Below the pieces are notes generated by a model. The model saw nothing but the letters and a program-made list of their open reading frames with translations, had not been told where the DNA came from and did no database searches. Both the position numbers and the translations under genes were made by a program. From Pseudomonas sp. Choline-02u-1 (GTDB lineage Bacteria > Pseudomonadota > Gammaproteobacteria > Pseudomonadales > Pseudomonadaceae), in contig NZ_PJBC01000005.1 in assembly GCF_002836515.1 (NCBI RefSeq), positions 1 through 64,000 on the forward strand: 64,000 nt of DNA, given 5' to 3'. This document shows positions 1-64,000 of this stretch, in pieces (within the stretch, counting starts at the first letter, position 1; each line of letters begins with the position of its first letter).

Positions 1-434
1 GCGCTGTTCTATTGTGGGGGTGGGTCAGAGGTGTAGGAGGGGGAGGGGGGGGGGGGGGTGGGGGGAGGGGGTGGTGTTGCCGAGGTTGGTGAGGCCCGAA
101 TTGTAGAGTGGGGGAAAAAGAGGCAATTCCTAGGTCGTAGCGTTCTCTTTAACCCAGAAACCAACAATCGTGTTTGTCCGCTATCGGCCAAAAACAGTCG
201 CTCCTAATAAAGATGACTCTGTGCTATCGCGGTATCCGAGTCTGACGCTATAGGCGAAATCGTCATTCAATATGCTTTAATCCCGCAGATCTTGAACGCG
301 TCGTACCGGATCTTGCACCAGCCACTGAAGTCGAAAAGGATTAGCGTTGGGGTCTTCACGGGGAAGTTGAGGGGAGTACAAAAAGCAAAAAACGAGGAGG
401 TATTTATTTTTAGACATAAATACCTGCCCATTAT
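1..434. other. Intergenic, G-homopolymer-rich; no gene seen
   Basis: No convincing gene. Positions 36-75 are almost pure G on the + strand, including a run of 14 G (45-58) flanked by shorter G runs. This could form a G-quadruplex or could be a sequencing or assembly artefact near a contig edge. Positions 181-201 carry, in reverse orientation, a copy of the short dispersed repeat also found near 5150 and 6465. The only open frame here (9-191, minus) is a proline run read off the G tract and is not supported. Confidence 0.5.
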
Positions 435-1298
435 TTAAAAATGATCCTCAATGTAAGCTATAGCTTGCCTTATACCGAGCAAATCTGTTTGAGGGCCTAT
501 CCTCACATAAAATAAATCATCATTCTTACTTTGCCCCGCAACTTTCCACTTTAGGAACACTGGTCGATTACTGGGAAGACAGCTCACAGAAAAAACAAAT
601 TTACCATCAACTTTTATTACATCCGACCTGACAAATTCAGAAAATTCCGCACCAATTGCCTCCCTGAAAATATTCCAAAAATGAAGTTGAAATTTATCAT
701 TATTGGGAAACAAGTCACTATCAATACCCAAGACTTCGCCGTCGTCGTTGACCCCGACCAACAACGTCCCTCCTGAAGAATTGAAAAAACCGGCTATGGT
801 TTTAAGTACCGAAAGCTCCATCTCACGATCTTTAATACCGGTTCGCAGATTTATCCTCAAGGTTGATTTAAATTCGACAACATCTGTTTCACCGCACTTA
901 ATTATAGACAGCAAGCTTGTTTGCTGTTGTGATTTATTATCTAAGGCGCGCTTCAGCTGTTGTGGAAGTTCAGTTAGGAGATTCTCTTTTGTAACATAAT
1001 CGACAGCCCCTAATCGGATCGCCTTGATTGTCTCAGCTTGACTGCCCTCCCCAGAGACAACTATTGAAGGGAGGTTGAGTTTTAATTCATTGATTTTTTG
1101 CAAAAGCCACAACCCCCCCCAACGGCCTGGGGGCATGGCCAGATCAATAAGTACGAGGTCATAAGTTTTTTTTTGGATTTTGAGCAGGGCATCTTCGCCG
1201 TCATTAGAAAATTCGAAAACTACGTCAGCCAGCCCTAAAACTCGCACTATGCTAGCAATCACTTCCTGTTGGTCGTCAGCCCAAAGAATATTTATCAT
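435..1298 (-). CDS. Response regulator: receiver domain fused to AlbA_2 (Schlafen-type) domain
   Basis: 287-aa output protein of the two-component pair. Residues 1-120 are a receiver domain: acidic pair D8/D9, phospho-acceptor D52 in a VLIDLAMP context, S82 at the Thr/Ser switch position and K104. Residues about 136-285 match the AlbA_2/Schlafen-type fold: an ETDVVEFK motif (E137, E142), then AGFFNSSGGTLLVGVNDDG with G at 190. AlbA_2 domains are known in DNA- or RNA-acting regulators and in Schlafen-like nucleases; which applies here is not visible. The ATG overlaps the stop of the upstream kinase gene by 4 bases, so the two are translationally coupled. By analogy with defensive two-component systems such as Detocs, where the receiver carries the effector, the AlbA_2 part may be the effector; this is inference. 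Confidence 0.85.
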   Translation of the reverse strand: MINILWADDQQEVIASIVRVLGLADVVFEFSNDGEDALLKIQKKTYDLVLIDLAMPPGRWGGLWLLQKINELKLNLPSIVVSGEGSQAETIKAIRLGAVDYVTKENLLTELPQQLKRALDNKSQQQTSLLSIIKCGETDVVEFKSTLRINLRTGIKDREMELSVLKTIAGFFNSSGGTLLVGVNDDGEVLGIDSDLFPNNDKFQLHFWNIFREAIGAEFSEFVRSDVIKVDGKFVFSVSCLPSNRPVFLKWKVAGQSKNDDLFYVRIGPQTDLLGIRQAIAYIEDHF

Positions 1299-4200
1299 AA
1301 ACTGTACTCGCTACTCTGCTCTTCATTATTGTGTACTGAAGGGATCCAGACTTTAACAGCGCCCCCTCCATTTTCACCATTCGAAAAAACTATGCTCCCG
1401 CCTAATTCCTTAGCCGTTAACATTACTGCCATGAGACCTATGCCATGGCCATTTTTCTTAGATGTTTTAAGCGGAACACCATTTTCCAGCGCGACTAGCT
1501 GTTCCGCCTTAAACCCAGGGCCCGAATCAGATATAACGAACTCCATGCCTTCCAACGTCTCTTCTATACTGTATGAAATATAGACGCTCCCGCTACCAGA
1601 CATCGCTTCTACAGAGTTCTTGACGAGATTACTTATTAACGCCCGCAAGCGAAGCTCGTCAGTAGAGACCTCAACCTTCGAATCGCAAGGTGAAAAAATC
1701 AAATTAATCGAACTCGGAATCCATGACCACAACTCGCTTATCAATGCCTTAATGAATACACTTATTTTTACGGGAGCAACGGTTGCTGAACCAGTTTCCT
1801 TGGAAAGATTCTTTACGATATTTAGTGCGACCCTAGCCTTATCCAAGTGGCCGCTAGCATCAGCAGCAAGCAAGTACCGTTCTCGCCCTATGCTTTTATT
1901 TCTAGCATACTCAGAAGTAAAGCAGTAGCCCAATATGCTATTTTTTACATCGTGCAATATAGAAGATATACGGTCATTTGCAGCCCTCTCATAAGGGTCT
2001 TTAAAATAGTATTCCCACCAAAGCTCCAAGGTGATTTTTCTAGTAACACTTGTTGCGAGCGAACCTATAGATATTACAATAACATCTTCAGATACAACTA
2101 TTTTAGTTACACCAAGTATAATCTTTAAATCAGTCAAGGTTGAAGACAAAAGCACAGACTCTTGCTCACTCTTTGTGAGACCTTTAATTTCTATGCATAG
2201 CTTGTCGTTATCAATATCAAACTCAACAATGATCGCATCATCCTTGGCGTCCACAGCTTTAAAAAAAATGTCAAGTAGACACAAGTGGGCCCCATCGACC
2301 TCAAAGACTTCAGCAAGGGGATCAGCCTTGCAGATTATATTTGCCTCACCTCGTCGAAGAAGTTTAAATTCCTCAACAATTTCGCCGATACTGGTAACGG
2401 CTACATCTCCACCTTTTAACCGAGTGATGGTTGCTTCAGAAATCAAACTTTTAAACGCACTCATTTTTCGTATATCGTGCGATTCTTGAAGGGGATCCGC
2501 TTCAGACAACTCCAATTCGAGATCAGTAATAGTTTTCGACAACCCAATATTTTTGTTTGACGCTAAATTCCTACCAGCATGACCGTAATATTTTATAAGG
2601 CCAGCCTTATTCAAGTGTGCTTCCAGATCAACAAACTCACTTATTAGCTCAATGAAGCGTTCAAAACTCGTAAAGTTCATTTTTTTAACAAAATTTACAG
2701 CCAGGAAATTTTTATTTATGAGTTTGGAAATCCTTAATGACTCACTTTTCCCTCCCGCATTCCTTGCCAAACTAATGGAGTGCTCAATAAGCCACTTTAC
2801 ATAATGATATTGATTGACCTCAAATGCGGGAGCGTCCTCACTAATAAAAATTGCGTCGAATATGCTTTTGTTGTTCCGAGCGAGTTCCGACTCTAGTACA
2901 ACATTTGGTTTTCCCTCGCTTATTTTAGAAAGCTGTGTGTCCCCTTGGATCCTTAGGACACTATCAAGGTAGTTCGATTCAATAGTGATACTCGGCGCTG
3001 CGCTCCGTTGTTGATTGCGAACTAACACTTCGGTGTTAAATCTAACCTTCAAACCTAAAATCTGGCATTTTTCTTGAAATACTGATTTTACCGGGACGAC
3101 CTCGTCGCGAGACAAATCCATGTTCTTAGGTTTAGTTACAAAGTGATCTAAAAATATAGGCACGTCGTTAATTAAAGCTTCTGCAGACTCTAACTCTCTT
3201 TCCTCAAGTAAGAAAATCACACCAAATAACGCTTGGACAAATTCACACTTAGTGGCTTGAGTTAAGTTTTTTTCGCCAGCCCCTAATAAAAGCACATCGA
3301 AAGTTAGAAGCCCCTCATAAATATTACTAATACTACGCTCATTGACTATAGCCCTAACTATCTCTCGAATTCCTCCAGCTTTTGAAAGATCATCCAAGCT
3401 GAAATTTCTAATAACCGAATCGAATGCTATCCATTCAATAACGCTAGCTCCCAAAAAGGACAAAACAGTATTGTTTTTACCTATAATTGAGTTCGCCTTT
3501 GCCAAATTGTAGCTGCGATGAGTTAAAGCCAGACTAACTAGCGGGGCAGACCAGATTGGCAGCTTCAACTTTTTTATAATCGAATCAAGTCTACGAGAGT
3601 TGATCGGCGACGGCATCAACTTCGTCGCTGAAATATAATCGACCTGTTTTTTTGCATTTACCGATTTCTTTTTTCGCTGCACTCGTATGGAGTGATTTTC
3701 AATAAAACGCTCTGCGGCTTGGAGTTCAGCCAATCGCTTAGACGGCCCCACACCTTCACATTGAAAGTTTAGAGCTTCCACCTTGACTTTGAATCTCCGT
3801 AAGTGCGCAGGTCCTTCCTCTTCAAGTAGAGTATAACTTGGCAACCTCTTGCCAACACTTTGACAATACTCCTGTAGTTTCGTCTTGCTATCTTTTTCCG
3901 GGGCTATGTCTATTGACTCTAGGGACAATAGCATATCAATAAACTCATGGTTTAATTTTGTATAGCCAAAATTGTACTGAATAGATCCGACTAGCTGATT
4001 GGTAAGGGAGTTATTAACTTCGACGGAGTTCTTTTCGTGCGAAGCCGCTCCGCGACCAAACATCCCTTTATTGGTCAACTTGATCTTGTTGCCTAGCTGC
4101 TCATAAACGCAAACTTTTATTTTTCTTTCTGCTAAAGAGCAAGCTCCCGAGGTTTTATCAGCAATATCAACAGCTCGGCAAGCTGAATATAAATTTATTA

Positions 4201-4420
4201 CAGATTTACCAACCGACTCCCACGCATCAATTATTCGATTGTCGAGATTGTATTCTTTTAATTTCGCCGAGGCGCTTTTCCTTGCCGATTTATGATGGAG
4301 AGCGGCCAACATAAAATTATGCTTTTCAATTTCTATAACCAGCTTTTTGATGTCATCCATGCCTATCCCCACCCTTGTAATAAATTCTATCGAAGGCCTT
4401 TTATGTAATTCTGAGAGCAC
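1295..4420 (-). CDS. Hybrid sensor: two inactive RNase III-like folds, dsRNA-binding domain(s), histidine kinase
   Basis: 1041 aa. RNase III-like fold 1 spans about 30-170 (ALHHKS at 40-45); its signature keeps E68 but has K72 where the catalytic Asp belongs. A good dsRNA-binding domain follows at 178-243, with KTKLQEYCQ at the start, EEGPAHLRRF in the middle and a KRLAELQAA end. RNase III-like fold 2 spans 278-425 (ALTHRSY at 298-304, LSFLGASV at 320-327), with S321 and A325 replacing Glu and Asp and Q396 replacing the second Glu. A weaker dsRBD-like stretch is at 443-515. Residues about 645-790 resemble a degenerate HATPase fold. The C-terminus is a kinase: H823 in ILHDVKN, N-box N935, G1 box DSGPG (965-969), G2 box GHGIG (991-995). 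No transmembrane segment, so cytoplasmic. The start is GTG at 4420; an ATG at 4360 behind a GGGG-rich stretch is an alternative. Expected role: sense structured RNA and phosphorylate the REC-AlbA_2 partner (inference). Confidence 0.85.
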   Translation of the reverse strand: MLSELHKRPSIEFITRVGIGMDDIKKLVIEIEKHNFMLAALHHKSARKSASAKLKEYNLDNRIIDAWESVGKSVINLYSACRAVDIADKTSGACSLAERKIKVCVYEQLGNKIKLTNKGMFGRGAASHEKNSVEVNNSLTNQLVGSIQYNFGYTKLNHEFIDMLLSLESIDIAPEKDSKTKLQEYCQSVGKRLPSYTLLEEEGPAHLRRFKVKVEALNFQCEGVGPSKRLAELQAAERFIENHSIRVQRKKKSVNAKKQVDYISATKLMPSPINSRRLDSIIKKLKLPIWSAPLVSLALTHRSYNLAKANSIIGKNNTVLSFLGASVIEWIAFDSVIRNFSLDDLSKAGGIREIVRAIVNERSISNIYEGLLTFDVLLLGAGEKNLTQATKCEFVQALFGVIFLLEERELESAEALINDVPIFLDHFVTKPKNMDLSRDEVVPVKSVFQEKCQILGLKVRFNTEVLVRNQQRSAAPSITIESNYLDSVLRIQGDTQLSKISEGKPNVVLESELARNNKSIFDAIFISEDAPAFEVNQYHYVKWLIEHSISLARNAGGKSESLRISKLINKNFLAVNFVKKMNFTSFERFIELISEFVDLEAHLNKAGLIKYYGHAGRNLASNKNIGLSKTITDLELELSEADPLQESHDIRKMSAFKSLISEATITRLKGGDVAVTSIGEIVEEFKLLRRGEANIICKADPLAEVFEVDGAHLCLLDIFFKAVDAKDDAIIVEFDIDNDKLCIEIKGLTKSEQESVLLSSTLTDLKIILGVTKIVVSEDVIVISIGSLATSVTRKITLELWWEYYFKDPYERAANDRISSILHDVKNSILGYCFTSEYARNKSIGRERYLLAADASGHLDKARVALNIVKNLSKETGSATVAPVKISVFIKALISELWSWIPSSINLIFSPCDSKVEVSTDELRLRALISNLVKNSVEAMSGSGSVYISYSIEETLEGMEFVISDSGPGFKAEQLVALENGVPLKTSKKNGHGIGLMAVMLTAKELGGSIVFSNGENGGGAVKVWIPSVHNNEEQSSEYSL

Positions 4421-5312
4421 CCTTAATCACAGTCTAAACATTGAGATGTGGCCAGCACCAGTTTTTTCCTCCTCATTAGGGCCCAACGATTTACCATTCC
4501 GACCCAATGCTGCGTAAAGACACGGTAGGGTGCAAAAAATCGCCACGTAAGGAAAGATGTTAGGGATGAACCGTGTCTCTATCCTCGCAGCTATGATCTA
4601 AGCACAATTGTCTCCTTTTGACCGTTCTCTTTCGGTCGTCACTGCTGAGTCTGACGATCAAGTCGAATGCAAACGGTCGGTCAGTACTGACGCCCCCTAA
4701 TTTCATCGGAACTTCTTATGTAATAGGGGTAATTGGGGGGTGGACGTGCCTGTGACTTCCGTAGTCGCAGAATCGTGTCTGATGTCTTGAGTATTCGCGT
4801 CCAGCGTTTCCATGGCCGTAATTGCGTTTGCAGCGACACTCCCTGCACTATTTTCAGAGAGCCGCCTGGCCACCTCTTCAATTGCCGCACATATGGCGTG
4901 CTGTACAGGAGCAGTGTGAGACCGTCCACTGTGGCTATGTTGACTCCAGAATTACATGGCTTGGGTATCGTCCTTGATTATCTGGTGCGGGAAGAATTAG
5001 CTGAACTCACCGCTGGCTGGAGCGACTTATCAACATCTGCTGTCACCTGGGTGACTTAACGGACTTGCCTTCATCCCTTCACTATTGCACCAATCATCTT
5101 TAGCCCTAGTTACCTCTCGAACGATGCCACAGATAGACGCTTTGAAATGACTGCTTTTGGCCGATAGTTGCCCTCCAAGAAAGGGCGACTGTTGGCCGAT
5201 TTACTGCCGTTCATGAACGACGATTTTCAACCAAAAGGAGCCCGTCGAAGGCGTCTAGGAAGTCAGAGGCGATTCGGTTTGTTGCTTCGAATGCCCCGCA
5301 GGCGACTGCTGT
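4421..5312. other. Intergenic, no intact gene; possible degraded coding remnant
   Basis: No open frame here has a start, ribosome site and composition I would trust. On the minus strand, about 4700-4945, one frame has protein-like composition (ending in ...PLLHKKFR before a TGA) but begins after a stop with no usable start, so it may be the C-terminal remnant of a decayed gene. At 5148-5172 and 5185-5210 there are two tandem, imperfect copies of a short repeat centred on TTGGCCGAT. Nothing else recognised. Confidence 0.4.
5148..5210 (+). repeat. Dispersed short intergenic repeat, two imperfect copies
   Basis: Copy one (5148-5172) has GACTGCTTTTGGCCGATAG; copy two (5185-5210) has GCGACTGTTGGCCGATTTA. 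A further copy is at 6464-6490 in the same orientation and a reverse-strand copy is at 181-201, so the copies lie around the FRG gene and outside the two-component module. I recall similar strings scattered in Pseudomonas intergenic regions. Function unknown. Confidence 0.6.
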
Positions 5313-6239
5313 TTAATGGAAGTCTGGATCGTAGCCGTCTTCGTTGTATTCCTGGATGAGTGACTGAGACGGCCTCACACCAACCTCAACGTTAGCCCAA
5401 TCTCTTACGCTTTTTGCCACACCATGGAAGCCGGGAAAGAGCGTTGAGCCATCAACGCCAAGTCGCGAACAAAGGTCTAGTAAAGTGGGGGCCTCCCCAA
5501 TCGGCAAGGTCATTTTGACAAGTGGCGTGTGGCTCCCTGTCATGCTGTAAATCTCTTCAACATCCTCTAGCGCTTCTACCTGATACAAGTCGTCTGGGTT
5601 ATATCCTTTAACCTCATGGGTAGTGAATGAACCCGACTGAGCCGCCTGATTTTTGCTCGTTCCCCCTGGAGTCCTAATCACCCTCACTGTTTTCCAGTGC
5701 ATAGCATAAGTGGTGTCCAGAGCCCAGATAGCCAGCCTCGGCATATCTCTGCTATCAATCTCAAGGTTTGCCGAAGAGGCAGCGAAGTAGCAGGCGACAA
5801 AGCTTCTCTCAGTCCAGTCTAGGAGGCGAGTGGGCACATCGTAGTGTTGAGCTACGGCCATGATTTCGTATAGTTGAGTCGACGGCCAAGGGATATGCGG
5901 ACTTTGGAACGAACCCCAACCATCGGCAAGTGTTCCGCTCAACTGTTCGGTGTAACCCGGAACATTTAGCCCTGAGCGATCACAGCCAATCAGAAATTTC
6001 CTCAATATCTCCAGCTCAAAGGCCACTTGCCCAGCCGTTGAGGCGTCAAACATCCTCCTTGGCGAGCCATAGGCGAATGAGCCTGTTCCACGCCTGCACA
6101 CTGATGGTGTCAGCTTGTACTCATCACTTGGCTGACCTCTAAAGATGAATCTTCCAGCATCCCAAATAGGGTTTAGAGGGGACAAGTGGTCCAGCAACTG
6201 GCGCGCAGTGTGGAAAGGTATCTCTGTTGGATATGCCAT
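5313..6239 (-). CDS. FRG domain-containing protein
   Basis: 308 aa. It shows the hallmarks of the FRG family: FIFRGQ near residue 31-36, the conserved AQHYDVPTRLLDWTE block near 130, a QSGSFT motif in the second half and a GVDGSTLFPG motif near the C-terminus. FRG domains (named for the F-R-G signature) occur in bacterial and phage proteins of unknown biochemistry and are frequent in mobile or accessory regions. There is no signal peptide or membrane segment, so a cytoplasmic protein is likely. The ATG at 6239 follows an AAGGAA ribosome site. It stands alone, on the same strand as the two-component module 0.9 kb away. A link to defence is contextual only. Confidence 0.8.
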   Translation of the reverse strand: MAYPTEIPFHTARQLLDHLSPLNPIWDAGRFIFRGQPSDEYKLTPSVCRRGTGSFAYGSPRRMFDASTAGQVAFELEILRKFLIGCDRSGLNVPGYTEQLSGTLADGWGSFQSPHIPWPSTQLYEIMAVAQHYDVPTRLLDWTERSFVACYFAASSANLEIDSRDMPRLAIWALDTTYAMHWKTVRVIRTPGGTSKNQAAQSGSFTTHEVKGYNPDDLYQVEALEDVEEIYSMTGSHTPLVKMTLPIGEAPTLLDLCSRLGVDGSTLFPGFHGVAKSVRDWANVEVGVRPSQSLIQEYNEDGYDPDFH

Positions 6240-6923
6240 CGTTCCTTGACTCCGCTCCGTTTGGCGATTTCCAGTGTATTGGCCTTTTGATAGGCAGGCT
6301 ATTACAGTTCACTCAGGTCTATGGCCGCCCTTGAACGGCCGTTAAGAGCAGTACAGCACGTATTCCTTTCCGTTCAGAGTCGATTGCGGGCCTTTGAAGC
6401 GCTACGGATTTCGAAGAAACCTCCAAACCTTAACGTAAACTTGTTGTTAGGCCATTGCTGAATGGTCTGCTTTTGGCCGAAAGCTGCCGTTTTCAAGGGT
6501 GAAAGTCAGCTTAACAGGCCGATACGGGACGCATCTGTCCCGCCCAACGTGGCGCGATTCCGCCTCATAAACACAAATGTTTAAAAAAACATCTCCAGTC
6601 ACGCTCCCAGGCTACATATCCTTGCGCCTTTGCCTACAGCTGCGCCAGAATCCGCCGGCTTGTGCGCTTTGGGGCCGGGTTCTATTGTGGTCGGGTCGCT
6701 GACGAATCAGCGATCGGGTTTGGTAGCCCGGCTTAGACTTGGCGCATTGCGTCACCCGATTCAGTCCTTTTAGGGGCTGTTGCTTTATGGTGGCCATGCG
6801 CAGGGCGTCTTCGGGCGCGCCGGTTTTCCAAGTCACCGGTCTACCAACCTTCGTATGGCCACCACCCCTTCGTTTGGTAGCGAAAAGATGATGGCTCCTT
6901 TTCTATGATTTGGAGATTCACTC
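6240..6923 (+). promoter_or_regulatory. Intergenic with dispersed repeat and putative structured leader of the DUF6124 gene
   Basis: No gene supported in these 684 bases. A copy of the dispersed TTGGCCGA repeat is at 6464-6490. From about 6600 to the downstream start the sequence looks like an RNA leader. It has a perfect 7-bp hairpin TCGCTGA-CGAA-TCAGCGA (6696-6713) and several short complementary stretches, including GGTAGC and CTACC motifs. I recall similar leaders upstream of other DUF6124 genes in Pseudomonas but cannot verify that here. A 74-codon open frame on the opposite strand (6612-6836) lies inside it and is probably a shadow. Confidence 0.4.
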
Positions 6924-7283
6924 ATGATCAAACCAACCCCCAACCCGCCCGAAACCGACCCCACGTCTCCCTACGAATCCCTAGATTCCAACAAACTCCA
7001 CGAAGCCGCTGATCGCGCGCTCGATCATTACCTGTCGCCCAACAATCTCCTGCCTCCGCCACGTAAGGCGCGGGGGATGTATGCGGTGACGGCGGATACC
7101 AAGAATGAAGAACTGCTGGCTGATGCGAGTGAAACGCTTGCTTCGGCGAAGACGATTGCTCAGGACATTTCCAGCCTGTTGCCCGCTCCGCAGCGGCGGG
7201 CGTTGTTGGGGGTTGCTCAACTGATCATGTTGGGGGAGCTGGCGGTGAATCGGGTGATGGATAATTTGGAGGTGGCGGGGTGA
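6924..7283 (+). CDS. DUF6124 family protein
   Basis: 119 aa, a small acidic and helical protein. The beginning (PTPNPPETDPTSPYES), then KLHEAADRALDHYL, and the C-terminal block with DISSLLPAPQRRALLG match the DUF6124 family as I know it from Pseudomonas, where several paralogues per genome are common. No function is established. There is no signal peptide; the C-terminal half is a predicted helix with alternating hydrophobics. The ATG follows a GGAG-like site (tttggagattcactc). It is monocistronic and preceded by the putative structured leader. Confidence 0.75.
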   Translation: MIKPTPNPPETDPTSPYESLDSNKLHEAADRALDHYLSPNNLLPPPRKARGMYAVTADTKNEELLADASETLASAKTIAQDISSLLPAPQRRALLGVAQLIMLGELAVNRVMDNLEVAG

Positions 7284-7334
7284 GGTAGATGTCTGTGGGC
7301 GCCAGAAAGATGATTTGTTATCAGGGCTGGCGCT

Positions 7335-7414
7335 TTCGCGAGCAAGTTCGCTCCCACAGGGTTTTATGCTGATTGCAGATGTTGTGTACGACGCTGACAC
7401 CTGTGGGAGCAAAC
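7335..7414. repeat. REP pair (REPIN-like)
   Basis: Left element 7335-7360 (core GAGCAAGTTCGCTCCCACA) and a shorter inverted partner at about 7400-7414 (CTGTGGGAGCAAAC). This is the typical Pseudomonas REP palindrome in head-to-head arrangement, in the gap after the DUF6124 gene. Confidence 0.7.
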
Positions 7415-7470
7415 ATTGGCGACGGATCTATTTTCTGCCCCACCCAGTGCCGCCATAAAACATTGATGAT

Positions 7471-8914
7471 TTGAGCGCGGCGTCTGTAAGTCAGAAAGCC
7501 GGATTTTCCCTACAACGGACACCGATCCGTCCTGCATTCAAACCTGAGTCCGTTCGCCAAAGTCCTGCGTTTTCAGAACGGGACACGGATGTGACCAGAC
7601 TCATCCCGCTAAGCGAGTTCCATGGGCAGCGAGAGCAGATCCTCGATGCCTACGAAGCCATGGAGCAGTTCCGACAGGCATTGAGTCGTCCGGACGACTT
7701 GCCCGGATTCGACGACTTGTTAAACGCCATGGGCCTGCACCGTAGCAACTACATGCAAGGCGCAAATGAGCGAAAACTCATCGATGCTGTGCGTAACGGT
7801 GATTGGGCACTGGTGAAGCCGCGCATGGCTACAGACAACGGCGGCGCCTCCTGGAATGCCTTCAACCCCAAACCCGAGCCACCTCCTGCACAACACTTGG
7901 TGGAGGAACACGCCTACACCTTGCCGCAACCGGCTGAATCGGGTTTTCACATCGTTCAGAAACCCATGACGCTAGCGGCGCTTGAACGGGAGTTGTACGA
8001 AATCAGTCCCGGCGACTCACTGCGTCGCGAATTCCGTTCACTCAATCGACATCTCGGTGAGCGGGTCAAGCCTGGGCAAATGGTCTTGTTCAGCGACTCA
8101 CGTAACTACATGTGCCGACGCGAAGAAGCACAAATGATGGCGGCTGCGGAGAAGGTGAACGAGGCGTTGAAAGATCTTTCGGATGAAGAAGCTTCGTTCA
8201 TGGTTGAGCATCATGAGGTCATTGAGCCGTTTCTGGAGGTGTCGGCAGGCACATTGGGCGTTGCGTCATTCATGATCGGGCAGCATCTGGAAGGATTGAA
8301 AAACACCCTCAAAGCGTTGGAGCAACTGCATCAGCAGCAATACACCCAACATCGCCATCTGCATTCGCCGGAGTTCTTTGTCAAACGCAAACGCCTGATG
8401 GTGAAACTGGATGCCAGCCTTGGGCCGCTGGTACGCAAAGGTTCCGGTCTGCCAGATCATCCAAAACTCAAACGTGCACTGGGATTGTCCACCCGCCGAA
8501 TTGTTCACCGGTGGGGTAAAGCAGGTGCACCGGCACAACTGCCCGGATATGCGACCAACATTGCGGGCGTTGCCAGAGCAGCGAAGTTCATGAAGGGAGG
8601 TGGTTATCTCGGCATAGGTCTGCAACTGGGCGCATCCAGCTCAAAAATCTACGAGGTCTGCGCGTCCGACCGCGAGGCGGAATGCAGGCAAGTGAGGTTT
8701 GTCGAGGGAGGGAAAATGGTCGGCGGTACCGCTGGAGCTCTTGCTGGTGGATATCGGGGGGAAAGTAGGTTTGGCGGTATGTGCGAAATTGAAAGGAATG
8801 GGAAAACTTGTGTGTGTGCTTGTGGTCGGTGCGGCAGGTTCCGTGGAGACAGGAACAAAGATGACAGAGCTAGGAGAGTTAGTGGGACAAGAAATTCATG
8901 AGTATTCCGAGTAA
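7471..8914 (+). pseudogene. Effector-like protein gene with a frameshift at a G6 run
   Basis: As read, the frame opens with TTG at 7471 and runs to 8901, but its last 48 residues turn into Arg/Cys-rich nonsense. The coding signal moves into the next frame exactly at a run of six G (8756-8761) and then ends at a TAA (8912-8914) that overlaps the ATG of the next gene. Dropping one G gives a protein of about 480 aa. The middle has a LysM-like stretch (PGDSLRREF...VKPGQMVLF), a predicted coiled/helical region, and a glycine-rich C-terminus (GGGYLGIGLQLG, GGTAGALAGG, then VCVLVVGAAG) suggesting membrane insertion. I do not recognise the family; a secreted pore-forming toxin of the type VI kind is possible. 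The indel could be real, phase-variable or a sequencing error. Confidence 0.6.
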
Positions 8915-9294
8915 TGGAAATCACCAGCACAGTATTTGCCTGGGCATGTGGGGTGCAAATCTTGATGGGCGTGATCAACTGCGCAATGATTTTTTATGCC
9001 GTTTATACAAAACTCGATGCTCTGGAAAAACACTTTGCTGAGTGGCTGTACCTATCCATGGACTGTGGTTCATCAGGGGGAAGTTTTTACTCGAGAACTC
9101 AGCGGATGACCGCTGTCAGTCGGTTGATTACATCCAAGAGTATCCAACGGCAGGAACCCTTGCTGATCGACGCCGTTCAACGCCTTCCCAGAGGACTCAG
9201 GTTCTGGGCGACGAGTCCATTTCATGTCGGCTATTTCGTGTGCGGCGGGACGTCACTGCTTTGGCTGTATGGGAAATACAGAGGTTTTTTGTAG
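8914..9294 (+). CDS. Small membrane protein, candidate immunity partner
   Basis: 126 aa with a hydrophobic segment near residues 8-30, a soluble middle of about 70 residues and a second hydrophobic segment near 104-122 (FHVGYFVCGGTSLLWLYG). Its ATG shares one base with the stop of the preceding effector-like gene when that gene's frame is repaired, so the two are translationally coupled. A small membrane protein coupled to a glycine-zipper-rich toxin-like protein resembles an effector/immunity pair, where the immunity protein sits in the inner membrane. I do not recognise the family, so this role is inference from position and topology. Confidence 0.6.
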   Translation: MEITSTVFAWACGVQILMGVINCAMIFYAVYTKLDALEKHFAEWLYLSMDCGSSGGSFYSRTQRMTAVSRLITSKSIQRQEPLLIDAVQRLPRGLRFWATSPFHVGYFVCGGTSLLWLYGKYRGFL

Positions 9295-9331
9295 GATCAG
9301 GTTAGTTTGATGGTTCGACGTTTCGGGAGAA

Positions 9332-9718
9332 TCAGGGCGATTGGTTTTCCGGGCGGCTTAGCAACGTCTCAAGCCTGGCCAACGGTGGGGCGTCTTGGTT
9401 GCGGTCGAATACTTGGATTCCAATCCTGAGCAGCCGCCCATTCTCTGCGCTGGCGATCACCTGTTCACAGCGCAACATAAGCCGTCCTTGATCACATTCA
9501 ACAGCCTTCACCCCATTCGGCAATCGACCTTCCAGCCGTAGCTCAGCCATCCGGCTCTGCGCAGCAATCAGCGCAATCGATCTATCGCGCAACAGCCCAT
9601 TACTCTGCGTCATCAACCCCGCCACACGCACGGCGGCTGACATGGCGACGGCGATGATCGCCAGCGCCACCAGCACTTCAATCAGGGTGAATCCTTCCTC
9701 TCGCGTTCGCGCGCGCAT
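9332..9718 (-). CDS. gspI: Type II secretion minor pseudopilin GspI (Hxc-like)
   Basis: 128 aa. A type IV prepilin leader is clear: basic start, then EEG|FTLIEVLVALAII with the cleavage after G9 and the conserved Glu at mature position 5. The size and the LxE-containing C-terminal half (LRIGIQVFDRNQ) fit GspI rather than GspG or GspH. It is a tip pseudopilin that with GspJ and GspK primes pseudopilus assembly. It is transcribed alone, divergently from the gspG operon across about 150 bases. No gspH, gspJ or gspC lies beside it, which is unusual. Confidence 0.8.
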   Translation of the reverse strand: MRARTREEGFTLIEVLVALAIIAVAMSAAVRVAGLMTQSNGLLRDRSIALIAAQSRMAELRLEGRLPNGVKAVECDQGRLMLRCEQVIASAENGRLLRIGIQVFDRNQDAPPLARLETLLSRPENQSP

Positions 9719-9866
9719 ACATGGCCCAAAAGCAAAACCCAGCCCTCGACGCTAACCCGCGTCCTTGACGGCTTGACGACGGAAACACCCGAGGATTTTC
9801 AACATCCCTGACATATCTTCTTGCAACACTGCGCGTCGAATTCGGATCAAGCCAGGGAATGTCGAG

Positions 9867-10325
9867 ATGGATATCGCACCTTTGAACACGCTCAGTCAGT
9901 CGCCGCGCATGCCGCGTAGCCAGCAGGGTTTTACCTTGATCGAGATCATGGTGGTGGTGGTGATTCTGGGGATTCTGGCTGCGATGGTGGTGCCCAAGGT
10001 GCTCGACCGGCCGGATCAGGCACGGGCGACGGCGGCGAAGCAGGATATTGGTGGGTTGATGCAGGCGTTGAAGTTGTATCGCCTCGATCACGGCACGTAT
10101 CCGAGCATGAATCAGGGGCTGAAGGTGTTGGTCGAGCGACCGGCGGATGCGAAGAACAGCAACTGGCGTTCGTATCTGGAGCGTTTGCCTAATGACCCGT
10201 GGGGCCGGCCTTATCAGTACCTCAACCCGGGCGCGAATGGTGAGGTCGATATCTTTTCCCTCGGCGCCGATGGCCAGCCGGACGGCGATGGCGTGAATGC
10301 CGATATCGGTTCCTGGCAGTTGTAA
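9867..10325 (+). CDS. gspG: Type II secretion major pseudopilin GspG
   Basis: 152 aa. Prepilin leader with cleavage after G21 (QQG|FTLIEIMVVVVILGILAAMVVPKV) and the GspG signature GTYPSMNQGL, then a C-terminal calcium-site region DPWGRPYQYLNPG. It is the main subunit of the periplasmic pseudopilus that pushes substrate through the secretin. First gene of the operon G-K-L-M-D-E-F. I kept the ATG at 9867, which has an AGGGA upstream; an ATG at 9909 has none, but would give a leader of more usual length. In P. aeruginosa the corresponding gene of the Hxc system is hxcT. Confidence 0.92.
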   Translation: MDIAPLNTLSQSPRMPRSQQGFTLIEIMVVVVILGILAAMVVPKVLDRPDQARATAAKQDIGGLMQALKLYRLDHGTYPSMNQGLKVLVERPADAKNSNWRSYLERLPNDPWGRPYQYLNPGANGEVDIFSLGADGQPDGDGVNADIGSWQL

Positions 10326-10333
10326 GGCCGGCC

Positions 10334-11290
10334 GTGAACACAGGTTCGCTCAACGGGGCGAAGCAACGGGGTATGGCGATTATCAGCGCGTTGTTGATTG
10401 CCGCCGTGGTGGCGGTGATTGCGGCGGGGATGTTGACGCGTCAGAGCGTGGCGACCCGGGCGCTGGAGGCCGATCAGCAGCGGGTGCAGGGGCGTTGGGT
10501 CGCGCAGGGTGGTCTGGAGATCAGCCGGCAGTTGCTCTGGGATGCGCGCCTGCGTGATCCGTTGACCCGGCGTGATCAGCCCTGGGCGCAGCCGTTGCTG
10601 GCGGCGGGTTTTGCCGGGCGGCTGGAGGACGAGCAGGGCAAGTTCAACCTGCGCAATCTGGTCGCCAATGAGCGCATCGATGAGGCGCAGGTGCAGGCGT
10701 TCGAGCGCTTGTGCGAGCTGATTGGTGTGAGTGCCGTTGTCGGCCAGCGCATTCGTCAGCGGATGATTGCCGGTTATCCGCATTTGCTGAATGCGCAGAT
10801 TGGCGCGACGGGCAAAGCCGGTTTCGACAGTGGCCGCGCCACTTCGCCGGATGCCGATCACAAACCGCCACCGAAGGTGCCGATGCTTCGCACACTCGAT
10901 GACTTGCGCAGCGTCGAAGGCGTGACCGATGCGCTGATCGGCCAACTGGCGCCGTATGTGACGGTGGTTCCGGCGACGACGTGGATCAACGGCAACACCG
11001 CCACGGCGCAGGTGCTGGCGGCGTATGTGCCGGGGCTTTCGCTGGAGCGGGCGACGGCGTTGATCGCCGAGCGTGATGCCGGGCGCTGGTTTATCAATCG
11101 CGGCGATTTTGTCAACCGCTTGCGCATGCCGCAGCTGGAAATGAGCAGCGTCAAAGTCGGCATCACCAGCGACTGGTTTCGTTTGCGCGGTGAGGCGCGG
11201 CGTGATCAGCGTCGGGTCAGCCTCGACGCATTGCTGCACCGCAGCGAGGATCGGCTGCCGCAGGTGATCTGGTCGCGGGTGGGCGCATGA
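10334..11290 (+). CDS. gspK: Type II secretion minor pseudopilin GspK
   Basis: 318 aa. The leader is cleaved after G13, giving MAIISALLIAAVVAVIAAGML, and lacks the Glu at mature position 5, as is normal for GspK. The large globular domain contains the helix-hairpin-type inserted region (LDDLRSVEGVTDALIGQLAPYVTVVP) and a second INRGDFVNRL block typical of the family. GspK caps the I-J-K tip complex. The start is GTG at 10334, 8 bases after gspG. Its stop overlaps the gspL start (ATGA). Confidence 0.9.
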   Translation: MNTGSLNGAKQRGMAIISALLIAAVVAVIAAGMLTRQSVATRALEADQQRVQGRWVAQGGLEISRQLLWDARLRDPLTRRDQPWAQPLLAAGFAGRLEDEQGKFNLRNLVANERIDEAQVQAFERLCELIGVSAVVGQRIRQRMIAGYPHLLNAQIGATGKAGFDSGRATSPDADHKPPPKVPMLRTLDDLRSVEGVTDALIGQLAPYVTVVPATTWINGNTATAQVLAAYVPGLSLERATALIAERDAGRWFINRGDFVNRLRMPQLEMSSVKVGITSDWFRLRGEARRDQRRVSLDALLHRSEDRLPQVIWSRVGA

Positions 11291-12408
11291 GCCAGTTGCG
11301 CGTCGCGTTGCCGCCGTTGGCGGAGCTGGCATTGCACAGCGAAGTGAGCTGCGCCTGGCTGGATCGTCAGGGGCAGGTCAGCCGTGAGGATCGGCTCACT
11401 TTGAGTCAGTTAGGGCAACGGCCGAAGCAACCACCGCTGCTGTGTTTTCTGCATCCGGCCGACAGCCTGCTCGCCAGCATTGATCTGCCGCCGTTGCCCG
11501 CGAACAAAACGGCGGCCGCTGTGCAGTGCGCGGCGCAGGCATTGATGCTCGGCGACAGCAGCCAGATGCATATCGGCCACAGCCCTCGCGATGCGAGCGG
11601 GCAGGTGCAGATTGCCTGGGTTTCGCGGCAGCATTTGCAGCGCTTAGCCGCTGTGCTCAAGCAGGCGGGGTTGAGTTTGCGCGGTTTGTATCCGGCGCCT
11701 TATAGCCTGCCGGTGCTACCGGATGTTGTCGTGTGCATGGCGGACGGTCACGTACTCAGACGCGAGAGTTTGAACAGCGCGCAGGTTGAGCCGTTGCTCG
11801 GCGACGAAGTGGACGAGGCATCGTTCGCAGCTGACGCGACACAGCGCTGGGTCGGCCCCTTGCCAAGTTGGGGTTTGCACGGTGGCCTGCAGCAAACCGC
11901 CGGCGAGCAGCGTGGCTGGGGTCGTGCTGTCGGGTGTGTGGCTTTGGCCGTGGCCGTTTGGGTGGTCGGCCTGAACCTCTACGCCGCTCGCGAAGCGCGG
12001 CAGGGCCAGCGGCTCAAGGCGCAGATGAGTCAGCGGGTGAAACAGGCGTTTCCTGAATTGCCGGTGATTCTCAACCCGCTGCAACAGGCGCGTCAGCAAC
12101 TGGAGCAACGGCAAAAAGGCGCGGTCGATGACCCGTCGCAGCACTTCAATCGGCTGGTGTTGCAGGCCGGCACGGGCATGCCGTTCATGGCCGACAGTGT
12201 CGAGCGCCTGAGTTACCGCGACGGCGCTTTGCAGCTGGCGCTGGTGAGCGATGCAAACCGTGGCGGCAACGACAAGGATTGGCAAAGCACATTGGCCCAG
12301 GCCGGCATCAGCGTGACTGCCGATGACGCAGGCTGGACCTTGCGCCCGAGCGATGAAACCACCGCCAACACCAACGATGACGACGACAGCGGAGCAGACG
12401 ATGAGTAG
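11287..12408 (+). CDS. gspL: Type II secretion inner-membrane protein GspL
   Basis: 373 aa. The N-terminal cytoplasmic part (to about 215) is the actin-like GspL domain that binds the GspE ATPase; one transmembrane helix follows (about 216-236, VGCVALAVAVWVVGLNLYA), then a periplasmic ferredoxin-like domain. The acidic tail (NDDDDSGADDE) is unusual for the family. It starts inside the gspK stop and ends 8 bases inside gspM. Confidence 0.85.
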   Translation: MSQLRVALPPLAELALHSEVSCAWLDRQGQVSREDRLTLSQLGQRPKQPPLLCFLHPADSLLASIDLPPLPANKTAAAVQCAAQALMLGDSSQMHIGHSPRDASGQVQIAWVSRQHLQRLAAVLKQAGLSLRGLYPAPYSLPVLPDVVVCMADGHVLRRESLNSAQVEPLLGDEVDEASFAADATQRWVGPLPSWGLHGGLQQTAGEQRGWGRAVGCVALAVAVWVVGLNLYAAREARQGQRLKAQMSQRVKQAFPELPVILNPLQQARQQLEQRQKGAVDDPSQHFNRLVLQAGTGMPFMADSVERLSYRDGALQLALVSDANRGGNDKDWQSTLAQAGISVTADDAGWTLRPSDETTANTNDDDDSGADDE

Positions 12409-12949
12409 GGCGACGCTGGCGATTTACCGTGCGCGCTTGCAGCGTTTCAGCAGCCAGTTGCAGGCGCGGTGGCAGCCGTTGGCGCTGCGCGAAAAACGCA
12501 TGGTCGCCGCCATGGCGCTGGTGCTTGTCGGTCTGCTGATCTGGCTGACGCTGGTCAAGCCGCCGTTGGCCAGGATCACTTTTTGGCAGAGCGAAACGCC
12601 CAAGTTGCGCGCGCAAACCGAGGCGCTGCAAGTGCTGTTGCGTAGCGTCAACGTGCGACCGCAGGGGCAGAGCGTTGGCCAGTCGCTGGAGCAAAGTCTG
12701 CAAGCGGCGGGGCTGGCCGGGCATTACCAATTACAAGCGGCGGAGGGTGGCGCGTGGCAGCTGAATGTCGACGCCGCGCCGGCCGATGCGCTGCTCGACT
12801 GGCTGCTCAGCCAGCCATCACAACTTTCTCTGCAGGTGGTCGAGGCGCAGTTGCAGCGCGCAAACGAAACCTCGACCGATGTCACCGCCGGCACTTTGTC
12901 AGGCACCGTTCGCATGGATCAGGCGCAGGGCGCTAAGGAAGCTTCATGA
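12401..12949 (+). CDS. gspM: Type II secretion inner-membrane protein GspM
   Basis: 182 aa from the ATG at 12401, which overlaps the gspL stop; the same frame stays open upstream to 12323, but that would lie entirely within gspL. A short cytoplasmic segment is followed by one membrane helix (MVAAMALVLVGLLIWLTLV) and a periplasmic domain with a coiled stretch. GspM stabilises GspL and the assembly platform. Its last four bases overlap the gspD start. Confidence 0.85.
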   Translation: MSRATLAIYRARLQRFSSQLQARWQPLALREKRMVAAMALVLVGLLIWLTLVKPPLARITFWQSETPKLRAQTEALQVLLRSVNVRPQGQSVGQSLEQSLQAAGLAGHYQLQAAEGGAWQLNVDAAPADALLDWLLSQPSQLSLQVVEAQLQRANETSTDVTAGTLSGTVRMDQAQGAKEAS

Positions 12950-15312
12950 AGGAGTCACGCTGCAAACCGGCACGTCTGGCGCTGCCGTTGTTGCTGATGG
13001 CATTGAGCGCGTGCAACAGCACCACGGCGCCGCAAAACCAGCCGCCGCTGTTGGTCGACAGTGAACTCGGCCGGCCGCTGGCCAACACCCAGCGCAGCGG
13101 CGATGCGGTGGCCGATCGCGAACGGGCGCAGGCTCAGGCGCGGCCGGTGCCGAAGCAGTTGCACAACATCAGTCAGCGCGGTCGCAGTGCTGGCGCTGCG
13201 CCGGGCAATGCGACCCCGCGCAATCCGTTGGGCGAGCAACCGGTGACGCTGAATTTTGTCGAGGCGGATATTCAAGCGGTGGTGCGGGCGTTGTCGCGGG
13301 CCACCGGGCAGCAGTTTCTCGTCGATCCCCGGGTCAAGGGCAATCTGACCCTGGTCTCGGAAGGCCAGGTGCCGGCTCGTCAGGCCTACGACATGCTGCT
13401 CGCGGCGTTGCGCATGCAAGGCTTCAGCGTGGTCGATGTCGGCGGCGTGGCGCAGGTGGTTCCCGAGGCCGATGCAAAACTGCTCGGCGGGCCGATCTAC
13501 AGCGCCGACAAACCGGCCGGCAACGGCATGCTCACGCGCACGTTTCGCCTGCAATATGAGAACGCGGTGAACCTGATCCCGGTGCTGCGCCCGATTGTCT
13601 CGCCGAACAATCCGATCAATGCCTATCCCGGCAACAACACCGTGGTCATCACCGATTACGCCGAGAACCTTACCCGCGTCGCGCAGTTGATCGAGAGCAT
13701 CGACACGCCGAGCGCGATCGACACCGATGTGGTGCAGATCCAGAACGGCATCGCTGCCGATATCGCGCCGATGGTGGCCGACTTGCTCGACGCGCCGGGC
13801 AATGATCCGACGCAGAAAATCGCCGTGATTGGCGACCCGCGCTCGAACTCCATCATCATCCGCGCCGGCAGCCCCGAGCGTACCGAGTTGGCGCGCAATT
13901 TGATCTACAAACTCGACAACGCGCAGAGCAATCCGAGCAATCTGCATGTGGTTTACCTGCGCAACGCCCAGGCGGCGAAACTTGCGCAGGCGTTGCGTGG
14001 TTTGCTCACCGGTGAGAGTGACAGCGGCAGCAGCGACGCGGCGCGTTCGGTGCTCAGCGCGATGGGCAGCAGCACCGGCGGCAACGCCGGGCAGAACGGC
14101 CAGAGCAGCACACCGAGCACTGGCACTTCAACGACGACTGGCAGCGGCGCAACCGGCGGCAGTTATGCGCAGGGCAGTGGTGGCGGCACCGGCAGTGGCG
14201 GTACGCAGAGCAACGAACAGAACGTCGCTTTCAGCGCTGGCGGCGTGACGATTCAGGCCGACGCCACCACCAACACGCTGCTGATTTCTGCACCGGAACC
14301 GCTGTATCGCAACTTGCGTGAAGTCATCGATTTGCTTGACCAGCGTCGCGCGCAGGTGGTGATCGAGAGCCTGATCGTCGAGGTCGGCGAGGATGACGCC
14401 AGTGAATTCGGCGTGCAATGGCAGACCGGCGATCTGGGCGGCAAAGGTGTGATCGGTGGCGCCAATCTGGGGGGCGCGGGGCTCAACACGGGGGCGAAGA
14501 ACAGCATCGACGTACTGCCGCAGGGTTTGAACCTCGGCTACGTCAACGGCACGGTCGACATTCCCGGCATCGGCAAGATTCTCGACCTGAAGGTGTTGGC
14601 GCGGGCGTTGAAGAGCAAGGGCGGCACCAATGTGCTGTCGACGCCGAATCTGCTGACGCTGGACAACGAAGCGGCGAGCATTTTTGTCGGCCAGACCATC
14701 CCGTTTGTCAGCGGCAGCTACGTCACCGGCGGCGGGGGCACCAGCAACAACCCGTTCCAGACCGTGACCCGCGAAGAGGTCGGCCTCAAGCTCAACGTAC
14801 GCCCGCAGATTTCCGAGGGCGGCACGGTGAAGCTGGATATCTACCAGGAAGTCAGCAGCATCGATGAGCGTGCGTCCAACAGCGTGACCTCGGCGGGCAT
14901 TGTCACCAACAAACGGGCGATCGACACCAGCATTCTGCTCGACGATGGGCAGATCATGGTGCTCGGTGGTTTGCTGCAGGACGGCTACAGCCAGAGCAAT
15001 GATGCGGTGCCGTGGCTGTCGACGATTCCGGGCATCGGCGCGTTGTTTCGCAACGAACGCCGGGCGATCAGCAAGACCAACCTGATGGTGTTTCTGCGCC
15101 CGTACATCATCCGCGACAGCGAAGCAGGGCGCAGCATCACCCTCAACCGCTACGACTTCATGCGCCGCGCGCAGGGCGGCTTGCAACCGGAACGCAGTTG
15201 GGCGATGCCGGACATGCAGGCGCCGCAATTGCCGGCATCTGCGCAAGGCGTGCCGGCGGTTTTACCCACATCAGGCCCGCGCGCCACGATCAAAGCGGTG
15301 CCCATCCAATGA
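12946..15312 (+). CDS. gspD: Type II secretion secretin GspD, lipoprotein (HxcQ-like liposecretin)
   Basis: 788 aa. The signal ends in a lipobox (MALSAC, Cys 23), so this secretin is probably acylated and self-targeting, as known for HxcQ of P. aeruginosa, and needs no GspS pilotin; none is encoded here. The N0 domain begins at VTLNFVEADIQAVVRALS; N1-N3 follow, with a long Gly/Ser/Thr linker (about 365-425) inside the N3 region. The C-terminal secretin domain carries the conserved TPFVSG-type gate segment (QTIPFVSGSYVTGGG) and VPWLSTIPGIGALFR. It forms the outer-membrane channel. Confidence 0.92.
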   Translation: MKESRCKPARLALPLLLMALSACNSTTAPQNQPPLLVDSELGRPLANTQRSGDAVADRERAQAQARPVPKQLHNISQRGRSAGAAPGNATPRNPLGEQPVTLNFVEADIQAVVRALSRATGQQFLVDPRVKGNLTLVSEGQVPARQAYDMLLAALRMQGFSVVDVGGVAQVVPEADAKLLGGPIYSADKPAGNGMLTRTFRLQYENAVNLIPVLRPIVSPNNPINAYPGNNTVVITDYAENLTRVAQLIESIDTPSAIDTDVVQIQNGIAADIAPMVADLLDAPGNDPTQKIAVIGDPRSNSIIIRAGSPERTELARNLIYKLDNAQSNPSNLHVVYLRNAQAAKLAQALRGLLTGESDSGSSDAARSVLSAMGSSTGGNAGQNGQSSTPSTGTSTTTGSGATGGSYAQGSGGGTGSGGTQSNEQNVAFSAGGVTIQADATTNTLLISAPEPLYRNLREVIDLLDQRRAQVVIESLIVEVGEDDASEFGVQWQTGDLGGKGVIGGANLGGAGLNTGAKNSIDVLPQGLNLGYVNGTVDIPGIGKILDLKVLARALKSKGGTNVLSTPNLLTLDNEAASIFVGQTIPFVSGSYVTGGGGTSNNPFQTVTREEVGLKLNVRPQISEGGTVKLDIYQEVSSIDERASNSVTSAGIVTNKRAIDTSILLDDGQIMVLGGLLQDGYSQSNDAVPWLSTIPGIGALFRNERRAISKTNLMVFLRPYIIRDSEAGRSITLNRYDFMRRAQGGLQPERSWAMPDMQAPQLPASAQGVPAVLPTSGPRATIKAVPIQ

Positions 15313-15345
15313 CTCTGACACCACCTCTTGATGTGGAAATCGGAC

Positions 15346-15444
15346 CTGTAAGAGCTGCCGAAGGCTGCGATCTTTTGATCTCTGGCCGTTTGGGTCCGTC
15401 GAAGAGCAAGATCAAAAGATCGCAGCCTTCGGCAGCTCCTACAG
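15346..15444. repeat. 36-bp inverted repeat between gspD and gspE
   Basis: Arms 15346-15381 and 15409-15444 are complementary over 36 bases with one mismatch, around a 27-base loop. The core (GAGCTGCCGAAGGCTGCGAT) is a known-looking Pseudomonas intergenic repeat. It lies in the only real gap in an otherwise overlapping operon, so transcription of gspE/F must read through a very stable hairpin. There is no T-run, so it is not a classical terminator; it may be a mobile REP-like element or an mRNA-stability determinant. Confidence 0.8.
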
Positions 15445-15457
15445 GGAGGTGTTTGTC

Positions 15458-16864
15458 TTGAGTCGGTTGCCGTATGCCTGGGCCAAGGCGCAGCGCATTC
15501 TCTTGTGCAATGGTGTGCTGACCGTGTGCCCGTCAACGCCCGGCTGGTCGATCAGCGAAGTGCGTCGGCAGTTCGGCGCGACGCAGGTTGAGCGGGTGCG
15601 CGATGACGAACTCGACGGCTTGCTCGCCGCCGCGTACTCCGACACCGGCAGCGCCGCTGCGGTGGTCGGTGCTGCGGAAAACGAAGTCGACCTTGATCGG
15701 CTGATGCAGGACATGCCGGAAATCACCGACCTGCTCGACACCCAGGACGGTGCGCCGGTGATCCGCATGATCAATGCCTTGCTGACTCAGGCGGCGCGCG
15801 ACGAGGCCAGCGACATTCACATCGAACCGTTCGAAACCCATTCGGTGGTGCGCTATCGCGTCGACGGCACCCTGCGCGATGTGGTGTCGCCGCGCAAGGC
15901 GTTGCACGGTGCGCTGGTGTCGCGGATCAAGATCATGGCCCAGCTCGACATCGCCGAAAAACGCCTGCCGCAGGATGGTCGAATCGCGTTGCGCGTAGCG
16001 GGGCGGCCGATCGATATTCGTGTGTCGACGGTGCCGACCGGCCACGGCGAACGGGTGGTGATGCGCCTGCTCGACAAGCAGGCCGGGCGCTTGCATCTGG
16101 AAACCTTGGGCATGGATGCGCAGGTGCTGGCCAAACTCGACCATTTGATTCGCCAGCCCCACGGCATCGTCCTGGTCACCGGGCCGACCGGCAGCGGCAA
16201 AACCACCAGCCTCTATGCGGCGCTGGCGCGGCTGGATGCGAGCACCAGCAACATTCTCACCGTGGAAGATCCGGTGGAATACGACCTGCCGGGGATCAGC
16301 CAGATTCAGGTCAACGCCAAGATCGACATGACCTTTGCTCTCGCGCTGCGGGCGATTTTGCGCCAGGACCCGGACATCATCATGATCGGTGAAATTCGCG
16401 ATCTCGAGACCGCGCAAATCGCTGTGCAGGCCTCGCTCACCGGGCATCTGGTGCTGGCGACGCTGCACACCAACGACGCCGTGTCGGCGGTCAATCGCCT
16501 GATCGACATGGGTGTTGAGCCGTTTTTGCTCGCGTCATCGATGCTAGGCGTCCTCGCGCAGCGCTTGGTGCGGCGCCTGTGCAATCAATGCAAACAGGAA
16601 GATCCGGCCACGCCCGGAACCTGGCGTCCGGTCGGTTGCCCGGCGTGCAACCAAACCGGTTACAGCGGCCGCACCGGCATCCACGAATTGTTCTGCATCG
16701 ACGACGACATCCGCACGCTGATTCACCAAGGGGCAGGGGAGCAGGCCTTGCGCGCGGCGGCGTCGAAAGCCGGTATGTTCAGCCTGCGTGAGGACGGTGA
16801 GCGCTGGATTCGCAGCGGCGCCACCGCTCCCGAAGAAATCCTTCGCGTGACACGGGACGCCTGA
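15458..16864 (+). CDS. gspE: Type II secretion ATPase GspE
   Basis: 468 aa from TTG at 15458, which sits about 8 bases after AGGGAGG; the GTG at 15449 in the same frame is too close to that site. It has an N1E/N2E region, Walker A GPTGSGKT (about 242-249), an Asp box, Walker B IIMIGEIRD and a His box (TGHLVLATLHTND). The C-terminal zinc module has two Cys pairs (CNQC...CPAC), as in GspE. It powers pseudopilus assembly from the cytoplasmic side. Its stop shares one base with the gspF ATG. Confidence 0.92.
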   Translation: MSRLPYAWAKAQRILLCNGVLTVCPSTPGWSISEVRRQFGATQVERVRDDELDGLLAAAYSDTGSAAAVVGAAENEVDLDRLMQDMPEITDLLDTQDGAPVIRMINALLTQAARDEASDIHIEPFETHSVVRYRVDGTLRDVVSPRKALHGALVSRIKIMAQLDIAEKRLPQDGRIALRVAGRPIDIRVSTVPTGHGERVVMRLLDKQAGRLHLETLGMDAQVLAKLDHLIRQPHGIVLVTGPTGSGKTTSLYAALARLDASTSNILTVEDPVEYDLPGISQIQVNAKIDMTFALALRAILRQDPDIIMIGEIRDLETAQIAVQASLTGHLVLATLHTNDAVSAVNRLIDMGVEPFLLASSMLGVLAQRLVRRLCNQCKQEDPATPGTWRPVGCPACNQTGYSGRTGIHELFCIDDDIRTLIHQGAGEQALRAAASKAGMFSLREDGERWIRSGATAPEEILRVTRDA

Positions 16865-18075
16865 TGAATCGCTATCGCTTTGAAGCGGCGGATGCCACGG
16901 GAAAAATCGAGTCCGGGCACCTTGAGGCGGACAGCCAGAGCGCGGCGTTCAGTGCCTTGCGCGGGCGCGGATTGACAGCGCTGTCGGTGCACGAGCAAAG
17001 CAATATCGCCCGACACGGTGGCGGCGGTTTGTTCAGCGCCAAACTCTCGGACAACGACCTCGCCTGGGCCACACGCCAATTGGCGAGCCTGCTTGGTGCC
17101 AGCCTGCCATTGGAAGCAGCGCTGAGCGCGACGGTTGAGCAGGCCGAGAAAAAGCACATCGCCCAAACCCTCAGCGCCGTGCGCGCCGACGTGCGCAGCG
17201 GCATGCGTCTGGCGGAATCGCTGGCGTCGCGGCCACGGGATTTTCCCGAGATTTACCGGGCGCTGATCGCCGCTGGCGAAGAGTCTGGCGATCTGGCCCA
17301 GGTGATGGAACGGTTGGCCGATTACATCGAGGAACGCAACAACCTGCGCGGCAAGATTCTGACCGCATTCATCTATCCGGGCGTGGTCGGGCTGGTGTCG
17401 ATCGGCATTGTGATTTTCCTGCTCAGTTACGTGGTGCCGCAGGTGGTCAGCGCGTTCTCTCAAGCGCGGCAGGATTTGCCGGGGTTGACCCTGGCGATGC
17501 TCACCGCCAGTGATTTCATTCGCGCGTGGGGTTGGTTGTGCGCGGCGCTCATGGCCGGGGCGTTCTGGAGTTGGCGTTTGTATTTGCGTAATCCGGCGGC
17601 GCGGTTGAGTTGGCATCACCGGGTGCTGAAGTTGCCGCTGTTTGGGCGTTTTATCCTGGGTTTGAACACTGCACGATTCGCCTCGACCCTGGCGATTCTC
17701 GGCGGGGCCGGCGTGCCACTGTTGCGCGCACTGGAAGCGGCACGGCAGACGCTGTCCAACGACCGCTTGAGCCTGAGCGTCAGCGAGGCCACGGCGAAAG
17801 TGCGCGAAGGCGTCAATCTCGCCGCCGCGCTGCGGGTGGAGAATGTGTTCCCGCCGGTGCTGATTCACCTGATCGCCAGCGGCGAGAAAACCGGCTCGCT
17901 ACCGCCGATGCTCGAGCGCGCGGCGCAGACGCTCTCGCGGGATATCGAGCGGCGGGCAATGGGCATGACGGCGTTGCTCGAGCCGCTGATGATCGTGGTG
18001 ATGGGCGGGGTGGTGCTGGTGATTGTGATGGCGGTGTTGTTGCCGATCATTGAGATCAACCAGTTGGTGCAGTAG
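16864..18075 (+). CDS. gspF: Type II secretion platform protein GspF
   Basis: 403 aa, three hydrophobic membrane regions (about 170-200, 220-240 and 370-395) and two repeated T2SSF domains with the family motifs GEESGDLAQVMERLADY and SGEKTGSLPPMLERAA. It is the inner-membrane platform that couples GspE to the pseudopilus. Last gene of the operon; a REPIN follows. Confidence 0.92.
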   Translation: MNRYRFEAADATGKIESGHLEADSQSAAFSALRGRGLTALSVHEQSNIARHGGGGLFSAKLSDNDLAWATRQLASLLGASLPLEAALSATVEQAEKKHIAQTLSAVRADVRSGMRLAESLASRPRDFPEIYRALIAAGEESGDLAQVMERLADYIEERNNLRGKILTAFIYPGVVGLVSIGIVIFLLSYVVPQVVSAFSQARQDLPGLTLAMLTASDFIRAWGWLCAALMAGAFWSWRLYLRNPAARLSWHHRVLKLPLFGRFILGLNTARFASTLAILGGAGVPLLRALEAARQTLSNDRLSLSVSEATAKVREGVNLAAALRVENVFPPVLIHLIASGEKTGSLPPMLERAAQTLSRDIERRAMGMTALLEPLMIVVMGGVVLVIVMAVLLPIIEINQLVQ

Positions 18076-18110
18076 TGGTGTACCGGGTGATTTGATGGTG
18101 TCTGGGCGGG

Positions 18111-18184
18111 CCTCTTCGCGAGCAAGCCCGCTCCCACAGGGGAACGCATTTTCAAATGTGGGAGCGGGCTTGCTCGCGAAGAGG
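18111..18184. repeat. REPIN (perfect inverted REP pair)
   Basis: Arms 18111-18138 and 18157-18184 are perfect 28-base inverted copies (core GAGCAAGCCCGCTCCCACA) around an 18-base spacer. It lies right after gspF. The rest of the gap to 18523 holds no gene; CTGTCAT at 18272 and CTGTCAC at 18410 are single Pho-box-like half-sites without a properly spaced partner. Confidence 0.85.
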
Positions 18185-18523
18185 TCGGCAGGGACGATAA
18201 ATAATCCAGTCTTTTTTCCAAGGCTCAGGCGTCACCCGACCCCTGATCTCACCATTCTCGGGTTCTCCATTCTGTCATCTGCAACCACGCGCCAACGGCT
18301 CCAGCCCGATTCAGTCAAACCCGCGATCCAGACGCCCCACAAGACCCCGCAAACACCCGAGAAATCCGCACAAAAATCCCCCCGCAGCTCCCGAGGTTTT
18401 TTCCTTTATCTGTCACCGGAAGCTGCGAATTTTTCCCTGCGGCTCCACTGCGGTGGACCCTCCCGGTGTCATGCAAGCCTTCCGAAACCTGTGTTCCAAA
18501 CCAAGTTGAAAAGGAGATTCTTC

Positions 18524-19627
18524 ATGTTCAAGCGCACTCTGATCGCCGCCTCACTGACCGTCGCCGCTCTGGCTTCCGCCCAGGCCATGGCCGTAACCGG
18601 TGGTGGCGCCTCGCTGCCTGCCGCGCTGTACAAAGGTTCTGCCAACAGCATCCTGCCTGCCAACTTCAGCTACGCCGTGACCGGTAGCGGCGTCGGCAAA
18701 AGCGCTTTCCTGACCAACAACGCTGCCCAGTTCAGCACCACCGGCACTGTGCACTTCGCCGCGAGCGACTCGATTCTCAGCGCTGCGGAACTGAACACCT
18801 ACACCACCAACTTCGGTGCTTCTTACGGCCCGTTGATCCAGCTGCCATCGGTGGCCACTTCGGTTGCCATTCCCTATAAAAAATCCGGCCAGACCGCGCT
18901 TAACCTGACCAGCGCTCAACTGTGCGATGCGCTGTCGGGCACCAAGACTACCTGGGGCGCGCTGTTGGGTACTGCCGACACCACCGCCATCCGCGTGGTT
19001 TATCGCAGCACTTCGAGCGGCACCACTGAAATCCTCAGCCGTCACTTGAACGCGATCTGCCCGACCAAATTCGCGGTCAACACCACCTTCACCAACGCGC
19101 GTCTGCCAGCCGGTTCGACGTTGCCATCGACTTGGGTTGGCGTCGCCAACACGGCTGATGTGGCAACTGCGGTGAACGCCGTGGACGGTTCGATCGGCTA
19201 TGTGGGGCCGGACGGCGTGAATGCCGCCAGCAACGCCGTGGTTGCCCGCGTCAATGGCGTCCAGCCAACCAACGCTAACGTGACGCTGGCACTGAGCACC
19301 GCAGCGCTGCCAACCGCACCGGCCAACCCGGCTCAGTGGGCGCCAGTCGTGCCTAACCCGGCCAGCGGTTACCCGATTGTGGCTTACACCAACTTCATCT
19401 TCGGCCAGTGCTACAAGGATGCTGCCGTAGCCACCGCTGTGCGCAACTTCCTGACCACCCACTACAGCAACCCAGGCAACAACGTTGCCACCGTGGCCCA
19501 CAGCTTCACGCCAGTACCCAACAACTGGAAAACCGCTGTGACCGCCAACTTCATCACCAACAGCTCGGGCAACAACCTGGACATCAACAACGCCAACGCC
19601 TGCAACGGCATCGGTCGTCCTTTGTAA
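18524..19627 (+). CDS. DING-family phosphate-binding / LapA-type alkaline phosphatase protein
   Basis: 367 aa from the ATG at 18524, which has AAGGAG 8 bases upstream; the frame is open further 5' but not coding. The signal peptide is cleaved after AMA (residue 23), giving a mature start VTGGGASLP, a variant of the DINGGG start that names the family. The PstS-like fold is supported by STSSGTTEILSRHL (phosphate-loop region) and DGSIGYVGPDGVN. In P. aeruginosa such a protein (LapA) is exported by the Hxc type II system under phosphate starvation and sits beside pdtA, exactly the context here. Whether this one is an enzyme or only binds phosphate cannot be told from sequence. Confidence 0.85.
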   Translation: MFKRTLIAASLTVAALASAQAMAVTGGGASLPAALYKGSANSILPANFSYAVTGSGVGKSAFLTNNAAQFSTTGTVHFAASDSILSAAELNTYTTNFGASYGPLIQLPSVATSVAIPYKKSGQTALNLTSAQLCDALSGTKTTWGALLGTADTTAIRVVYRSTSSGTTEILSRHLNAICPTKFAVNTTFTNARLPAGSTLPSTWVGVANTADVATAVNAVDGSIGYVGPDGVNAASNAVVARVNGVQPTNANVTLALSTAALPTAPANPAQWAPVVPNPASGYPIVAYTNFIFGQCYKDAAVATAVRNFLTTHYSNPGNNVATVAHSFTPVPNNWKTAVTANFITNSSGNNLDINNANACNGIGRPL

Positions 19628-19652
19628 GCCTTGCATCAAGCGCAATGAAACG

Positions 19653-19683
19653 GCAGCGGCCTTCGGGCTGCTGCTTTTTTTTG
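19653..19683 (+). terminator. Rho-independent terminator after the DING gene
   Basis: A 9-bp stem (GCAGCGGCC with GGCTGCTGC, one G-T pair) closed by a TTCG tetraloop, then eight T. It separates the DING gene from pdtA. Confidence 0.9.
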
Positions 19684-19801
19684 GCCGACGTACACCTGGA
19701 TCATGAAGTTTGTGTGACATCCGTTCGGTCGTGAGGCGCGTCAACCGCCTATGTCGTAACAGCAGGGCTGACCCGACCTGCCACCAAAAGGACCTGTAGT
19801 G

Positions 19802-22800
19802 ATGCTTGCTCGCACCTCCCGTCGCAGTACCCGTATTCAGCCGATCAAACGTGGCGCGGGCGATCCCGCACAGTGGCTGCTCAAGCCATTGGCGCAAGCC
19901 GTTGCCTTGTGTCTGGTGGCGGGCAGTGCCGAGGCGGCGACAGCATTCAGTTCTACCTGGTTTGCCGCCAAGGGCGCGGCGCAGCAGGCTTCGGCGTCGC
20001 GTCCGGGTGGGGGCGGTCTGCCGGGGATGACCCCACCGCTGGCACAGCAGCAACGGGCCAGCCAGCAGTTGCAGCGCTCTTTGCAGACACTTAACAACAC
20101 CGTGGCAGCGATTGCCGCGCAGCAGGCCGCACAAGCCGCTGGACGTGCCGCCGCATTGGGCAGCGTGCAAGTCGTTCCGGATGGATTGGGCGAGGGCGGC
20201 CTGAAGATCGATAACAGCCTGAGCCAGGGCTGGCTGAACGCCAAAGGCCCGCAACAAACCCAGGCCGACGGCAAGACCACGGTGAAGATCGAGCAGACCG
20301 CCGACAAGGCGATTCTCAATTGGGAAACGTTCAACGTCGGCCGCAATACCACGGTGGAATTCGCCCAGCAGGCCAACTGGGCGGTGCTCAACCGCGTCAA
20401 TGATCCGAGCGCACGGGCCAGCCAGATTCAGGGACAGATCAAAGCGGACGGCACGGTGATGCTGATCAACCGCAACGGCATCGTGTTCAGCGGTGGCAGT
20501 CAGGTCAATGTGCGAAATCTGGTGGCGGCAGCCGCGAACATGACCGATGCGCAATTTCGTGATCGTGGTCTGTATTTCGACAGCACCGGCAGTCAGCCAA
20601 CCTTTACCGATGCTGCTGGCCAGGTGCTGGTGGAGCGTGGCGCTGCCATACAAACGCATCAACCTGCGCTCTCCACCGATGCCGGTGGCTATACCTTGTT
20701 GCTTGGCCAGGACGTGCAGAACGACGGCTCGATCAGCACGGCCAAAGGTCAGACGGTGATGGGGGCGGGCGACCGTTTCTACATTCGCAAGGGCTCAGGC
20801 ACCGACGGCAATGTTTATTCCACCACCTTCGGCAGCGAGGTCATTCCCGGTTTCAAGGCTGACAGCTCGGGCAAGGTCAGCAATACCGGTCTGATCCAGG
20901 CATCCACCGGCGACATCACCCTGACTGGCCGCGACGTTCTGCAGAACGGCGTGCTGCTGGCAAGCACTTCGGTGGCGACGCGCGGCACCGTGCATTTGCT
21001 CAATCCGGCCAGCGATGCCCAGGGCCGTGTGACCCTGGGCGAGAACGGCGTCAGTGCGATTCTGCTCGACAGCAGCGATCTCACGGCCCTGGACAGCCAG
21101 CGCGAGGCGGCGTTGATCGGCGTGAATGCCGACAACCGGATCCGCAGCGATCAGTCCCGCATCGACATCGCCAGCGGTGGCACCGTTGAATTCAAAAGTG
21201 GTTCGATCACCCTTGCGACCGGTGGGCAGGTGGCGGTTGCCGCCGGGCGACGCAGTCTGCTGCGCGAGGGGGCGGTGGTCGACGTGTCCGGCGCCCTCGG
21301 CGTGAAAGTGGCCATGGAAGCCAACAACATCAAGATCAACGTGCAGGGCAACGAGCAGCGGGATGCGCCGCTCAATCGCGAGAACGGCGCGCTCAACAGC
21401 AGCGATATCTGGGTCGATGTCCGCGAACTGGTATTCGTGCCGGCGGGCACCAACGGTTACGCCACCGACCGCTGGTACACCGCCGGTGGGTTGTTGGAGG
21501 TCGGCGGATACCTCGGCACTCAGGGCCATGGCGTCGGTGAATGGATGGCTCAGGGCGGTGAGGTGCGGTTTTCCGGAAATGATGTGATCAGCGAAAACGG
21601 TTCGCTGATCAATGTGTCCGGCGGCACGCTCGATGTGCAGGGCGGCGAGATTCGCCAGAGTTGGCTGCGCGGTGCGGACGGGCGGTTATACGAAGTGTCG
21701 CGTGCGCCGGGCGATATTCTCTACAGCGGTCTTTACAAAGGTTACGAAAGTCACAGCGAGCGCTGGGGTCAGACGGATTATTTCCATAGCCCACTGATTG
21801 CACCGACGCGCCGTCAGGAAACGGGGTACACCGTTGGCCGGGATGCCGGGCAACTGGTGATCGCCACGCGCAACGCCGTGCTGGAAGGCCAGCTGTTGGG
21901 CGAGGTGTTTCAGGGCGAACGACAAAACCAGGCGCCGCGAGCAGCCCTGGACGGCTATGCCCAGCCTCAGACCGCCCGGGCGCGGCGGGGGCAGTTGGTC
22001 GTTGGCAATTACGATGCGGCTTATGTCGCCGCCAGTGCGGGCCTGCTCTATCAACTCGACCCGTTGCTCGATCAGGTGCAAGTGGGGAGCGCGCGTGCCA
22101 GCGCAGCGAACGCAGGGCTGACCGACGCGGTCGCTGCTGAGCGCGCCGGCAAACTGTTTCTCGACGCCGGGCTGCTCAATGGTTTCCAGCTGGGCGCGCT
22201 GAAGATCTCGGCGAAAAACACGATTGAAGTCGATGAAGGCGTAACCGTGGATCACGGGGGCGACATCACCCTGTTCAGCCCAGATGTGCAGGTCAATGCC
22301 GATTTGATTGCGCAAGGGGGCAGCCTGCAGCTGGGCAACGTTTTGAACCAGCTCGCCACCGATCGGCGCGATGACACCAGTCTTCAGGTGCCAACAGGCA
22401 AGCAGGCCCGCGTGACGGTTGCGCAGGGCGTGCAGCTGCAGGCGCGCGGTCTGTGGAGCAACCTGTCGAGTAACCCGGACGACGCGGACGGCCTGGCGTA
22501 CCTCAATGGCGGGACGGTGTCGATCCGCAGCAGCGGCGACATTGTGCTGGCCAGTGGCAGTCTGGTCGATGTCACGTCGGGCGGCGCGATATTGGCCAGC
22601 GGCAAGACGCGTGGTGGCAAGGGTGGCGACGTGACCCTTGAGTCCAGCGCCAACAGCGCGCCGGGCCAGTCACGCCTGGTGCTTGATGGCGAGGTGCAGG
22701 GTTATGGCGTGAACGGCGGTGGGACGCTCACTGTGCAGGCCAGCAAGGTCCGGATCGGCGGTGCTGGCGCCGTCGCCGAAGAACAGTCCTTGCGGCTGAC

Positions 22801-25800
22801 GCCGGAACTGTTTCAGACGGGGTTCAGCGCCTACAACATCATCGGTCTGAAGGGCATGGAAGTAGCCGATGAAACGATTATCGATGTGCAGATGCCGGTC
22901 TATCGATTCGGCGAATCCGCCTCGACCATTGCGTCCGGCACGTCGCCGCGCGCTGCGCTGGAGCTATGGACGCCGACGTTGTTCCAGGAAGACCCGCTCA
23001 AGGGTGTATTGACGCAAAGGGCCGGTGCATCAGTTGCATTGCAGGCCGGTGCGACGCTGGCTGGCTTGATTGACCCTGCCAACAGCCCGTTGTCGCTTGG
23101 CGAAGGCGCACGGATCAGTGTCGATCCCGGCCAGCGCATCGGTTTGCGCGGGGCAGGGCAGATCACGGTTGACGGTGAGCTCAACACCTGGGGCGGCACT
23201 GTCGATATCCGTCAACAACAATTTGGCGCGATCGATGTGGCGACATCCTTGCAAGAGGCTGATCCGACCCTGCACAACCGTTCGATCTGGATCGGTGACC
23301 ATGCCTCGATCGATGTCGCCGGTCGGGCAGTGACCGCCGTCGATGCGCTGGGCCGCGTCTACGGCCAGGTCGGCAAGGGTGGCTCGATCATCGTCGGCGG
23401 CGAAATTGATGCGAAGAAGGTCACCGCGACCGCCGCCGATGCTTACGTCATCGTTCGTCAGGGGGCGCGCCTGGAAGCGTCCGGTGCGCAAGCCGTGATC
23501 GATAGCGGTGAACGAGGCCCCGTTCGAGTCGCCACGGATGGCGGGCGGATCAGTTTGAGTGCCTACAATGGTCTGTTCATCGAGGGCAGCTTGCAGGCCA
23601 ATGCCGGTGGTGCAGGTGCGGCGGGCGGGCGTCTGGAAATCGCTCTGGATACGCCGGCCTACGGTGCCGGGGGATTGACCAACGCCGTGCGGGTGCCGCG
23701 GGAATTGATCATTGGCCAAGGGCCTGGATCGGCACTGCCGCAGGCGCTGCAGGCAGGGGAAGCTTCGTCACTTTTACGCTACGGGCGTACGCGCCTGAGT
23801 GCTGATCAGCTGATGAGCGGCGGCTTCGACAGCCTGAGTCTGCTGAGCAACGGTCTGATGACGTTCGACGGCGATGTTGACTTGCACATGGGGCAGAGCC
23901 TGAGTCTGTTCGCCGGTTCCCTTTCATTGGCCGATTCCGCGCAAGACAGCGCTCGGGTCAACCTCAGCGCACCTTACCTGCGCCTGTCGGGGCCGGGCAC
24001 CTACTTGAGTTCGGATGTCAAAGTGCGTCCGCGGGTAATGAGCAATCCGACAGCGCAGTTGTCCAGCGCGCAATTCACCGCCAGCGCGAACCTGCTGGAT
24101 CTGGGCAACTCGCTTTCATTCGGCACCGAAGGGACGCTCGTGCAAACGGCCGCACCCGCGCTTGCAGTCAGCCGTCGTGGCTTTGGTCTGGTCACACTCG
24201 ACAGCCAGGGTGACATGCGCTTCCTCGAGCCAACCGATGAACAGCAGCGCAGCCGTCTGTGGACTCCGGGTGACATGCACTTGCGTGCTGCGCAGATCTA
24301 CCCCGCCAGCGGTGTCTCGGCTGATGTGCGAGTGGGTTATCAGACCCAGGCCGGATCGGTGCCGGAGTATACGTTGCGTATCGGCAGCTACGGGCCGGCG
24401 CCGACTTTATTGCCTTACTCGGTGTTCGGCAGCCTGACATTCAGCGCGGGACAGATCGAACAGGGGGGCGTCATTCGTGCGCCTTTGGGGCTGATTTCCC
24501 TGGGTGATGACTCCATCGTCAAGACCGGTGAGCTTCACCTTCTCCCGGGTAGTGTGACGTCAGTCAGCGCCGCCGGACTGGTCATGCCGTATGGGGGCAC
24601 CACCGACGGTATCGACTATCGATACAACGACAAGTCGGTTTTCTTGAATGGCATTGCCAGTGCTGCATCCGGGGTCATACTCGATGCGCAATACACCGAT
24701 GTGCAGGCCGGGGCGGTGATCGATCTTTCGGGCGGCGGCGATCTGCGTGGGGCCGGTTTTGTCTCCGGACGAGGCGGTTCCACCGATGCACGTTTCAATC
24801 CGCTGGTACGCAATGCCACCGATGGCACCTTCAGTTTGCCCGGGCTGGCCAGTAATCCCGTGTATGCAATCGTTGCCGGTGATCAGAGCCGCTATGCGCC
24901 GATGCTCGCCGAGGCTGGCGCAGTCGATCCGCGCATCGGCCAGCAGATCACCCTCGGTGCCGGCGTTACCGGACTGGCGCCCGGCACCTACGCTTTGTTG
25001 CCATCGACCTTTGCCTTGTTGCCGGGCGCCTTCCGGGTCGAAATCAATGGTCAAGCGATGGCGGGTTCCATGGACGGTGCGCTGAAGTTGCGCAATGGCT
25101 CGTGGACCACGGCCGGACAGCTGTCGATTGCCAACACCGGTATTCGCGACAGTCTGCCCAGCCAGGTCATCGTGACGTCTGCCGACGTGCTGCGGCGCTA
25201 TTCGCAGTACAACGAAACCGGGTTTACCCAATTTGTGCTCAACGATGCTGCCCGCCGCGGTCTGCCTCGCGCCCGCACACCGCTGGACGGCAACACGCTG
25301 CATCTGCGCATGGTCAGTGGCGGCGAGCACGACACAGCCCTGGATTTCGACGGGCAAGTGCTGTTCAAGCCTGCCGAAGGGGGGGTTATTGGTACGGCGG
25401 TGGTTCAGGGCGGTTATACCGGCGGTGACTTTGAAATTCTCGGTGCCGGGCACACGCGTACGCCCGGGTTCGACGGTGTTTCGCTGTATGCCGACACCCT
25501 CAACCGCTTGAATGCCGGACGTTTGACCATCGGTGGCACCCCGACTGTGTATTACGGCTCCGAGGGCGGCTCGATCAAGGTGATCGGCAATATCGCGGCG
25601 ATTCGTCTGCGCGAGGGCGCGATTCTCTCCGCGCCAGAGGTCGTGCTGAGCAGCAACAGTGCCAGTGGCGGCATCACCATCGATGCGGGCGCAGGCATCA
25701 ATACCTTGGGACGAGGCGCCGTTCCGTACGATGCCGCAGCCGGTTTCGTCTACGCACCTGAGCGGTCTAGTCTGCTGGTGGTCTCCAATGGCTGGACACC

Positions 25801-28800
25801 GGTGCTTGCGCCTGCCGAGGGCGGGGGCGGGAGCATTCGTATCGGCAACTGTCCGACGGCCGATTGCACCGCTGCGGCGTTGCTGTACTCCAACGGCAGC
25901 ATCATCGCCGCCACCGACAAGGACTTCGAACTGGGCGAAAGCGTGCGCTTTGGCACTCGCCAACTGGGGCTTTCGGTCGGCGTGGTCAATGCCGGCAGTC
26001 AGCAAGCACTGGCCGCAGCCAGCGGCCGTGTACCCGCGGGCCTGACGCTTAACCAGAGCGTGCTGGATCGCCTGTTGCAGGGCGACACGCAATTTGGCGC
26101 CCCCGCCCTCGAGACCCTGAGTCTAGTGGCCCGCGATGCGTTCAACTTTTTCGGCAGCGTTACCCTCGACACCCTTGATCCGAAGACCGGCCAGAGCCGC
26201 TTGCAGAATCTGGTTCTGGGCAGCCCGGCCATCTACGGCTCGGGCGCTGCCACCGATGTTGCGACGATCCGCACCCGCAATCTGATCTGGAACGGGGCCA
26301 CTCAGGCCCCGGGTACGGTGGTCAAGGATGGCGCCGGCACCGGCCACGGTACGCTGGATATCCAGGCGCAGCGGATCGAACTGGGTTATGGCCCGAATCC
26401 GCAGCCCAATGGCCTGGATCGCAATGACCGACTCACCCTGGGTTTTGCCAACGTCAACCTCAACGCCAGCGAACGCATCACCGCCAACCACAAGGGCAGT
26501 CTGGCGGTGTACGAATCCCAAGGGGCTTATGACGCGGTCAAGGGGTTCAGCTACAGCGGCGGTAACCTCAATCTGCACACGCCACTGCTGACCGGCGAAG
26601 CTGCCTCGGTCAGTGATCTCAAGGCCGGCAACCGTCTGACCCTCAGCGGCACCGCCACAACGGCTGTGGCGGACGCGCTTGGCGCACAACTGAGCCTGAC
26701 GGCACGCAACGTTGTGCTCGACAGCCGCATCGTTCTGGCCAGCGGCAAACTGTTGGTCAATGCCGAGGATGATCTGACCCTTGGCAGCGGCGCGCAGGTG
26801 GACATGGCGGGCCGGGTTCTGCCGTTCAACGACGTGAAGAAATACAGCTGGGGCGGCGATGTGTCGTTGCAGAGCAACAACGGCAATATTCGTCAGTCGG
26901 CGGGTTCGCGAATCGATCTGTCGGCCGTCAACAATCAGGCCGGGCAACTGAGCGTCGTGGCCCTGGGCACTGACGCCGGACAGGTTGACCTGCAAGGACA
27001 GATCAGCGGAACCAGCAGTGGCTATTACGATGCGGGCGGCACATGGGTGCCGTACAAGGCCGGTGGCGTGGACATTCGCGCCCAGCGCCTGGAAGGTGAT
27101 TTGAGCCAGGCCTTTGCCAGTCTCAATCAGCGCTTGAACGCGGGCGGGGTGGTGGGCAGTCGCAGCTTCCAGTTCAAGCAGGGCAATCTGCTTGTCGGTA
27201 ACGGACTCAAAGCAGGCGAGGTCAATGTCTCGGTGGACAACGGCAACCTGACCGTGGACGGGTTGATCGATGCCAGCGGCGAACGGGTCGGCTCTATCCG
27301 GCTGGCCGCGAAGAACGCGTTGACACTGACTGGCAACGCGGTGCTGGATGCCCATGGCCGCGTACTGCGCGTCGACAGCTACGGCAAGATCATCGACGCA
27401 CCGAACCGCGCCATGGTTGAACTCAATTCGACTGACGGCGTGCTGACACTGGCCGCTGGTGCACGGATTGACTTGCGGCACGGCACCGACGCACTGACGG
27501 GTAACCAGGCGGGACAACGCGACGGCCTGTCGCGCGGGACGCTGGAGCTCAATGCACCGCGTCTGGGCGGCGGTGATATTGCGGTTGATGCCAGCGGTAC
27601 GTTGACTGTTCAAGGCGCCCGCTCCATCGGGTTGAATGCCGTTCGCCGTTACAGCGATGCCGCCGATGGCACCGATCCGGCGGCCAGCGGTCGCCCGTAT
27701 CAAGTGATCGATCAAGCCTATCTGGACGCCATTCATGCCGACAGCAGCGGTTTCATCGATGCGGCACTGAACAACAGTGATCTGCTGCAGCGCAAATTGG
27801 CCGGCCTCAACAACGCGACCTATGCCGATGCGTTTCATCTGCGCCCGGGGGTCGAAATCGTCAGCAAAACCGCCGACGGCGATCTGGTGGTGCAGGGCGA
27901 TCTCGACCTGTCCGGCTACCGCTACGCCAGCCTTAACCCCCACACTCGGCTCACCTCGGTGTACGGCAGCGGGGAAGCGGGCAATCTGTTGATCCGTGCC
28001 GGTGGCAACCTTGATATCTACGGCAGCATCAACGACGGTTTTGCGCCCCCACCGGAAACCGTGGACGACGCCGGCTGGAAACTGTTGCCGGGGATACAGC
28101 CGTTCGGCGGCGACCTGATCGTACCGGGCAGTGGTGTCAGCCTTGCCGAAGGGACGCTCTTCCCGGTCGGTGCGACATTGAATTACGACCTGCCGATTCA
28201 AGCCGCCACGTTGGCCGCAGGCACGGTGTTGCCGGTACAGGCCACGCTGGCCGCACCCTACTCGCTACAGGGTGGAACGGTGCTGGCCGGCGATGTGCAC
28301 GACGCGATGGGAAACCTGATATATGCCGCCGGTACGCTGCTCGACAATGCCGTGACCCTCCCGGCAGGCAGCCGATTGGGCGCCGGCATCCGCTTGAACG
28401 ACGCCACTGCCCTGCAGACCCTGCTCTGGCCCAAAGGCGTGCCGTTGCCGGGTGCCGTTGATGCCGATAATAGAACGGTGGGCGTTGGGTTGAACGGTAC
28501 GTTGGCGCTGTTGCGCGGTTCGCTGATTCCATCCATGACCAACGTGAAGTTGGTGGATGGCACGGTCTACCTCGACCTGCGTCCCGCCAATGGCGAACAA
28601 CAGGGGCGTAACTGGGCGATCGCCAGCATGCTGCCGGCGGGGAGTGCGTCGTGGTCGATGCGCATGGTCGCAGGCGCCGATCTGGCCGCAGCCGACAGCC
28701 GTAGCGTGAAACCTCAGACCAGCGTCGGCAACTTGCAGATGGCCGACACCCATTATGGTGTGAGCATGACTGAGGTGGCTGGCAAACTGGTCTGGGCCGT

Positions 28801-31800
28801 GGATAACGAGTATGGCTTTACACCTTACGAACCGGTTCCCGAGGAATATCTTGTGCTCTGTGAGATTGCTCCCGGTGCCTGCGCCCCGATGGCGCGCAGT
28901 GTATGGGCCCCTGGCAACTGGATGGGCATGCCGGATTACACACCGATGAACGATGACGAATTGTTCTGGTGCTCCATCGATCCGGCGCTGTGCATTGAAA
29001 ACAATCCGAGCAAGAGCGCCCAGGCCCACACGCAGATGTTCAGCCTTTTGCGTACTGGCACCGGCGACCTGGATTTGATGGCGGCCGGTAATCTGAGCAT
29101 GGCTTCACCTTTCGGTGTGTACACCGCCGGCACTCAATCGGGTGACGTCGATGCGCGTTATAACCAAGCGCGCGGCCGGCTGTCGGCTGATGGATCGGTA
29201 TTGGGCAGCGCTGGCAGCGATTACGAAAAATGGGTCGATGGCGGCAGTGCCAGCCTTTATCAGGCCTGGTATCCACAGATGGGCGGTAACCTGACGATCA
29301 ATGCTGGCGGGTCTGTGTCCGGCGACGTGCTCGGGCGTCGCTCGGTCGCCACGGGCGACGGTACGCGGGAGCAGGTGCCGAGTGTGGCAGTGGGCAATTG
29401 GCTGTGGCGCCAGGGCACCGGCAACAACGATGTACCGACTGCCTGGTGGATCAACTTCGGCAGCTACGCTGCGCAGCCAATGCCGGCACAGGGCGTGGAA
29501 ACCAAGCCTTATCTGGTGGGTTTTACCGGGTTCGGTACGCTGGGCGGCGGCAACATCAGTCTGAGCGCTGGCGCAGATGCCGGCATGCTAAAGCCCATGG
29601 GCGATGACAAGTATGCGTCGTATCCACGTAGTCAGGGGTTGATCGTGGCAGTCGGCAGTACGGGACGCGTGGGCAGCGACGGTAACCTGCAACTGACCGG
29701 TGGCGGAGATCTGGATATTCGTCTGGGCGGTGTCCTCAATCCGTCTCTGCAAGCACGTGCCGGCCTGCAAGGTACCGGCACGCCGACCCACGATTTGCAG
29801 GGCGCGCTCATCAACCTGCGCGGCGCGGCGCAACTGACGGGCGCAGCGTTGGGCGGAATCAATCTGCAGTACGGCGCTTCTGCGCTGTTTCATGACCCAA
29901 GGGAAACGCGCGCTTTCGATCCGTTCAACTCGACGGCCAGCAATGCCAGTGGTGGGCTGGTGCTGATTCCCGGCGACTCCGGCATGCGCCTCAACACTCG
30001 GGGTGATCTGGTGCTGGGTGGCGCCACGGATCCGGGTCGCGTGCGGTTACAAAACTCCACACCGTTTACCACGGCCGATGGCGTTTACCATGCGGGTGGC
30101 GGCTTGAGTGGTTTCTCGCTGTGGACCGATCACACCGCCATCGATTTATTCTCGGCGGGCGGTAACCTGACACCGAGCACTCAATTGATGGAGACCACCG
30201 GGCAGGACCCCGTCGCCGGGCTTAACACGTCACCTACGGATGACCGCTTCGTCATTCCTTCGATATTGCGTGCGGTGGCCGGCCAAGGCTCTATTTACGC
30301 GGGACCATCAGCCACTTACGGCGTAGGCAACCCGGCACCGGTCGTGGGCTATTCGTTGCTATTGGCACCTTCCAGCGCGGGGCAACTTGAACTGATCGCA
30401 GGGGATTCGATCTATGCCGGTGGCTACGCGATCAATCAGTCAGGGGCCAGCCCGGCGGCACTCGCCACGCCGTTGACGCCTGCGTTCAATGGCTACGCCA
30501 ACAACCAGTTCAGTCGCCCTGTCATGACCAATGCCGGCAGCGACGGCGTATTGGCGGCAACCAATTCGCGCTATCCGCTGTTTGCCTTTGGTCCCGATAG
30601 CTATTCGGGCTTGAGCAGTGTTCAGGGGCCGGCGCGCTTCTATGCACTGACCGGTGACCTGGTAGGAATTCGCACGGGCGAAACGCTGGCGTTCGCGACC
30701 ACGAAGCGCACCTGGTATGAATCGGCAGGCCCGGTCTGGATGGTGGCAGGGCGCGACATCGTGGCGTCCGGTACCAACCTGGGCCAACCCACGAATGCGC
30801 CCACCGGCGGCATGGGGCGCAATAACGAACAGGTCGCATCGACCGGCAATCTGTTCGTGCATAACGATGCGCGCGACATTTCGAGGGTTTCGGCCGGGCG
30901 CGACATTCTGTACAGCAGCTTCGACATTGCCGGCCCAGGGGTTCTGGACGTCAGTGCAGGGCGCAATATCATGATGGGAGATCGCGCCAGCATCACCAGC
31001 CTCGGCCCTCTCGCGGCGGGTGATCATCGCTCCGGTGCAACTATTGTGATGCAATCAGGCGCGGGCGCGCAGGGGCCGAATTACTCGCGGTTCGTTGCGC
31101 GTTATCTGAACCCGCAAAACGTCGCGGATTCGGCTGTGGCCCTGAGCGCGCAACCGGGCAAAGTGGTCAAGACCTATGTCGAAGAACTGCAGAGTTGGCT
31201 GAGCCTCGGTTATGGCTTCAAGGGTAGCGATGAACAGGCGCAAGCCTTCTTCGCCGCACTGCCGAGTACCGAGCAGGCGATCTTCGCCCGCCAGGTGTAC
31301 TTCGCCGAACTGCGCGCCGGCGGCCTGGAATATACCGATGCCAATGGCCCGCGCACCGGCAGTTACCTGCGCGGTCGCAATGCCATTGCGGCGTTGTTCC
31401 CGAACACCGATGTGGCGGGCAATCCGATTCGCTACGACGGCGATATCACCCTGTACGGCGGCGCCGGGGTCAAGACGCTGTTTGGCGGCGATATCCAGAT
31501 GCTCACGCCGGGCGGTGGTCAGGTGTTCGGCATCGAAGGCGCGGCGCCACCGTCGACGGCGGGGATCATCACTCAGGGCTCGGGCGATATTCAACTGTAC
31601 TCGCAAGGCAGCATTCTGCTCGGCCAGAGCAGGATCATGACGACGTTCGGCGGCTCGATTCTCGGCTGGTCCGCCGAGGGCGACATCAACGCCGGTCGCG
31701 GCTCGAAAACCACTGTGGTCTACACGCCGCCAAAACGCGTCTATGACACCTGGGGCAACGTCACGCTGTCGCCGTCGGTGCCGAGCACCGGCGCCGGTAT

Positions 31801-32287
31801 CGCCACGCTCAACCCGATCGCCGAAGTGGCGCCGGGCAACATCGACCTGATCGCGCCGCTGGGCACCATCGATGCCGGCGAAGCGGGGATTCGCGTGTCG
31901 GGCAACGTCAACATCGCTGCGCTGACGGTAGTCAACGCCGCGAACATTTCGGTGCAGGGCAAGGCGACCGGCGTGCCCGTGGTGTCGGCGGTCAACACCG
32001 GCGCAATCACCTCGGCCAGTTCGGCAGCATCCTCGGCGACCCAAGCGGCGGAAGACGTCGCCCGTCAGCAACAGGCGGCGGCGCGGCAGAATCAGGCCTC
32101 GGTGTTCACCGTGCAGGTATTGAGCTTCGGCAACGAGCAACTGGCGCCGTCGCGCGATGGTGCCAGCCGGGCACCGGCGACGGGCTACAACCCCGACAGC
32201 CCGGTGCAGGTACTCGGCGCCGGCGCGCTGGATGAACAGGCGAAACAGCAGCTGACCGAGGAGGAGCGTGGGCAGCTGACGTTGTAA
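19802..32287 (+). CDS. pdtA: Giant TpsA-like exoprotein, PdtA family
   Basis: 4161 aa from the ATG at 19802 (AAAGGA upstream; a GTG sits just before it). The N-terminus has an extended signal region (hydrophobic near residues 35-55), a Gln/Ala-rich helical linker and then a two-partner secretion domain at about 130-300 (ILNWETFNVGRNTTVEF, NRNGIVFSGGSQVN). The long body is made of beta-helix repeats. A DUF3739 domain lies near 3870-4065 (DITLYGG, DIQMLTPGGG, DLIAPLGTIDAGEAGI), then an Ala/Gln-rich tail. The size and domains match PdtA of P. aeruginosa (about 4200 aa, phosphate-depletion regulated, next to hxc and lapA). The cognate TpsB transporter PdtB is not adjacent. Confidence 0.85.
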   Translation: MLARTSRRSTRIQPIKRGAGDPAQWLLKPLAQAVALCLVAGSAEAATAFSSTWFAAKGAAQQASASRPGGGGLPGMTPPLAQQQRASQQLQRSLQTLNNTVAAIAAQQAAQAAGRAAALGSVQVVPDGLGEGGLKIDNSLSQGWLNAKGPQQTQADGKTTVKIEQTADKAILNWETFNVGRNTTVEFAQQANWAVLNRVNDPSARASQIQGQIKADGTVMLINRNGIVFSGGSQVNVRNLVAAAANMTDAQFRDRGLYFDSTGSQPTFTDAAGQVLVERGAAIQTHQPALSTDAGGYTLLLGQDVQNDGSISTAKGQTVMGAGDRFYIRKGSGTDGNVYSTTFGSEVIPGFKADSSGKVSNTGLIQASTGDITLTGRDVLQNGVLLASTSVATRGTVHLLNPASDAQGRVTLGENGVSAILLDSSDLTALDSQREAALIGVNADNRIRSDQSRIDIASGGTVEFKSGSITLATGGQVAVAAGRRSLLREGAVVDVSGALGVKVAMEANNIKINVQGNEQRDAPLNRENGALNSSDIWVDVRELVFVPAGTNGYATDRWYTAGGLLEVGGYLGTQGHGVGEWMAQGGEVRFSGNDVISENGSLINVSGGTLDVQGGEIRQSWLRGADGRLYEVSRAPGDILYSGLYKGYESHSERWGQTDYFHSPLIAPTRRQETGYTVGRDAGQLVIATRNAVLEGQLLGEVFQGERQNQAPRAALDGYAQPQTARARRGQLVVGNYDAAYVAASAGLLYQLDPLLDQVQVGSARASAANAGLTDAVAAERAGKLFLDAGLLNGFQLGALKISAKNTIEVDEGVTVDHGGDITLFSPDVQVNADLIAQGGSLQLGNVLNQLATDRRDDTSLQVPTGKQARVTVAQGVQLQARGLWSNLSSNPDDADGLAYLNGGTVSIRSSGDIVLASGSLVDVTSGGAILASGKTRGGKGGDVTLESSANSAPGQSRLVLDGEVQGYGVNGGGTLTVQASKVRIGGAGAVAEEQSLRLTPELFQTGFSAYNIIGLKGMEVADETIIDVQMPVYRFGESASTIASGTSPRAALELWTPTLFQEDPLKGVLTQRAGASVALQAGATLAGLIDPANSPLSLGEGARISVDPGQRIGLRGAGQITVDGELNTWGGTVDIRQQQFGAIDVATSLQEADPTLHNRSIWIGDHASIDVAGRAVTAVDALGRVYGQVGKGGSIIVGGEIDAKKVTATAADAYVIVRQGARLEASGAQAVIDSGERGPVRVATDGGRISLSAYNGLFIEGSLQANAGGAGAAGGRLEIALDTPAYGAGGLTNAVRVPRELIIGQGPGSALPQALQAGEASSLLRYGRTRLSADQLMSGGFDSLSLLSNGLMTFDGDVDLHMGQSLSLFAGSLSLADSAQDSARVNLSAPYLRLSGPGTYLSSDVKVRPRVMSNPTAQLSSAQFTASANLLDLGNSLSFGTEGTLVQTAAPALAVSRRGFGLVTLDSQGDMRFLEPTDEQQRSRLWTPGDMHLRAAQIYPASGVSADVRVGYQTQAGSVPEYTLRIGSYGPAPTLLPYSVFGSLTFSAGQIEQGGVIRAPLGLISLGDDSIVKTGELHLLPGSVTSVSAAGLVMPYGGTTDGIDYRYNDKSVFLNGIASAASGVILDAQYTDVQAGAVIDLSGGGDLRGAGFVSGRGGSTDARFNPLVRNATDGTFSLPGLASNPVYAIVAGDQSRYAPMLAEAGAVDPRIGQQITLGAGVTGLAPGTYALLPSTFALLPGAFRVEINGQAMAGSMDGALKLRNGSWTTAGQLSIANTGIRDSLPSQVIVTSADVLRRYSQYNETGFTQFVLNDAARRGLPRARTPLDGNTLHLRMVSGGEHDTALDFDGQVLFKPAEGGVIGTAVVQGGYTGGDFEILGAGHTRTPGFDGVSLYADTLNRLNAGRLTIGGTPTVYYGSEGGSIKVIGNIAAIRLREGAILSAPEVVLSSNSASGGITIDAGAGINTLGRGAVPYDAAAGFVYAPERSSLLVVSNGWTPVLAPAEGGGGSIRIGNCPTADCTAAALLYSNGSIIAATDKDFELGESVRFGTRQLGLSVGVVNAGSQQALAAASGRVPAGLTLNQSVLDRLLQGDTQFGAPALETLSLVARDAFNFFGSVTLDTLDPKTGQSRLQNLVLGSPAIYGSGAATDVATIRTRNLIWNGATQAPGTVVKDGAGTGHGTLDIQAQRIELGYGPNPQPNGLDRNDRLTLGFANVNLNASERITANHKGSLAVYESQGAYDAVKGFSYSGGNLNLHTPLLTGEAASVSDLKAGNRLTLSGTATTAVADALGAQLSLTARNVVLDSRIVLASGKLLVNAEDDLTLGSGAQVDMAGRVLPFNDVKKYSWGGDVSLQSNNGNIRQSAGSRIDLSAVNNQAGQLSVVALGTDAGQVDLQGQISGTSSGYYDAGGTWVPYKAGGVDIRAQRLEGDLSQAFASLNQRLNAGGVVGSRSFQFKQGNLLVGNGLKAGEVNVSVDNGNLTVDGLIDASGERVGSIRLAAKNALTLTGNAVLDAHGRVLRVDSYGKIIDAPNRAMVELNSTDGVLTLAAGARIDLRHGTDALTGNQAGQRDGLSRGTLELNAPRLGGGDIAVDASGTLTVQGARSIGLNAVRRYSDAADGTDPAASGRPYQVIDQAYLDAIHADSSGFIDAALNNSDLLQRKLAGLNNATYADAFHLRPGVEIVSKTADGDLVVQGDLDLSGYRYASLNPHTRLTSVYGSGEAGNLLIRAGGNLDIYGSINDGFAPPPETVDDAGWKLLPGIQPFGGDLIVPGSGVSLAEGTLFPVGATLNYDLPIQAATLAAGTVLPVQATLAAPYSLQGGTVLAGDVHDAMGNLIYAAGTLLDNAVTLPAGSRLGAGIRLNDATALQTLLWPKGVPLPGAVDADNRTVGVGLNGTLALLRGSLIPSMTNVKLVDGTVYLDLRPANGEQQGRNWAIASMLPAGSASWSMRMVAGADLAAADSRSVKPQTSVGNLQMADTHYGVSMTEVAGKLVWAVDNEYGFTPYEPVPEEYLVLCEIAPGACAPMARSVWAPGNWMGMPDYTPMNDDELFWCSIDPALCIENNPSKSAQAHTQMFSLLRTGTGDLDLMAAGNLSMASPFGVYTAGTQSGDVDARYNQARGRLSADGSVLGSAGSDYEKWVDGGSASLYQAWYPQMGGNLTINAGGSVSGDVLGRRSVATGDGTREQVPSVAVGNWLWRQGTGNNDVPTAWWINFGSYAAQPMPAQGVETKPYLVGFTGFGTLGGGNISLSAGADAGMLKPMGDDKYASYPRSQGLIVAVGSTGRVGSDGNLQLTGGGDLDIRLGGVLNPSLQARAGLQGTGTPTHDLQGALINLRGAAQLTGAALGGINLQYGASALFHDPRETRAFDPFNSTASNASGGLVLIPGDSGMRLNTRGDLVLGGATDPGRVRLQNSTPFTTADGVYHAGGGLSGFSLWTDHTAIDLFSAGGNLTPSTQLMETTGQDPVAGLNTSPTDDRFVIPSILRAVAGQGSIYAGPSATYGVGNPAPVVGYSLLLAPSSAGQLELIAGDSIYAGGYAINQSGASPAALATPLTPAFNGYANNQFSRPVMTNAGSDGVLAATNSRYPLFAFGPDSYSGLSSVQGPARFYALTGDLVGIRTGETLAFATTKRTWYESAGPVWMVAGRDIVASGTNLGQPTNAPTGGMGRNNEQVASTGNLFVHNDARDISRVSAGRDILYSSFDIAGPGVLDVSAGRNIMMGDRASITSLGPLAAGDHRSGATIVMQSGAGAQGPNYSRFVARYLNPQNVADSAVALSAQPGKVVKTYVEELQSWLSLGYGFKGSDEQAQAFFAALPSTEQAIFARQVYFAELRAGGLEYTDANGPRTGSYLRGRNAIAALFPNTDVAGNPIRYDGDITLYGGAGVKTLFGGDIQMLTPGGGQVFGIEGAAPPSTAGIITQGSGDIQLYSQGSILLGQSRIMTTFGGSILGWSAEGDINAGRGSKTTVVYTPPKRVYDTWGNVTLSPSVPSTGAGIATLNPIAEVAPGNIDLIAPLGTIDAGEAGIRVSGNVNIAALTVVNAANISVQGKATGVPVVSAVNTGAITSASSAASSATQAAEDVARQQQAAARQNQASVFTVQVLSFGNEQLAPSRDGASRAPATGYNPDSPVQVLGAGALDEQAKQQLTEEERGQLTL

Positions 32288-32310
32288 AAGACTCTCGTGC
32301 AGTACGTTTG

Positions 32311-32335
32311 GGCGGCCGGTTGGCCGCCTTTGTTT
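32311..32335 (+). terminator. Terminator after pdtA
   Basis: Perfect 7-bp stem GGCGGCC/GGCCGCC with a GGTT loop followed by TTTGTTT; it just touches the 3' end of the convergent toxin gene. Confidence 0.8.
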
Positions 32336-32645
32336 AGAGTGAAGGGGTTAGGGGATATTTTTGTCGAGCGTGAAGCACCCTGAGTATGTCGATCTCCCCA
32401 TTCACCCGATAAACCAGCAGATAGTTTGGATGAATCACCATTTCGCGAGTGCCAGACACCCGACCGGATCGGTCGCCATGGGGTATGGAAGAAAGTTTCT
32501 GCGCTGCGGCAACGGCTTTACGTTGAAAGGAAACCGAAGCAACGGAGTTGTGCTGATCGATGTAATCAATGATGTCAGCCAGTTGACGAATAGCCTTGTA
32601 GCTCCATTTAACCCGCAGCGCGGCGCTTCCTGCGGTTTTCTTCAT
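32334..32645 (-). CDS. RelE/ParE-family toxin
   Basis: 103 aa. It has the family layout: WSYKAIRQLADIIDYI helix, the GDRSGRVSGTREMVI strand pair, NYLLVYRVNGEIDILRVLHARQKYP at the C-terminus. ParE-like members poison gyrase and RelE-like members cleave mRNA; the sequence does not decide, though the IDILRVLHARQ ending is ParE-like. It is second in a two-gene operon, overlapping the antitoxin by 38 bases. Confidence 0.85.
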   Translation of the reverse strand: MKKTAGSAALRVKWSYKAIRQLADIIDYIDQHNSVASVSFQRKAVAAAQKLSSIPHGDRSGRVSGTREMVIHPNYLLVYRVNGEIDILRVLHARQKYPLTPSL

Positions 32646-32802
32646 TCATCTGATCGAGCAACACCATTGCTTCGGCATGGGGAATGCCAGGGTGCGGATC
32701 ATCAAGTGCTTCCTGGATCTGCGCACGAAACCAAAGGTCGTATTCCGCAGCCTCTTCTTCGGTTTCGAAGTCTGAAACGATAAGTGAAAGTTCAGCGCTC
32801 AT
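32608..32802 (-). CDS. Antitoxin of the RelE/ParE pair
   Basis: 64 aa from the second ATG of an ATGATG pair, placed 5 bases after GGAGG; the frame opens earlier (32820) but that start lacks a site. Acidic middle (FETEEEAAEYDLWFRAQIQEAL) and a basic tail (RRKRRAAG). It resembles the stability-determinant type antitoxins that precede ParE toxins. First gene of the pair, as expected, so that the pair can repress its own promoter. Confidence 0.75.
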   Translation of the reverse strand: MSAELSLIVSDFETEEEAAEYDLWFRAQIQEALDDPHPGIPHAEAMVLLDQMNEENRRKRRAAG

Positions 32803-33032
32803 CATGACCTCCATGATCAATGTGAAGCAGTCTAAGGGGGATGTGGCTTGTTGTCGTCACTGGCGGGACGAGGGAGACATCATCCGCAAACAGACGATGC
32901 AAATCTGTCAGACGCTTCGCTTGTGATGCACGTGAAGTCGATCAGCTGTGTAGTTCGATTCTGTAGGAAATCAGCTTTTGATCATCGGGCTGACGGCCGC
33001 CGCTCAAAGCCGCGGCCACAGCCACGCTGCAG

Positions 33033-33251
33033 TCAGTTACCGTCTGCAACCTTGCGCTCGATCTCATCGACTTTGCGCTGCAGCTCTTCAGCTTCCTGCT
33101 CTTTGACCCGAGTGGAAGAGGGCGTGATGATTTTGTCCACGCCTTCGGTCTTGCCATCGCGGTCCTGCAGATCGCGTTCGACCACGTTCACTGGTTTGCC
33201 GCTGGCATCGGTGGGCGGGGCGTTGGGGGTTTTGTCGTCGTTGGGGTTCAT
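33033..33251 (-). CDS. Conserved small hypothetical protein
   Basis: 72 aa, hydrophilic, with a disordered N-terminus (NPNDDKTPNAPPTDASG) and a C-terminal heptad-like helix (VKEQEAEELQRKVDEIERKV) that could form a coiled coil. A strong AGGAGG lies 9 bases before the ATG. I recall similar small proteins in Pseudomonas; function unknown. Confidence 0.65.
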   Translation of the reverse strand: MNPNDDKTPNAPPTDASGKPVNVVERDLQDRDGKTEGVDKIITPSSTRVKEQEAEELQRKVDEIERKVADGN

Positions 33252-33324
33252 GGCGCTGGCCTCCTGTGGGTGTACATATTGGAGACAGCGCGGCGGCAGA
33301 CGTTCGAAATTTTTCAGCTGCGAG

Positions 33325-33346
33325 GCCCTCTCCCGCAGGAGAGGGC
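33325..33346 (-). terminator. Stable hairpin downstream of the MHS transporter gene
   Basis: Perfect 9-bp stem GCCCTCTCC/GGAGAGGGC with a 4-base loop, 13 bases past the stop of the transporter gene. It has no T-run, so it may stabilise the 3' end rather than terminate transcription. Confidence 0.5.
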
Positions 33347-33358
33347 ACAGCGGTTGTT

Positions 33359-35038
33359 TCAGTCCTTAAGAATGTCGCGATCCTTGGTTTCCGGCAGGAA
33401 GAACGTGCCGAGTATTGCCGTCGCCACTGCAATCACGATCGGGTACCAGAGCCCGTAGTAGATGTCACCGGTGGCGGCGACCATGGCGAACGCCACGGTC
33501 GGCAGGAAGCCGCCGAACCAGCCGTTGCCGATGTGGTAGGGCAGCGACATCGAGGTGTAGCGGATGCGCGTCGGGAACAGTTCGACCAGCCACGCGGCGA
33601 TCGGGCCATAAACCATGGTCACGTAGATCACCAGCACGGTGAGCAGGAGCAGCATCATTGGGTAATTGATTTTCGCCGGATCGGCTTTTTCCGGATAACC
33701 GGCGTCTTTCAACGCTGCGCCGAGGCTGGCGGTGAAGGCGTCGTTGCGGGCCTTGAAGTCGGCGGCGGGGAGGGCGCTGCCTTCGAAACTTTCGATGACG
33801 CGATCACCTATGCGCACCTGCGCGACCGTGTTCGGTTCGGCAGCAACGTTCTCATAAGGAATCGCGCGTTTCGCCAGCAAGGTTTTCGCCAAGTCACAGG
33901 AGCTGGTGAATTTGGCCTTGCCCACCGGATCGAACTGGAATGAACACTGATCAGGATTGGCGATCACTTTGACCGGATTTTTCTCCTGCGCGACGAACAC
34001 GTCCGGGTTGCCGTACTGGGTCAGCGCAGTAAAGATCGGAAAGTAGGTCAAAGCAGCCAGAATGCACCCGGCCATGATGATCGGCTTGCGCCCGATGCGA
34101 TCGGACAGGCTGCCGAAAATCACGAAGAACGGTGTGCCGATCAGCAGCGATCCGGCGATCAGCAGATTGGCGGTCTGCGCGTCGATCTTCAATGTTTGCA
34201 ACAGGAAGAACAGCGCATAGAACTGCCCGGTGTACCAGACCACCGCTTGCCCGGCGGTGCCGCCGAGCAACGACATGATCACCACTTTGAGGTTGTCCCA
34301 GCGTGCAAAGGATTCGGTCAGCGGCGCTTTCGATGCCTTGCCTTCGTCTTTCATTTTCTGAAAGACCGGCGACTCGCTCAGTTGCAGGCGGATGTACACC
34401 GACACGGCCAGCAGAATGATCGACAGCAGAAACGGAATCCGCCAGCCCCACGCCTCGAACGCCTCGTTACCCAGCGCCGTGCGGCAGGCGAGAATCACCA
34501 GCAACGACATGAACAGGCCGAGGGTGGCGGTGGTTTGAATCCACGAAGTGAAAAAGCCACGGCGGTTGCGTGGCGCGTGCTCGGCCACGTAGGTCGCCGC
34601 GCCGCCGTATTCACCACCCAGCGCCAGACCTTGCAGCAGACGCAGGGTGATCAGGATGACCGGGGCGGCGACGCCGATGGTCGCGTAGCCGGGCAGCAGA
34701 CCGACGATTGCCGTGGACACGCCCATGATCACGATGGTGATCAGAAACGTGTGTTTGCGCCCGATCATGTCACCCAGACGCCCGAAGACGATGGCGCCGA
34801 ACGGCCGCACCGCAAACCCGGCGGCGAAGGCCAGCAGGGCAAAGATGAACGCGGTGGTTTCGTTGACGCCGGCGAAGAAGTGCTTGGCGATGATCGCCGC
34901 CAGCGAGCCGTAGAGATAAAAGTCGTACCACTCGAAAACCGTGCCCAGTGAGGAAGCGAAGATGACCTTGCGCTCCTCCTTGGTGATGCCGCCGCTGCGC
35001 GGTGGCGTGCCGGTGGATGCTGTGTCGATTGTGGCCAT
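33359..35038 (-). CDS. MFS transporter, MHS (metabolite:H+ symporter) family
   Basis: 559 aa, about 12 membrane helices. The MHS signatures are clear: SSLGTVFEWYDFYLYG at the first helix, GRLGDMIGRKHTF in loop 2-3, GLALGGEYGGAATYVAEHAP before helix 5, GSLSDRIGRKP in loop 8-9. A hydrophilic insert of about 90 residues between helices 9 and 10 (about 350-440, with two Cys) makes it longer than ordinary ProP-like members; longer members of this kind are common in Pseudomonas. Substrate unknown, probably an organic acid or betaine. GGAG precedes the ATG. Confidence 0.85.
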   Translation of the reverse strand: MATIDTASTGTPPRSGGITKEERKVIFASSLGTVFEWYDFYLYGSLAAIIAKHFFAGVNETTAFIFALLAFAAGFAVRPFGAIVFGRLGDMIGRKHTFLITIVIMGVSTAIVGLLPGYATIGVAAPVILITLRLLQGLALGGEYGGAATYVAEHAPRNRRGFFTSWIQTTATLGLFMSLLVILACRTALGNEAFEAWGWRIPFLLSIILLAVSVYIRLQLSESPVFQKMKDEGKASKAPLTESFARWDNLKVVIMSLLGGTAGQAVVWYTGQFYALFFLLQTLKIDAQTANLLIAGSLLIGTPFFVIFGSLSDRIGRKPIIMAGCILAALTYFPIFTALTQYGNPDVFVAQEKNPVKVIANPDQCSFQFDPVGKAKFTSSCDLAKTLLAKRAIPYENVAAEPNTVAQVRIGDRVIESFEGSALPAADFKARNDAFTASLGAALKDAGYPEKADPAKINYPMMLLLLTVLVIYVTMVYGPIAAWLVELFPTRIRYTSMSLPYHIGNGWFGGFLPTVAFAMVAATGDIYYGLWYPIVIAVATAILGTFFLPETKDRDILKD

Positions 35039-35216
35039 GGGTGTTCTCCGTCGTGCTTATTGTTGTAGGCCGGAGTCCCCCGTTACTGCCTGTCGCACTC
35101 TGGCCCGTTGGCATCTGCCGCCGTTGCTCTAGCGTGAAGCTTGCACAGTCTGACCGCCTCGCAGGGCTGCAAGGTTTCCTGAAGCATAATCAGCTTTTGC
35201 CAGATATCCACTCGGC

Positions 35217-35984
35217 CTACGCTTTGACCCAGCGCTGCCGGCTCCAGGCACTCAACCAGTCGACCAGAAACACCAGCAGCAGCATCGCCAGAATCACCGT
35301 GCTGGCCTGCGCTTCCTGGAACAGGCTCAAACTGACATAGAGCATCTGGCCCAGACCGCCAGCGCCGACAAAACCCAGCACGCTGGCCATGCGGATATTG
35401 TTCTCCCAGCGATACAGGCAGTAGGCGAGCAATTGCGGCGCGAGGTTCGGCAGGGTGCCGTAGCAGAACGCGACAATCGGATTGCCGCCCTGCAGGCGGA
35501 TCGCCTCGGCCGGTTGCGGCGGCGTGTTTTCCAGCGCTTCGGCGAACAACCGACCGAGCACGCCAGTGGTGTGCAGAGCGAGGGCGAGGGTGCCGGCGTT
35601 CGGTCCGAGTCCGGCGGCAAGCACCATCAGCGCCGCCCAAACCAGCTCTGGAATCGCCCGCAAGCCGTTGAGCAGCAGACGCGCCGCGCTTTGCAGCGGC
35701 CAGCCGAAACGCCCGGCAGCGGGCAGCGCGAGGACGATGCCGAACAGCGCCGCGAGCAGGGTGCCCAGCGCGGACATCGCCAGTGTTTCCAAAGAGCCGT
35801 GGACGATGGCTTTGAGGTAGCCCGCGCTCAAGTCAGGGCTGAGAAAACGCTGCACATAACTGCCCATCTGCTTGAGGCTGTTGGCGCTGCCGAGTTCGGC
35901 AAGATCCAGTTCCAGATAAGCGAAGGAAGCGAACGCCGCAAATGCGATCACGACGATCAGCAGCAGGTTGATCAGGCGTCTCAT
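35217..35984 (-). CDS. phnE: ABC transporter permease, PhnE family (second)
   Basis: 255 aa from the ATG at 35984, which overlaps the upstream permease stop (ATGA); the longer frame to 36026 lies inside that gene. About six membrane helices and the binding-protein-dependent transport signature EAIRLQGGNPIVAFCYGTLP, then GFVGAGGLGQML, as in PhnE. Forms the inner-membrane channel, probably as a heterodimer with the neighbouring permease. Last gene of the importer operon. Confidence 0.85.
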   Translation of the reverse strand: MRRLINLLLIVVIAFAAFASFAYLELDLAELGSANSLKQMGSYVQRFLSPDLSAGYLKAIVHGSLETLAMSALGTLLAALFGIVLALPAAGRFGWPLQSAARLLLNGLRAIPELVWAALMVLAAGLGPNAGTLALALHTTGVLGRLFAEALENTPPQPAEAIRLQGGNPIVAFCYGTLPNLAPQLLAYCLYRWENNIRMASVLGFVGAGGLGQMLYVSLSLFQEAQASTVILAMLLLVFLVDWLSAWSRQRWVKA

Positions 35985-36808
35985 GTCAGCCTCCAGCGCA
36001 GCAGGCGGCTGAGTTGGTCGGCGCACAGCACCAGCAGCAGGAACGTCAGCAACATGCTGGCGACTTCACCGCCGGCGAACATGCGGATCGACAGGTCGAT
36101 CTGTTGCCCCAGGCCACCGGCGCCGACAAAACCCATCACCACCGACGCGCGGATCGCGCACTCCCAGCGGTAGACGGTGTAGGAGAGCAATTCGGCGGCG
36201 ACATTCGGCAACGTGCCGTAGGCAAACGCCGCCAGTCGACCGCTGCCGGCCTGCAACAACGCATGCGCCGGGCGCTGGTCGGTGGATTCGAAAATTTCTG
36301 CGTAGACCTTGCCGAGCATGCCGCTGTAGGTAATGGCGATGGCCAGCACACCCGCCGCCGGGCCGAGGCCAACGGCACGCACAAACAACAGCGCCCAGAC
36401 GATCTCCGGCACGCTGCGCAAAAAGATCAGCAACCCGCGTACCGGCCAGCGCAGCAAGCGCCCGGGCAGGCTCGGCACGCCGCCCCGCGAAGCGGCAGAA
36501 AGCGACAGTGCGCGACTGGCGATCAGACTTGCCGGTACCGCCAGCAGCAGGGCCAGGGCCACGCCCGCTGTGGCAATCGCCAGGGTTTGCAGGGTGGCTT
36601 TGAGCAGCAGTTGCAGAAACGCCTGATCGTGCGCCGGTGGCCAGAATGCCGAAACGAAACGGCCCATTTCGTTCTGGCTATCGGCCTGAAACAACACGCC
36701 CAGGTCCAGCTCACTGAGCTGAATGCCCGGCCACAGCAGGGCCAGCGCCAGCAGCGTCAGCAACAGTCGCGGCCACGCCGCCGGGTCCCGTGAATCGGCC
36801 TTCAGCAT
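35981..36808 (-). CDS. phnE: ABC transporter permease, PhnE family (first)
   Basis: 275 aa, PhnE-type inner-membrane protein with about six helices, a GSGRLAAFAYGTLPNVAAELL coupling-loop region and GFVGAGGLGQQIDLS near the end. It is related to the next gene but clearly divergent. The start overlaps the ATPase gene by 7 bases. Confidence 0.85.
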   Translation of the reverse strand: MLKADSRDPAAWPRLLLTLLALALLWPGIQLSELDLGVLFQADSQNEMGRFVSAFWPPAHDQAFLQLLLKATLQTLAIATAGVALALLLAVPASLIASRALSLSAASRGGVPSLPGRLLRWPVRGLLIFLRSVPEIVWALLFVRAVGLGPAAGVLAIAITYSGMLGKVYAEIFESTDQRPAHALLQAGSGRLAAFAYGTLPNVAAELLSYTVYRWECAIRASVVMGFVGAGGLGQQIDLSIRMFAGGEVASMLLTFLLLVLCADQLSRLLRWRLT

Positions 36809-37599
36809 CGCGGAATCTGCACAATCAAAGGCGCGACCGCTGGCGCAGGCGATTGCAGTTGTTCATTGGCGTACAGCGCATCGAGCTTGTCGCGACTGAC
36901 TTGATCGGATGGGCAATCGAAAAGAATCTGCCCGTCGCGCAAGCCAATGATCCGTGGAAAGTGCGCCAGCGCCAGATCCACCGCGTGCAGGCTCGCCACT
37001 AGCGTGACGTTGTGCTCGCGAGCATGGCGCGACAGGATCGACAGCGTGTGGCCGGCAAGCACCGGGTCCATGGCCGAGACAGGTTCGTCGGCGAGCAATA
37101 TTTCCGGCGCCTGATACAGCACCCGCGCAATGCCGACGCGCTGCAATTGCCCGCCGGACAATTGCTGGCAATGGGCGAACAGTTTGTCGCCCAGATCCAG
37201 CCGCGCCAACGCCGCGCGCGCCCCCGCCACGTCCAGCGGATGCAGCAGGTTCAACAGACTTTTACCCAGACTCCACTGGCCGAGCTTGCCGGCCAGCACT
37301 GCGGTGATGACGCGCTGGCGCGGCGGGATGGGTGGCGCCTGATGCACCAGACCGATGCGCGCACGCAGGCGCTGACGCTGACGGGCTGACACGTGCCAAG
37401 CGCGCTCGCCGAGCACTTCGATGTCGCCACTGCTGGGCTTCAGCGCAGTTGCGAGCAGATGGAGCAGGCTCGATTTGCCAGCGCCGGACGGGCCGATGAT
37501 CGCGACTTGTTCGCCGGCAGCAATCTGCACGTCGATATGGCGAAGGGCATCGACGCCATTAGCATGGCGCAGGCTGCCCTGGGTGAGGCGTAGGGTCAT
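36802..37599 (-). CDS. phnC: ABC transporter ATP-binding protein, PhnC family
   Basis: 265 aa. Walker A GPSGAGKS (about 36-43), Q-loop VHQAPPIPP, signature LSGGQLQRVGIARVL, Walker B ILLADEPVSAMD and switch His in VASLHAVDLALAHF match PhnC. It drives uptake through the two PhnE-type permeases. It overlaps the binding-protein gene by 4 bases. Confidence 0.88.
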   Translation of the reverse strand: MTLRLTQGSLRHANGVDALRHIDVQIAAGEQVAIIGPSGAGKSSLLHLLATALKPSSGDIEVLGERAWHVSARQRQRLRARIGLVHQAPPIPPRQRVITAVLAGKLGQWSLGKSLLNLLHPLDVAGARAALARLDLGDKLFAHCQQLSGGQLQRVGIARVLYQAPEILLADEPVSAMDPVLAGHTLSILSRHAREHNVTLVASLHAVDLALAHFPRIIGLRDGQILFDCPSDQVSRDKLDALYANEQLQSPAPAVAPLIVQIPRC

Positions 37600-38459
37600 T
37601 TCAGCAGTTCGGCGGCGCGGGCGGCTTCCTCGATGCCCTTGTAGTTCTCGGGCTTGGTCTCGATGAAACGACTGGCGGCCTGCAGATCAAGAATCTTCTT
37701 CTGCTCGGGATTGGCCGGGTCGAGGTCGAGGAAGGCTTTCTTGATTTTCGCCGCCAGCTTCGGATCAAGGGTGCCGCGCACGGTCCAGTTGTAATCGAAG
37801 TAGGTCGGGGTGGTGGCAAAGACCTTGACCTTGTTGGTGTCGACCTTGCCGGCGTCGACCAGTTTCTGCCAGACGCTGGCGTTCAACACACCGGCATCGA
37901 CCTTGCCGGCCTGCACCCAGGCAACGGTGGCGTCATGCGCGCCGGAGTAGGCGACGCGGCTGAAATAGCCTTCAGGCTTGATGCCGTCGTTCTTCAGCAT
38001 GAAGTAACGCGGCATCAGGCTACCGGAGGTGGACGACACCGAACCGAAGGCGAAGGTCTTGCCCTTCAGGTCGGCGAGGCTTTTCACGTTGGGGTCGGCG
38101 GTGATGAATTTGCTGGTGAACTGCGCGTCCTGCTCGCGCTGCACCAGCGGGATCACCGGCGTCGTGGCATCAGTCTTCAAACGTGCCTGCACAAAAGTGA
38201 AACCGCCGAGCCAGGCCATGTCGAGGCGATCGGTGGCCAGGGCTTCAACCACGGCCGGGTAGTCGGCGACGGGGACAAACTGCACCTTCATGCCCAACTG
38301 CTGCTCAAGATAGGCACCCAGCGGTTCGAACTTGCGCAGCAGCTCGGTCGGGGCTTCGTCGGGAATCGCGCTGACGCGCAGGACATCAGCGGCTTGCGTC
38401 ATCAGGGCAGAAAAGGACAGCGCCAGACCGGCGGTGAGGGCGAGGGTACGCTTGAACAT
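37596..38459 (-). CDS. Periplasmic binding protein of phosphonate/phosphite/selenate-type ABC importer
   Basis: 287 aa with a signal peptide cleaved after TQA (about residue 23). It is PhnD-like: RVSAIPDEAPTELLRKFEPL, DMAWLGGFTFVQA, then FGSVSSTSGSLMPRYFML, the Ser-rich anion-binding loop. Substrate could be phosphonate or phosphite; I recall close Pseudomonas homologues annotated as putative selenate-binding proteins. No C-P lyase or phosphite dehydrogenase gene is nearby to settle it. First gene of a four-gene operon (binding protein, ATPase, two permeases), all overlapping. Confidence 0.82.
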   Translation of the reverse strand: MFKRTLALTAGLALSFSALMTQAADVLRVSAIPDEAPTELLRKFEPLGAYLEQQLGMKVQFVPVADYPAVVEALATDRLDMAWLGGFTFVQARLKTDATTPVIPLVQREQDAQFTSKFITADPNVKSLADLKGKTFAFGSVSSTSGSLMPRYFMLKNDGIKPEGYFSRVAYSGAHDATVAWVQAGKVDAGVLNASVWQKLVDAGKVDTNKVKVFATTPTYFDYNWTVRGTLDPKLAAKIKKAFLDLDPANPEQKKILDLQAASRFIETKPENYKGIEEAARAAELLK

Positions 38460-38614
38460 AGAATTCTCCGTTTCATAAGCGTCAACATTTGAAGGGCTGC
38501 CGCTACAGAGCGGCGCGCCACGTCAGGGTAGACGAAACGGCGAGGTTATACGCATTCGCGGGAGAATTGGCCAGCCTCCGTGCCGGCGCGTTGCGTCAGT
38601 TTGTGCTGGACCGG

Positions 38615-39013
38615 TCAAGCGGCTTCGGGCAGTTTCGCAATCACCTTGATCTCGAAATCGAAACCCGCCAGCCAGGTCACGCCGACAGCGGTGACGGTCG
38701 GAAACGGCGCTTCACCCCAGAACTCCGGCACCACTGTCCAGATCGTTTCGAATGTCGAGTGCGGATCGACCATGAACACGGTGACATCCACCGCATCATC
38801 GAAGCTGCAACCGGCCGCAGCGAGGATGGCGTTGAGGTTGTTGAAGGCGGTGCGTACCTGATCACGCAAATCCGCTTCGGGTGAACCGTCCTCACGGCTG
38901 CCGACTTGTCCGGAGACAAACAGGAAACCGTTGGAGCGAATCGCCGGCGAATAACGGTGACGCTCATACAGGGCATGGCGGGCAGGTGGAAAAACAACAT
39001 CGCGCTTGGACAT
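38615..39013 (-). CDS. RidA family protein (YjgF/YER057c)
   Basis: 132 aa from the ATG at 39013 with GGAG 8 bases upstream. The RidA fold is recognisable: SPAIRSNGFLFVSGQVG, DLRDQVRTAFNNLNAILAAAG, VFMVDPHSTFETIWTVVPEFWG, then PTVTAVGVTWLAGFDFEIKVIA. Canonical RidA deaminates enamines through an Arg in the C-terminal half (R105 in the E. coli numbering); here the ...RTAVGV-type Arg appears replaced (PTVTAVGV), so it may belong to a non-deaminating subgroup. It is divergent from a LysR gene, its likely regulator. Confidence 0.85.
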   Translation of the reverse strand: MSKRDVVFPPARHALYERHRYSPAIRSNGFLFVSGQVGSREDGSPEADLRDQVRTAFNNLNAILAAAGCSFDDAVDVTVFMVDPHSTFETIWTVVPEFWGEAPFPTVTAVGVTWLAGFDFEIKVIAKLPEAA

Positions 39014-39088
39014 GGGGCTGACTCCATCAGTGGTTGATGGGCTGACTTTAGGTATTTGCACCTGCCGGATAAACGCGCAAGCTTGGCG

Positions 39089-39112
39089 TTCACTGTTTGT
39101 GAATTTCAAACA
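39089..39112. promoter_or_regulatory. Candidate LysR operator between ridA and lysR genes
   Basis: Two overlapping palindromes: TTCAC-N5-GTGAA (39089-39103), which fits the LysR T-N11-A pattern, and TGTTTG-N7-CAAACA (39094-39112). They lie 14-38 bases before the lysR-type start and 76-99 bases before ridA. Position and symmetry suggest the autoregulatory site of the LysR protein. Confidence 0.5.
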
Positions 39113-39126
39113 ATCGAGGGGTGTGG

Positions 39127-40056
39127 ATGGACCGGTTCGATGCGATGCAAGCCTTTGCCCGGGTGGTCGAGGCGGGCAGCTTCACCAAGGCTGCCGAAAC
39201 CTTGCACATGAGCAAGACCACGGTGACGCAACGGGTGCAGCAACTGGAGGCGCGGCTGCGGGTCAAGCTGCTCAACCGCACCACACGCAAGGTCAACGTA
39301 ACCGCTGATGGCGCGGCGTATTACGAGCGGGTGATCAAGCTGTTGGCCGACATGGACGACGCCGAAACCAGCCTGCCGGGTGCCGCCGCACGGCCGCGCG
39401 GGCGTTTGCGCATCGACGTACCCAGCCCGTTCGCGCGGCACATTCTGGTACCGGCACTGCCGGAGTTTCACGCGCGCTACCCGGACATCCAGATCGACAT
39501 GGGCGTTAGCGATCGCATCGTCGACATCATCGATGAGAACGTCGATTGCGTGGTACGCGGCGGCGAATTGCTTGATCAATCGCTGATGGCGCGCAAGCTC
39601 GCCGACCTGCCATTGGGTGTTTTCGCCGCGCCGGCTTATCTGGCTCGTGAAGGCACGCCTGTACACCCGCTGGAGCTGCAAGACTCCCATCACCGCGTCG
39701 TCGCTTTCCTCTGGGCGCGCACCGGCAAACCTCTTCCGTACACAGTGCACAACGGCAGCGAGCGCCTGCAGATCAAGGGTCGCCACGTGCTAGCGGTCGA
39801 CGACGGCAATGCCTATCTCGCGGCAGGGCTGGCCGGCATGGGTGTGCTGTGGCTGCCAACGTATATGTCTGATGCTCATGTGGCGCAGGGTGAGTTGGTG
39901 CCGTTGTTCGGTGACTGGCAGCTTGAATCAATGCCGCTTTATCTGGCCTATCCACCGAATCGACATGTCAGCCTCAAGCTGAGGGTGTTTATTGACTGGA
40001 TGGTGGAGTTGATGACGGCGCCGGCGCCAATCGTGACGCGTCGGTATCGGCCATGA
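39127..40056 (+). CDS. LysR family transcriptional regulator
   Basis: 309 aa from the ATG at 39127 (GAGG at a spacing of 7; the GTG at 39121 is too close). Winged HTH at about 3-62 (FARVVEAGSFTKAAETLHMSK), then a LysR substrate-binding domain with GRLRIDVPSPFARHILVPALP. It belongs to the CrgA/DmlR-like type by overall look. Divergent from the RidA gene. Confidence 0.9.
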   Translation: MDRFDAMQAFARVVEAGSFTKAAETLHMSKTTVTQRVQQLEARLRVKLLNRTTRKVNVTADGAAYYERVIKLLADMDDAETSLPGAAARPRGRLRIDVPSPFARHILVPALPEFHARYPDIQIDMGVSDRIVDIIDENVDCVVRGGELLDQSLMARKLADLPLGVFAAPAYLAREGTPVHPLELQDSHHRVVAFLWARTGKPLPYTVHNGSERLQIKGRHVLAVDDGNAYLAAGLAGMGVLWLPTYMSDAHVAQGELVPLFGDWQLESMPLYLAYPPNRHVSLKLRVFIDWMVELMTAPAPIVTRRYRP

Positions 40057-40104
40057 TTGACTCTTGCGTGGAACCGGCCAACTATCGCCGCATAACAATG
40101 ACCG

Positions 40105-41130
40105 ATGGACCCGACCTTGATTGAACGACGTCAATTCAGCGGTGGCATGAAGGGCAAGAACCTTCGCTATCTGAATGAACAAAACTGCGATAACTCCGGC
40201 GTCACCCGCACCGGTTTCCTGTTGCTCGAACACTTTTCGCTTCCGGCCTTCACCCAGGCGCTGGACACCGTGGTCACCACCAATCTGTTGCGCCCGGGAC
40301 TATTCTCGTCGCGTACTTTCGGCCTGTGTGATGGCGAGGTGGTCAGCGATCTCGGGCTTGTCATCCGCCCCGACACGCGTCTGGATTCTGCCGCGCTTCA
40401 CGATCTCGATTTGCTGGTGGTGTGCGGCGGCTATCGCACCGAGCTGCGCGCCAGTGATGAGTTCATCAGCCTGCTCAAGGCAGCGGCGGAGCGGGGCGTG
40501 AGCCTGGCCGGATTGTGGAACGGTTCTTGGTTTCTTGGCCGCGCCGGGCTGCTCGATGGCTATCGCTGTTCAATTCACCCGGAACATCGCCCGGCCCTGA
40601 CCGAAATCGCCAAGAGCACCCATGTCAGCAGCGAACCTTATGTGATCGATCGCGACCGGCTAACCGCATCCAGCCCGTCCGGGGCATTCCACATGGCGCT
40701 GGACTGGATCAAGGGGTTGCACGGCAAGGCATTGGTCGAGGGCATCGAAGACATTCTTGCCTTCGAAGAGTCGCGTTATCGGCGGATCAAGCCGGATGAA
40801 AACATCTGCGTCAGCGCGCCACTGCGTGAAGTGATCAAACTGATGGACGCCAACCTCGAAGAGCCGCTGGAACTTGAGCAACTGGCGGTCTATGCCGGCC
40901 GCTCACGGCGCCAGCTCGAGCGCTTGTTCAAAGAACAACTGGGCACCACGCCACAGCGCTACTATCTCGAACTGCGCATCACCGAAGCGCGGCGCCTGTT
41001 GCAACACACCGAGCTGTCGCAGGTGGAAGTGCTGGTGGCGTGTGGTTTCGTCTCACCGAGCCATTTCAGTAAATGCTACAGCTCCTACTTCGGTTATCGG
41101 CCTTCGAAGGAAAAACGGCTGGTCAAATAG
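40105..41130 (+). CDS. GlxA family AraC-type transcriptional regulator
   Basis: 341 aa. The N-terminal half is a DJ-1/PfpI-like domain (GFLLLEHFSLPAFTQALD, DLLVVCGG, LAGLWNGSWFLGRAGLLDG); at the elbow position where active relatives have Cys it has Asn (LWNGS), so it is a ligand-sensing rather than catalytic domain. The C-terminal half is an AraC HTH pair (LEQLAVYAGRSRRQLERLFK, EVLVACGFVSPSHFSKCYSSYFG). GlxA-type regulators in Pseudomonas include those for choline, carnitine and arginine catabolism; no target is evident here. ATG at 40147 is an alternative start. Confidence 0.85.
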   Translation: MDPTLIERRQFSGGMKGKNLRYLNEQNCDNSGVTRTGFLLLEHFSLPAFTQALDTVVTTNLLRPGLFSSRTFGLCDGEVVSDLGLVIRPDTRLDSAALHDLDLLVVCGGYRTELRASDEFISLLKAAAERGVSLAGLWNGSWFLGRAGLLDGYRCSIHPEHRPALTEIAKSTHVSSEPYVIDRDRLTASSPSGAFHMALDWIKGLHGKALVEGIEDILAFEESRYRRIKPDENICVSAPLREVIKLMDANLEEPLELEQLAVYAGRSRRQLERLFKEQLGTTPQRYYLELRITEARRLLQHTELSQVEVLVACGFVSPSHFSKCYSSYFGYRPSKEKRLVK

Positions 41131-41162
41131 CACCAGCCCTTTAGTGACCTCGAGGGGGTTCT

Positions 41163-42197
41163 TCACAGGTGGTCGGCATCCACTACTGCCTGGGCGAACG
41201 CTTTCGGAGCCTCTTGAGGCAAGTTATGTCCGATCCCACCTTCAATCAGCCGGAACTGGTACTTACCGGTAAACCGCTTGGCGTAGTCTTCGGGTGCCGG
41301 ATGCGGCGCGCCATTGGCATCACCTTCCAGCGTAATCGTCGGCACGCTGATCGACGGCGCAGTCGAAAGCTTCTCTTCCAGTGCGGCATACTTCGCTTCG
41401 CCCTGCACCAGGCCCAGACGCCAGCGGTAGTTGAACACGGTTATCTCGACGTGATCGGGGTTCTGCAACGCTTTGGCGCTACGGTCGAAAGTGGCGTCAT
41501 CGAACTTCCACTGCGGCGACGCGAGTTGCCAGATCAACTTGGCGAAGTCGTGGGTGTTCTTCTCATAGCCGACGCGACCACGCTCGGTAGCGAAGTAGAA
41601 CTGGTACCACCACTGCAATTCGGCTTTCGGCGGCAGCGGGTTTTGCCCGGCGGCCTGATTGCCGATCAGATAGCCACTGACCGCCACCAGCGCTTTGACG
41701 CGCTCTGGCCACAGCGCTGCGACGATATCCGCCGAACGCGCGCCCCAGTCGTAGCCGCCCAGCACCGCTTGTTTGATTTTCAGTGCGTCCATGAAGTCGA
41801 TCACGTCGCTGGCCAGCGCCGCCGGCTGGCCGTTGCGCAGGGTGTCTCTGTAGATGAACTGCGTATCGCCATAACCGCGTGCATACGGCATCAACACGCG
41901 ATAGCCGTTGGCCGCGAGCAATGGCGCGACTTCGTCATAGCTGTGAATGTCGTAGGGCCAGCCATGCAGCAGGATCACCACCGGGCCATCAGCCGGGCCG
42001 GTTTCGGCGTAGGCCACGTCGAGTACGCCAGCCTTGACGTGCTTCAGCGCGCCGAATGGGGAGGGCGCGGAATAGCTGGCGGCAGTCGGCTCAGTCGTTT
42101 GCGCCTGAGCGCTGCCAACCGCGCCGAGCAATGACAGCGCCATGACCGACAAGCCGAGCGCGTGACTGATCTTTGAAGTGTGCAGAAGCTGTTTCAT
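41163..42197 (-). CDS. Exported alpha/beta hydrolase, epoxide-hydrolase-like
   Basis: 344 aa from the ATG at 42197 (AAGGAG upstream); the frame runs further 5' without a site. Signal peptide to about residue 32 (GSAQA). Epoxide-hydrolase features: oxyanion HGWP (78-81), nucleophile D150 in LGGYDWGA, catalytic His in GGIGHNLPQEAP near the end. An Asp nucleophile indicates epoxide hydrolase or dehalogenase chemistry rather than esterase. Periplasmic location is unusual; Cif of P. aeruginosa, a secreted epoxide hydrolase, is a comparison to test. The gap 42198-42502 upstream holds no gene. Confidence 0.82.
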   Translation of the reverse strand: MKQLLHTSKISHALGLSVMALSLLGAVGSAQAQTTEPTAASYSAPSPFGALKHVKAGVLDVAYAETGPADGPVVILLHGWPYDIHSYDEVAPLLAANGYRVLMPYARGYGDTQFIYRDTLRNGQPAALASDVIDFMDALKIKQAVLGGYDWGARSADIVAALWPERVKALVAVSGYLIGNQAAGQNPLPPKAELQWWYQFYFATERGRVGYEKNTHDFAKLIWQLASPQWKFDDATFDRSAKALQNPDHVEITVFNYRWRLGLVQGEAKYAALEEKLSTAPSISVPTITLEGDANGAPHPAPEDYAKRFTGKYQFRLIEGGIGHNLPQEAPKAFAQAVVDADHL

Positions 42198-42502
42198 GCT
42201 GACGTCTCCTTTGCAAACCTGTGGCCAAGGGCTGGATGAACCCTTGTAACCTTGGGTGCATTGAAGCGTGGCGAGGTATCTGCTCCGTGTCGCCGGAGGG
42301 GGTTTTTGCAAACGCGTGTATGGCAGCGGGGCGCGTACACAGTGTGATACACGCAGGCCAGACCCAACGTTTTCGCACAAAAATAATAAGTGGCTGTTTT
42401 AAAACAAAAAATATTTTATCTGGGGCTTCCCAAACGAAACGAATGTTGATAAATTGCGCCCCGTTCTCACAGCGAACCCAACGGGCCGCTGGAAAGAGCA
42501 GT

Positions 42503-42577
42503 AGGGGCGTCGCCAAGCGGTAAGGCAGCAGGTTTTGATCCTGCCATGCGTTGGTTCGAATCCAGCCGCCCCTGCCA
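42503..42577 (+). tRNA. tRNA-Gln (UUG)
   Basis: 75 nt including encoded CCA. Acceptor stem AGGGGCG/CGCCCCT, D-arm with CAAGCGGTAAGG, anticodon loop TTTTGAT giving anticodon TTG, and T-arm GGTTCGAATCC. Cloverleaf complete. Confidence 0.95.
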
Positions 42578-42590
42578 TCTTCGAAAAAAA

Positions 42591-42621
42591 CGCCAACTTC
42601 GCAAGAAGTTGGCGTTTTTTT
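42591..42621 (+). terminator. Terminator after tRNA-Gln
   Basis: Perfect 10-bp stem CGCCAACTTC/GAAGTTGGCG with GCAA loop and seven T. A run of A before the stem means it could also work for the opposite strand (the rlhA gene). Confidence 0.92.
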
Positions 42622-42691
42622 ATGCCTGCGGTTTGGCCTGGCATAGAGAAGTCGATGTGCGCGACGCCGAAGCACCGCGCACATCAATCAG

Positions 42692-44680
42692 TCAGTGCGG
42701 TGCGCGCGGGATGGTTTTCATCAGGTCTTCAGGACTGATGTGCCCGACCACGCTGCCCGGCTGCGGCAGGTTGAGGATGTGGCCTTTCATCTTGCCGATG
42801 ATGTGCATCTCGCACGGCTTGCAATCGAACTTCAGCGTCAGCACCTCATCGCCGTGAATCAATTGCATCGGCGCGACCTTGGTGCGCACGCCCGTGACGC
42901 CTTTGGCCTGTTTCGGGCACAGGTTGAAGGAGAAGCGCAGGCAATGCTTGGTGATCATCACCGGTACTTCACCCGCCTCCTCGTGCGCTTCATACGCCGC
43001 GTCGATCAGTTTGACGCCGTGACGGTGGTAGAAGTCGCGCGCCTTTTGGTTATAGACGTTGGCGAGGAAGGTCAGGTGCGAATCCGGGTACACCGGCGGC
43101 GGTGTGGTTTCGGCCTTGCGGCTGCCGCGCGGGTGCGCCGCGACACGCGCCGCCGTCAGCGCTTCAATGACTTCACGACGCAGGGATTTTAGCTGCGAGT
43201 TCGGGATGAAGAACGCTTGCGGCGCATCCAGTTTGACGTCGGTGGCGTGGTACTGCGTCGTACCGAGCTGACCCAGCAGATCGCGCAGTTGCTCCAGCGC
43301 CTGTTCCGGCTTGTTGGCAACGCCGAACGGCCCGTTCAGGGTGACGCTGGCGCTGATGCCTTCTTCGCTGGTGGCGGTCACTTCCAGCTGCTCTTCGCGC
43401 AGACGGGCGAACCAGCTCAGGGCTACGCGACGTTCCGAAGACGTTTTCTGCAACGCCTGTTGCCAGTTGTGGTCGAGGTTGCGGTTCAGCGGGTGGTTCG
43501 GGCGCAGCTTGAACAGGCCTTCGGGCATTTCGTTCGGCTCGACGCGATAGCGGTAGCGCTTCTCGCCATCTTCCTCGAACTCGCCTTTGGCCTCGGCGAT
43601 GTTGGCGCGGAAACCGACCACTTCGCGTTTGACCAGCACGTTCAGGCCATCGCCGTTGGACAGTGGCTCGTGAGTGATGACTTGCATGTCACGTTTGCCG
43701 ACTTTTTCCACCGTGCCGACCGGCAGGCCGGTGAAGGTCGGCGAATCGAAGGCGCCGATGTCGATCTTGCGGTCAGTGACGAAATAGTCGGTGCTGCCAC
43801 GGTGGAAGGTTTTTTCCGGGTCGGGCAGGAAGAAATGCACGGTGCGGCCGCTTGAGGCGCGGGCCAGGTCCGGCCGATCTTCGAGTACGTCGTCGAGGCG
43901 CTGGCGGTAATAGGCAGTGATGTTCTTCACATAGCCCATGTCCTTGTAGCGACCTTCGATCTTGAACGAACGCACGCCGGCCTCGACCAACGCGCGAATG
44001 TTGGCGCTCTGATTGTTGTCTTTCATCGACAGCAGATGTTTTTCGTAGGCGATCACGCCGCCCTTTTCATCTTTAAGGGTATACGGCAAGCGGCACGCCT
44101 GTGAGCAGTCGCCACGGTTGGCGCTGCGGCCGGTTTGCGCGTGAGAGATGTTGCACTGGCCGGAGAACGCCACGCACAGCGCGCCATGGATGAAGAACTC
44201 GATCGCGGCATCGGTTTCATCGGCGATAGCGCGGATTTCCTGCAGGTTCAGCTCGCGGGCCAGCACCAACTGCGAGAAACCGGCCTGATCAAGGAACTTC
44301 GCCCGCTCAAGGGTGCGGATGTCGGTCTGGGTCGAGGCGTGCAGCTCGATCGGCGGGATGTCCAGCTCCATCACGCCCAGATCCTGGACGATCAACGCAT
44401 CGACACCGGCGTCATACAACTGATGGATCAGCTTGCGCGCTGGCTCCAGTTCGTTGTCGTGCAGGATGGTGTTGATGGTGGTGAAGATGCGCGCGTGGTA
44501 TCGGCGGGCGAATTCGACCAGTTCGGCGATTTCGCTGACTTCGTTGCAGGCGTTGTGGCGCGCGCCGAAGCTCGGGCCGCCGATATACACGGCGTCAGCG
44601 CCATGCAGGATGGCCTCGCGGGCAATGGCGACATCGCGGGCAGGGCTGAGCAATTCCAGGTGATGCTTGGGCAAGGACAT
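42692..44680 (-). CDS. rlhA: U32-family protein, 23S rRNA C2501 hydroxylation factor RlhA (YdcP)
   Basis: 662 aa. N-terminal peptidase-U32 type domain (HLELLSPARDVAIAREAI, GADAVYIGGPSFGARHNA), four Cys in the region CVAFSGQCNISH...NRGDCSQACRLPY that are known to matter for Fe-S cofactor binding in RlhA/TrhP, then the long C-terminal extension that separates RlhA (about 650 aa) from the shorter TrhP. RlhA makes 5-hydroxycytidine at 23S position 2501 in E. coli, using prephenate-dependent chemistry. Monocistronic. Confidence 0.78.
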   Translation of the reverse strand: MSLPKHHLELLSPARDVAIAREAILHGADAVYIGGPSFGARHNACNEVSEIAELVEFARRYHARIFTTINTILHDNELEPARKLIHQLYDAGVDALIVQDLGVMELDIPPIELHASTQTDIRTLERAKFLDQAGFSQLVLARELNLQEIRAIADETDAAIEFFIHGALCVAFSGQCNISHAQTGRSANRGDCSQACRLPYTLKDEKGGVIAYEKHLLSMKDNNQSANIRALVEAGVRSFKIEGRYKDMGYVKNITAYYRQRLDDVLEDRPDLARASSGRTVHFFLPDPEKTFHRGSTDYFVTDRKIDIGAFDSPTFTGLPVGTVEKVGKRDMQVITHEPLSNGDGLNVLVKREVVGFRANIAEAKGEFEEDGEKRYRYRVEPNEMPEGLFKLRPNHPLNRNLDHNWQQALQKTSSERRVALSWFARLREEQLEVTATSEEGISASVTLNGPFGVANKPEQALEQLRDLLGQLGTTQYHATDVKLDAPQAFFIPNSQLKSLRREVIEALTAARVAAHPRGSRKAETTPPPVYPDSHLTFLANVYNQKARDFYHRHGVKLIDAAYEAHEEAGEVPVMITKHCLRFSFNLCPKQAKGVTGVRTKVAPMQLIHGDEVLTLKFDCKPCEMHIIGKMKGHILNLPQPGSVVGHISPEDLMKTIPRAPH

Positions 44681-44812
44681 AGTTTTTTTAGTCAGGCGGT
44701 CACGGTCAAGGCGCGCATTCTACCCGTGAAACGCGCGGCGGGCACGTGTGTGCTGCCCGATGGTGGTTGGCGATCGGGTCAGTTCGGCAGGCTGTTGTGT
44801 CGAATGTTCCGG

Positions 44813-44907
44813 CCCCTTCGCGGGCAAGCCCGCTCCCACAGGGTTTTCGCTGTGCTCATGAGTTTGCTCATAACCAAATACATGTGAGAGTGAGTTTGCC
44901 CGCGAAG
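44813..44907. repeat. REPIN (degenerate inverted REP pair)
   Basis: Left arm 44813-44840 (core GGGCAAGCCCGCTCCCACA) and inverted right arm 44883-44907 with several mismatches, separated by 42 bases. It lies between rlhA and the RidA gene. Confidence 0.75.
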
Positions 44908-44954
44908 ACTTTGTCTGATTCAAAGGGTGCTCGGCAGACCCCCCGCGATATTGG

Positions 44955-45335
44955 TCAGCCCTTGGCCGCCATCGCGGTCACTTCCACGCGCATTCCTTCA
45001 ACCGCCAGTGAGGCAACGCCCACTGCTGCGCGCACAGGCCACGGCTTGGCGAAGTAGCGTTTATAGACTTCGTTGAACGCTGCGCGATCACCCATATCGG
45101 TGAGGTAGATAGTCAGATGCAGAACCCGATCCATCGAACTGCCGGCACGCTCCAGTGCGACTTTAAGCGCCTGCAATGTGCATTCGCTTTGCTCGGTGAT
45201 GCCGCCAAGTTCCAGGCTGCCATCGGCGCGGGTCGGGATCTGGGTAGAAACCATGATCCCGCCGAAAGTGGCGACATCGGAAGAGATCGAGTCGGTGTCC
45301 GGATCGGGCGTGAAGGTGATGTCTTGGTTGGCCAT
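44955..45335 (-). CDS. RidA family protein (second)
   Basis: 126 aa from the ATG at 45335; the upstream open frame has no site. RidA/YjgF fold: GGIMVSTQIPTRADGSLELGGITEQSECTLQALKVALERAG, LTIYLTDMGDRAAFNEVYKRYF, and PVRAAVGVASLAVEGMRVEVTAMA, which keeps the conserved Arg of active RidA enzymes (in RAAVGV). So this one may be an enamine/imine deaminase, unlike the RidA-like gene at 38.6 kb. Stands alone. Confidence 0.88.
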   Translation of the reverse strand: MANQDITFTPDPDTDSISSDVATFGGIMVSTQIPTRADGSLELGGITEQSECTLQALKVALERAGSSMDRVLHLTIYLTDMGDRAAFNEVYKRYFAKPWPVRAAVGVASLAVEGMRVEVTAMAAKG

Positions 45336-45551
45336 GGGTATCTCTTGTTGGAGTGAATGATGATCGCGCCAGTTTACAGATTCCCTCCAGCCATGGCCCG
45401 TAAGGTTGCCAGAGGCACGTTTGTATAAGCGTGTATCCACCCTCAACGGATACACATGACAACACCAAACCGGGCGTTCGAGACACATCCGCCTTACATG
45501 CCGAGACCAAAGTAGCTCTCACACCCACACTGCGTTCAAGAGGGCATCACC

Positions 45552-45965
45552 ATGTACCGTCCACTGTTTCTGGCTTCTGCCGTTGTCTTCGCTTCCCTGA
45601 CCGGTTTCGCTCATGCGCAAGATGCGCCGGCCATGAGCTGGCAGAAAGGTCTGAGCCGTACCGATCTGGTTCGCCAGGATCTGGGCGCCGACAATCGCGA
45701 AGTGATTCAGGCGCGCATCGACTTCGACGCCGGCGTCAGCGCGCCTCGACATGCGCACCCCGGCGTTGAAGTCGCCTATGTGATCAGCGGCACGTTTGAG
45801 TATCAGCTCGAAGGGCAAGCGCCGGTAACACTCAAGGCCGGCGATTCGTTGTATATCCCGGCGGGTGTCGCGCATGTGGCCAAAAACGTGGGCGACGAGA
45901 AAGCCGTGGAACTTGCCACTTACGTGGTGCCAAAGGGCGAGCCGCTGCTGATTCTCAAGCCGTGA
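45552..45965 (+). CDS. Exported cupin domain protein
   Basis: 137 aa with a signal peptide (cleavage after AHA, about residue 22). A single conserved-barrel cupin: motif 1 APRHAHPGVEVAYVISGTFEY with metal ligands H67, H69 and E73-like positions, motif 2 AGDSLYIPAGVAHVAKN with the last His. Probably a periplasmic metal-binding protein; small exported cupins of this type are often of unknown function. Starts with ATG after a weak GAGGG site. Confidence 0.8.
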   Translation: MYRPLFLASAVVFASLTGFAHAQDAPAMSWQKGLSRTDLVRQDLGADNREVIQARIDFDAGVSAPRHAHPGVEVAYVISGTFEYQLEGQAPVTLKAGDSLYIPAGVAHVAKNVGDEKAVELATYVVPKGEPLLILKP

Positions 45966-45977
45966 TGCGTCGGGCCG

Positions 45978-46229
45978 CTATTTCGAGCGCGGCTTGCTCA
46001 TTGCACGCTTGATGCGCATCCAGTCCTGAAAGGCCGCCGTTCGTTTCGCGTCGGCCAGAGCCTTGGCTTCGGTAAAGCGAGCCCAGGCTTCAGGATTGTC
46101 CGTCTCGGCTTCAATGATTGTATAAGCCGCCTCTTCCAGAAGATCCGCCTCGCGGAACATGGCGGCATTGTCAGCCATCTCGTCATCCCACGATCGGCCG
46201 AAACCAAATCTCAATGTGCGCTCAGTCAT
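45978..46229 (-). CDS. Small hypothetical protein
   Basis: 83 aa from the ATG at 46229 (GGAGG 11 bases upstream), whose first bases overlap the stop of the preceding gene (ATGA). Hydrophilic, acidic N-terminal half, helical, basic C-terminus (MRIKRAMSKPRSK). Not recognised. Coupled to the DUF6555-like gene, so the two probably act together. Confidence 0.65.
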   Translation of the reverse strand: MTERTLRFGFGRSWDDEMADNAAMFREADLLEEAAYTIIEAETDNPEAWARFTEAKALADAKRTAAFQDWMRIKRAMSKPRSK

Positions 46230-46483
46230 TTTGCGTGATCCTCCTCCCAGACCAGAGGCACCGATTCTCGCCATTGCACCTCGGTCACGCCAAAGCGTTC
46301 CGCCATCGGTTTTGAAAAGCGTTTCAACGGAGGCCGGCCGGGGCGGGGAATGGGTGTGATGCCCGCATCACAACTTGCCCATTGCCAGGCTTCGGCATTG
46401 TTCATGTTTTTTGTGCGAATGACGAACGATCTGGCCTTTCCGTGAAGCAGGTAATCGATCACGTACAAATCCGCTCCGCTCAT
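46226..46483 (-). CDS. DUF6555-like small protein
   Basis: 85 aa from the ATG at 46483 with GGAGG 7 bases before it. The pattern YVIDYLLHGKARSFVIR, MNNAEAWQWASCDAGI and SKPMAERFGVTEVQWR matches what I recall as DUF6555 in Pseudomonas. No known function. First of a two-gene operon. Confidence 0.65.
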   Translation of the reverse strand: MSGADLYVIDYLLHGKARSFVIRTKNMNNAEAWQWASCDAGITPIPRPGRPPLKRFSKPMAERFGVTEVQWRESVPLVWEEDHAK

Positions 46484-46715
46484 ACAATTCCTCCGGCTGC
46501 TTATAAAGAGGGATATCTGGCGAAATGAATAATTCAGAGAAATTTCCTGTGACCGGGATGACCGGCTGCCCCTGCTTACATAGCGTTGTACGGCCGGTTG
46601 ATACGTGCCCAAGTTGAGCCCGAATGCGGTGGACATCCGTACTGTTCCGGGGCTTGGGGTGTCGATCTGAAAGGATTGAAACGCGCCCGCAACGACGCGT
46701 TATTGAGTAGAAGCA

Positions 46716-47267
46716 TCACGAATAAATGCACGAGCAGACGAAGTCGGCATGAACCTCGGTGTTTTCCACGGCCGTGATCAGGCCTGAATGCAACGCTTCT
46801 TCAGGATTGATGATGCGCGGGGCCGCTGTGAGATATTTCTCTGTTTCCAGCGCATTTTTACCCTGACTCGTACGCTCGGCGACGATTTGCGCGTAGAGGT
46901 GCAAGTCATAATCCAGGCTCATGGCGTACTCCGACATCCGCGAGTGATCAACTGAACCTTGCAGGTGCCAATGGAAGGGATGAAACAGAAACTTGCTGTG
47001 AGTACAGGCGGTGCGGCGCTGGCCGGCGAGGAAGACAATATTGCCCATTGATTCAACGGTGCCCAGATTATGGGTATGCACCGGAATGGGCAGGGCAAGG
47101 AGAAAGTTGTACATCGTGAAGCCGTAACTGCATTCACCGCCCATCGTGGCGATATTGACGATGAGTCGCGGCGCATCTTCCTTTACGGCGAGCGAGGCTT
47201 TATCGATCAATTGACCACAGGTCGACGCATTGATCGGGCCGGTGAAGTTGATGACATGAACAGGCAT
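46716..47267 (-). CDS. ClpP-like serine protease homologue (orphan)
   Basis: 183 aa, ClpP/crotonase fold. The nucleophile Ser 73 in GTVESMGNIVFLAG and His 96 in FLFHPFHWH align with the ClpP catalytic pair. The Asp that completes the triad in ClpP (RD before the xAEEA motif) is replaced: P150 occupies the place ahead of INPEEALHSGLI. So activity is uncertain. It is not beside clpX and is not the housekeeping clpP. It ends in a Cys-containing tail (FVCSCIYS). GAGGGAA upstream of the ATG supports the start. Stands next to the KGG-protein cluster. Confidence 0.75.
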   Translation of the reverse strand: MPVHVINFTGPINASTCGQLIDKASLAVKEDAPRLIVNIATMGGECSYGFTMYNFLLALPIPVHTHNLGTVESMGNIVFLAGQRRTACTHSKFLFHPFHWHLQGSVDHSRMSEYAMSLDYDLHLYAQIVAERTSQGKNALETEKYLTAAPRIINPEEALHSGLITAVENTEVHADFVCSCIYS

Positions 47268-47364
47268 GGCGATTCCCTCGGCTGGTCAGGACTCCTAAGC
47301 AATAGCTGTGATCTTGCTGAAATGAAAGTGGGCAGGGGAGACAAGCTCCCCCGCACCCGGCGCA

Positions 47365-47712
47365 TCAACTGTTGCGCCCGCCACCATGGCTGTTTTGACC
47401 ACCCTTGCGTCCGGCTTCAGAGGCTTTTTCTCGATCATTGGCAAAGTTGCCGCCGCTGTTCTGGCCACCTTTGCTTCCGGCTTCTGCTGCGCGCTCAGGG
47501 TCGTTCTTGAAATTCCCTCCGCTGTTCTGACCGCCCTTGCTCCCGGCTTCAGCGGCGCGTTCCGGATCGTTTTTGAAGTTACCGCCGCTGTTCTGGCCGC
47601 CCTTGCTACCGATTTCCTGATAGAACTCTTTGTCGTGCGAAGCTGAAGTGGCTTCCCCACCTTTTTTGCCCGCTTCGTTTACCGACATGCCGCCTTGTTT
47701 ATCTTGTGTCAT
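47365..47712 (-). CDS. KGG-repeat stress protein (YciG-like)
   Basis: 115 aa from the ATG at 47712 (GAGGAAG site). Four KGG motifs: EAGKKGGEATS, then near-identical repeats of 21 residues (KGGQNSGGNFKNDPERAAEAGS) and a GRKGGQNSHGGGRNS tail. The repeat-type KGG family (PF10685) includes general-stress proteins such as GsiB of Bacillus and YciG of E. coli. Strongly hydrophilic, probably disordered. Confidence 0.88.
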   Translation of the reverse strand: MTQDKQGGMSVNEAGKKGGEATSASHDKEFYQEIGSKGGQNSGGNFKNDPERAAEAGSKGGQNSGGNFKNDPERAAEAGSKGGQNSGGNFANDREKASEAGRKGGQNSHGGGRNS

Positions 47713-47862
47713 TTCAAACTTCCTCAATTTTCTATATGGCGCCTTGTGAATAAAAGATGCACAAACTACGTGCCGTCGTCATTCCCAAAGTGCCCGCTAG
47801 TTGGCTGATTGGTTTGCTTTATTGGTCTTGCTTGTCTTTTAGCTACAAGTTTGACCGGTCTG

Positions 47863-48120
47863 CTAAGAACAGCGCTCATAAATTGGCATTGTATCCGGGG
47901 TGCGGGAGTTTTCAGAGTTAACTGTCAGTTCCCGGCGCTCATAGCATTCCTGCTGAACGCTCTCTCTGTGTCTTGGACTGACTTGCTGTCTTTCAACACA
48001 AGGTGACACCGACGGGCTGTCCGACCTTGTCACGTGCGAACTGCGCGCTGCTTCGGGATACACTTCCGCTCCCTTGTTTCGTTGCACTTCGCCTCGTGCA
48101 AAAGCCGTTACCGTTTTCAT
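47863..48120 (-). CDS. Possible small hypothetical protein
   Basis: 85 aa, ATG at 48120 with GGAG 8 bases before it and following a KGG gene on the same strand (58 bases downstream of its stop). The composition is polar and Ser/Arg-rich with no recognised motif. The ribosome site and position favour it; the ordinary-looking composition does not. Treat as tentative. Confidence 0.35.
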   Translation of the reverse strand: MKTVTAFARGEVQRNKGAEVYPEAARSSHVTRSDSPSVSPCVERQQVSPRHRESVQQECYERRELTVNSENSRTPDTMPIYERCS

Positions 48121-48177
48121 GATTACGCTCCATCAGCTGATTTCAAAGGGCAGCAGGGCTGCCCTTGTGCCGCTCAC

Positions 48178-48354
48178 TCAGGACTTGCGACCACCGCCGT
48201 GGCTGTTTTGACCGCCTTTGCGACCAGCCTCGGATGCTTTTTCACGGTCATTGGCGAAGTTGCCGCCCGATGCCTGGCCGCCTTTTTTGCCAGCTTCAGA
48301 CGCCTTCTCACGATCGTTCGCGAAGTTACCTGGATTTTTATTTCCTGTAGTCAT
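48178..48354 (-). CDS. Small KGG-repeat stress protein
   Basis: 58 aa, with GGAGAG before the ATG at 48354. Two repeats NFANDREKASEAGxKGGQ followed by NSHGGGRKS, the same end as the larger KGG protein at 47.4 kb, so the two are paralogues differing in repeat number. Hydrophilic and disordered; expected role in desiccation or general stress tolerance. The 326 bases upstream (48355-48680) hold no gene. Confidence 0.88.
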   Translation of the reverse strand: MTTGNKNPGNFANDREKASEAGKKGGQASGGNFANDREKASEAGRKGGQNSHGGGRKS

Positions 48355-48680
48355 GATAGCTCTCCGATATCAATTAACGTTTCGCTAGTTATGTCCATTG
48401 TTGCACCGGACATCTACTCCGATTACGAGCCGGCGAAAAATGTTTTGAAAATTTTTGTTTAGCCCGATGAACGGTAAGTGCGTGATGAAACTTATACAGA
48501 GTGCAGTTTTGCATGCCGCTTCGTATAACTTTTCTATGCGTGGGGTATGGCAAGGGAAGAGTCAGTTTTTTGTTACCGTTTCGCTGCGTTTGATAAACCA
48601 TTTGTCGGCGGGAAGTTGAACTGGAGTTCGCTCGTCTAGAGTCTGTGAAGTATCTCTACAACTGTGCCGAGGACAGAACC

Positions 48681-48848
48681 ATGACCAATCATCACAAAGA
48701 TCAACCGTTCGCTGAGGATCCGCAAAAAATCAAGGAAGCCGGCAAGAAGGGCGGAACTTCAGTCAATGTGAAAGTCGATCGGGCGGAGAAAGCGCGCGTC
48801 GGTGGGCAGCACAGCCATGGCGGTACGCGCACGGGCAAGGGGGACTGA
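48681..48848 (+). CDS. Small KGG-motif protein
   Basis: 55 aa from the ATG at 48681, with GAGGA upstream. One KGG motif (IKEAGKKGGTSVNVKVDRAEKARVGGQHSHGG) and a Gly/Lys tail. A third member of the local stress-protein cluster, on the opposite strand. Confidence 0.72.
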   Translation: MTNHHKDQPFAEDPQKIKEAGKKGGTSVNVKVDRAEKARVGGQHSHGGTRTGKGD

Positions 48849-48862
48849 GGCCGATGATCGCG

Positions 48863-48890
48863 GTCCTCTCTGCGCCAATGCAGAGAGGAC
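48863..48890. terminator. Stable hairpin between convergent genes
   Basis: Perfect 11-bp stem GTCCTCTCTGC/GCAGAGAGGAC with a 6-base loop between the ends of convergent genes. No T-run on either side, so probable bidirectional 3' structure rather than a proven terminator. Confidence 0.55.
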
Positions 48891-48903
48891 TCCTTCACAG
48901 AGC

Positions 48904-49134
48904 TCATCTGAAGCGGGGCAGTGGCCGATCCTGCGGCTTGAGCGTTGAAAGTGTGTCGCGAATCAGCGGCGCGTCCTTTTCAATGTCGTGCAGCCGATCG
49001 CGAATGCGCAGCGCCGTCGGATGTCCGCCCTGATGATCGACCCAGTCGGCGATCTCTTTGCACGCGGCTGCAAGGCGCGCCTGGCGGGCGTCGAGCAGGG
49101 TGAGGAGGGTAGTGATGGACTCTTTCTCGGACAT
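48904..49134 (-). CDS. Small hypothetical protein
   Basis: 76 aa from the ATG at 49134 (GGAGG 7 bases upstream). Helical and charged: LLTLLDARQARLAAACKEIADWVDHQGG, then RIRDRLHDIEKDAPLIRDTL. Not recognised; the helix pattern suggests a small coiled-coil or regulatory protein. Confidence 0.6.
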   Translation of the reverse strand: MSEKESITTLLTLLDARQARLAAACKEIADWVDHQGGHPTALRIRDRLHDIEKDAPLIRDTLSTLKPQDRPLPRFR

Positions 49135-49254
49135 GGAACACCTCCGTTCAATGAAACCGCTGAACTGCAACAAAAAGCCCGCCTGTCGCGAGCGTTTTGC
49201 CGGTGGGGGCTGCTCCATCAGCTGGTTTCAGTATAGACCCGCTGCCGCCGGGCA

Positions 49255-49485
49255 TCAGCCTGAGTGCTGGCGGGCCGGTAATTGAGAACTGGCTGCGTTG
49301 AGGCGCTGACATTCGCGGTGAGCATCCGCTTGCTCATCAAAGCCATCGCCAAAAAAGCCGCCAGTGCGTGTGTCGCAGATGCGAAACCACGCCGATGCTT
49401 CGGCGGGTTCCTGCTGGCTGTCTGCGGCGCGGCGCCCATGAATGACGATTTTGTTGCAGCGTTTCACGACGAATATGTCTTCCAT
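49255..49485 (-). CDS. Small hypothetical protein
   Basis: 76 aa from the ATG at 49485. Contains FVVKRCNKIVIHGRR and WFRICDTRTGGFFGDGFDEQADAHRECQRLN, a look shared by small Pseudomonas proteins of unknown function. The ribosome site is weak. Upstream of this start the same frame runs through a REPIN and is not coding. Confidence 0.5.
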   Translation of the reverse strand: MEDIFVVKRCNKIVIHGRRAADSQQEPAEASAWFRICDTRTGGFFGDGFDEQADAHRECQRLNAASSQLPARQHSG

Positions 49486-49632
49486 GGCGCCACCGCAGTT
49501 GATTCGTGTCAGATCAACTATAGAAGCCCTGCGCGATCGTGCAAAAAATACCCAGCTCAGCTCGTCGGCGGAATACATGTGAGAGCTGACTTGATCGCGA
49601 AGGCAGTGTGTCAGACACAGACGATTCGCCTG

Positions 49633-49740
49633 CCCCGACGCTTTCGTGAGCAAGCCCACTCCCACAGGTTTCGCGGTGGACTCCAAATTCAAGGCACCCC
49701 GCAAACCTCATGTGGGAGCGGGCTTGCGAAGGCGTCGGGG
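49633..49740. repeat. REPIN (inverted REP pair)
   Basis: Left arm 49633-49666 and inverted right arm 49711-49740, core GAGCAAGCCCACTCCCACA against TGTGGGAGCGGGCTTGC. The rest of the gap 49486-49789 has no gene. Confidence 0.8.
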
Positions 49741-49789
49741 CAAGCTCAGATCAGTTGCCTGACGCACGATGAGCCTCTGATATCGGCGA

Positions 49790-50827
49790 TCAAGAAGCCT
49801 CAGTCACCTCGCACATGCGCTCGAGAAACATCGCCAGTGCCACTTCCTCGGCGCGCAGGCCTTTGCGGACTCGCGGGCGGGGCAATTCGGCGAGGGCACC
49901 GAGCATGAAATGTTCAACTACGGCGGGGTGGATGTAGCACTTGCGGCACACCGCTGGTGTGTTGCCCAACTGTTTGGCGACGTTCTTCACGGCTTCGACC
50001 ACGTGGCGCTTGGCTTCGGTTTCCGACTCATGCTGCAACTCGCGCAGCACCGACAGTGCCAGGGCACTGCCTGCCCAGGTGCGGTAATCCTTGGCGGTGA
50101 ACGCCGCGCCCGTGAGTTTTTGCAGATAGGCGTTGACGTCGGAAGAAGTGACCGTATGCCGTTCGCCGTTTTCGTCGAGATACTGAAACAGGTTCTGCCC
50201 GGGGATTTCCAGACAGCGCTTGATGATTCGCGCCAGGCGTCGATCCTTGACGGTGATCTGGTGCTCGATGCCACTTTTGCCACGGAACTGGAACAGGATC
50301 GCACTGCCGTTGACCTCGACGTGACGGCTGCGCAACGTCGTCAGGCCATAGGAGCGATTGTCCCGCGCGTATTGGGTATTGCCGACGCGGATCAGGGTGG
50401 CATCGAGCAAGGTGATAACCGTAGCCATGACCTTGTCGCGGCTGAAACCCGGCGCATCAAGCAGCGCCTCAAGCTGGCGTCGCAGCTTAGGCAGGGCCAG
50501 GCCGAATTCGCGCAGGCGCGAATATTTGTCGGCATCGCGCACTTCGCGCCAGCGTGCGTGATAACGATATTGCTTGCGCCCGCGTGCATCGCGCCCTGTG
50601 GCCTGCAGATGTCCGCAGGGATCGGCGCAGATCCACACATCGGTATACGCCGGCGGCACCGCAAGAGCATTGATGCGTTTGATTTCGTCCGGGTCGGTAA
50701 TGCGCTGCCCGGACGGTTCGAAATAGACGAACTTGCCGCGCAGTTTTTTCCGGGTGATACCAGGCTGAGTGTCATCGACGTAATGCAGATCGGCGGGCAG
50801 AGCATCTGTCAGCACGGTATCGGGCAT
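49790..50827 (-). CDS. DNA topoisomerase IB (poxvirus-like)
   Basis: 345 aa, the usual size for bacterial topoisomerase IB. N-terminal binding domain (GFVYFEPSGQRITDPDEI-like, ICADPCGHLQATGRDARGRKQYRYH), then the catalytic domain: Arg in LIRVGNTQYARDNRSYGLTTL, Lys in FRGKSG, the Arg/Lys of KDYRTWAGS, and Tyr 298 in CRKCYIHP, which forms the 3'-phosphotyrosyl link. It relaxes supercoils without ATP. Monocistronic. Confidence 0.92.
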   Translation of the reverse strand: MPDTVLTDALPADLHYVDDTQPGITRKKLRGKFVYFEPSGQRITDPDEIKRINALAVPPAYTDVWICADPCGHLQATGRDARGRKQYRYHARWREVRDADKYSRLREFGLALPKLRRQLEALLDAPGFSRDKVMATVITLLDATLIRVGNTQYARDNRSYGLTTLRSRHVEVNGSAILFQFRGKSGIEHQITVKDRRLARIIKRCLEIPGQNLFQYLDENGERHTVTSSDVNAYLQKLTGAAFTAKDYRTWAGSALALSVLRELQHESETEAKRHVVEAVKNVAKQLGNTPAVCRKCYIHPAVVEHFMLGALAELPRPRVRKGLRAEEVALAMFLERMCEVTEAS

Positions 50828-50899
50828 GGCGGCTTCCTTCGGTCATACGGCAGTCTGTAACTGCATTGACCGCAGGCGCTGGCCGTCGTGCCGAATGAT

Positions 50900-51979
50900 T
50901 TACGCGAGCACCGCTACCGCCTTGATCTGCGCCCATAGCCGCTGGCCCGGATGCACGTCCAATTGATCGCGAGAAAAGCGCGTGATTCGCGCCAACAGCG
51001 GCGTGCCACCGGCGTCCAGGCGGATCAGCACGTGCGCACTGTTGTCAGCCGCCTGTTCGCTGATGATCGTCACCGGCAGCCGATTGAGGATACTGCTGGC
51101 CGCATCGTTGTTCAGAGCCAAGCTGATGTCTCGCGCGTGTACCTTGCAGCGCAGGGCCTGACCCACGGCCATGGGCGCATGGGTGACGCGAATGTTCATT
51201 TCAGTGGCCGGCAATTGCAGGCTGAGCAATTGATAGGTGGCGTCGTAGGCGCTGACCTGGCCTGCGATGATCACCCCGGCGTCATCCCCCAGCGCCAAAG
51301 GCAGATCCAGACGCGCGAGGGTCTCGCCGATCGGGCCGCTGGCGAGCGCCTTGCCTTCGCTGAGCAACACCAGATGATCGGCCAGGCGCGCGACTTCGTC
51401 CTGGGCGTGGCTGACGTACAGCAGCGGAATATCCAGCTCGTCGTGCAGGCGTTGCAGGTACGGGAGGATTTCGCTTTTGCGGCGGCTGTCGAGCGCCGCC
51501 AGTGGCTCGTCCATCAGCAACAGTTTCGGACTGGTCAGCAGGGCGCGGGCGATGCCGACGCGCTGCCGCTCGCCACCGGACAGGTGCTGCGGATAACGCT
51601 CAAGCAGATGCCCGATGCCGAGCAATTCGGTGGCCTGGTTCATGTCGACCCGGCGTTGCGACCTGGCGATGCGTTTGAGGCCAAACTCCAGATTGGCCAG
51701 CACCGACAGATGCGGGAACAGGCTGGCTTCCTGAAACACGTAGCCAAGCGCACGTTTATGCGGCGGGACGAAGATGCCCTTGGCGCTGTCCTGCCAGACG
51801 TCGTCGTTGATCTGCACAAAACCATGCTCTGCGCGCTCCAGCCCGGCGATGCAGCGCAGGCAGGTGGTTTTGCCCGAGCCGGAATCGCCAAACAGCGCAG
51901 TGACACCGCGGCCCGGCACTTGCAGATCGACATCCAGTTCGAACCCCGGATAAGCGCGTTTCAGACGTACATCGATCAT
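50900..51979 (-). CDS. modC: Molybdate ABC transporter ATP-binding protein ModC
   Basis: 359 aa. Walker A GDSGSGKT, signature [16 protein letters not shown], Walker [13 protein letters not shown], and a C-terminal TOBE/Mop domain (about 290-355) that binds molybdate in trans-inhibited members. Last gene of modABC, 3 bases after modB. Confidence 0.93.
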
Positions 51980-51982
51980 CGA

Positions 51983-52663
51983 TCAGCTCCAGCCTGCGCG
52001 GGTCTTGCGGCTGGAATACAGCGCCAGCAACACCAGAAACGAGAACACCAGCATCGCCGCAGACAGCCAGTGCGCCTGGGCATATTCCAGTGCTTCGACG
52101 TGGTCGTAGATTTGCACCGAGACCACGCGCGTCTTGTCGGGAATGTTGCCGCCGATCATCAGCACCACGCCGAATTCACCCACGGTGTGAGCAAATCCGA
52201 GGATCGCTGCGGTGATGAAGCCTGGGCGCGCCAGCGGCAGGATCACGCTGAAAAACGTGTCCCAGGGATTGGCGCGCAACGTCGCGGCGACTTCCAGCGG
52301 TCGAGGGCCGATCGCTGAAAAGGCATTTTGCAGCGGTTGCACCACGAACGGCATGGAGTAGATCACCGAACCGATGACCAGCCCGGTAAAACTGAACGTC
52401 AACGTGCCCAGCCCCAGCCATTGAGTGAACTGACCGAGAAAACCGTGCGGCCCCAGTGCCAACAGCAGATAAAAACCGATCACCGTTGGCGGCAACACCA
52501 GCGGCAGGGCGACGATGGCGCCAATCGGGCCACGCAACCAGGACGAAGTGCGCGCCAGCCATAACGCGATCGGGGTGCCGATCACCAACAGGATCACTGT
52601 GGTCAGTGACGCCAGTTTCAGGGTCAGCCAGATCGCGGCGAAATCGGCATTGGTCAGCGACAT
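51983..52663 (-). CDS. modB: Molybdate ABC transporter permease ModB
   Basis: 226 aa, about five membrane helices and the coupling motif [25 protein letters not shown]. Heterotetramer with ModC imports molybdate delivered by ModA. It follows modA directly without a gap. Confidence 0.93.
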
Positions 52664-54629
<1,966 letters not shown>

Positions 54630-54734
54630 ATAGCAATTCTCCGAACGATGAAACGGGCAGGGACGGCACGCGGTTTTTAACAGCAAAACCGGATGCGCGG
54701 CCAGTCTGAAATTCTGAACATGACGTGCAGTTTT

Positions 54735-57188
54735 TCAGCGTCGGTGCAATCCGCCACCGCCACCGCCACCGCCAAACGAACGGTTCATCATTTGTGAAGA
54801 ATGGTTGAAGTTGTGCGTGCGCTGATTGCCGAGATTACGTGCGGCGGATTCGCGGTTGAGATTCTGCAGCTGCGCATTGTTGTTTGCGGGTCTGGTCCGG
54901 TTGGCACCGCTGCCGGCCACGGACTGCCAGCCGTTGTCGGTTTTCTTGTAGACGTTGCCGTCGCGCCCGGCATAAACATTGTCGCCGACCCGCGCGGCGC
55001 CGCCGTTGCGGCCATGGATACCGCCGTATTGCGTGGTGTTGCCGGTATTGGGGTTGTAAACGGCGCCGCGATTGGCACTGACGTGAGTGCCGCTGCGGAC
55101 GTTGCCAGCGCTAACCCGTTCTCCGGCGATGGCGCCGCCGTTCGGGCCGACTGCCACGCCGCTGCGCCCGGCAGCGTAGTTGCCGGTGTAGGCGTTGTGC
55201 ACCGCGCCACGTTGCCCGGCGGCGGCAATGCCGGTACGCGAGTTGTACGAGGCGCCAACCTGACCGGCCCAGCGATTGCCGGTCCAGGCGTTGTAACCGG
55301 CGCCATAACGGCTGACCGTCGCGCGATCACCCCACTGATGATAAAGATTGCCGGTGGTTCCGGCCCAGCCACCCGGGCCCCAGGCCACCGCGCCGCCGCG
55401 ATAACCGTAAGCGGCGCCACCCCAGGCCAGCGGCGCCGGGTACAGACGCGGGCCCCACGCGTAGCCCCAGCCGTAATTTCCCCACCACGGATAGGCTCCC
55501 CAACCCCAGCCCATGGCGACAGTGCTGCTGCCCCAGCTCCAGCCGAATCCAAAGCCAAAGGACCAGCCAGTCCACGGCGTGTAACGAATCGCGACGCCGA
55601 AACCGTAGGTCACCGGCGGCCCGTACCAGACACTGCCCACCCACGGCGTATACGGATAACCGGTGCCGTACACCACAACGCCAGTCGCCGGGTCCAGCGT
55701 CGAGCCTTGATAGCCTGGCGTATAGCCGACCACCACGGTATCGCCGCTGGATTCGTAAACCTTCACGTACGTGAGGTAGTGCATCGGCGAGCTGGGCGGA
55801 ATCGAATAAATCACCGCTGGCACTGAAGTGGCCACACTCCACGGCCCGTTCAGCGAGGTGGCGCTGAACCAGATGCCGTTCTCCACGGCCCACCAACTGT
55901 CGTTGTCGACGCGAATGATCGGTGTGGCGCTGTTGATCACGTATTGCAACGGCGTATTGCTGATCGCTTTGAGCTGCGGCTCACCGTCAAATTGCGGCGC
56001 CGTCATCTTCACCGCGCTTTTCCTGATCGCCGACGTCTGAGGGATGGTCGCCGCAATGGCCGCCTCCTGCGCCTGTGGCGTGCCGGCTACCGAGGCTTTG
56101 ACGTTCTCTTTGGCGCTGTCGTCAGGAATCTTGGCAAAGTCGGCCGGCAGTTTGTCTGCCGGGACAAAGGTCCATGGCCCGCTCATGTCGCTGGCGCGAA
56201 ACCAGCGCCCGGAGATCAGCACGTAACTGTTCTGGTCGCCGATTTCCTTGAAGATGTGCCCGGTGGTGTTGCTCACGTACAACAGGCTGGTGCCCTGAAT
56301 CGGTTGCCATTGCGCGGCGCCGTCGGTAACCAACAGTTCGGTTGGCGCGGTGGCGATGAAGATTTTCGGCTGCGGCGGCTTGGCCAGGCTGGGAATCTTG
56401 TCCTTCGGATCGCTTTGTCCGGTAAGCAGGTCCACCTGGCGACTCTTGATCGCCGCCTGTTTGGCTTTTTCCAGACTGGCCGGCGGCGCAGCAAGGCGCG
56501 TGTAATCGCCGGCCAATTGATCGGCGACCATCCAGCCGTCAAATACATGCAGGTAGTGTTTGCCTTCGGCGTCTTTGAGCAGCAGTGGGCGCGTATTGAT
56601 CACCCGTTGCAGCTCCGTTCCTTCCACCGGCCGATAAGCCGCCTCACCGTCGATGTACACGAGGATTGCCGGTCTGTCGGAACTGATTATGATCGGCGGG
56701 GTGTTTTCCAGCGGTGCGCTGTCGGCTTTCTGTTCAGCGTTGAGCACGCCGACCGCCGCTTCCAGTTGATCGAGGGAGATGGTTTTCTTGCGGCTCTCGG
56801 CATCTTTTTCCAGGATGGCGAGCCATGTGTTGGCCTGTTTGGCGTCGGCGGGGAAATCGGCCTCGATGATCTTGTACTGATCGAGCGCGACCCAGCGGGT
56901 GGTCTTGTCGACGAGAGTGTGCGCGCTGAACTGGACGATGCCGTAGGTGGATTTGCCATCGGCGGCGGTGGCTTCGACGGCCGCGCGGGCATTGAGCGTA
57001 TAGCCATCCCAGCTGTCGAGCTGCGGCTGATACACCGTCAGCTTGCTCTTGCCGCTGCTGATCACCTGCGGCCATGTCGGCTCGCTTGGCGCCGCGTTCG
57101 GCTTTGCCGCTGGTGCGGCTGCCCAGGCATTGCCAAGCGTCAGCAGACATAACATCAGCAACGAGGGTAAAGCGCTCAGCAAAGGCAT
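54735..57188 (-). CDS. Exported W/G/Y-rich protein, carbohydrate-binding V/XII-like
   Basis: 817 aa from the ATG at 57188 (GGAG 6 bases upstream; the frame is open to 57254). Signal peptide to about residue 24 (NAWAA). The N-terminal half has repeated strand-rich units with W-F/W-F-x-A-S motifs ([35 protein letters not shown]). The middle is extremely Gly/Trp/Tyr-rich (about 560-640) and the tail is repeats of Gly/Asn/Arg ([15 protein letters not shown]) ending in a glycine run. I recall Pseudomonas homologues annotated as carbohydrate-binding family V/XII. Function unknown; a cell-surface or matrix role is plausible. Confidence 0.7.
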
Positions 57189-57374
57189 CGTCAGCTCCAT
57201 CGACACACCGGTTGGCAAGGCGCAACCGGGAAAACACAACCGTCGAAAAAGCATAGCCGCCCGCCGTGGATTTACCCGGCTGATCGAGCAGTTAGCGCAA
57301 AGTCGAGTGTGGCAATGTGTTGCGATGTGCTATTTCAAGGCATGCTTTTTCCAAATAATCTTCGAGGGGCCGTC

Positions 57375-58358
57375 ATGTTCAATGCCATTCTGATCGACAA
57401 AGACGACAACGGTTATCGTGCCTATCTGCAGCAAATCGATGAGCAGCAACTGCCAGAAGGCAACGTCAGCGTGAACGTCGCGTACAGCACCCTGAATTTC
57501 AAAGACGGCCTGGCGATCACCGGCAGCAGCCCGGTGGTGCGCAAGTTTCCCATGGTGCCGGGGATCGATCTGGCGGGGACTGTCGAGTCCAGTTCGCATG
57601 CGGATTTCAAGGCAGGCGATCGGGTGCTGCTCAACGGTTGGGGCGTCGGTGAAAGCCACTGGGGCGGGCTGGCGCAAAAGGCCCGGCTCAACGGTGACTG
57701 GCTGATTCCACTGCCGCAAGCTTTCACCCCCGCGCAAGCCATGGCCATCGGCACGGCAGGTTATACCGCGATGCTGTGCATCCTGGCGCTGGAGCGCCAT
57801 GGCGTGACGCCGGATCACGGCGAAGTGCTGGTCACTGGCGCCAATGGCGGGGTCGGCAGCTTTGCCATCGCCTTGCTCAGCAAGTTGGGGTATCGCGTGG
57901 TGGCGTCCACGGGGCGGGTGTCCGAGCATGAATACCTGCAGCAATTGGGCGCTGCCGAAATCATCGATCGAGCCACTTTGTCCGAGCCGGGCAAGCCATT
58001 GGCGAAGGAACGTTGGGCGGCGGTGGTCGATTCGGTCGGCAGCCATACGTTGGCGAATGCTTGCGCCAGCACGCGCTCCGAAGGCGTGGTTGCGGCATGT
58101 GGGCTGGCGCAGGGCATGGATTTTCCGGCGTCGGTTGCGCCGTTCATTCTGCGCGGCGTCACTTTGGCCGGGATCAACAGCGTGACTCAACCGAAAGCAC
58201 GCCGTGTCGAGGCATGGGATCGACTGGCCAGGGATCTGGATTTCTCCTTGCTCAACCTGATCAGCCAGGAAATCAGTTTGAGCGAAGCCCTTGAGGCCGC
58301 GCCCAAACTGCTCGCCGGTCAACTACGGGGCAGGGTGGTGGTCGACGTCAATCGCTGA
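57375..58358 (+). CDS. acuI: Acrylyl-CoA reductase AcuI / YhdH-type quinone oxidoreductase
   Basis: 327 aa from the ATG at 57375 (GAGGGG upstream). Zinc-free medium-chain dehydrogenase: [25 protein letters not shown], then the NADPH-binding [17 protein letters not shown]. The YhdH/AcuI group reduces acrylyl-CoA to propionyl-CoA in acrylate detoxification. Its 3' end overlaps the convergent ada gene by 11 bases. Confidence 0.88.
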
Positions 58359-59406
58359 GTTCGCGCTCTAACAGTTGACGTTTGCGCTCGACGCCCCAGC
58401 GGTAGCCGGAAAGATTGCCATCGCTGCGCACCACGCGGTGGCAAGGAATCGCTACCGCCAAGCGGTTGGCGCCGCAAGCCTGGGCGACGGCGCGCATCGA
58501 GGTCGGTGCGCCAATGCGCTGCGCGATCTGGGCGTAACTGGCGGTGCTGCCCGGCGGGATCTCGCGGAGTGCCTGCCAGACTCGCTCCTGAAACGCTGTG
58601 CCGCGTATATCCAGCGGCAAGTTCAGGCCGGTCGCAGGTGCTTCGACAAAGCCGACGACGTTGGCGATCAACCGTTCAAATTCGCGGTCGGCGCCGATCA
58701 GATTGGCGTTGCGAAACTGATCCTGCAGGTCGCACACCAATAGATGCGGATCGTCGCCGAGCAGAATCGCGCAAATCCCCCGTTCGCTTTGCGCGACCAG
58801 AATCGCCCCGAGCGAACATTGGCCTACGGCAAAGCGGATGTCATTGTTCTGCCCGGCGGCGCGGTAGTCGGTGGGCTTCATGCCGAGCAATTGGTCAGCG
58901 GCTTCGTAAAAACGGCTGTTGGAATTGAAGCCGGCGTCATACAGCGCATCGGTCACCGAGCCGCCGTTCGCGAGTCGCGCACGCAGCTTGCGTGAACGAT
59001 GCGCCGTGGCGTACGCCTTCGGTGTCAGGCCGGTCGCAGTTTTGAATACCCGGTGGAAATGAAAAGGGCTAAGGCCGGCGGTGGCCGCCAGGCTGTTGAG
59101 CGCCGGCAGCGTCTCACAGGCCTCGATCTGCCGACACGCTGCCGCAATGATCGCTGCATGCTGCGTATCATTCTGATCCTTACTGGCGCGTTTGCTCGGC
59201 CGATATCCGGCAGCTTCGGCCAGTTCGGCTGTATCGAAAAATACGACGTTCTGCGGTTTCGGCAACCGCGCAAGGCTGCTCGGTCGGCAATAAACACCGG
59301 TGGTTTTTACCGCGTAGACAAATGTCCCGTCGGCACTTGAGTCGCGAGCCACCACGGCGGCCCAGCGTGGATCGTCTTCAATACTGGTGTTCGAAAGCGT
59401 GTCCAT
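58348..59406 (-). CDS. ada: Ada-type regulator / O6-methylguanine-DNA methyltransferase with degraded zinc site
   Basis: 352 aa with the Ada layout: N-terminal Ada zinc domain (about 10-80), AraC-type HTH (about 95-190, [18 protein letters not shown]) and a C-terminal methyltransferase domain with acceptor Cys 322 in IPCHRV. In the N-terminal domain only C40 (TTGVYCRPS) of the four zinc Cys is kept; the others read S44, S71 and A74. Since the zinc Cys cluster accepts methyl from phosphotriesters and switches Ada to an activator, this protein may repair O6-methylguanine but not sense phosphotriester damage. Downstream of alkB on the same strand. Confidence 0.88.
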
Positions 59407-59486
59407 GAGAGGGAATCCGTTGACCTGTTTGACTCAGGTTAACCAGCATCGGAGCTGACGACACTCCGCGCCTTGCGGTCAAACTT

Positions 59487-60158
59487 TTACTGATCGCCAG
59501 CGACGCGGAAGGTGATGTTGACGCGCCGCTCGCCCAAGAGCGGGTGATGGCCGGGTTTGATTGGCAGTACGCCGTGATAGCGCAGGCGATCCACCCCACC
59601 CCAGATCGCCATGTCGCCGTGCAACAGCGGGATGCGCTGGCTCTTGTCGCTGCGTTCGAAACCGCCGAACAGAAACATCGCCGGCAAACCCAGCGACAAC
59701 GAAACGATGGGCGCGGCATAACCCTTTTCGTCCTTGTCCTGATGCAACGACATCTTGGCACCGGCGACGTATTGGTTGATCAGGCAAGAGTCGGGATGGA
59801 AATCCTTGAAGCCGGCTTGCTCTGCCGCCTCGCTCGCGAGTATGGCAAACACCGCCGGCATTGACGGCCAGGGCAAACCGCTGAGTGGGTCGACGTTGGA
59901 ATAGCGGTAACCGCTGCGATCAGTGATCCAGCCCAGCTGCCCGCAACTGCTGGTGCCGACCGACATGCTGAAACCGCCGGGCGTGACCATGTGGCGTAGC
60001 GGGGCGGCGACAAGAATCGCTTCAAGTTCGGTCAGCAGTTGCTCGACCTGCGGCAAGGCGAATCCGCGCAGCACCCACGATTGTTCGCCGATCTGCTCCG
60101 CGCGGGCTTGCTGTACGGGTTCGTTGTCGGCGAACAGGTCAAACGTGGTCGGTTGCAT
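59487..60158 (-). CDS. alkB: AlkB-type DNA repair dioxygenase
   Basis: 223 aa from the ATG at 60158. Fe(II)/2-oxoglutarate fold: iron ligands HQD in SLHQDKDEKGYAAPIVSLSLG and His in RYHGVLP, then the 2-oxoglutarate Arg region NITFRVAG. Oxidatively demethylates 1-methyladenine and 3-methylcytosine. Lies between a 56-aa gene (7 bases upstream) and ada (80 bases downstream), a probable alkylation-repair operon. Confidence 0.9.
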   Translation of the reverse strand: MQPTTFDLFADNEPVQQARAEQIGEQSWVLRGFALPQVEQLLTELEAILVAAPLRHMVTPGGFSMSVGTSSCGQLGWITDRSGYRYSNVDPLSGLPWPSMPAVFAILASEAAEQAGFKDFHPDSCLINQYVAGAKMSLHQDKDEKGYAAPIVSLSLGLPAMFLFGGFERSDKSQRIPLLHGDMAIWGGVDRLRYHGVLPIKPGHHPLLGERRVNITFRVAGDQ

Positions 60159-60165
60159 GGTGTTG

Positions 60166-60336
60166 TTACAGCGCTTTGCTGACCTTGATGTCACTGAGCT
60201 CTTCGTCAGCGTGCATTTTTTTCAGCGCCGCTTTCGCTTCCTCGTCAGTGCCCGTTTCCAGCTCGGCGAACTCGAAACGCTGTTCACCGTCCAGTTTGTA
60301 CTTGATCACGTATTTGGTTTTTTGCGCCACGGTCAT
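60166..60336 (-). CDS. 56-aa conserved small protein of the alkB operon
   Basis: 56 aa, AAGGAAA before the ATG at 60336. Sequence begins MTVAQKTKYVIKYKLDGEQRF and has an acidic amphipathic helix (TDEEAKAALKKMHADEE). Beta-strand then helix pattern. Its stop lies 7 bases before alkB. Not recognised; close spacing suggests cotranscription with alkB. Confidence 0.75.
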   Translation of the reverse strand: MTVAQKTKYVIKYKLDGEQRFEFAELETGTDEEAKAALKKMHADEELSDIKVSKAL

Positions 60337-60364
60337 GTTTTCCTTTCAGAATTGGCTGCGCGTC

Positions 60365-60667
60365 TCAGCTCAGTTTAGTGCTGGAACGACGGATGATCTT
60401 GATCGAATGGGTCAGCGTCGGCTTGCGCGTTACGCTGATTGCGCGGCGGTTGACGGTGTCGATGGTGATGTTCCAGAAGCCGGTGCTTGGCGCCGTGATG
60501 CGCGCTGGGAAGGTGTCGAACGCGCCGCCGTGATAGGTGTGACGGCCGCCGTTTTTGAAGCTGCGAAAGTTGGCATCGTTCATCAAACGGATGTTGCACA
60601 TTTGCGAGCATTGAATGACGACGATGTCGTCTTCGTTGAGGTGCTCGCGCTGGTGAATGAATTTCAT
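60365..60667 (-). CDS. DUF1883 domain protein
   Basis: 100 aa from the ATG at 60667 with GGAGG 7 bases upstream. Strand-rich, with MKFIHQREHLNEDDIVVIQCSQMCNIRLMND-type start (Cys pair) and HTYHGGAFDTFPARITAPSTGFWNITID, typical of DUF1883. Function unknown; it begins the alkB operon. Confidence 0.82.
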   Translation of the reverse strand: MKFIHQREHLNEDDIVVIQCSQMCNIRLMNDANFRSFKNGGRHTYHGGAFDTFPARITAPSTGFWNITIDTVNRRAISVTRKPTLTHSIKIIRRSSTKLS

Positions 60668-60878
60668 GGGCGCCTCCAGAAGGGCTTTTTCTACAAAATC
60701 AAAACGATAGCTTGTCGATGGGCGCAGTTTATCAGCCCGCACGGGTTATTATCTGGCCGTCGGGCGTTGCTTTGACAAATTTTGAACAGAACTTCGCCAC
60801 GGCAGGCGGGTTAAATGCAAAAGGCCCCGGAGAAAAGCGGCGTTTGTGCTGTCGGACGGTCTTTAACGGAGGATTTGT

Positions 60879-61235
60879 ATGAAGTGGGGTGTGGTGTGTG
60901 TGCCGTTGATTCTGGCGATGGCCGGTTGTGCAAATGTTTCAGAAATCAATGAAACGCTGCCAACCATGAGCGTGATCTCCGGCAAAAAGCCCCAGGAGTA
61001 CGCGCAGTGCCTGACCGACAAGCTCGCTGATAGCCGCGGTGCGTTGCAGGTTCAGCCGCAAAAGGACGGTGTTCGAGTAATTGTTCCGGGCAAACTCTCT
61101 TCAGGCCCGGCAGCAGTATTTGATATCGAAGATCGCGCTGGCGGCAGCAGCATCAAGCTGCATGAGCGCATGTCCAATGTGCCGGTTCGCCCTCGCGATG
61201 TGCAGAAAGCCGCAAACGCCTGTATTTCCGGCTGA
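60879..61235 (+). CDS. Small lipoprotein
   Basis: 118 aa. Lipobox LAMAGC gives lipidation at Cys 17. The mature part ends in a two-strand region (VRVIVPGKLSSGPAAVFDIEDRAGG) and a helical tail. GGAGG 7 bases before the ATG. Not recognised. Confidence 0.8.
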   Translation: MKWGVVCVPLILAMAGCANVSEINETLPTMSVISGKKPQEYAQCLTDKLADSRGALQVQPQKDGVRVIVPGKLSSGPAAVFDIEDRAGGSSIKLHERMSNVPVRPRDVQKAANACISG

Positions 61236-61307
61236 TAGACTACCCAATCTCGGCACCCGATGCCGTCACAGTCCTGCTGTGGCGGCATTGTCATTTTTGG
61301 AGTTGCG

Positions 61308-61538
61308 ATGAAGCGAGAGCACGTGCGCGAACGCCATGCAGAGGGCCTTATCTCTGCCACCCATGTGATCCAGAACCCGGCCAATCCTGGCGAATGGATC
61401 GTATTTTTCAAGAAGAGTGCAGGGCGCAGCTACTTCCTGGTGGATGACAATGATGAAGTCGAGTCTTTCAGTCGGCTCGACGATCTGATCGAGGTCGTCC
61501 GTGGCCTCGGAATCAAGTTCGCCGAAATTCACATGTAA
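61308..61538 (+). CDS. Small hypothetical protein
   Basis: 76 aa from the ATG at 61308 (GGAG upstream). Contains LISATHVIQNPANPGEWIVFFKKSAGRSYFLVDDNDEVESF, a strand-rich unit, then a helix RLDDLIEVVRGLGIKFAEIH. I recall similar short Pseudomonas proteins labelled as plasmid-replication or partition related, but see no support for that. Confidence 0.75.
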   Translation: MKREHVRERHAEGLISATHVIQNPANPGEWIVFFKKSAGRSYFLVDDNDEVESFSRLDDLIEVVRGLGIKFAEIHM

Positions 61539-61541
61539 GGC

Positions 61542-61829
61542 TTACTTGCAGACGACCACGACGTTGCGGGTTTTGTAATTGCCAACGTCGACGCCCAGGG
61601 TCTTGTCGTCTTCCTCAGGGGCCGGTGTGCCGTCAGTGCCGACGATGCGATAGCCGGTTCCCGCGCAGGACGCATCGGCCTTTTCATAGCACATCGCCCA
61701 GGAGTTGGCTTCGCCGGAGCAGTCGATGCTCAACCCTTGTTCGCCGTTCTTCAGATAGGTCGGCTGCGAGGTGGCACAGCCGCTTAGTACCAATGCCGCG
61801 ATAAGCGGCTGCAGTTTGTTCAGGTTCAT
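61542..61829 (-). CDS. Small lipoprotein
   Basis: 95 aa. Lipobox LVLSGC with Cys 18. The mature part has four further Cys (IDCSG, MCYEK, SCAGTG, VVCK), so two disulfides are likely. Pattern CSGEANSWAMCYEKADASCAGTGYRIV recurs in envelope stress-type small lipoproteins. Function unknown. Confidence 0.8.
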   Translation of the reverse strand: MNLNKLQPLIAALVLSGCATSQPTYLKNGEQGLSIDCSGEANSWAMCYEKADASCAGTGYRIVGTDGTPAPEEDDKTLGVDVGNYKTRNVVVVCK

Positions 61830-61921
61830 GATTGCGTGGTCTTCAAGTGGGGGACTGGATGCTCTGACAGCGGCGCGATGAAAAGGTTATAGCGATTGGC
61901 CACTTGTTTGCCAACAAGGCA

Positions 61922-61950
61922 CAAAAAAGCCCTGCGTGGTGGCAGGGCTT
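61922..61950 (-). terminator. Terminator for the 61970-62152 gene
   Basis: On the minus strand a 9-bp stem AAGCCCTGC/GCAGGGCTT with a 6-base loop followed by a run of T. Confidence 0.85.
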
Positions 61951-61969
61951 GGGGCGTGTGACGACTGGA

Positions 61970-62152
61970 TCAGTCCTCTTTGCCGCGACGCTTGGCTGAT
62001 GCAGGCGTATCGGTGAACACCGAGGCTACGTCCGTCGCCATCTGCTCGCTGTCGAAAGGCCCGGCAATGTGCTCGCCGTTAGTGGTGGTCAGCGTCCACT
62101 TGCCGTCTTTCTTGTCGATCACATACCCGTTGATGATTTTTACCGCAGCCAT
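61970..62152 (-). CDS. Small hypothetical protein
   Basis: 60 aa, MAAVKIINGYVIDKKDGKW, then TTTNGEHIAGPFDSEQMATDVASVF and a basic tail SAKRRGKED. Hydrophilic; two-strand then helix pattern. Has its own terminator. Not recognised. Confidence 0.7.
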   Translation of the reverse strand: MAAVKIINGYVIDKKDGKWTLTTTNGEHIAGPFDSEQMATDVASVFTDTPASAKRRGKED

Positions 62153-62410
62153 CTAGTCTGTCTCGTTCGCTGGTTCAAAGGCGCAATGATAGCGGCAAAT
62201 GCTCGCATCGGGGGCGGATAAGCGTATGGTGATCCAGTTTCGACAGATCTTGAGCTACGCTGACTTTGCTGCTGAAAAACCCGGATGGAACTATCCGCGC
62301 GAATATTTCTCTATGTTGGCATCGGTTAGCCAGCGCGGGGCATTGTAAGGCGCGCGCCGCCTGATTAGACTGCCTCGAAACTCGTACACACAGCCTTTTC
62401 AAGGACTTAT

Positions 62411-63250
62411 ATGATCAAGAAATGCTTGTTTCCAGCAGCCGGTTACGGCACTCGCTTCCTCCCAGCGACCAAAGCCATGCCTAAAGAAATGCTGCCGGTG
62501 GTAAACAAGCCACTGATCCAGTACGGCGTTGAAGAAGCACTGGACGCGGGCCTGACTGAAATCTCCATTGTTACCGGCCGTGGCAAGCGTGCTCTGGAAG
62601 ACCACTTCGACATCAGCTACGAGCTGGAAAACCAGATCAAGGGCACCGACAAGGAAAAATATCTGGTCGGTATCCGCAAGCTGTTGGACGAGTGCTCGTT
62701 CTCCTACACCCGTCAGACCGAGATGAAAGGCCTGGGCCACGCGATCCTGACCGGTCGCCCGCTGATCGGCGACGAACCGTTCGCTGTGGTGCTGGCAGAC
62801 GACCTGTGCGTCAACATCGATGGCGACGGCGTGCTGACCCAGATGGTCAAGCTGTACAAGCAATTCCGCTGCTCGATTGTCGCCATCCAGGAAGTCGATC
62901 CGCAGGAAACCAACAAATACGGCGTAATCGCCGGCGAAATGATCCGCGACGACATCTACCGCGTACACAGCATGGTCGAAAAGCCAAAGCCTGAAGACGC
63001 GCCGTCGAACCTGGCGATCATCGGTCGTTACATCCTGACCCCGGACATCTTCGACCTGATCGAACAGACCGAGCCAGGCAAGGGCGGTGAAATCCAGATC
63101 ACCGACGCCCTGATGAAGCAGGCCCAGAACGGTTGCGTGATGGCCTACAAGTTCAAGGGCAAGCGTTTTGACTGCGGTGGCGCTGAAGGCTACATCGACG
63201 CGACCAACTTCTGCTTCGAGAACTTCTACAAGACTGGCAAGGCTTACTGA
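62411..63250 (+). CDS. galU: UTP-glucose-1-phosphate uridylyltransferase GalU
   Basis: 279 aa, the normal length. N-terminal nucleotide motif FPAAGYGTRFLPATKAMPKEMLPVVNKPLIQYGVEEA-type with G-x-G-T-R-x-L-P, VLADDLCVN with the metal Asp, VEKPKPEDAPSNLAIIGRYIL, and KFKGKRFDCGG. Makes UDP-glucose for LPS and exopolysaccharide. AAGGA upstream of the ATG; own terminator after it. Confidence 0.96.
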   Translation: MIKKCLFPAAGYGTRFLPATKAMPKEMLPVVNKPLIQYGVEEALDAGLTEISIVTGRGKRALEDHFDISYELENQIKGTDKEKYLVGIRKLLDECSFSYTRQTEMKGLGHAILTGRPLIGDEPFAVVLADDLCVNIDGDGVLTQMVKLYKQFRCSIVAIQEVDPQETNKYGVIAGEMIRDDIYRVHSMVEKPKPEDAPSNLAIIGRYILTPDIFDLIEQTEPGKGGEIQITDALMKQAQNGCVMAYKFKGKRFDCGGAEGYIDATNFCFENFYKTGKAY

Positions 63251-63275
63251 TAGCGTTCGCCTCGTCTGCAAATGA

Positions 63276-63299
63276 AAGCCACCTTCGGGTGGCTTTTTC
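63276..63299 (+). terminator. Terminator after galU
   Basis: 8-bp stem AAGCCACC/GGTGGCTT closed by TTCG, then T-rich sequence. Confidence 0.92.
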
Positions 63300-63379
63300 A
63301 TTTTCTGCCCTTATGTGGATGGCAGTGCTTGCCCAATGGGTGACTGCAGGTATGCTGATCCCCTGCCGAGGAGAAAGAA

Positions 63380-64000
63380 ATGGCCTACGATTTTGACCTT
63401 TATGTGATTGGTGCCGGTTCTGGCGGTGTGCGTGCTGCGCGGTTTGCCGCAGGCTTCGGGGCGAAAGTGGCGGTGGCCGAGAGCCGTTATCTGGGCGGGA
63501 CCTGCGTCAATGTCGGATGTGTGCCGAAAAAGCTGTTGGTGTACGGCGCGCACTTTGCCGAAGACTTCGAGCAAGCTTCCGGTTTCGGCTGGAATCTGGG
63601 CGAAGCCAACTTTGACTGGGCCACGCTGATCGGCAACAAGGATCGCGAAATCAATCGCCTCAATGGCATCTATCGCAACCTGCTGATCAACAGCGGTGTG
63701 ACCCTGCACGAGGCGCACGCGAAAATCGTCGGGCCGCACGAGGTTGAGGTCAATGGCGAGCGCCACACGGCGAAGAACATTCTGATCGCCACCGGCGGCT
63801 GGCCGCAGATCCCTGAAATTCCAGGGCACGAACACGCGATCGGTTCGAACGAAGCGTTCTTCCTGAAAGAATTGCCCAAGCGTGTGCTGGTGGTTGGCGG
63901 CGGTTACATCGCGGTCGAGTTCGCTGGAATTTTCCATGGCCTCGGCGCCAACACCACGCTGTTATATCGCGGCGATCTGTTCCTGCGTGGGTTTGACGGT
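63380..64000 (+). CDS. gor: Glutathione-disulfide reductase, 5' part (runs off the window)
   Basis: 207 codons visible, open at the window edge. FAD-binding GAGSGG (about 11-16), redox-active disulfide [13 protein letters not shown], second FAD motif [12 protein letters not shown], and NADPH-binding [15 protein letters not shown]. Pyridine nucleotide-disulfide oxidoreductase; the VNVGCVPKK version and the order fit glutathione reductase rather than lipoamide dehydrogenase. GAGGAGA upstream of the ATG. Confidence 0.92.

What the first reader, a model, noticed from the sequence alone, without database searches (positions are those of the whole stretch)
435..4420. Candidate dsRNA-sensing two-component system: dead RNase III tandem plus dsRBD histidine kinase, with a REC-AlbA_2 partner
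Seen: a cytoplasmic 1041-aa protein combining two RNase III-like folds, a convincing dsRNA-binding domain and a complete histidine kinase core, overlapping by ATGA with a receiver-AlbA_2 protein (D52 present). Known: defensive two-component systems such as Detocs pair a cytoplasmic kinase with a receiver-effector. Inference: structured or double-stranded RNA, perhaps from phage, is bound by the sensor and triggers phosphotransfer to an AlbA_2 output. I do not recall this architecture being described.
Basis: partly seen in the sequence, partly recalled or inferred. Interest (0 to 1): 0.93.

Follow-up and report, generated by a model that had tools for sequence, protein, structure and literature searches.

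The report
Dead-RNase-III kinase with Schlafen partner
A Pseudomonas genome carries two overlapping genes, a kinase built on two copies of the dsRNA-cutting enzyme RNase III that have lost their cutting residues, and a partner that joins a signal receiver to a Schlafen-type domain; together they would likely sense double-stranded RNA, probably from phages, and are predicted to answer by cutting RNA to stop infection.

Summary
A two-gene operon (window 4360-435, minus strand) encodes a 1021-aa kinase and a 287-aa receiver-AlbA_2 protein. The likely kinase start is ATG 4360, not GTG 4420 (H823 becomes H803). The RNase III model matches the kinase twice: unit 1 is RNase III domain plus a convincing dsRNA-binding domain, unit 2 an RNase III domain followed by a degenerate dsRBD-like stretch. 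In both units catalytic acids are replaced, the same way in the relatives. Unit 2 carries naturally D45A and E117Q, changes that singly leave E. coli RNase III binding dsRNA with little or no cutting. Kinase core and receiver are intact. The AlbA_2 domain is related to mammalian Schlafens and keeps the three SLFN13 RNase residues (23 of 23). The pair lies in a variable slot of a type II secretion cluster where relatives carry SIR2, RES, PDC-M65 and GmrSD-AlbA_2 genes; an FRG gene is next to it. Best reading: a dsRNA-triggered phosphorelay arming a Schlafen-like RNase, probably anti-phage, working like PKR/RNase L. RNA binding, phosphotransfer, RNase activity and defence are untested; the kinase structure model failed. 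The paper searches made showed no description of this architecture.

The parts
1295..4360 (-). sensor histidine kinase gene, 1021 aa, likely ATG start at 4360
   Evidence: start placed by relatives
3695..4348 (-). RNase III unit 1: degenerate RNase III domain followed by dsRNA-binding domain
   Evidence: TIGR02191 model 3-218/219; catalytic residues lost
3695..3886 (-). dsRNA-binding domain 1 (Pfam dsrm), with GPAH and SKR motifs
3062..3574 (-). RNase III unit 2: second degenerate RNase III domain (positions equivalent to E117 = Q, D45 = A)
   Evidence: TIGR02191 model 3-162; Pfam
2843..3106 (-). degenerate dsRBD-like segment after RNase III unit 2
   Evidence: alignment with rnc; first-helix match; secondary structure in a low-confidence model
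2033..2842 (-). middle region of unknown fold
   Evidence: no Pfam hit, one PDB hit only, at E 1
1952..1954 (-). presumed phospho-acceptor His (H803; HDxKN motif)
   Evidence: invariant in 13 of 13 rows
1337..1663 (-). HATPase (CA) domain with N, G1 and G2 boxes
435..1298 (-). response regulator gene, 287 aa, REC-AlbA_2
957..1289 (-). receiver domain, phospho-acceptor D52 at 1143-1145
483..890 (-). Schlafen-type AlbA_2 domain; E137 (888-890), E142 (873-875), D185 (744-746)
387..436 (.). inverted repeat just after the response regulator, possibly a terminator
   Evidence: the repeat finder pair I2; no terminator scan was run
37..111 (.). remnant similar to the end of the gspC gene that borders the hotspot in relatives
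   Evidence: 77% (37-111) and 80% (46-109) identity to L065 and L067; the bordering gene in L066 is Pfam T2SSC
5313..6239 (-). neighbouring FRG-domain gene (PADLOC candidate PDC-S15)

Best explanation
This operon encodes a kinase with two RNase III units that lack the cutting residues plus a dsRNA-binding domain, and a partner that joins a receiver to a Schlafen-type domain; it is predicted to act as an anti-phage alarm in which bound dsRNA would switch the kinase on and the phosphorylated partner would likely cut tRNA or other RNA. Shown by sequence: the two degenerate RNase III units, the dsRBD motifs, the intact kinase and receiver residues, the Schlafen triad, the overlap of the genes and their place in a variable slot that holds defence-type genes in relatives. 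Inferred: unit 1 (basic) captures dsRNA or structured RNA that builds up during infection; the two dead units on one chain would stand in for the usual RNase III homodimer and hold the RNA without destroying it; RNA holding several kinases together, or a shift between the halves, would start autophosphorylation of H803; phosphate would pass to D52; the receiver would dimerise and so bring two single AlbA_2 lobes together into an active RNase; RNA cutting would stop translation and with it the phage.
For: RNase III model twice, E 9e-21 and 4e-10. Catalytic positions (E. coli names): unit 1 D45 to K, D114 to S, E117 to N in 12 of 12 rows that reach there; unit 2 D45 to A, D114 to E, E117 to Q in 13 of 13, E38 and E41 also lost. 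A review table lists E117K/A/Q (rnc70) as no cleavage but dsRNA binding, and D45A as no activity in vivo, low in vitro, binding yes (PMC8708148, passages). dsRBD E 1e-13; GPAH in 12 of 13 rows (one GFAH), SKR in 13 of 13. Unit 1 and its dsRBD are basic (pI 9.1 and 8.0), the other parts acidic. Kinase H, D, K, N and N-box in 13 of 13, G boxes in 12 of 13. Receiver residues and E137/E142/D185 in 23 of 23 chosen rows. AlbA_2 profile: 14 of the 16 PDB matches at E up to 10, and the 14 best, are Schlafens, E 4e-6 to 2e-3; the residues of 5yd0 aligned to E142 and D185 lie 5 and 43 after that aligned to E137, as E210 and D248 do after E205 in rSLFN13, whose mutation diminishes cleavage (PMC5862951 passages). 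Five of 12 kinase relatives have a longest contig of the same length as a listed regulator's, one with neighbouring locus tags; adjacency read directly in P. koreensis. The unit shared by window and P. koreensis is the pair with its leader (431-4431 against 9959-13959, 75% identity). Hotspot cargo. All domains look under purifying selection between the two copies, dN/dS 0.05-0.18, dS near saturation.
Against: No RNA binding, phosphotransfer, RNase or phage assay exists. The kinase model is unusable (mean pLDDT 49.9), so the pseudo-dimer geometry is a guess. Unit 2's dsRBD-like end lacks the RNA-contact motifs. The middle 270 residues match nothing, and one 19-residue stretch in it is hydrophobic enough (mean 2.0) that a membrane segment is not excluded. 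The Schlafen match covers about the first 70 of 157 profile positions, and the regulator has one lobe where Schlafens have two. Regulators of this kind are much commoner than this kinase (654 matches, 116 of the 120 listed with both domains), so many presumably have another sensor and the effector alone does not point to dsRNA. PADLOC has no model for the kinase and only weak receiver-level hits for the regulator. In P. koreensis the kinase frame ends before the G boxes, and P0136 lacks the RNase III part. The hotspot proteins that I scanned were picked by me (10 of 47 frames).
Confidence: 0.5

Rival explanations
1. The regulator is a DNA-binding transcription factor: AlbA_2 binds DNA and the pair regulates genes; it is not an RNase effector.
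For: Public records name such proteins 'DNA-binding response regulator' or 'putative DNA-binding domain-containing protein'; two-component outputs are usually transcriptional (established knowledge).
Against: All three Schlafen RNase residues are invariant in 23 of 23 rows; Schlafens are the best PDB matches; AlbA_2 domains related to this one are also fused to GmrSD-type restriction domains and to a Cache-like sensor, as expected for a portable effector.
Confidence: 0.15
2. The sensor reads the cell's own structured RNA (for example unprocessed rRNA precursor or failed RNase III processing) and the pair is a stress or quality-control system, not defence.
For: RNase III's normal ligands are host RNAs; the dead units could recognise the same ones (inference). 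SLFN13 acts on tRNA/rRNA (PMC5862951).
Against: Found in 1 of 298 genus genomes, the own one, not expected for a house-keeping check; lies in a variable slot with defence-type cargo in relatives.
Confidence: 0.13
3. Decoy: the dead RNase III units do not sense RNA but mimic host RNase III, and phage proteins that attack or recruit RNase III trip the kinase.
For: Dead copies of a host enzyme fused to a signalling protein are the usual look of a decoy, and phages are known to act on RNase III (both recalled).
Against: The dsRBD keeps its RNA-contact motifs in 12-13 of 13 rows and unit 1 is basic, which a protein decoy would not need.
Confidence: 0.12
4. The RNase III folds are only a dimerisation and scaffold part, and the signal enters through the unknown middle region.
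For: The middle 270 residues are conserved among relatives and match nothing.
Against: A scaffold would not need a conserved dsRBD with RNA-contact residues.
Confidence: 0.1

Closest known systems
RNase III (Rnc), and its cleavage-dead alleles such as rnc70 (E117K/A/Q)
   Same: Same RNase III domain plus dsRBD; unit 2 carries the E117Q and D45A changes that leave binding with no or low cutting in E. coli.
   Different: Two units on one chain, both without most catalytic acids, fused to a histidine kinase; the host keeps a separate intact rnc.
PKR (vertebrate dsRNA-activated kinase), and OAS-RNase L
   Same: dsRBD coupled to a kinase, and translation arrest as the likely outcome (works like; recalled).
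   Different: Histidine kinase with a separate receiver effector, RNase III-type sensor; no relation by descent claimed.
Schlafen RNases (SLFN11-14) and bacterial Schlafens reported as anti-phage
   Same: AlbA_2 domain with the E/E/D triad (PMC5862951 passages). [quoted passage not shown] preprint not held).
   Different: Single lobe fused to a receiver, so presumably switched by phosphorylation.
Detocs (defensive two-component systems)
   Same: Kinase passing a signal to a receiver-effector (recalled in part).
   Different: Detocs is a three-gene family whose best-described effector is an ATP-cleaving PNP (PMC11249213 passage); here two genes, Schlafen-type effector, RNase III sensor.
CBASS cyclase CdnE03 sensing phage cabRNA
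   Same: A bacterial immune sensor triggered by structured phage RNA (PMC10686824 passages).
   Different: Cyclic-nucleotide signal; no RNase III part or phosphorelay (recalled).

Membership tests
Ribonuclease III | RNase III domain followed by dsRBD | tested here: met
   Unit 1 matches TIGR02191 3-218/219; unit 2 matches 3-162, its dsRBD part only by alignment. Both scores lie under the curated cut-off.
Ribonuclease III | Catalytic acids E38, E41, D45, D114, E117 | tested here: not met
   Unit 1 keeps the E41 equivalent only (E38 not alignable); unit 2 keeps none unchanged (D114 to E). E65 was not examined. Not filed as a ribonuclease III enzyme.
dsRBD proteins | dsRBD domain with GPxH loop and KR/KK on the last helix (motifs recalled) | tested here: met
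   Pfam dsrm E 1e-13; PDB matches TARBP2, RNase III, Staufen; motifs.
Two-component system | Kinase H, N, G1, G2 boxes and receiver D/D/D/S(T)/K | tested here: met
Two-component system | Phosphotransfer between the two proteins | not testable with these tools
   needs purified proteins
Schlafen RNase | AlbA_2 domain with E/E/D triad | tested here: met
   triad from PMC5862951
Schlafen RNase | Two lobes forming a pseudo-dimer in one chain | tested here: not met
   one Pfam SLFN_AlbA_2 stretch, residues 137-272, in the regulator
Schlafen RNase | tRNA/rRNA cleavage | not testable with these tools
   needs assay
Detocs | three-gene system | tested here: not met
   two overlapping genes followed by an inverted repeat; the next upstream gene lies about 950 bases away and is an FRG gene
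Known or candidate systems in PADLOC-DB 2.0 | match to a model | tested here: not met
   kinase 0 families, regulator two weak receiver-level hits, E 0.0014 and 0.004

The most novel reading that the evidence does not exclude
A bacterial counterpart of PKR and RNase L: the first phosphorelay switched on by double-stranded RNA, in which a self-contained, cleavage-dead RNase III dimer serves as the dsRNA trap and a receiver-gated Schlafen RNase as the killer.
Probability: 0.4. Interest if true: 0.93.

Novelty: new variant of a known kind. Interest (0 to 1): 0.83.

Why it matters
Phages can make double-stranded RNA by overlapping transcription, yet to my knowledge bacteria have not been shown to use RNase III itself as an alarm (recalled; see the searches named in the report). 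If true, an ordinary RNA-processing enzyme was turned into an immune receptor by losing its active site, and dsRNA sensing plus Schlafen-type RNA cutting, both hallmarks of animal antiviral immunity, occur together in a bacterial two-component system. It gives a defined two-gene system, testable residue by residue, for asking whether bacteria sense phage dsRNA.

Tried and rejected
A tandem pseudo-kinase idea (middle region as a dead second kinase core) was tested by profile comparison and dropped: 13 of 40 column-shuffled controls scored at least as high, and 7 of 40 for the narrower test; the region also had only one PDB match, at E 1. The same test on the two whole RNase III units aligned 22 columns and 1 of 40 shuffles reached the score; dsRBD1 against dsRBD2 gave 0 of 40, over 16 columns of the first helix only.

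Azospirillum and Treponema matches to the first half of the kinase proved, where I read the frames (L009, L012, L013), to be ordinary-looking RNase III genes; L014 and L015 were not read. The viral and phage collections gave no relative of the kinase; for the regulator, the phage records gave receiver-part hits only and the viral contigs weak hits, nearly all over the receiver part. Plasmids: no near DNA match of 1-4700; for the regulator, 4 of 198 records with a match cover 80% or more of it, the best three at 24% identity.

The full kinase model was poor (pLDDT 49.9); its listed structural matches cover the kinase end only. Fold searches with the regulator model listed receivers above all, so the AlbA_2 part was compared by sequence profile; absence of Schlafens from the fold lists is not evidence.

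I tried to see which kinases accompany the commoner REC-AlbA_2 regulators. Class-wide searches (8 of 369 and 12 of 383 genomes with a match, own genome included, draws overlapping) returned, apart from the own genome, only matches that begin at model position 100 or later, so AlbA_2 without the receiver; the question stays open.

Residue numbers: alignment A3 and searches used a kinase that starts one codon after the likely ATG; an M was written over the first residue of a string used only for a printed length and start. Numbers in this report count from the Met at 4360 unless the GTG reading is named.
Full report
What is there. Two genes on the minus strand overlap as ATGA. The upstream gene encodes a kinase. 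The protein then has 1021 residues. The downstream gene encodes a 287-residue receiver-AlbA_2 protein. An inverted repeat right after it (387-436) suggests that the operon ends there. The host is taken to be a Pseudomonas: the named kinase relatives are Pseudomonas, and a same-genus genome (G893) holds the regulator on a contig of the same length as the P. koreensis one. The window begins at a contig end, which hides what lies further left.

The sensor. Pfam finds one dsRBD, one RNase III-like domain and a HATPase. The RNase III family model finds more: a full-length match to unit 1 (domain plus dsRBD) and a second match to unit 2, both under the model's curated cut-off, as expected for degenerate copies. 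A phmmer search with unit 2 alone brings up solved RNase III structures (best E 6e-4). Aligned with the host's own rnc and two other rnc genes, unit 1 keeps the E41 equivalent but has K for D45, S for D114 and N for E117; unit 2 has T/S/A, S/A, A, E and Q for E38, E41, D45, D114, E117. The D45, D114 and E117 replacements hold in 12 of 12 rows that reach unit 1 and 13 of 13 for unit 2 (rows are the window protein, its 99% copy P0003 and 11 relatives; P0136 was left out as it starts behind these parts). In E. coli, E117K/A/Q remove cleavage and D45A removes or lowers it while dsRNA binding stays (table in PMC8708148, passages read). Each domain looks under purifying selection between the window and P. 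koreensis copies (dN/dS 0.05-0.18; dS 0.85-2.3, so rough): the units are kept. dsRBD1 has the RNA-contact motifs (their meaning is recalled) and, with its RNase III domain, is basic. Unit 2's dsRBD-like end lacks them. Since RNase III works as a homodimer, two units on one chain look like a built-in dimer; this geometry is inferred, as the model failed (mean pLDDT 49.9).

The partner. The receiver has D8, D9, D52, S82, K104 in 23 of 23 aligned proteins that I chose from the 120 listed, and the model is good (mean pLDDT 86.5, pTM 0.59). The AlbA_2 part was compared with solved structures by a profile of 10 segments that I chose: 14 of the 16 matches at E up to 10, and the 14 best, are Schlafen proteins. 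E137, E142 and D185 fall on residues 218, 223 and 261 of chain 5yd0, which lie 5 and 43 after the first, the spacing of E205, E210 and D248 of rSLFN13, the triad needed for tRNA cleavage (that 5yd0 is the structure of that paper is recalled). All three are invariant in 23 of 23. The regulator has one lobe and Schlafens have two, so receiver-driven dimerisation would be a natural switch (inference).

Distribution. Kinase: 13 proteins at E 1e-3 or better in a database of about 5.8 billion, where only the 7995 candidates sharing most words were scored: the 99% copy, 11 relatives at 55-86% and one ordinary kinase. A search with the C-terminal part (7992 candidates scored) gave 23, adding one relative that starts inside the protein, P0136, and ten generic kinases. 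Genomes: 1 of 298 of the genus by kinase, the own one; 2 of 398 of the family by regulator, own and P. koreensis; 1 of 398 of the genus, the own one, at a stricter limit; the draws overlap. Regulator: 654 proteins at E 1e-3 or better, the best 120 listed, 116 of these with both domains, including non-Pseudomonas such as Nitrosospira, Aromatoleum and Serratia. So the effector half is common and the dsRNA half rare. Five of 12 kinase relatives (P0004-P0014 and P0136) have a longest contig of the same length as a listed regulator's; the tables give only the longest contig, so the rest are undecided. Related AlbA_2 domains also occur behind a GmrSD_N domain (L018, L067) or a weak Cache-like match (L016, under the cut-off), as expected of an exchangeable effector.

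Place in the genome. The pair lies between a remnant like the end of gspC (window 37-111) and gspI (9332-9718), in a type II secretion cluster; Pfam confirms T2SS proteins I, G, K and the GspD secretin in the window and protein C at the border in L066. The P. koreensis pair sits in the same interval in the other orientation; the two loci share the 4.0-kb unit from just before the kinase to the end of the regulator, the cluster, and part of the DUF6124 region. Of 57 related genomes, 11 have the neighbouring gspK at E 1e-60 or better, own included; I fetched 6 of the 12 non-own places. In none of the 6 did the pair region give a match, though L068 begins at a contig end inside or near the slot. 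One is nearly empty (110 bases between the border matches, L070); four hold about 7-12 kb that, apart from the DUF6124 region and, in L069, the region like window 7449-9293, do not match the window. Of 47 open frames listed in these slots, borders included, I picked 10 by size and look: 5 of 10 match PADLOC models (SIR2/ThsA-like twice, PDC-M65A, PDC-M65B, and the GmrSD_N-SLFN_AlbA_2 protein, which matches NsnA), 2 more have RES domains (one under the cut-off) and one an AAA domain; DUF6119 and one more have no such hint. An eleventh, a 460-aa HEAT-repeat protein, was scanned by Pfam only; the rest, L068 included, were not scanned, so this is a selected count. In the window the next gene is an FRG protein that matches candidate system PDC-S15. 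The slot looks like one for exchangeable defence-type cargo.

Mechanism and rivals. The best reading is a dsRNA-triggered phosphorelay that arms a Schlafen-type RNase (confidence 0.5 for the whole chain; I would put RNA binding by the sensor near 0.8, an RNase effector near 0.65, defence near 0.75). The rivals are a transcriptional output, a host-RNA stress sensor, a decoy for phage proteins acting on RNase III, and a mere scaffold; each has a refuting test in its entry.

Known or new. Ten paper searches in a library of open PMC papers, without most subscription journals and with few preprints, listed no paper whose title or shown abstract start describes an RNase III- or dsRBD-bearing histidine kinase or a receiver-Schlafen regulator; several searches had more hits than were listed. 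The parts have known company: Detocs as two-component defence (passage in PMC11249213), phage-RNA sensing by CBASS (passages in PMC10686824), Schlafen-family RNases, some fused to a minimal histidine kinase, near BREX loci (passages in PMC12839542), and a preprint on bacterial Schlafens that I could not read and that may cover the effector. A 2026 machine-learning survey has a figure legend that expands HATPase and REC (PMC13092281); whether it includes this pair I could not tell. I therefore file it as a new variant of a known kind, with a fair chance that the sensor principle is new.

Noticed in passing
window 5313-6239 (-): FRG-domain gene matching PADLOC candidate defence models PDC-S15 (best E 5e-28) and phrog_4962 (E 6e-48), next to the pair.
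   Followed up: partly
L067:6838-8613 (-): GmrSD_N fused to SLFN_AlbA_2 in the same hotspot of another genome: a second Schlafen-type effector in the same slot.
   Followed up: partly
L066:6589-13846: SIR2-like gene, two RES-domain genes and the candidate pair PDC-M65A/B packed in the hotspot of a close relative.
   Followed up: partly
L011:8449-9864: 471-aa gene upstream of the P. koreensis pair, matching only a phage-derived family of unknown function (phrog_27609, E 5e-70), no Pfam, NCBIfam or PADLOC hit; no match in the phage records by tblastn.
   Followed up: partly
L011:10031-12826: The P. koreensis kinase frame ends before the G boxes while its regulator is intact.
   Followed up: no
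window 6924-7283 (+): DUF6124 gene region that recurs in this hotspot in several relatives.
   Followed up: no
window 4605-4626, 5144-5165, 5179-5200, 6460-6481, and 181-199: Copies of a roughly 20-base repeat (TTTTGGCCGAT-like) scattered in the gaps of the island, in inverse orientation at its left end.
   Followed up: no
window 7471-8901 (+): 476-aa gene with no Pfam, NCBIfam, PADLOC or PHROG hit; its region is about 90% identical in DNA to the hotspot of L069.
   Followed up: no
window 1-75: Long G-rich run at the contig end, where the assembly may be unreliable.
   Followed up: no
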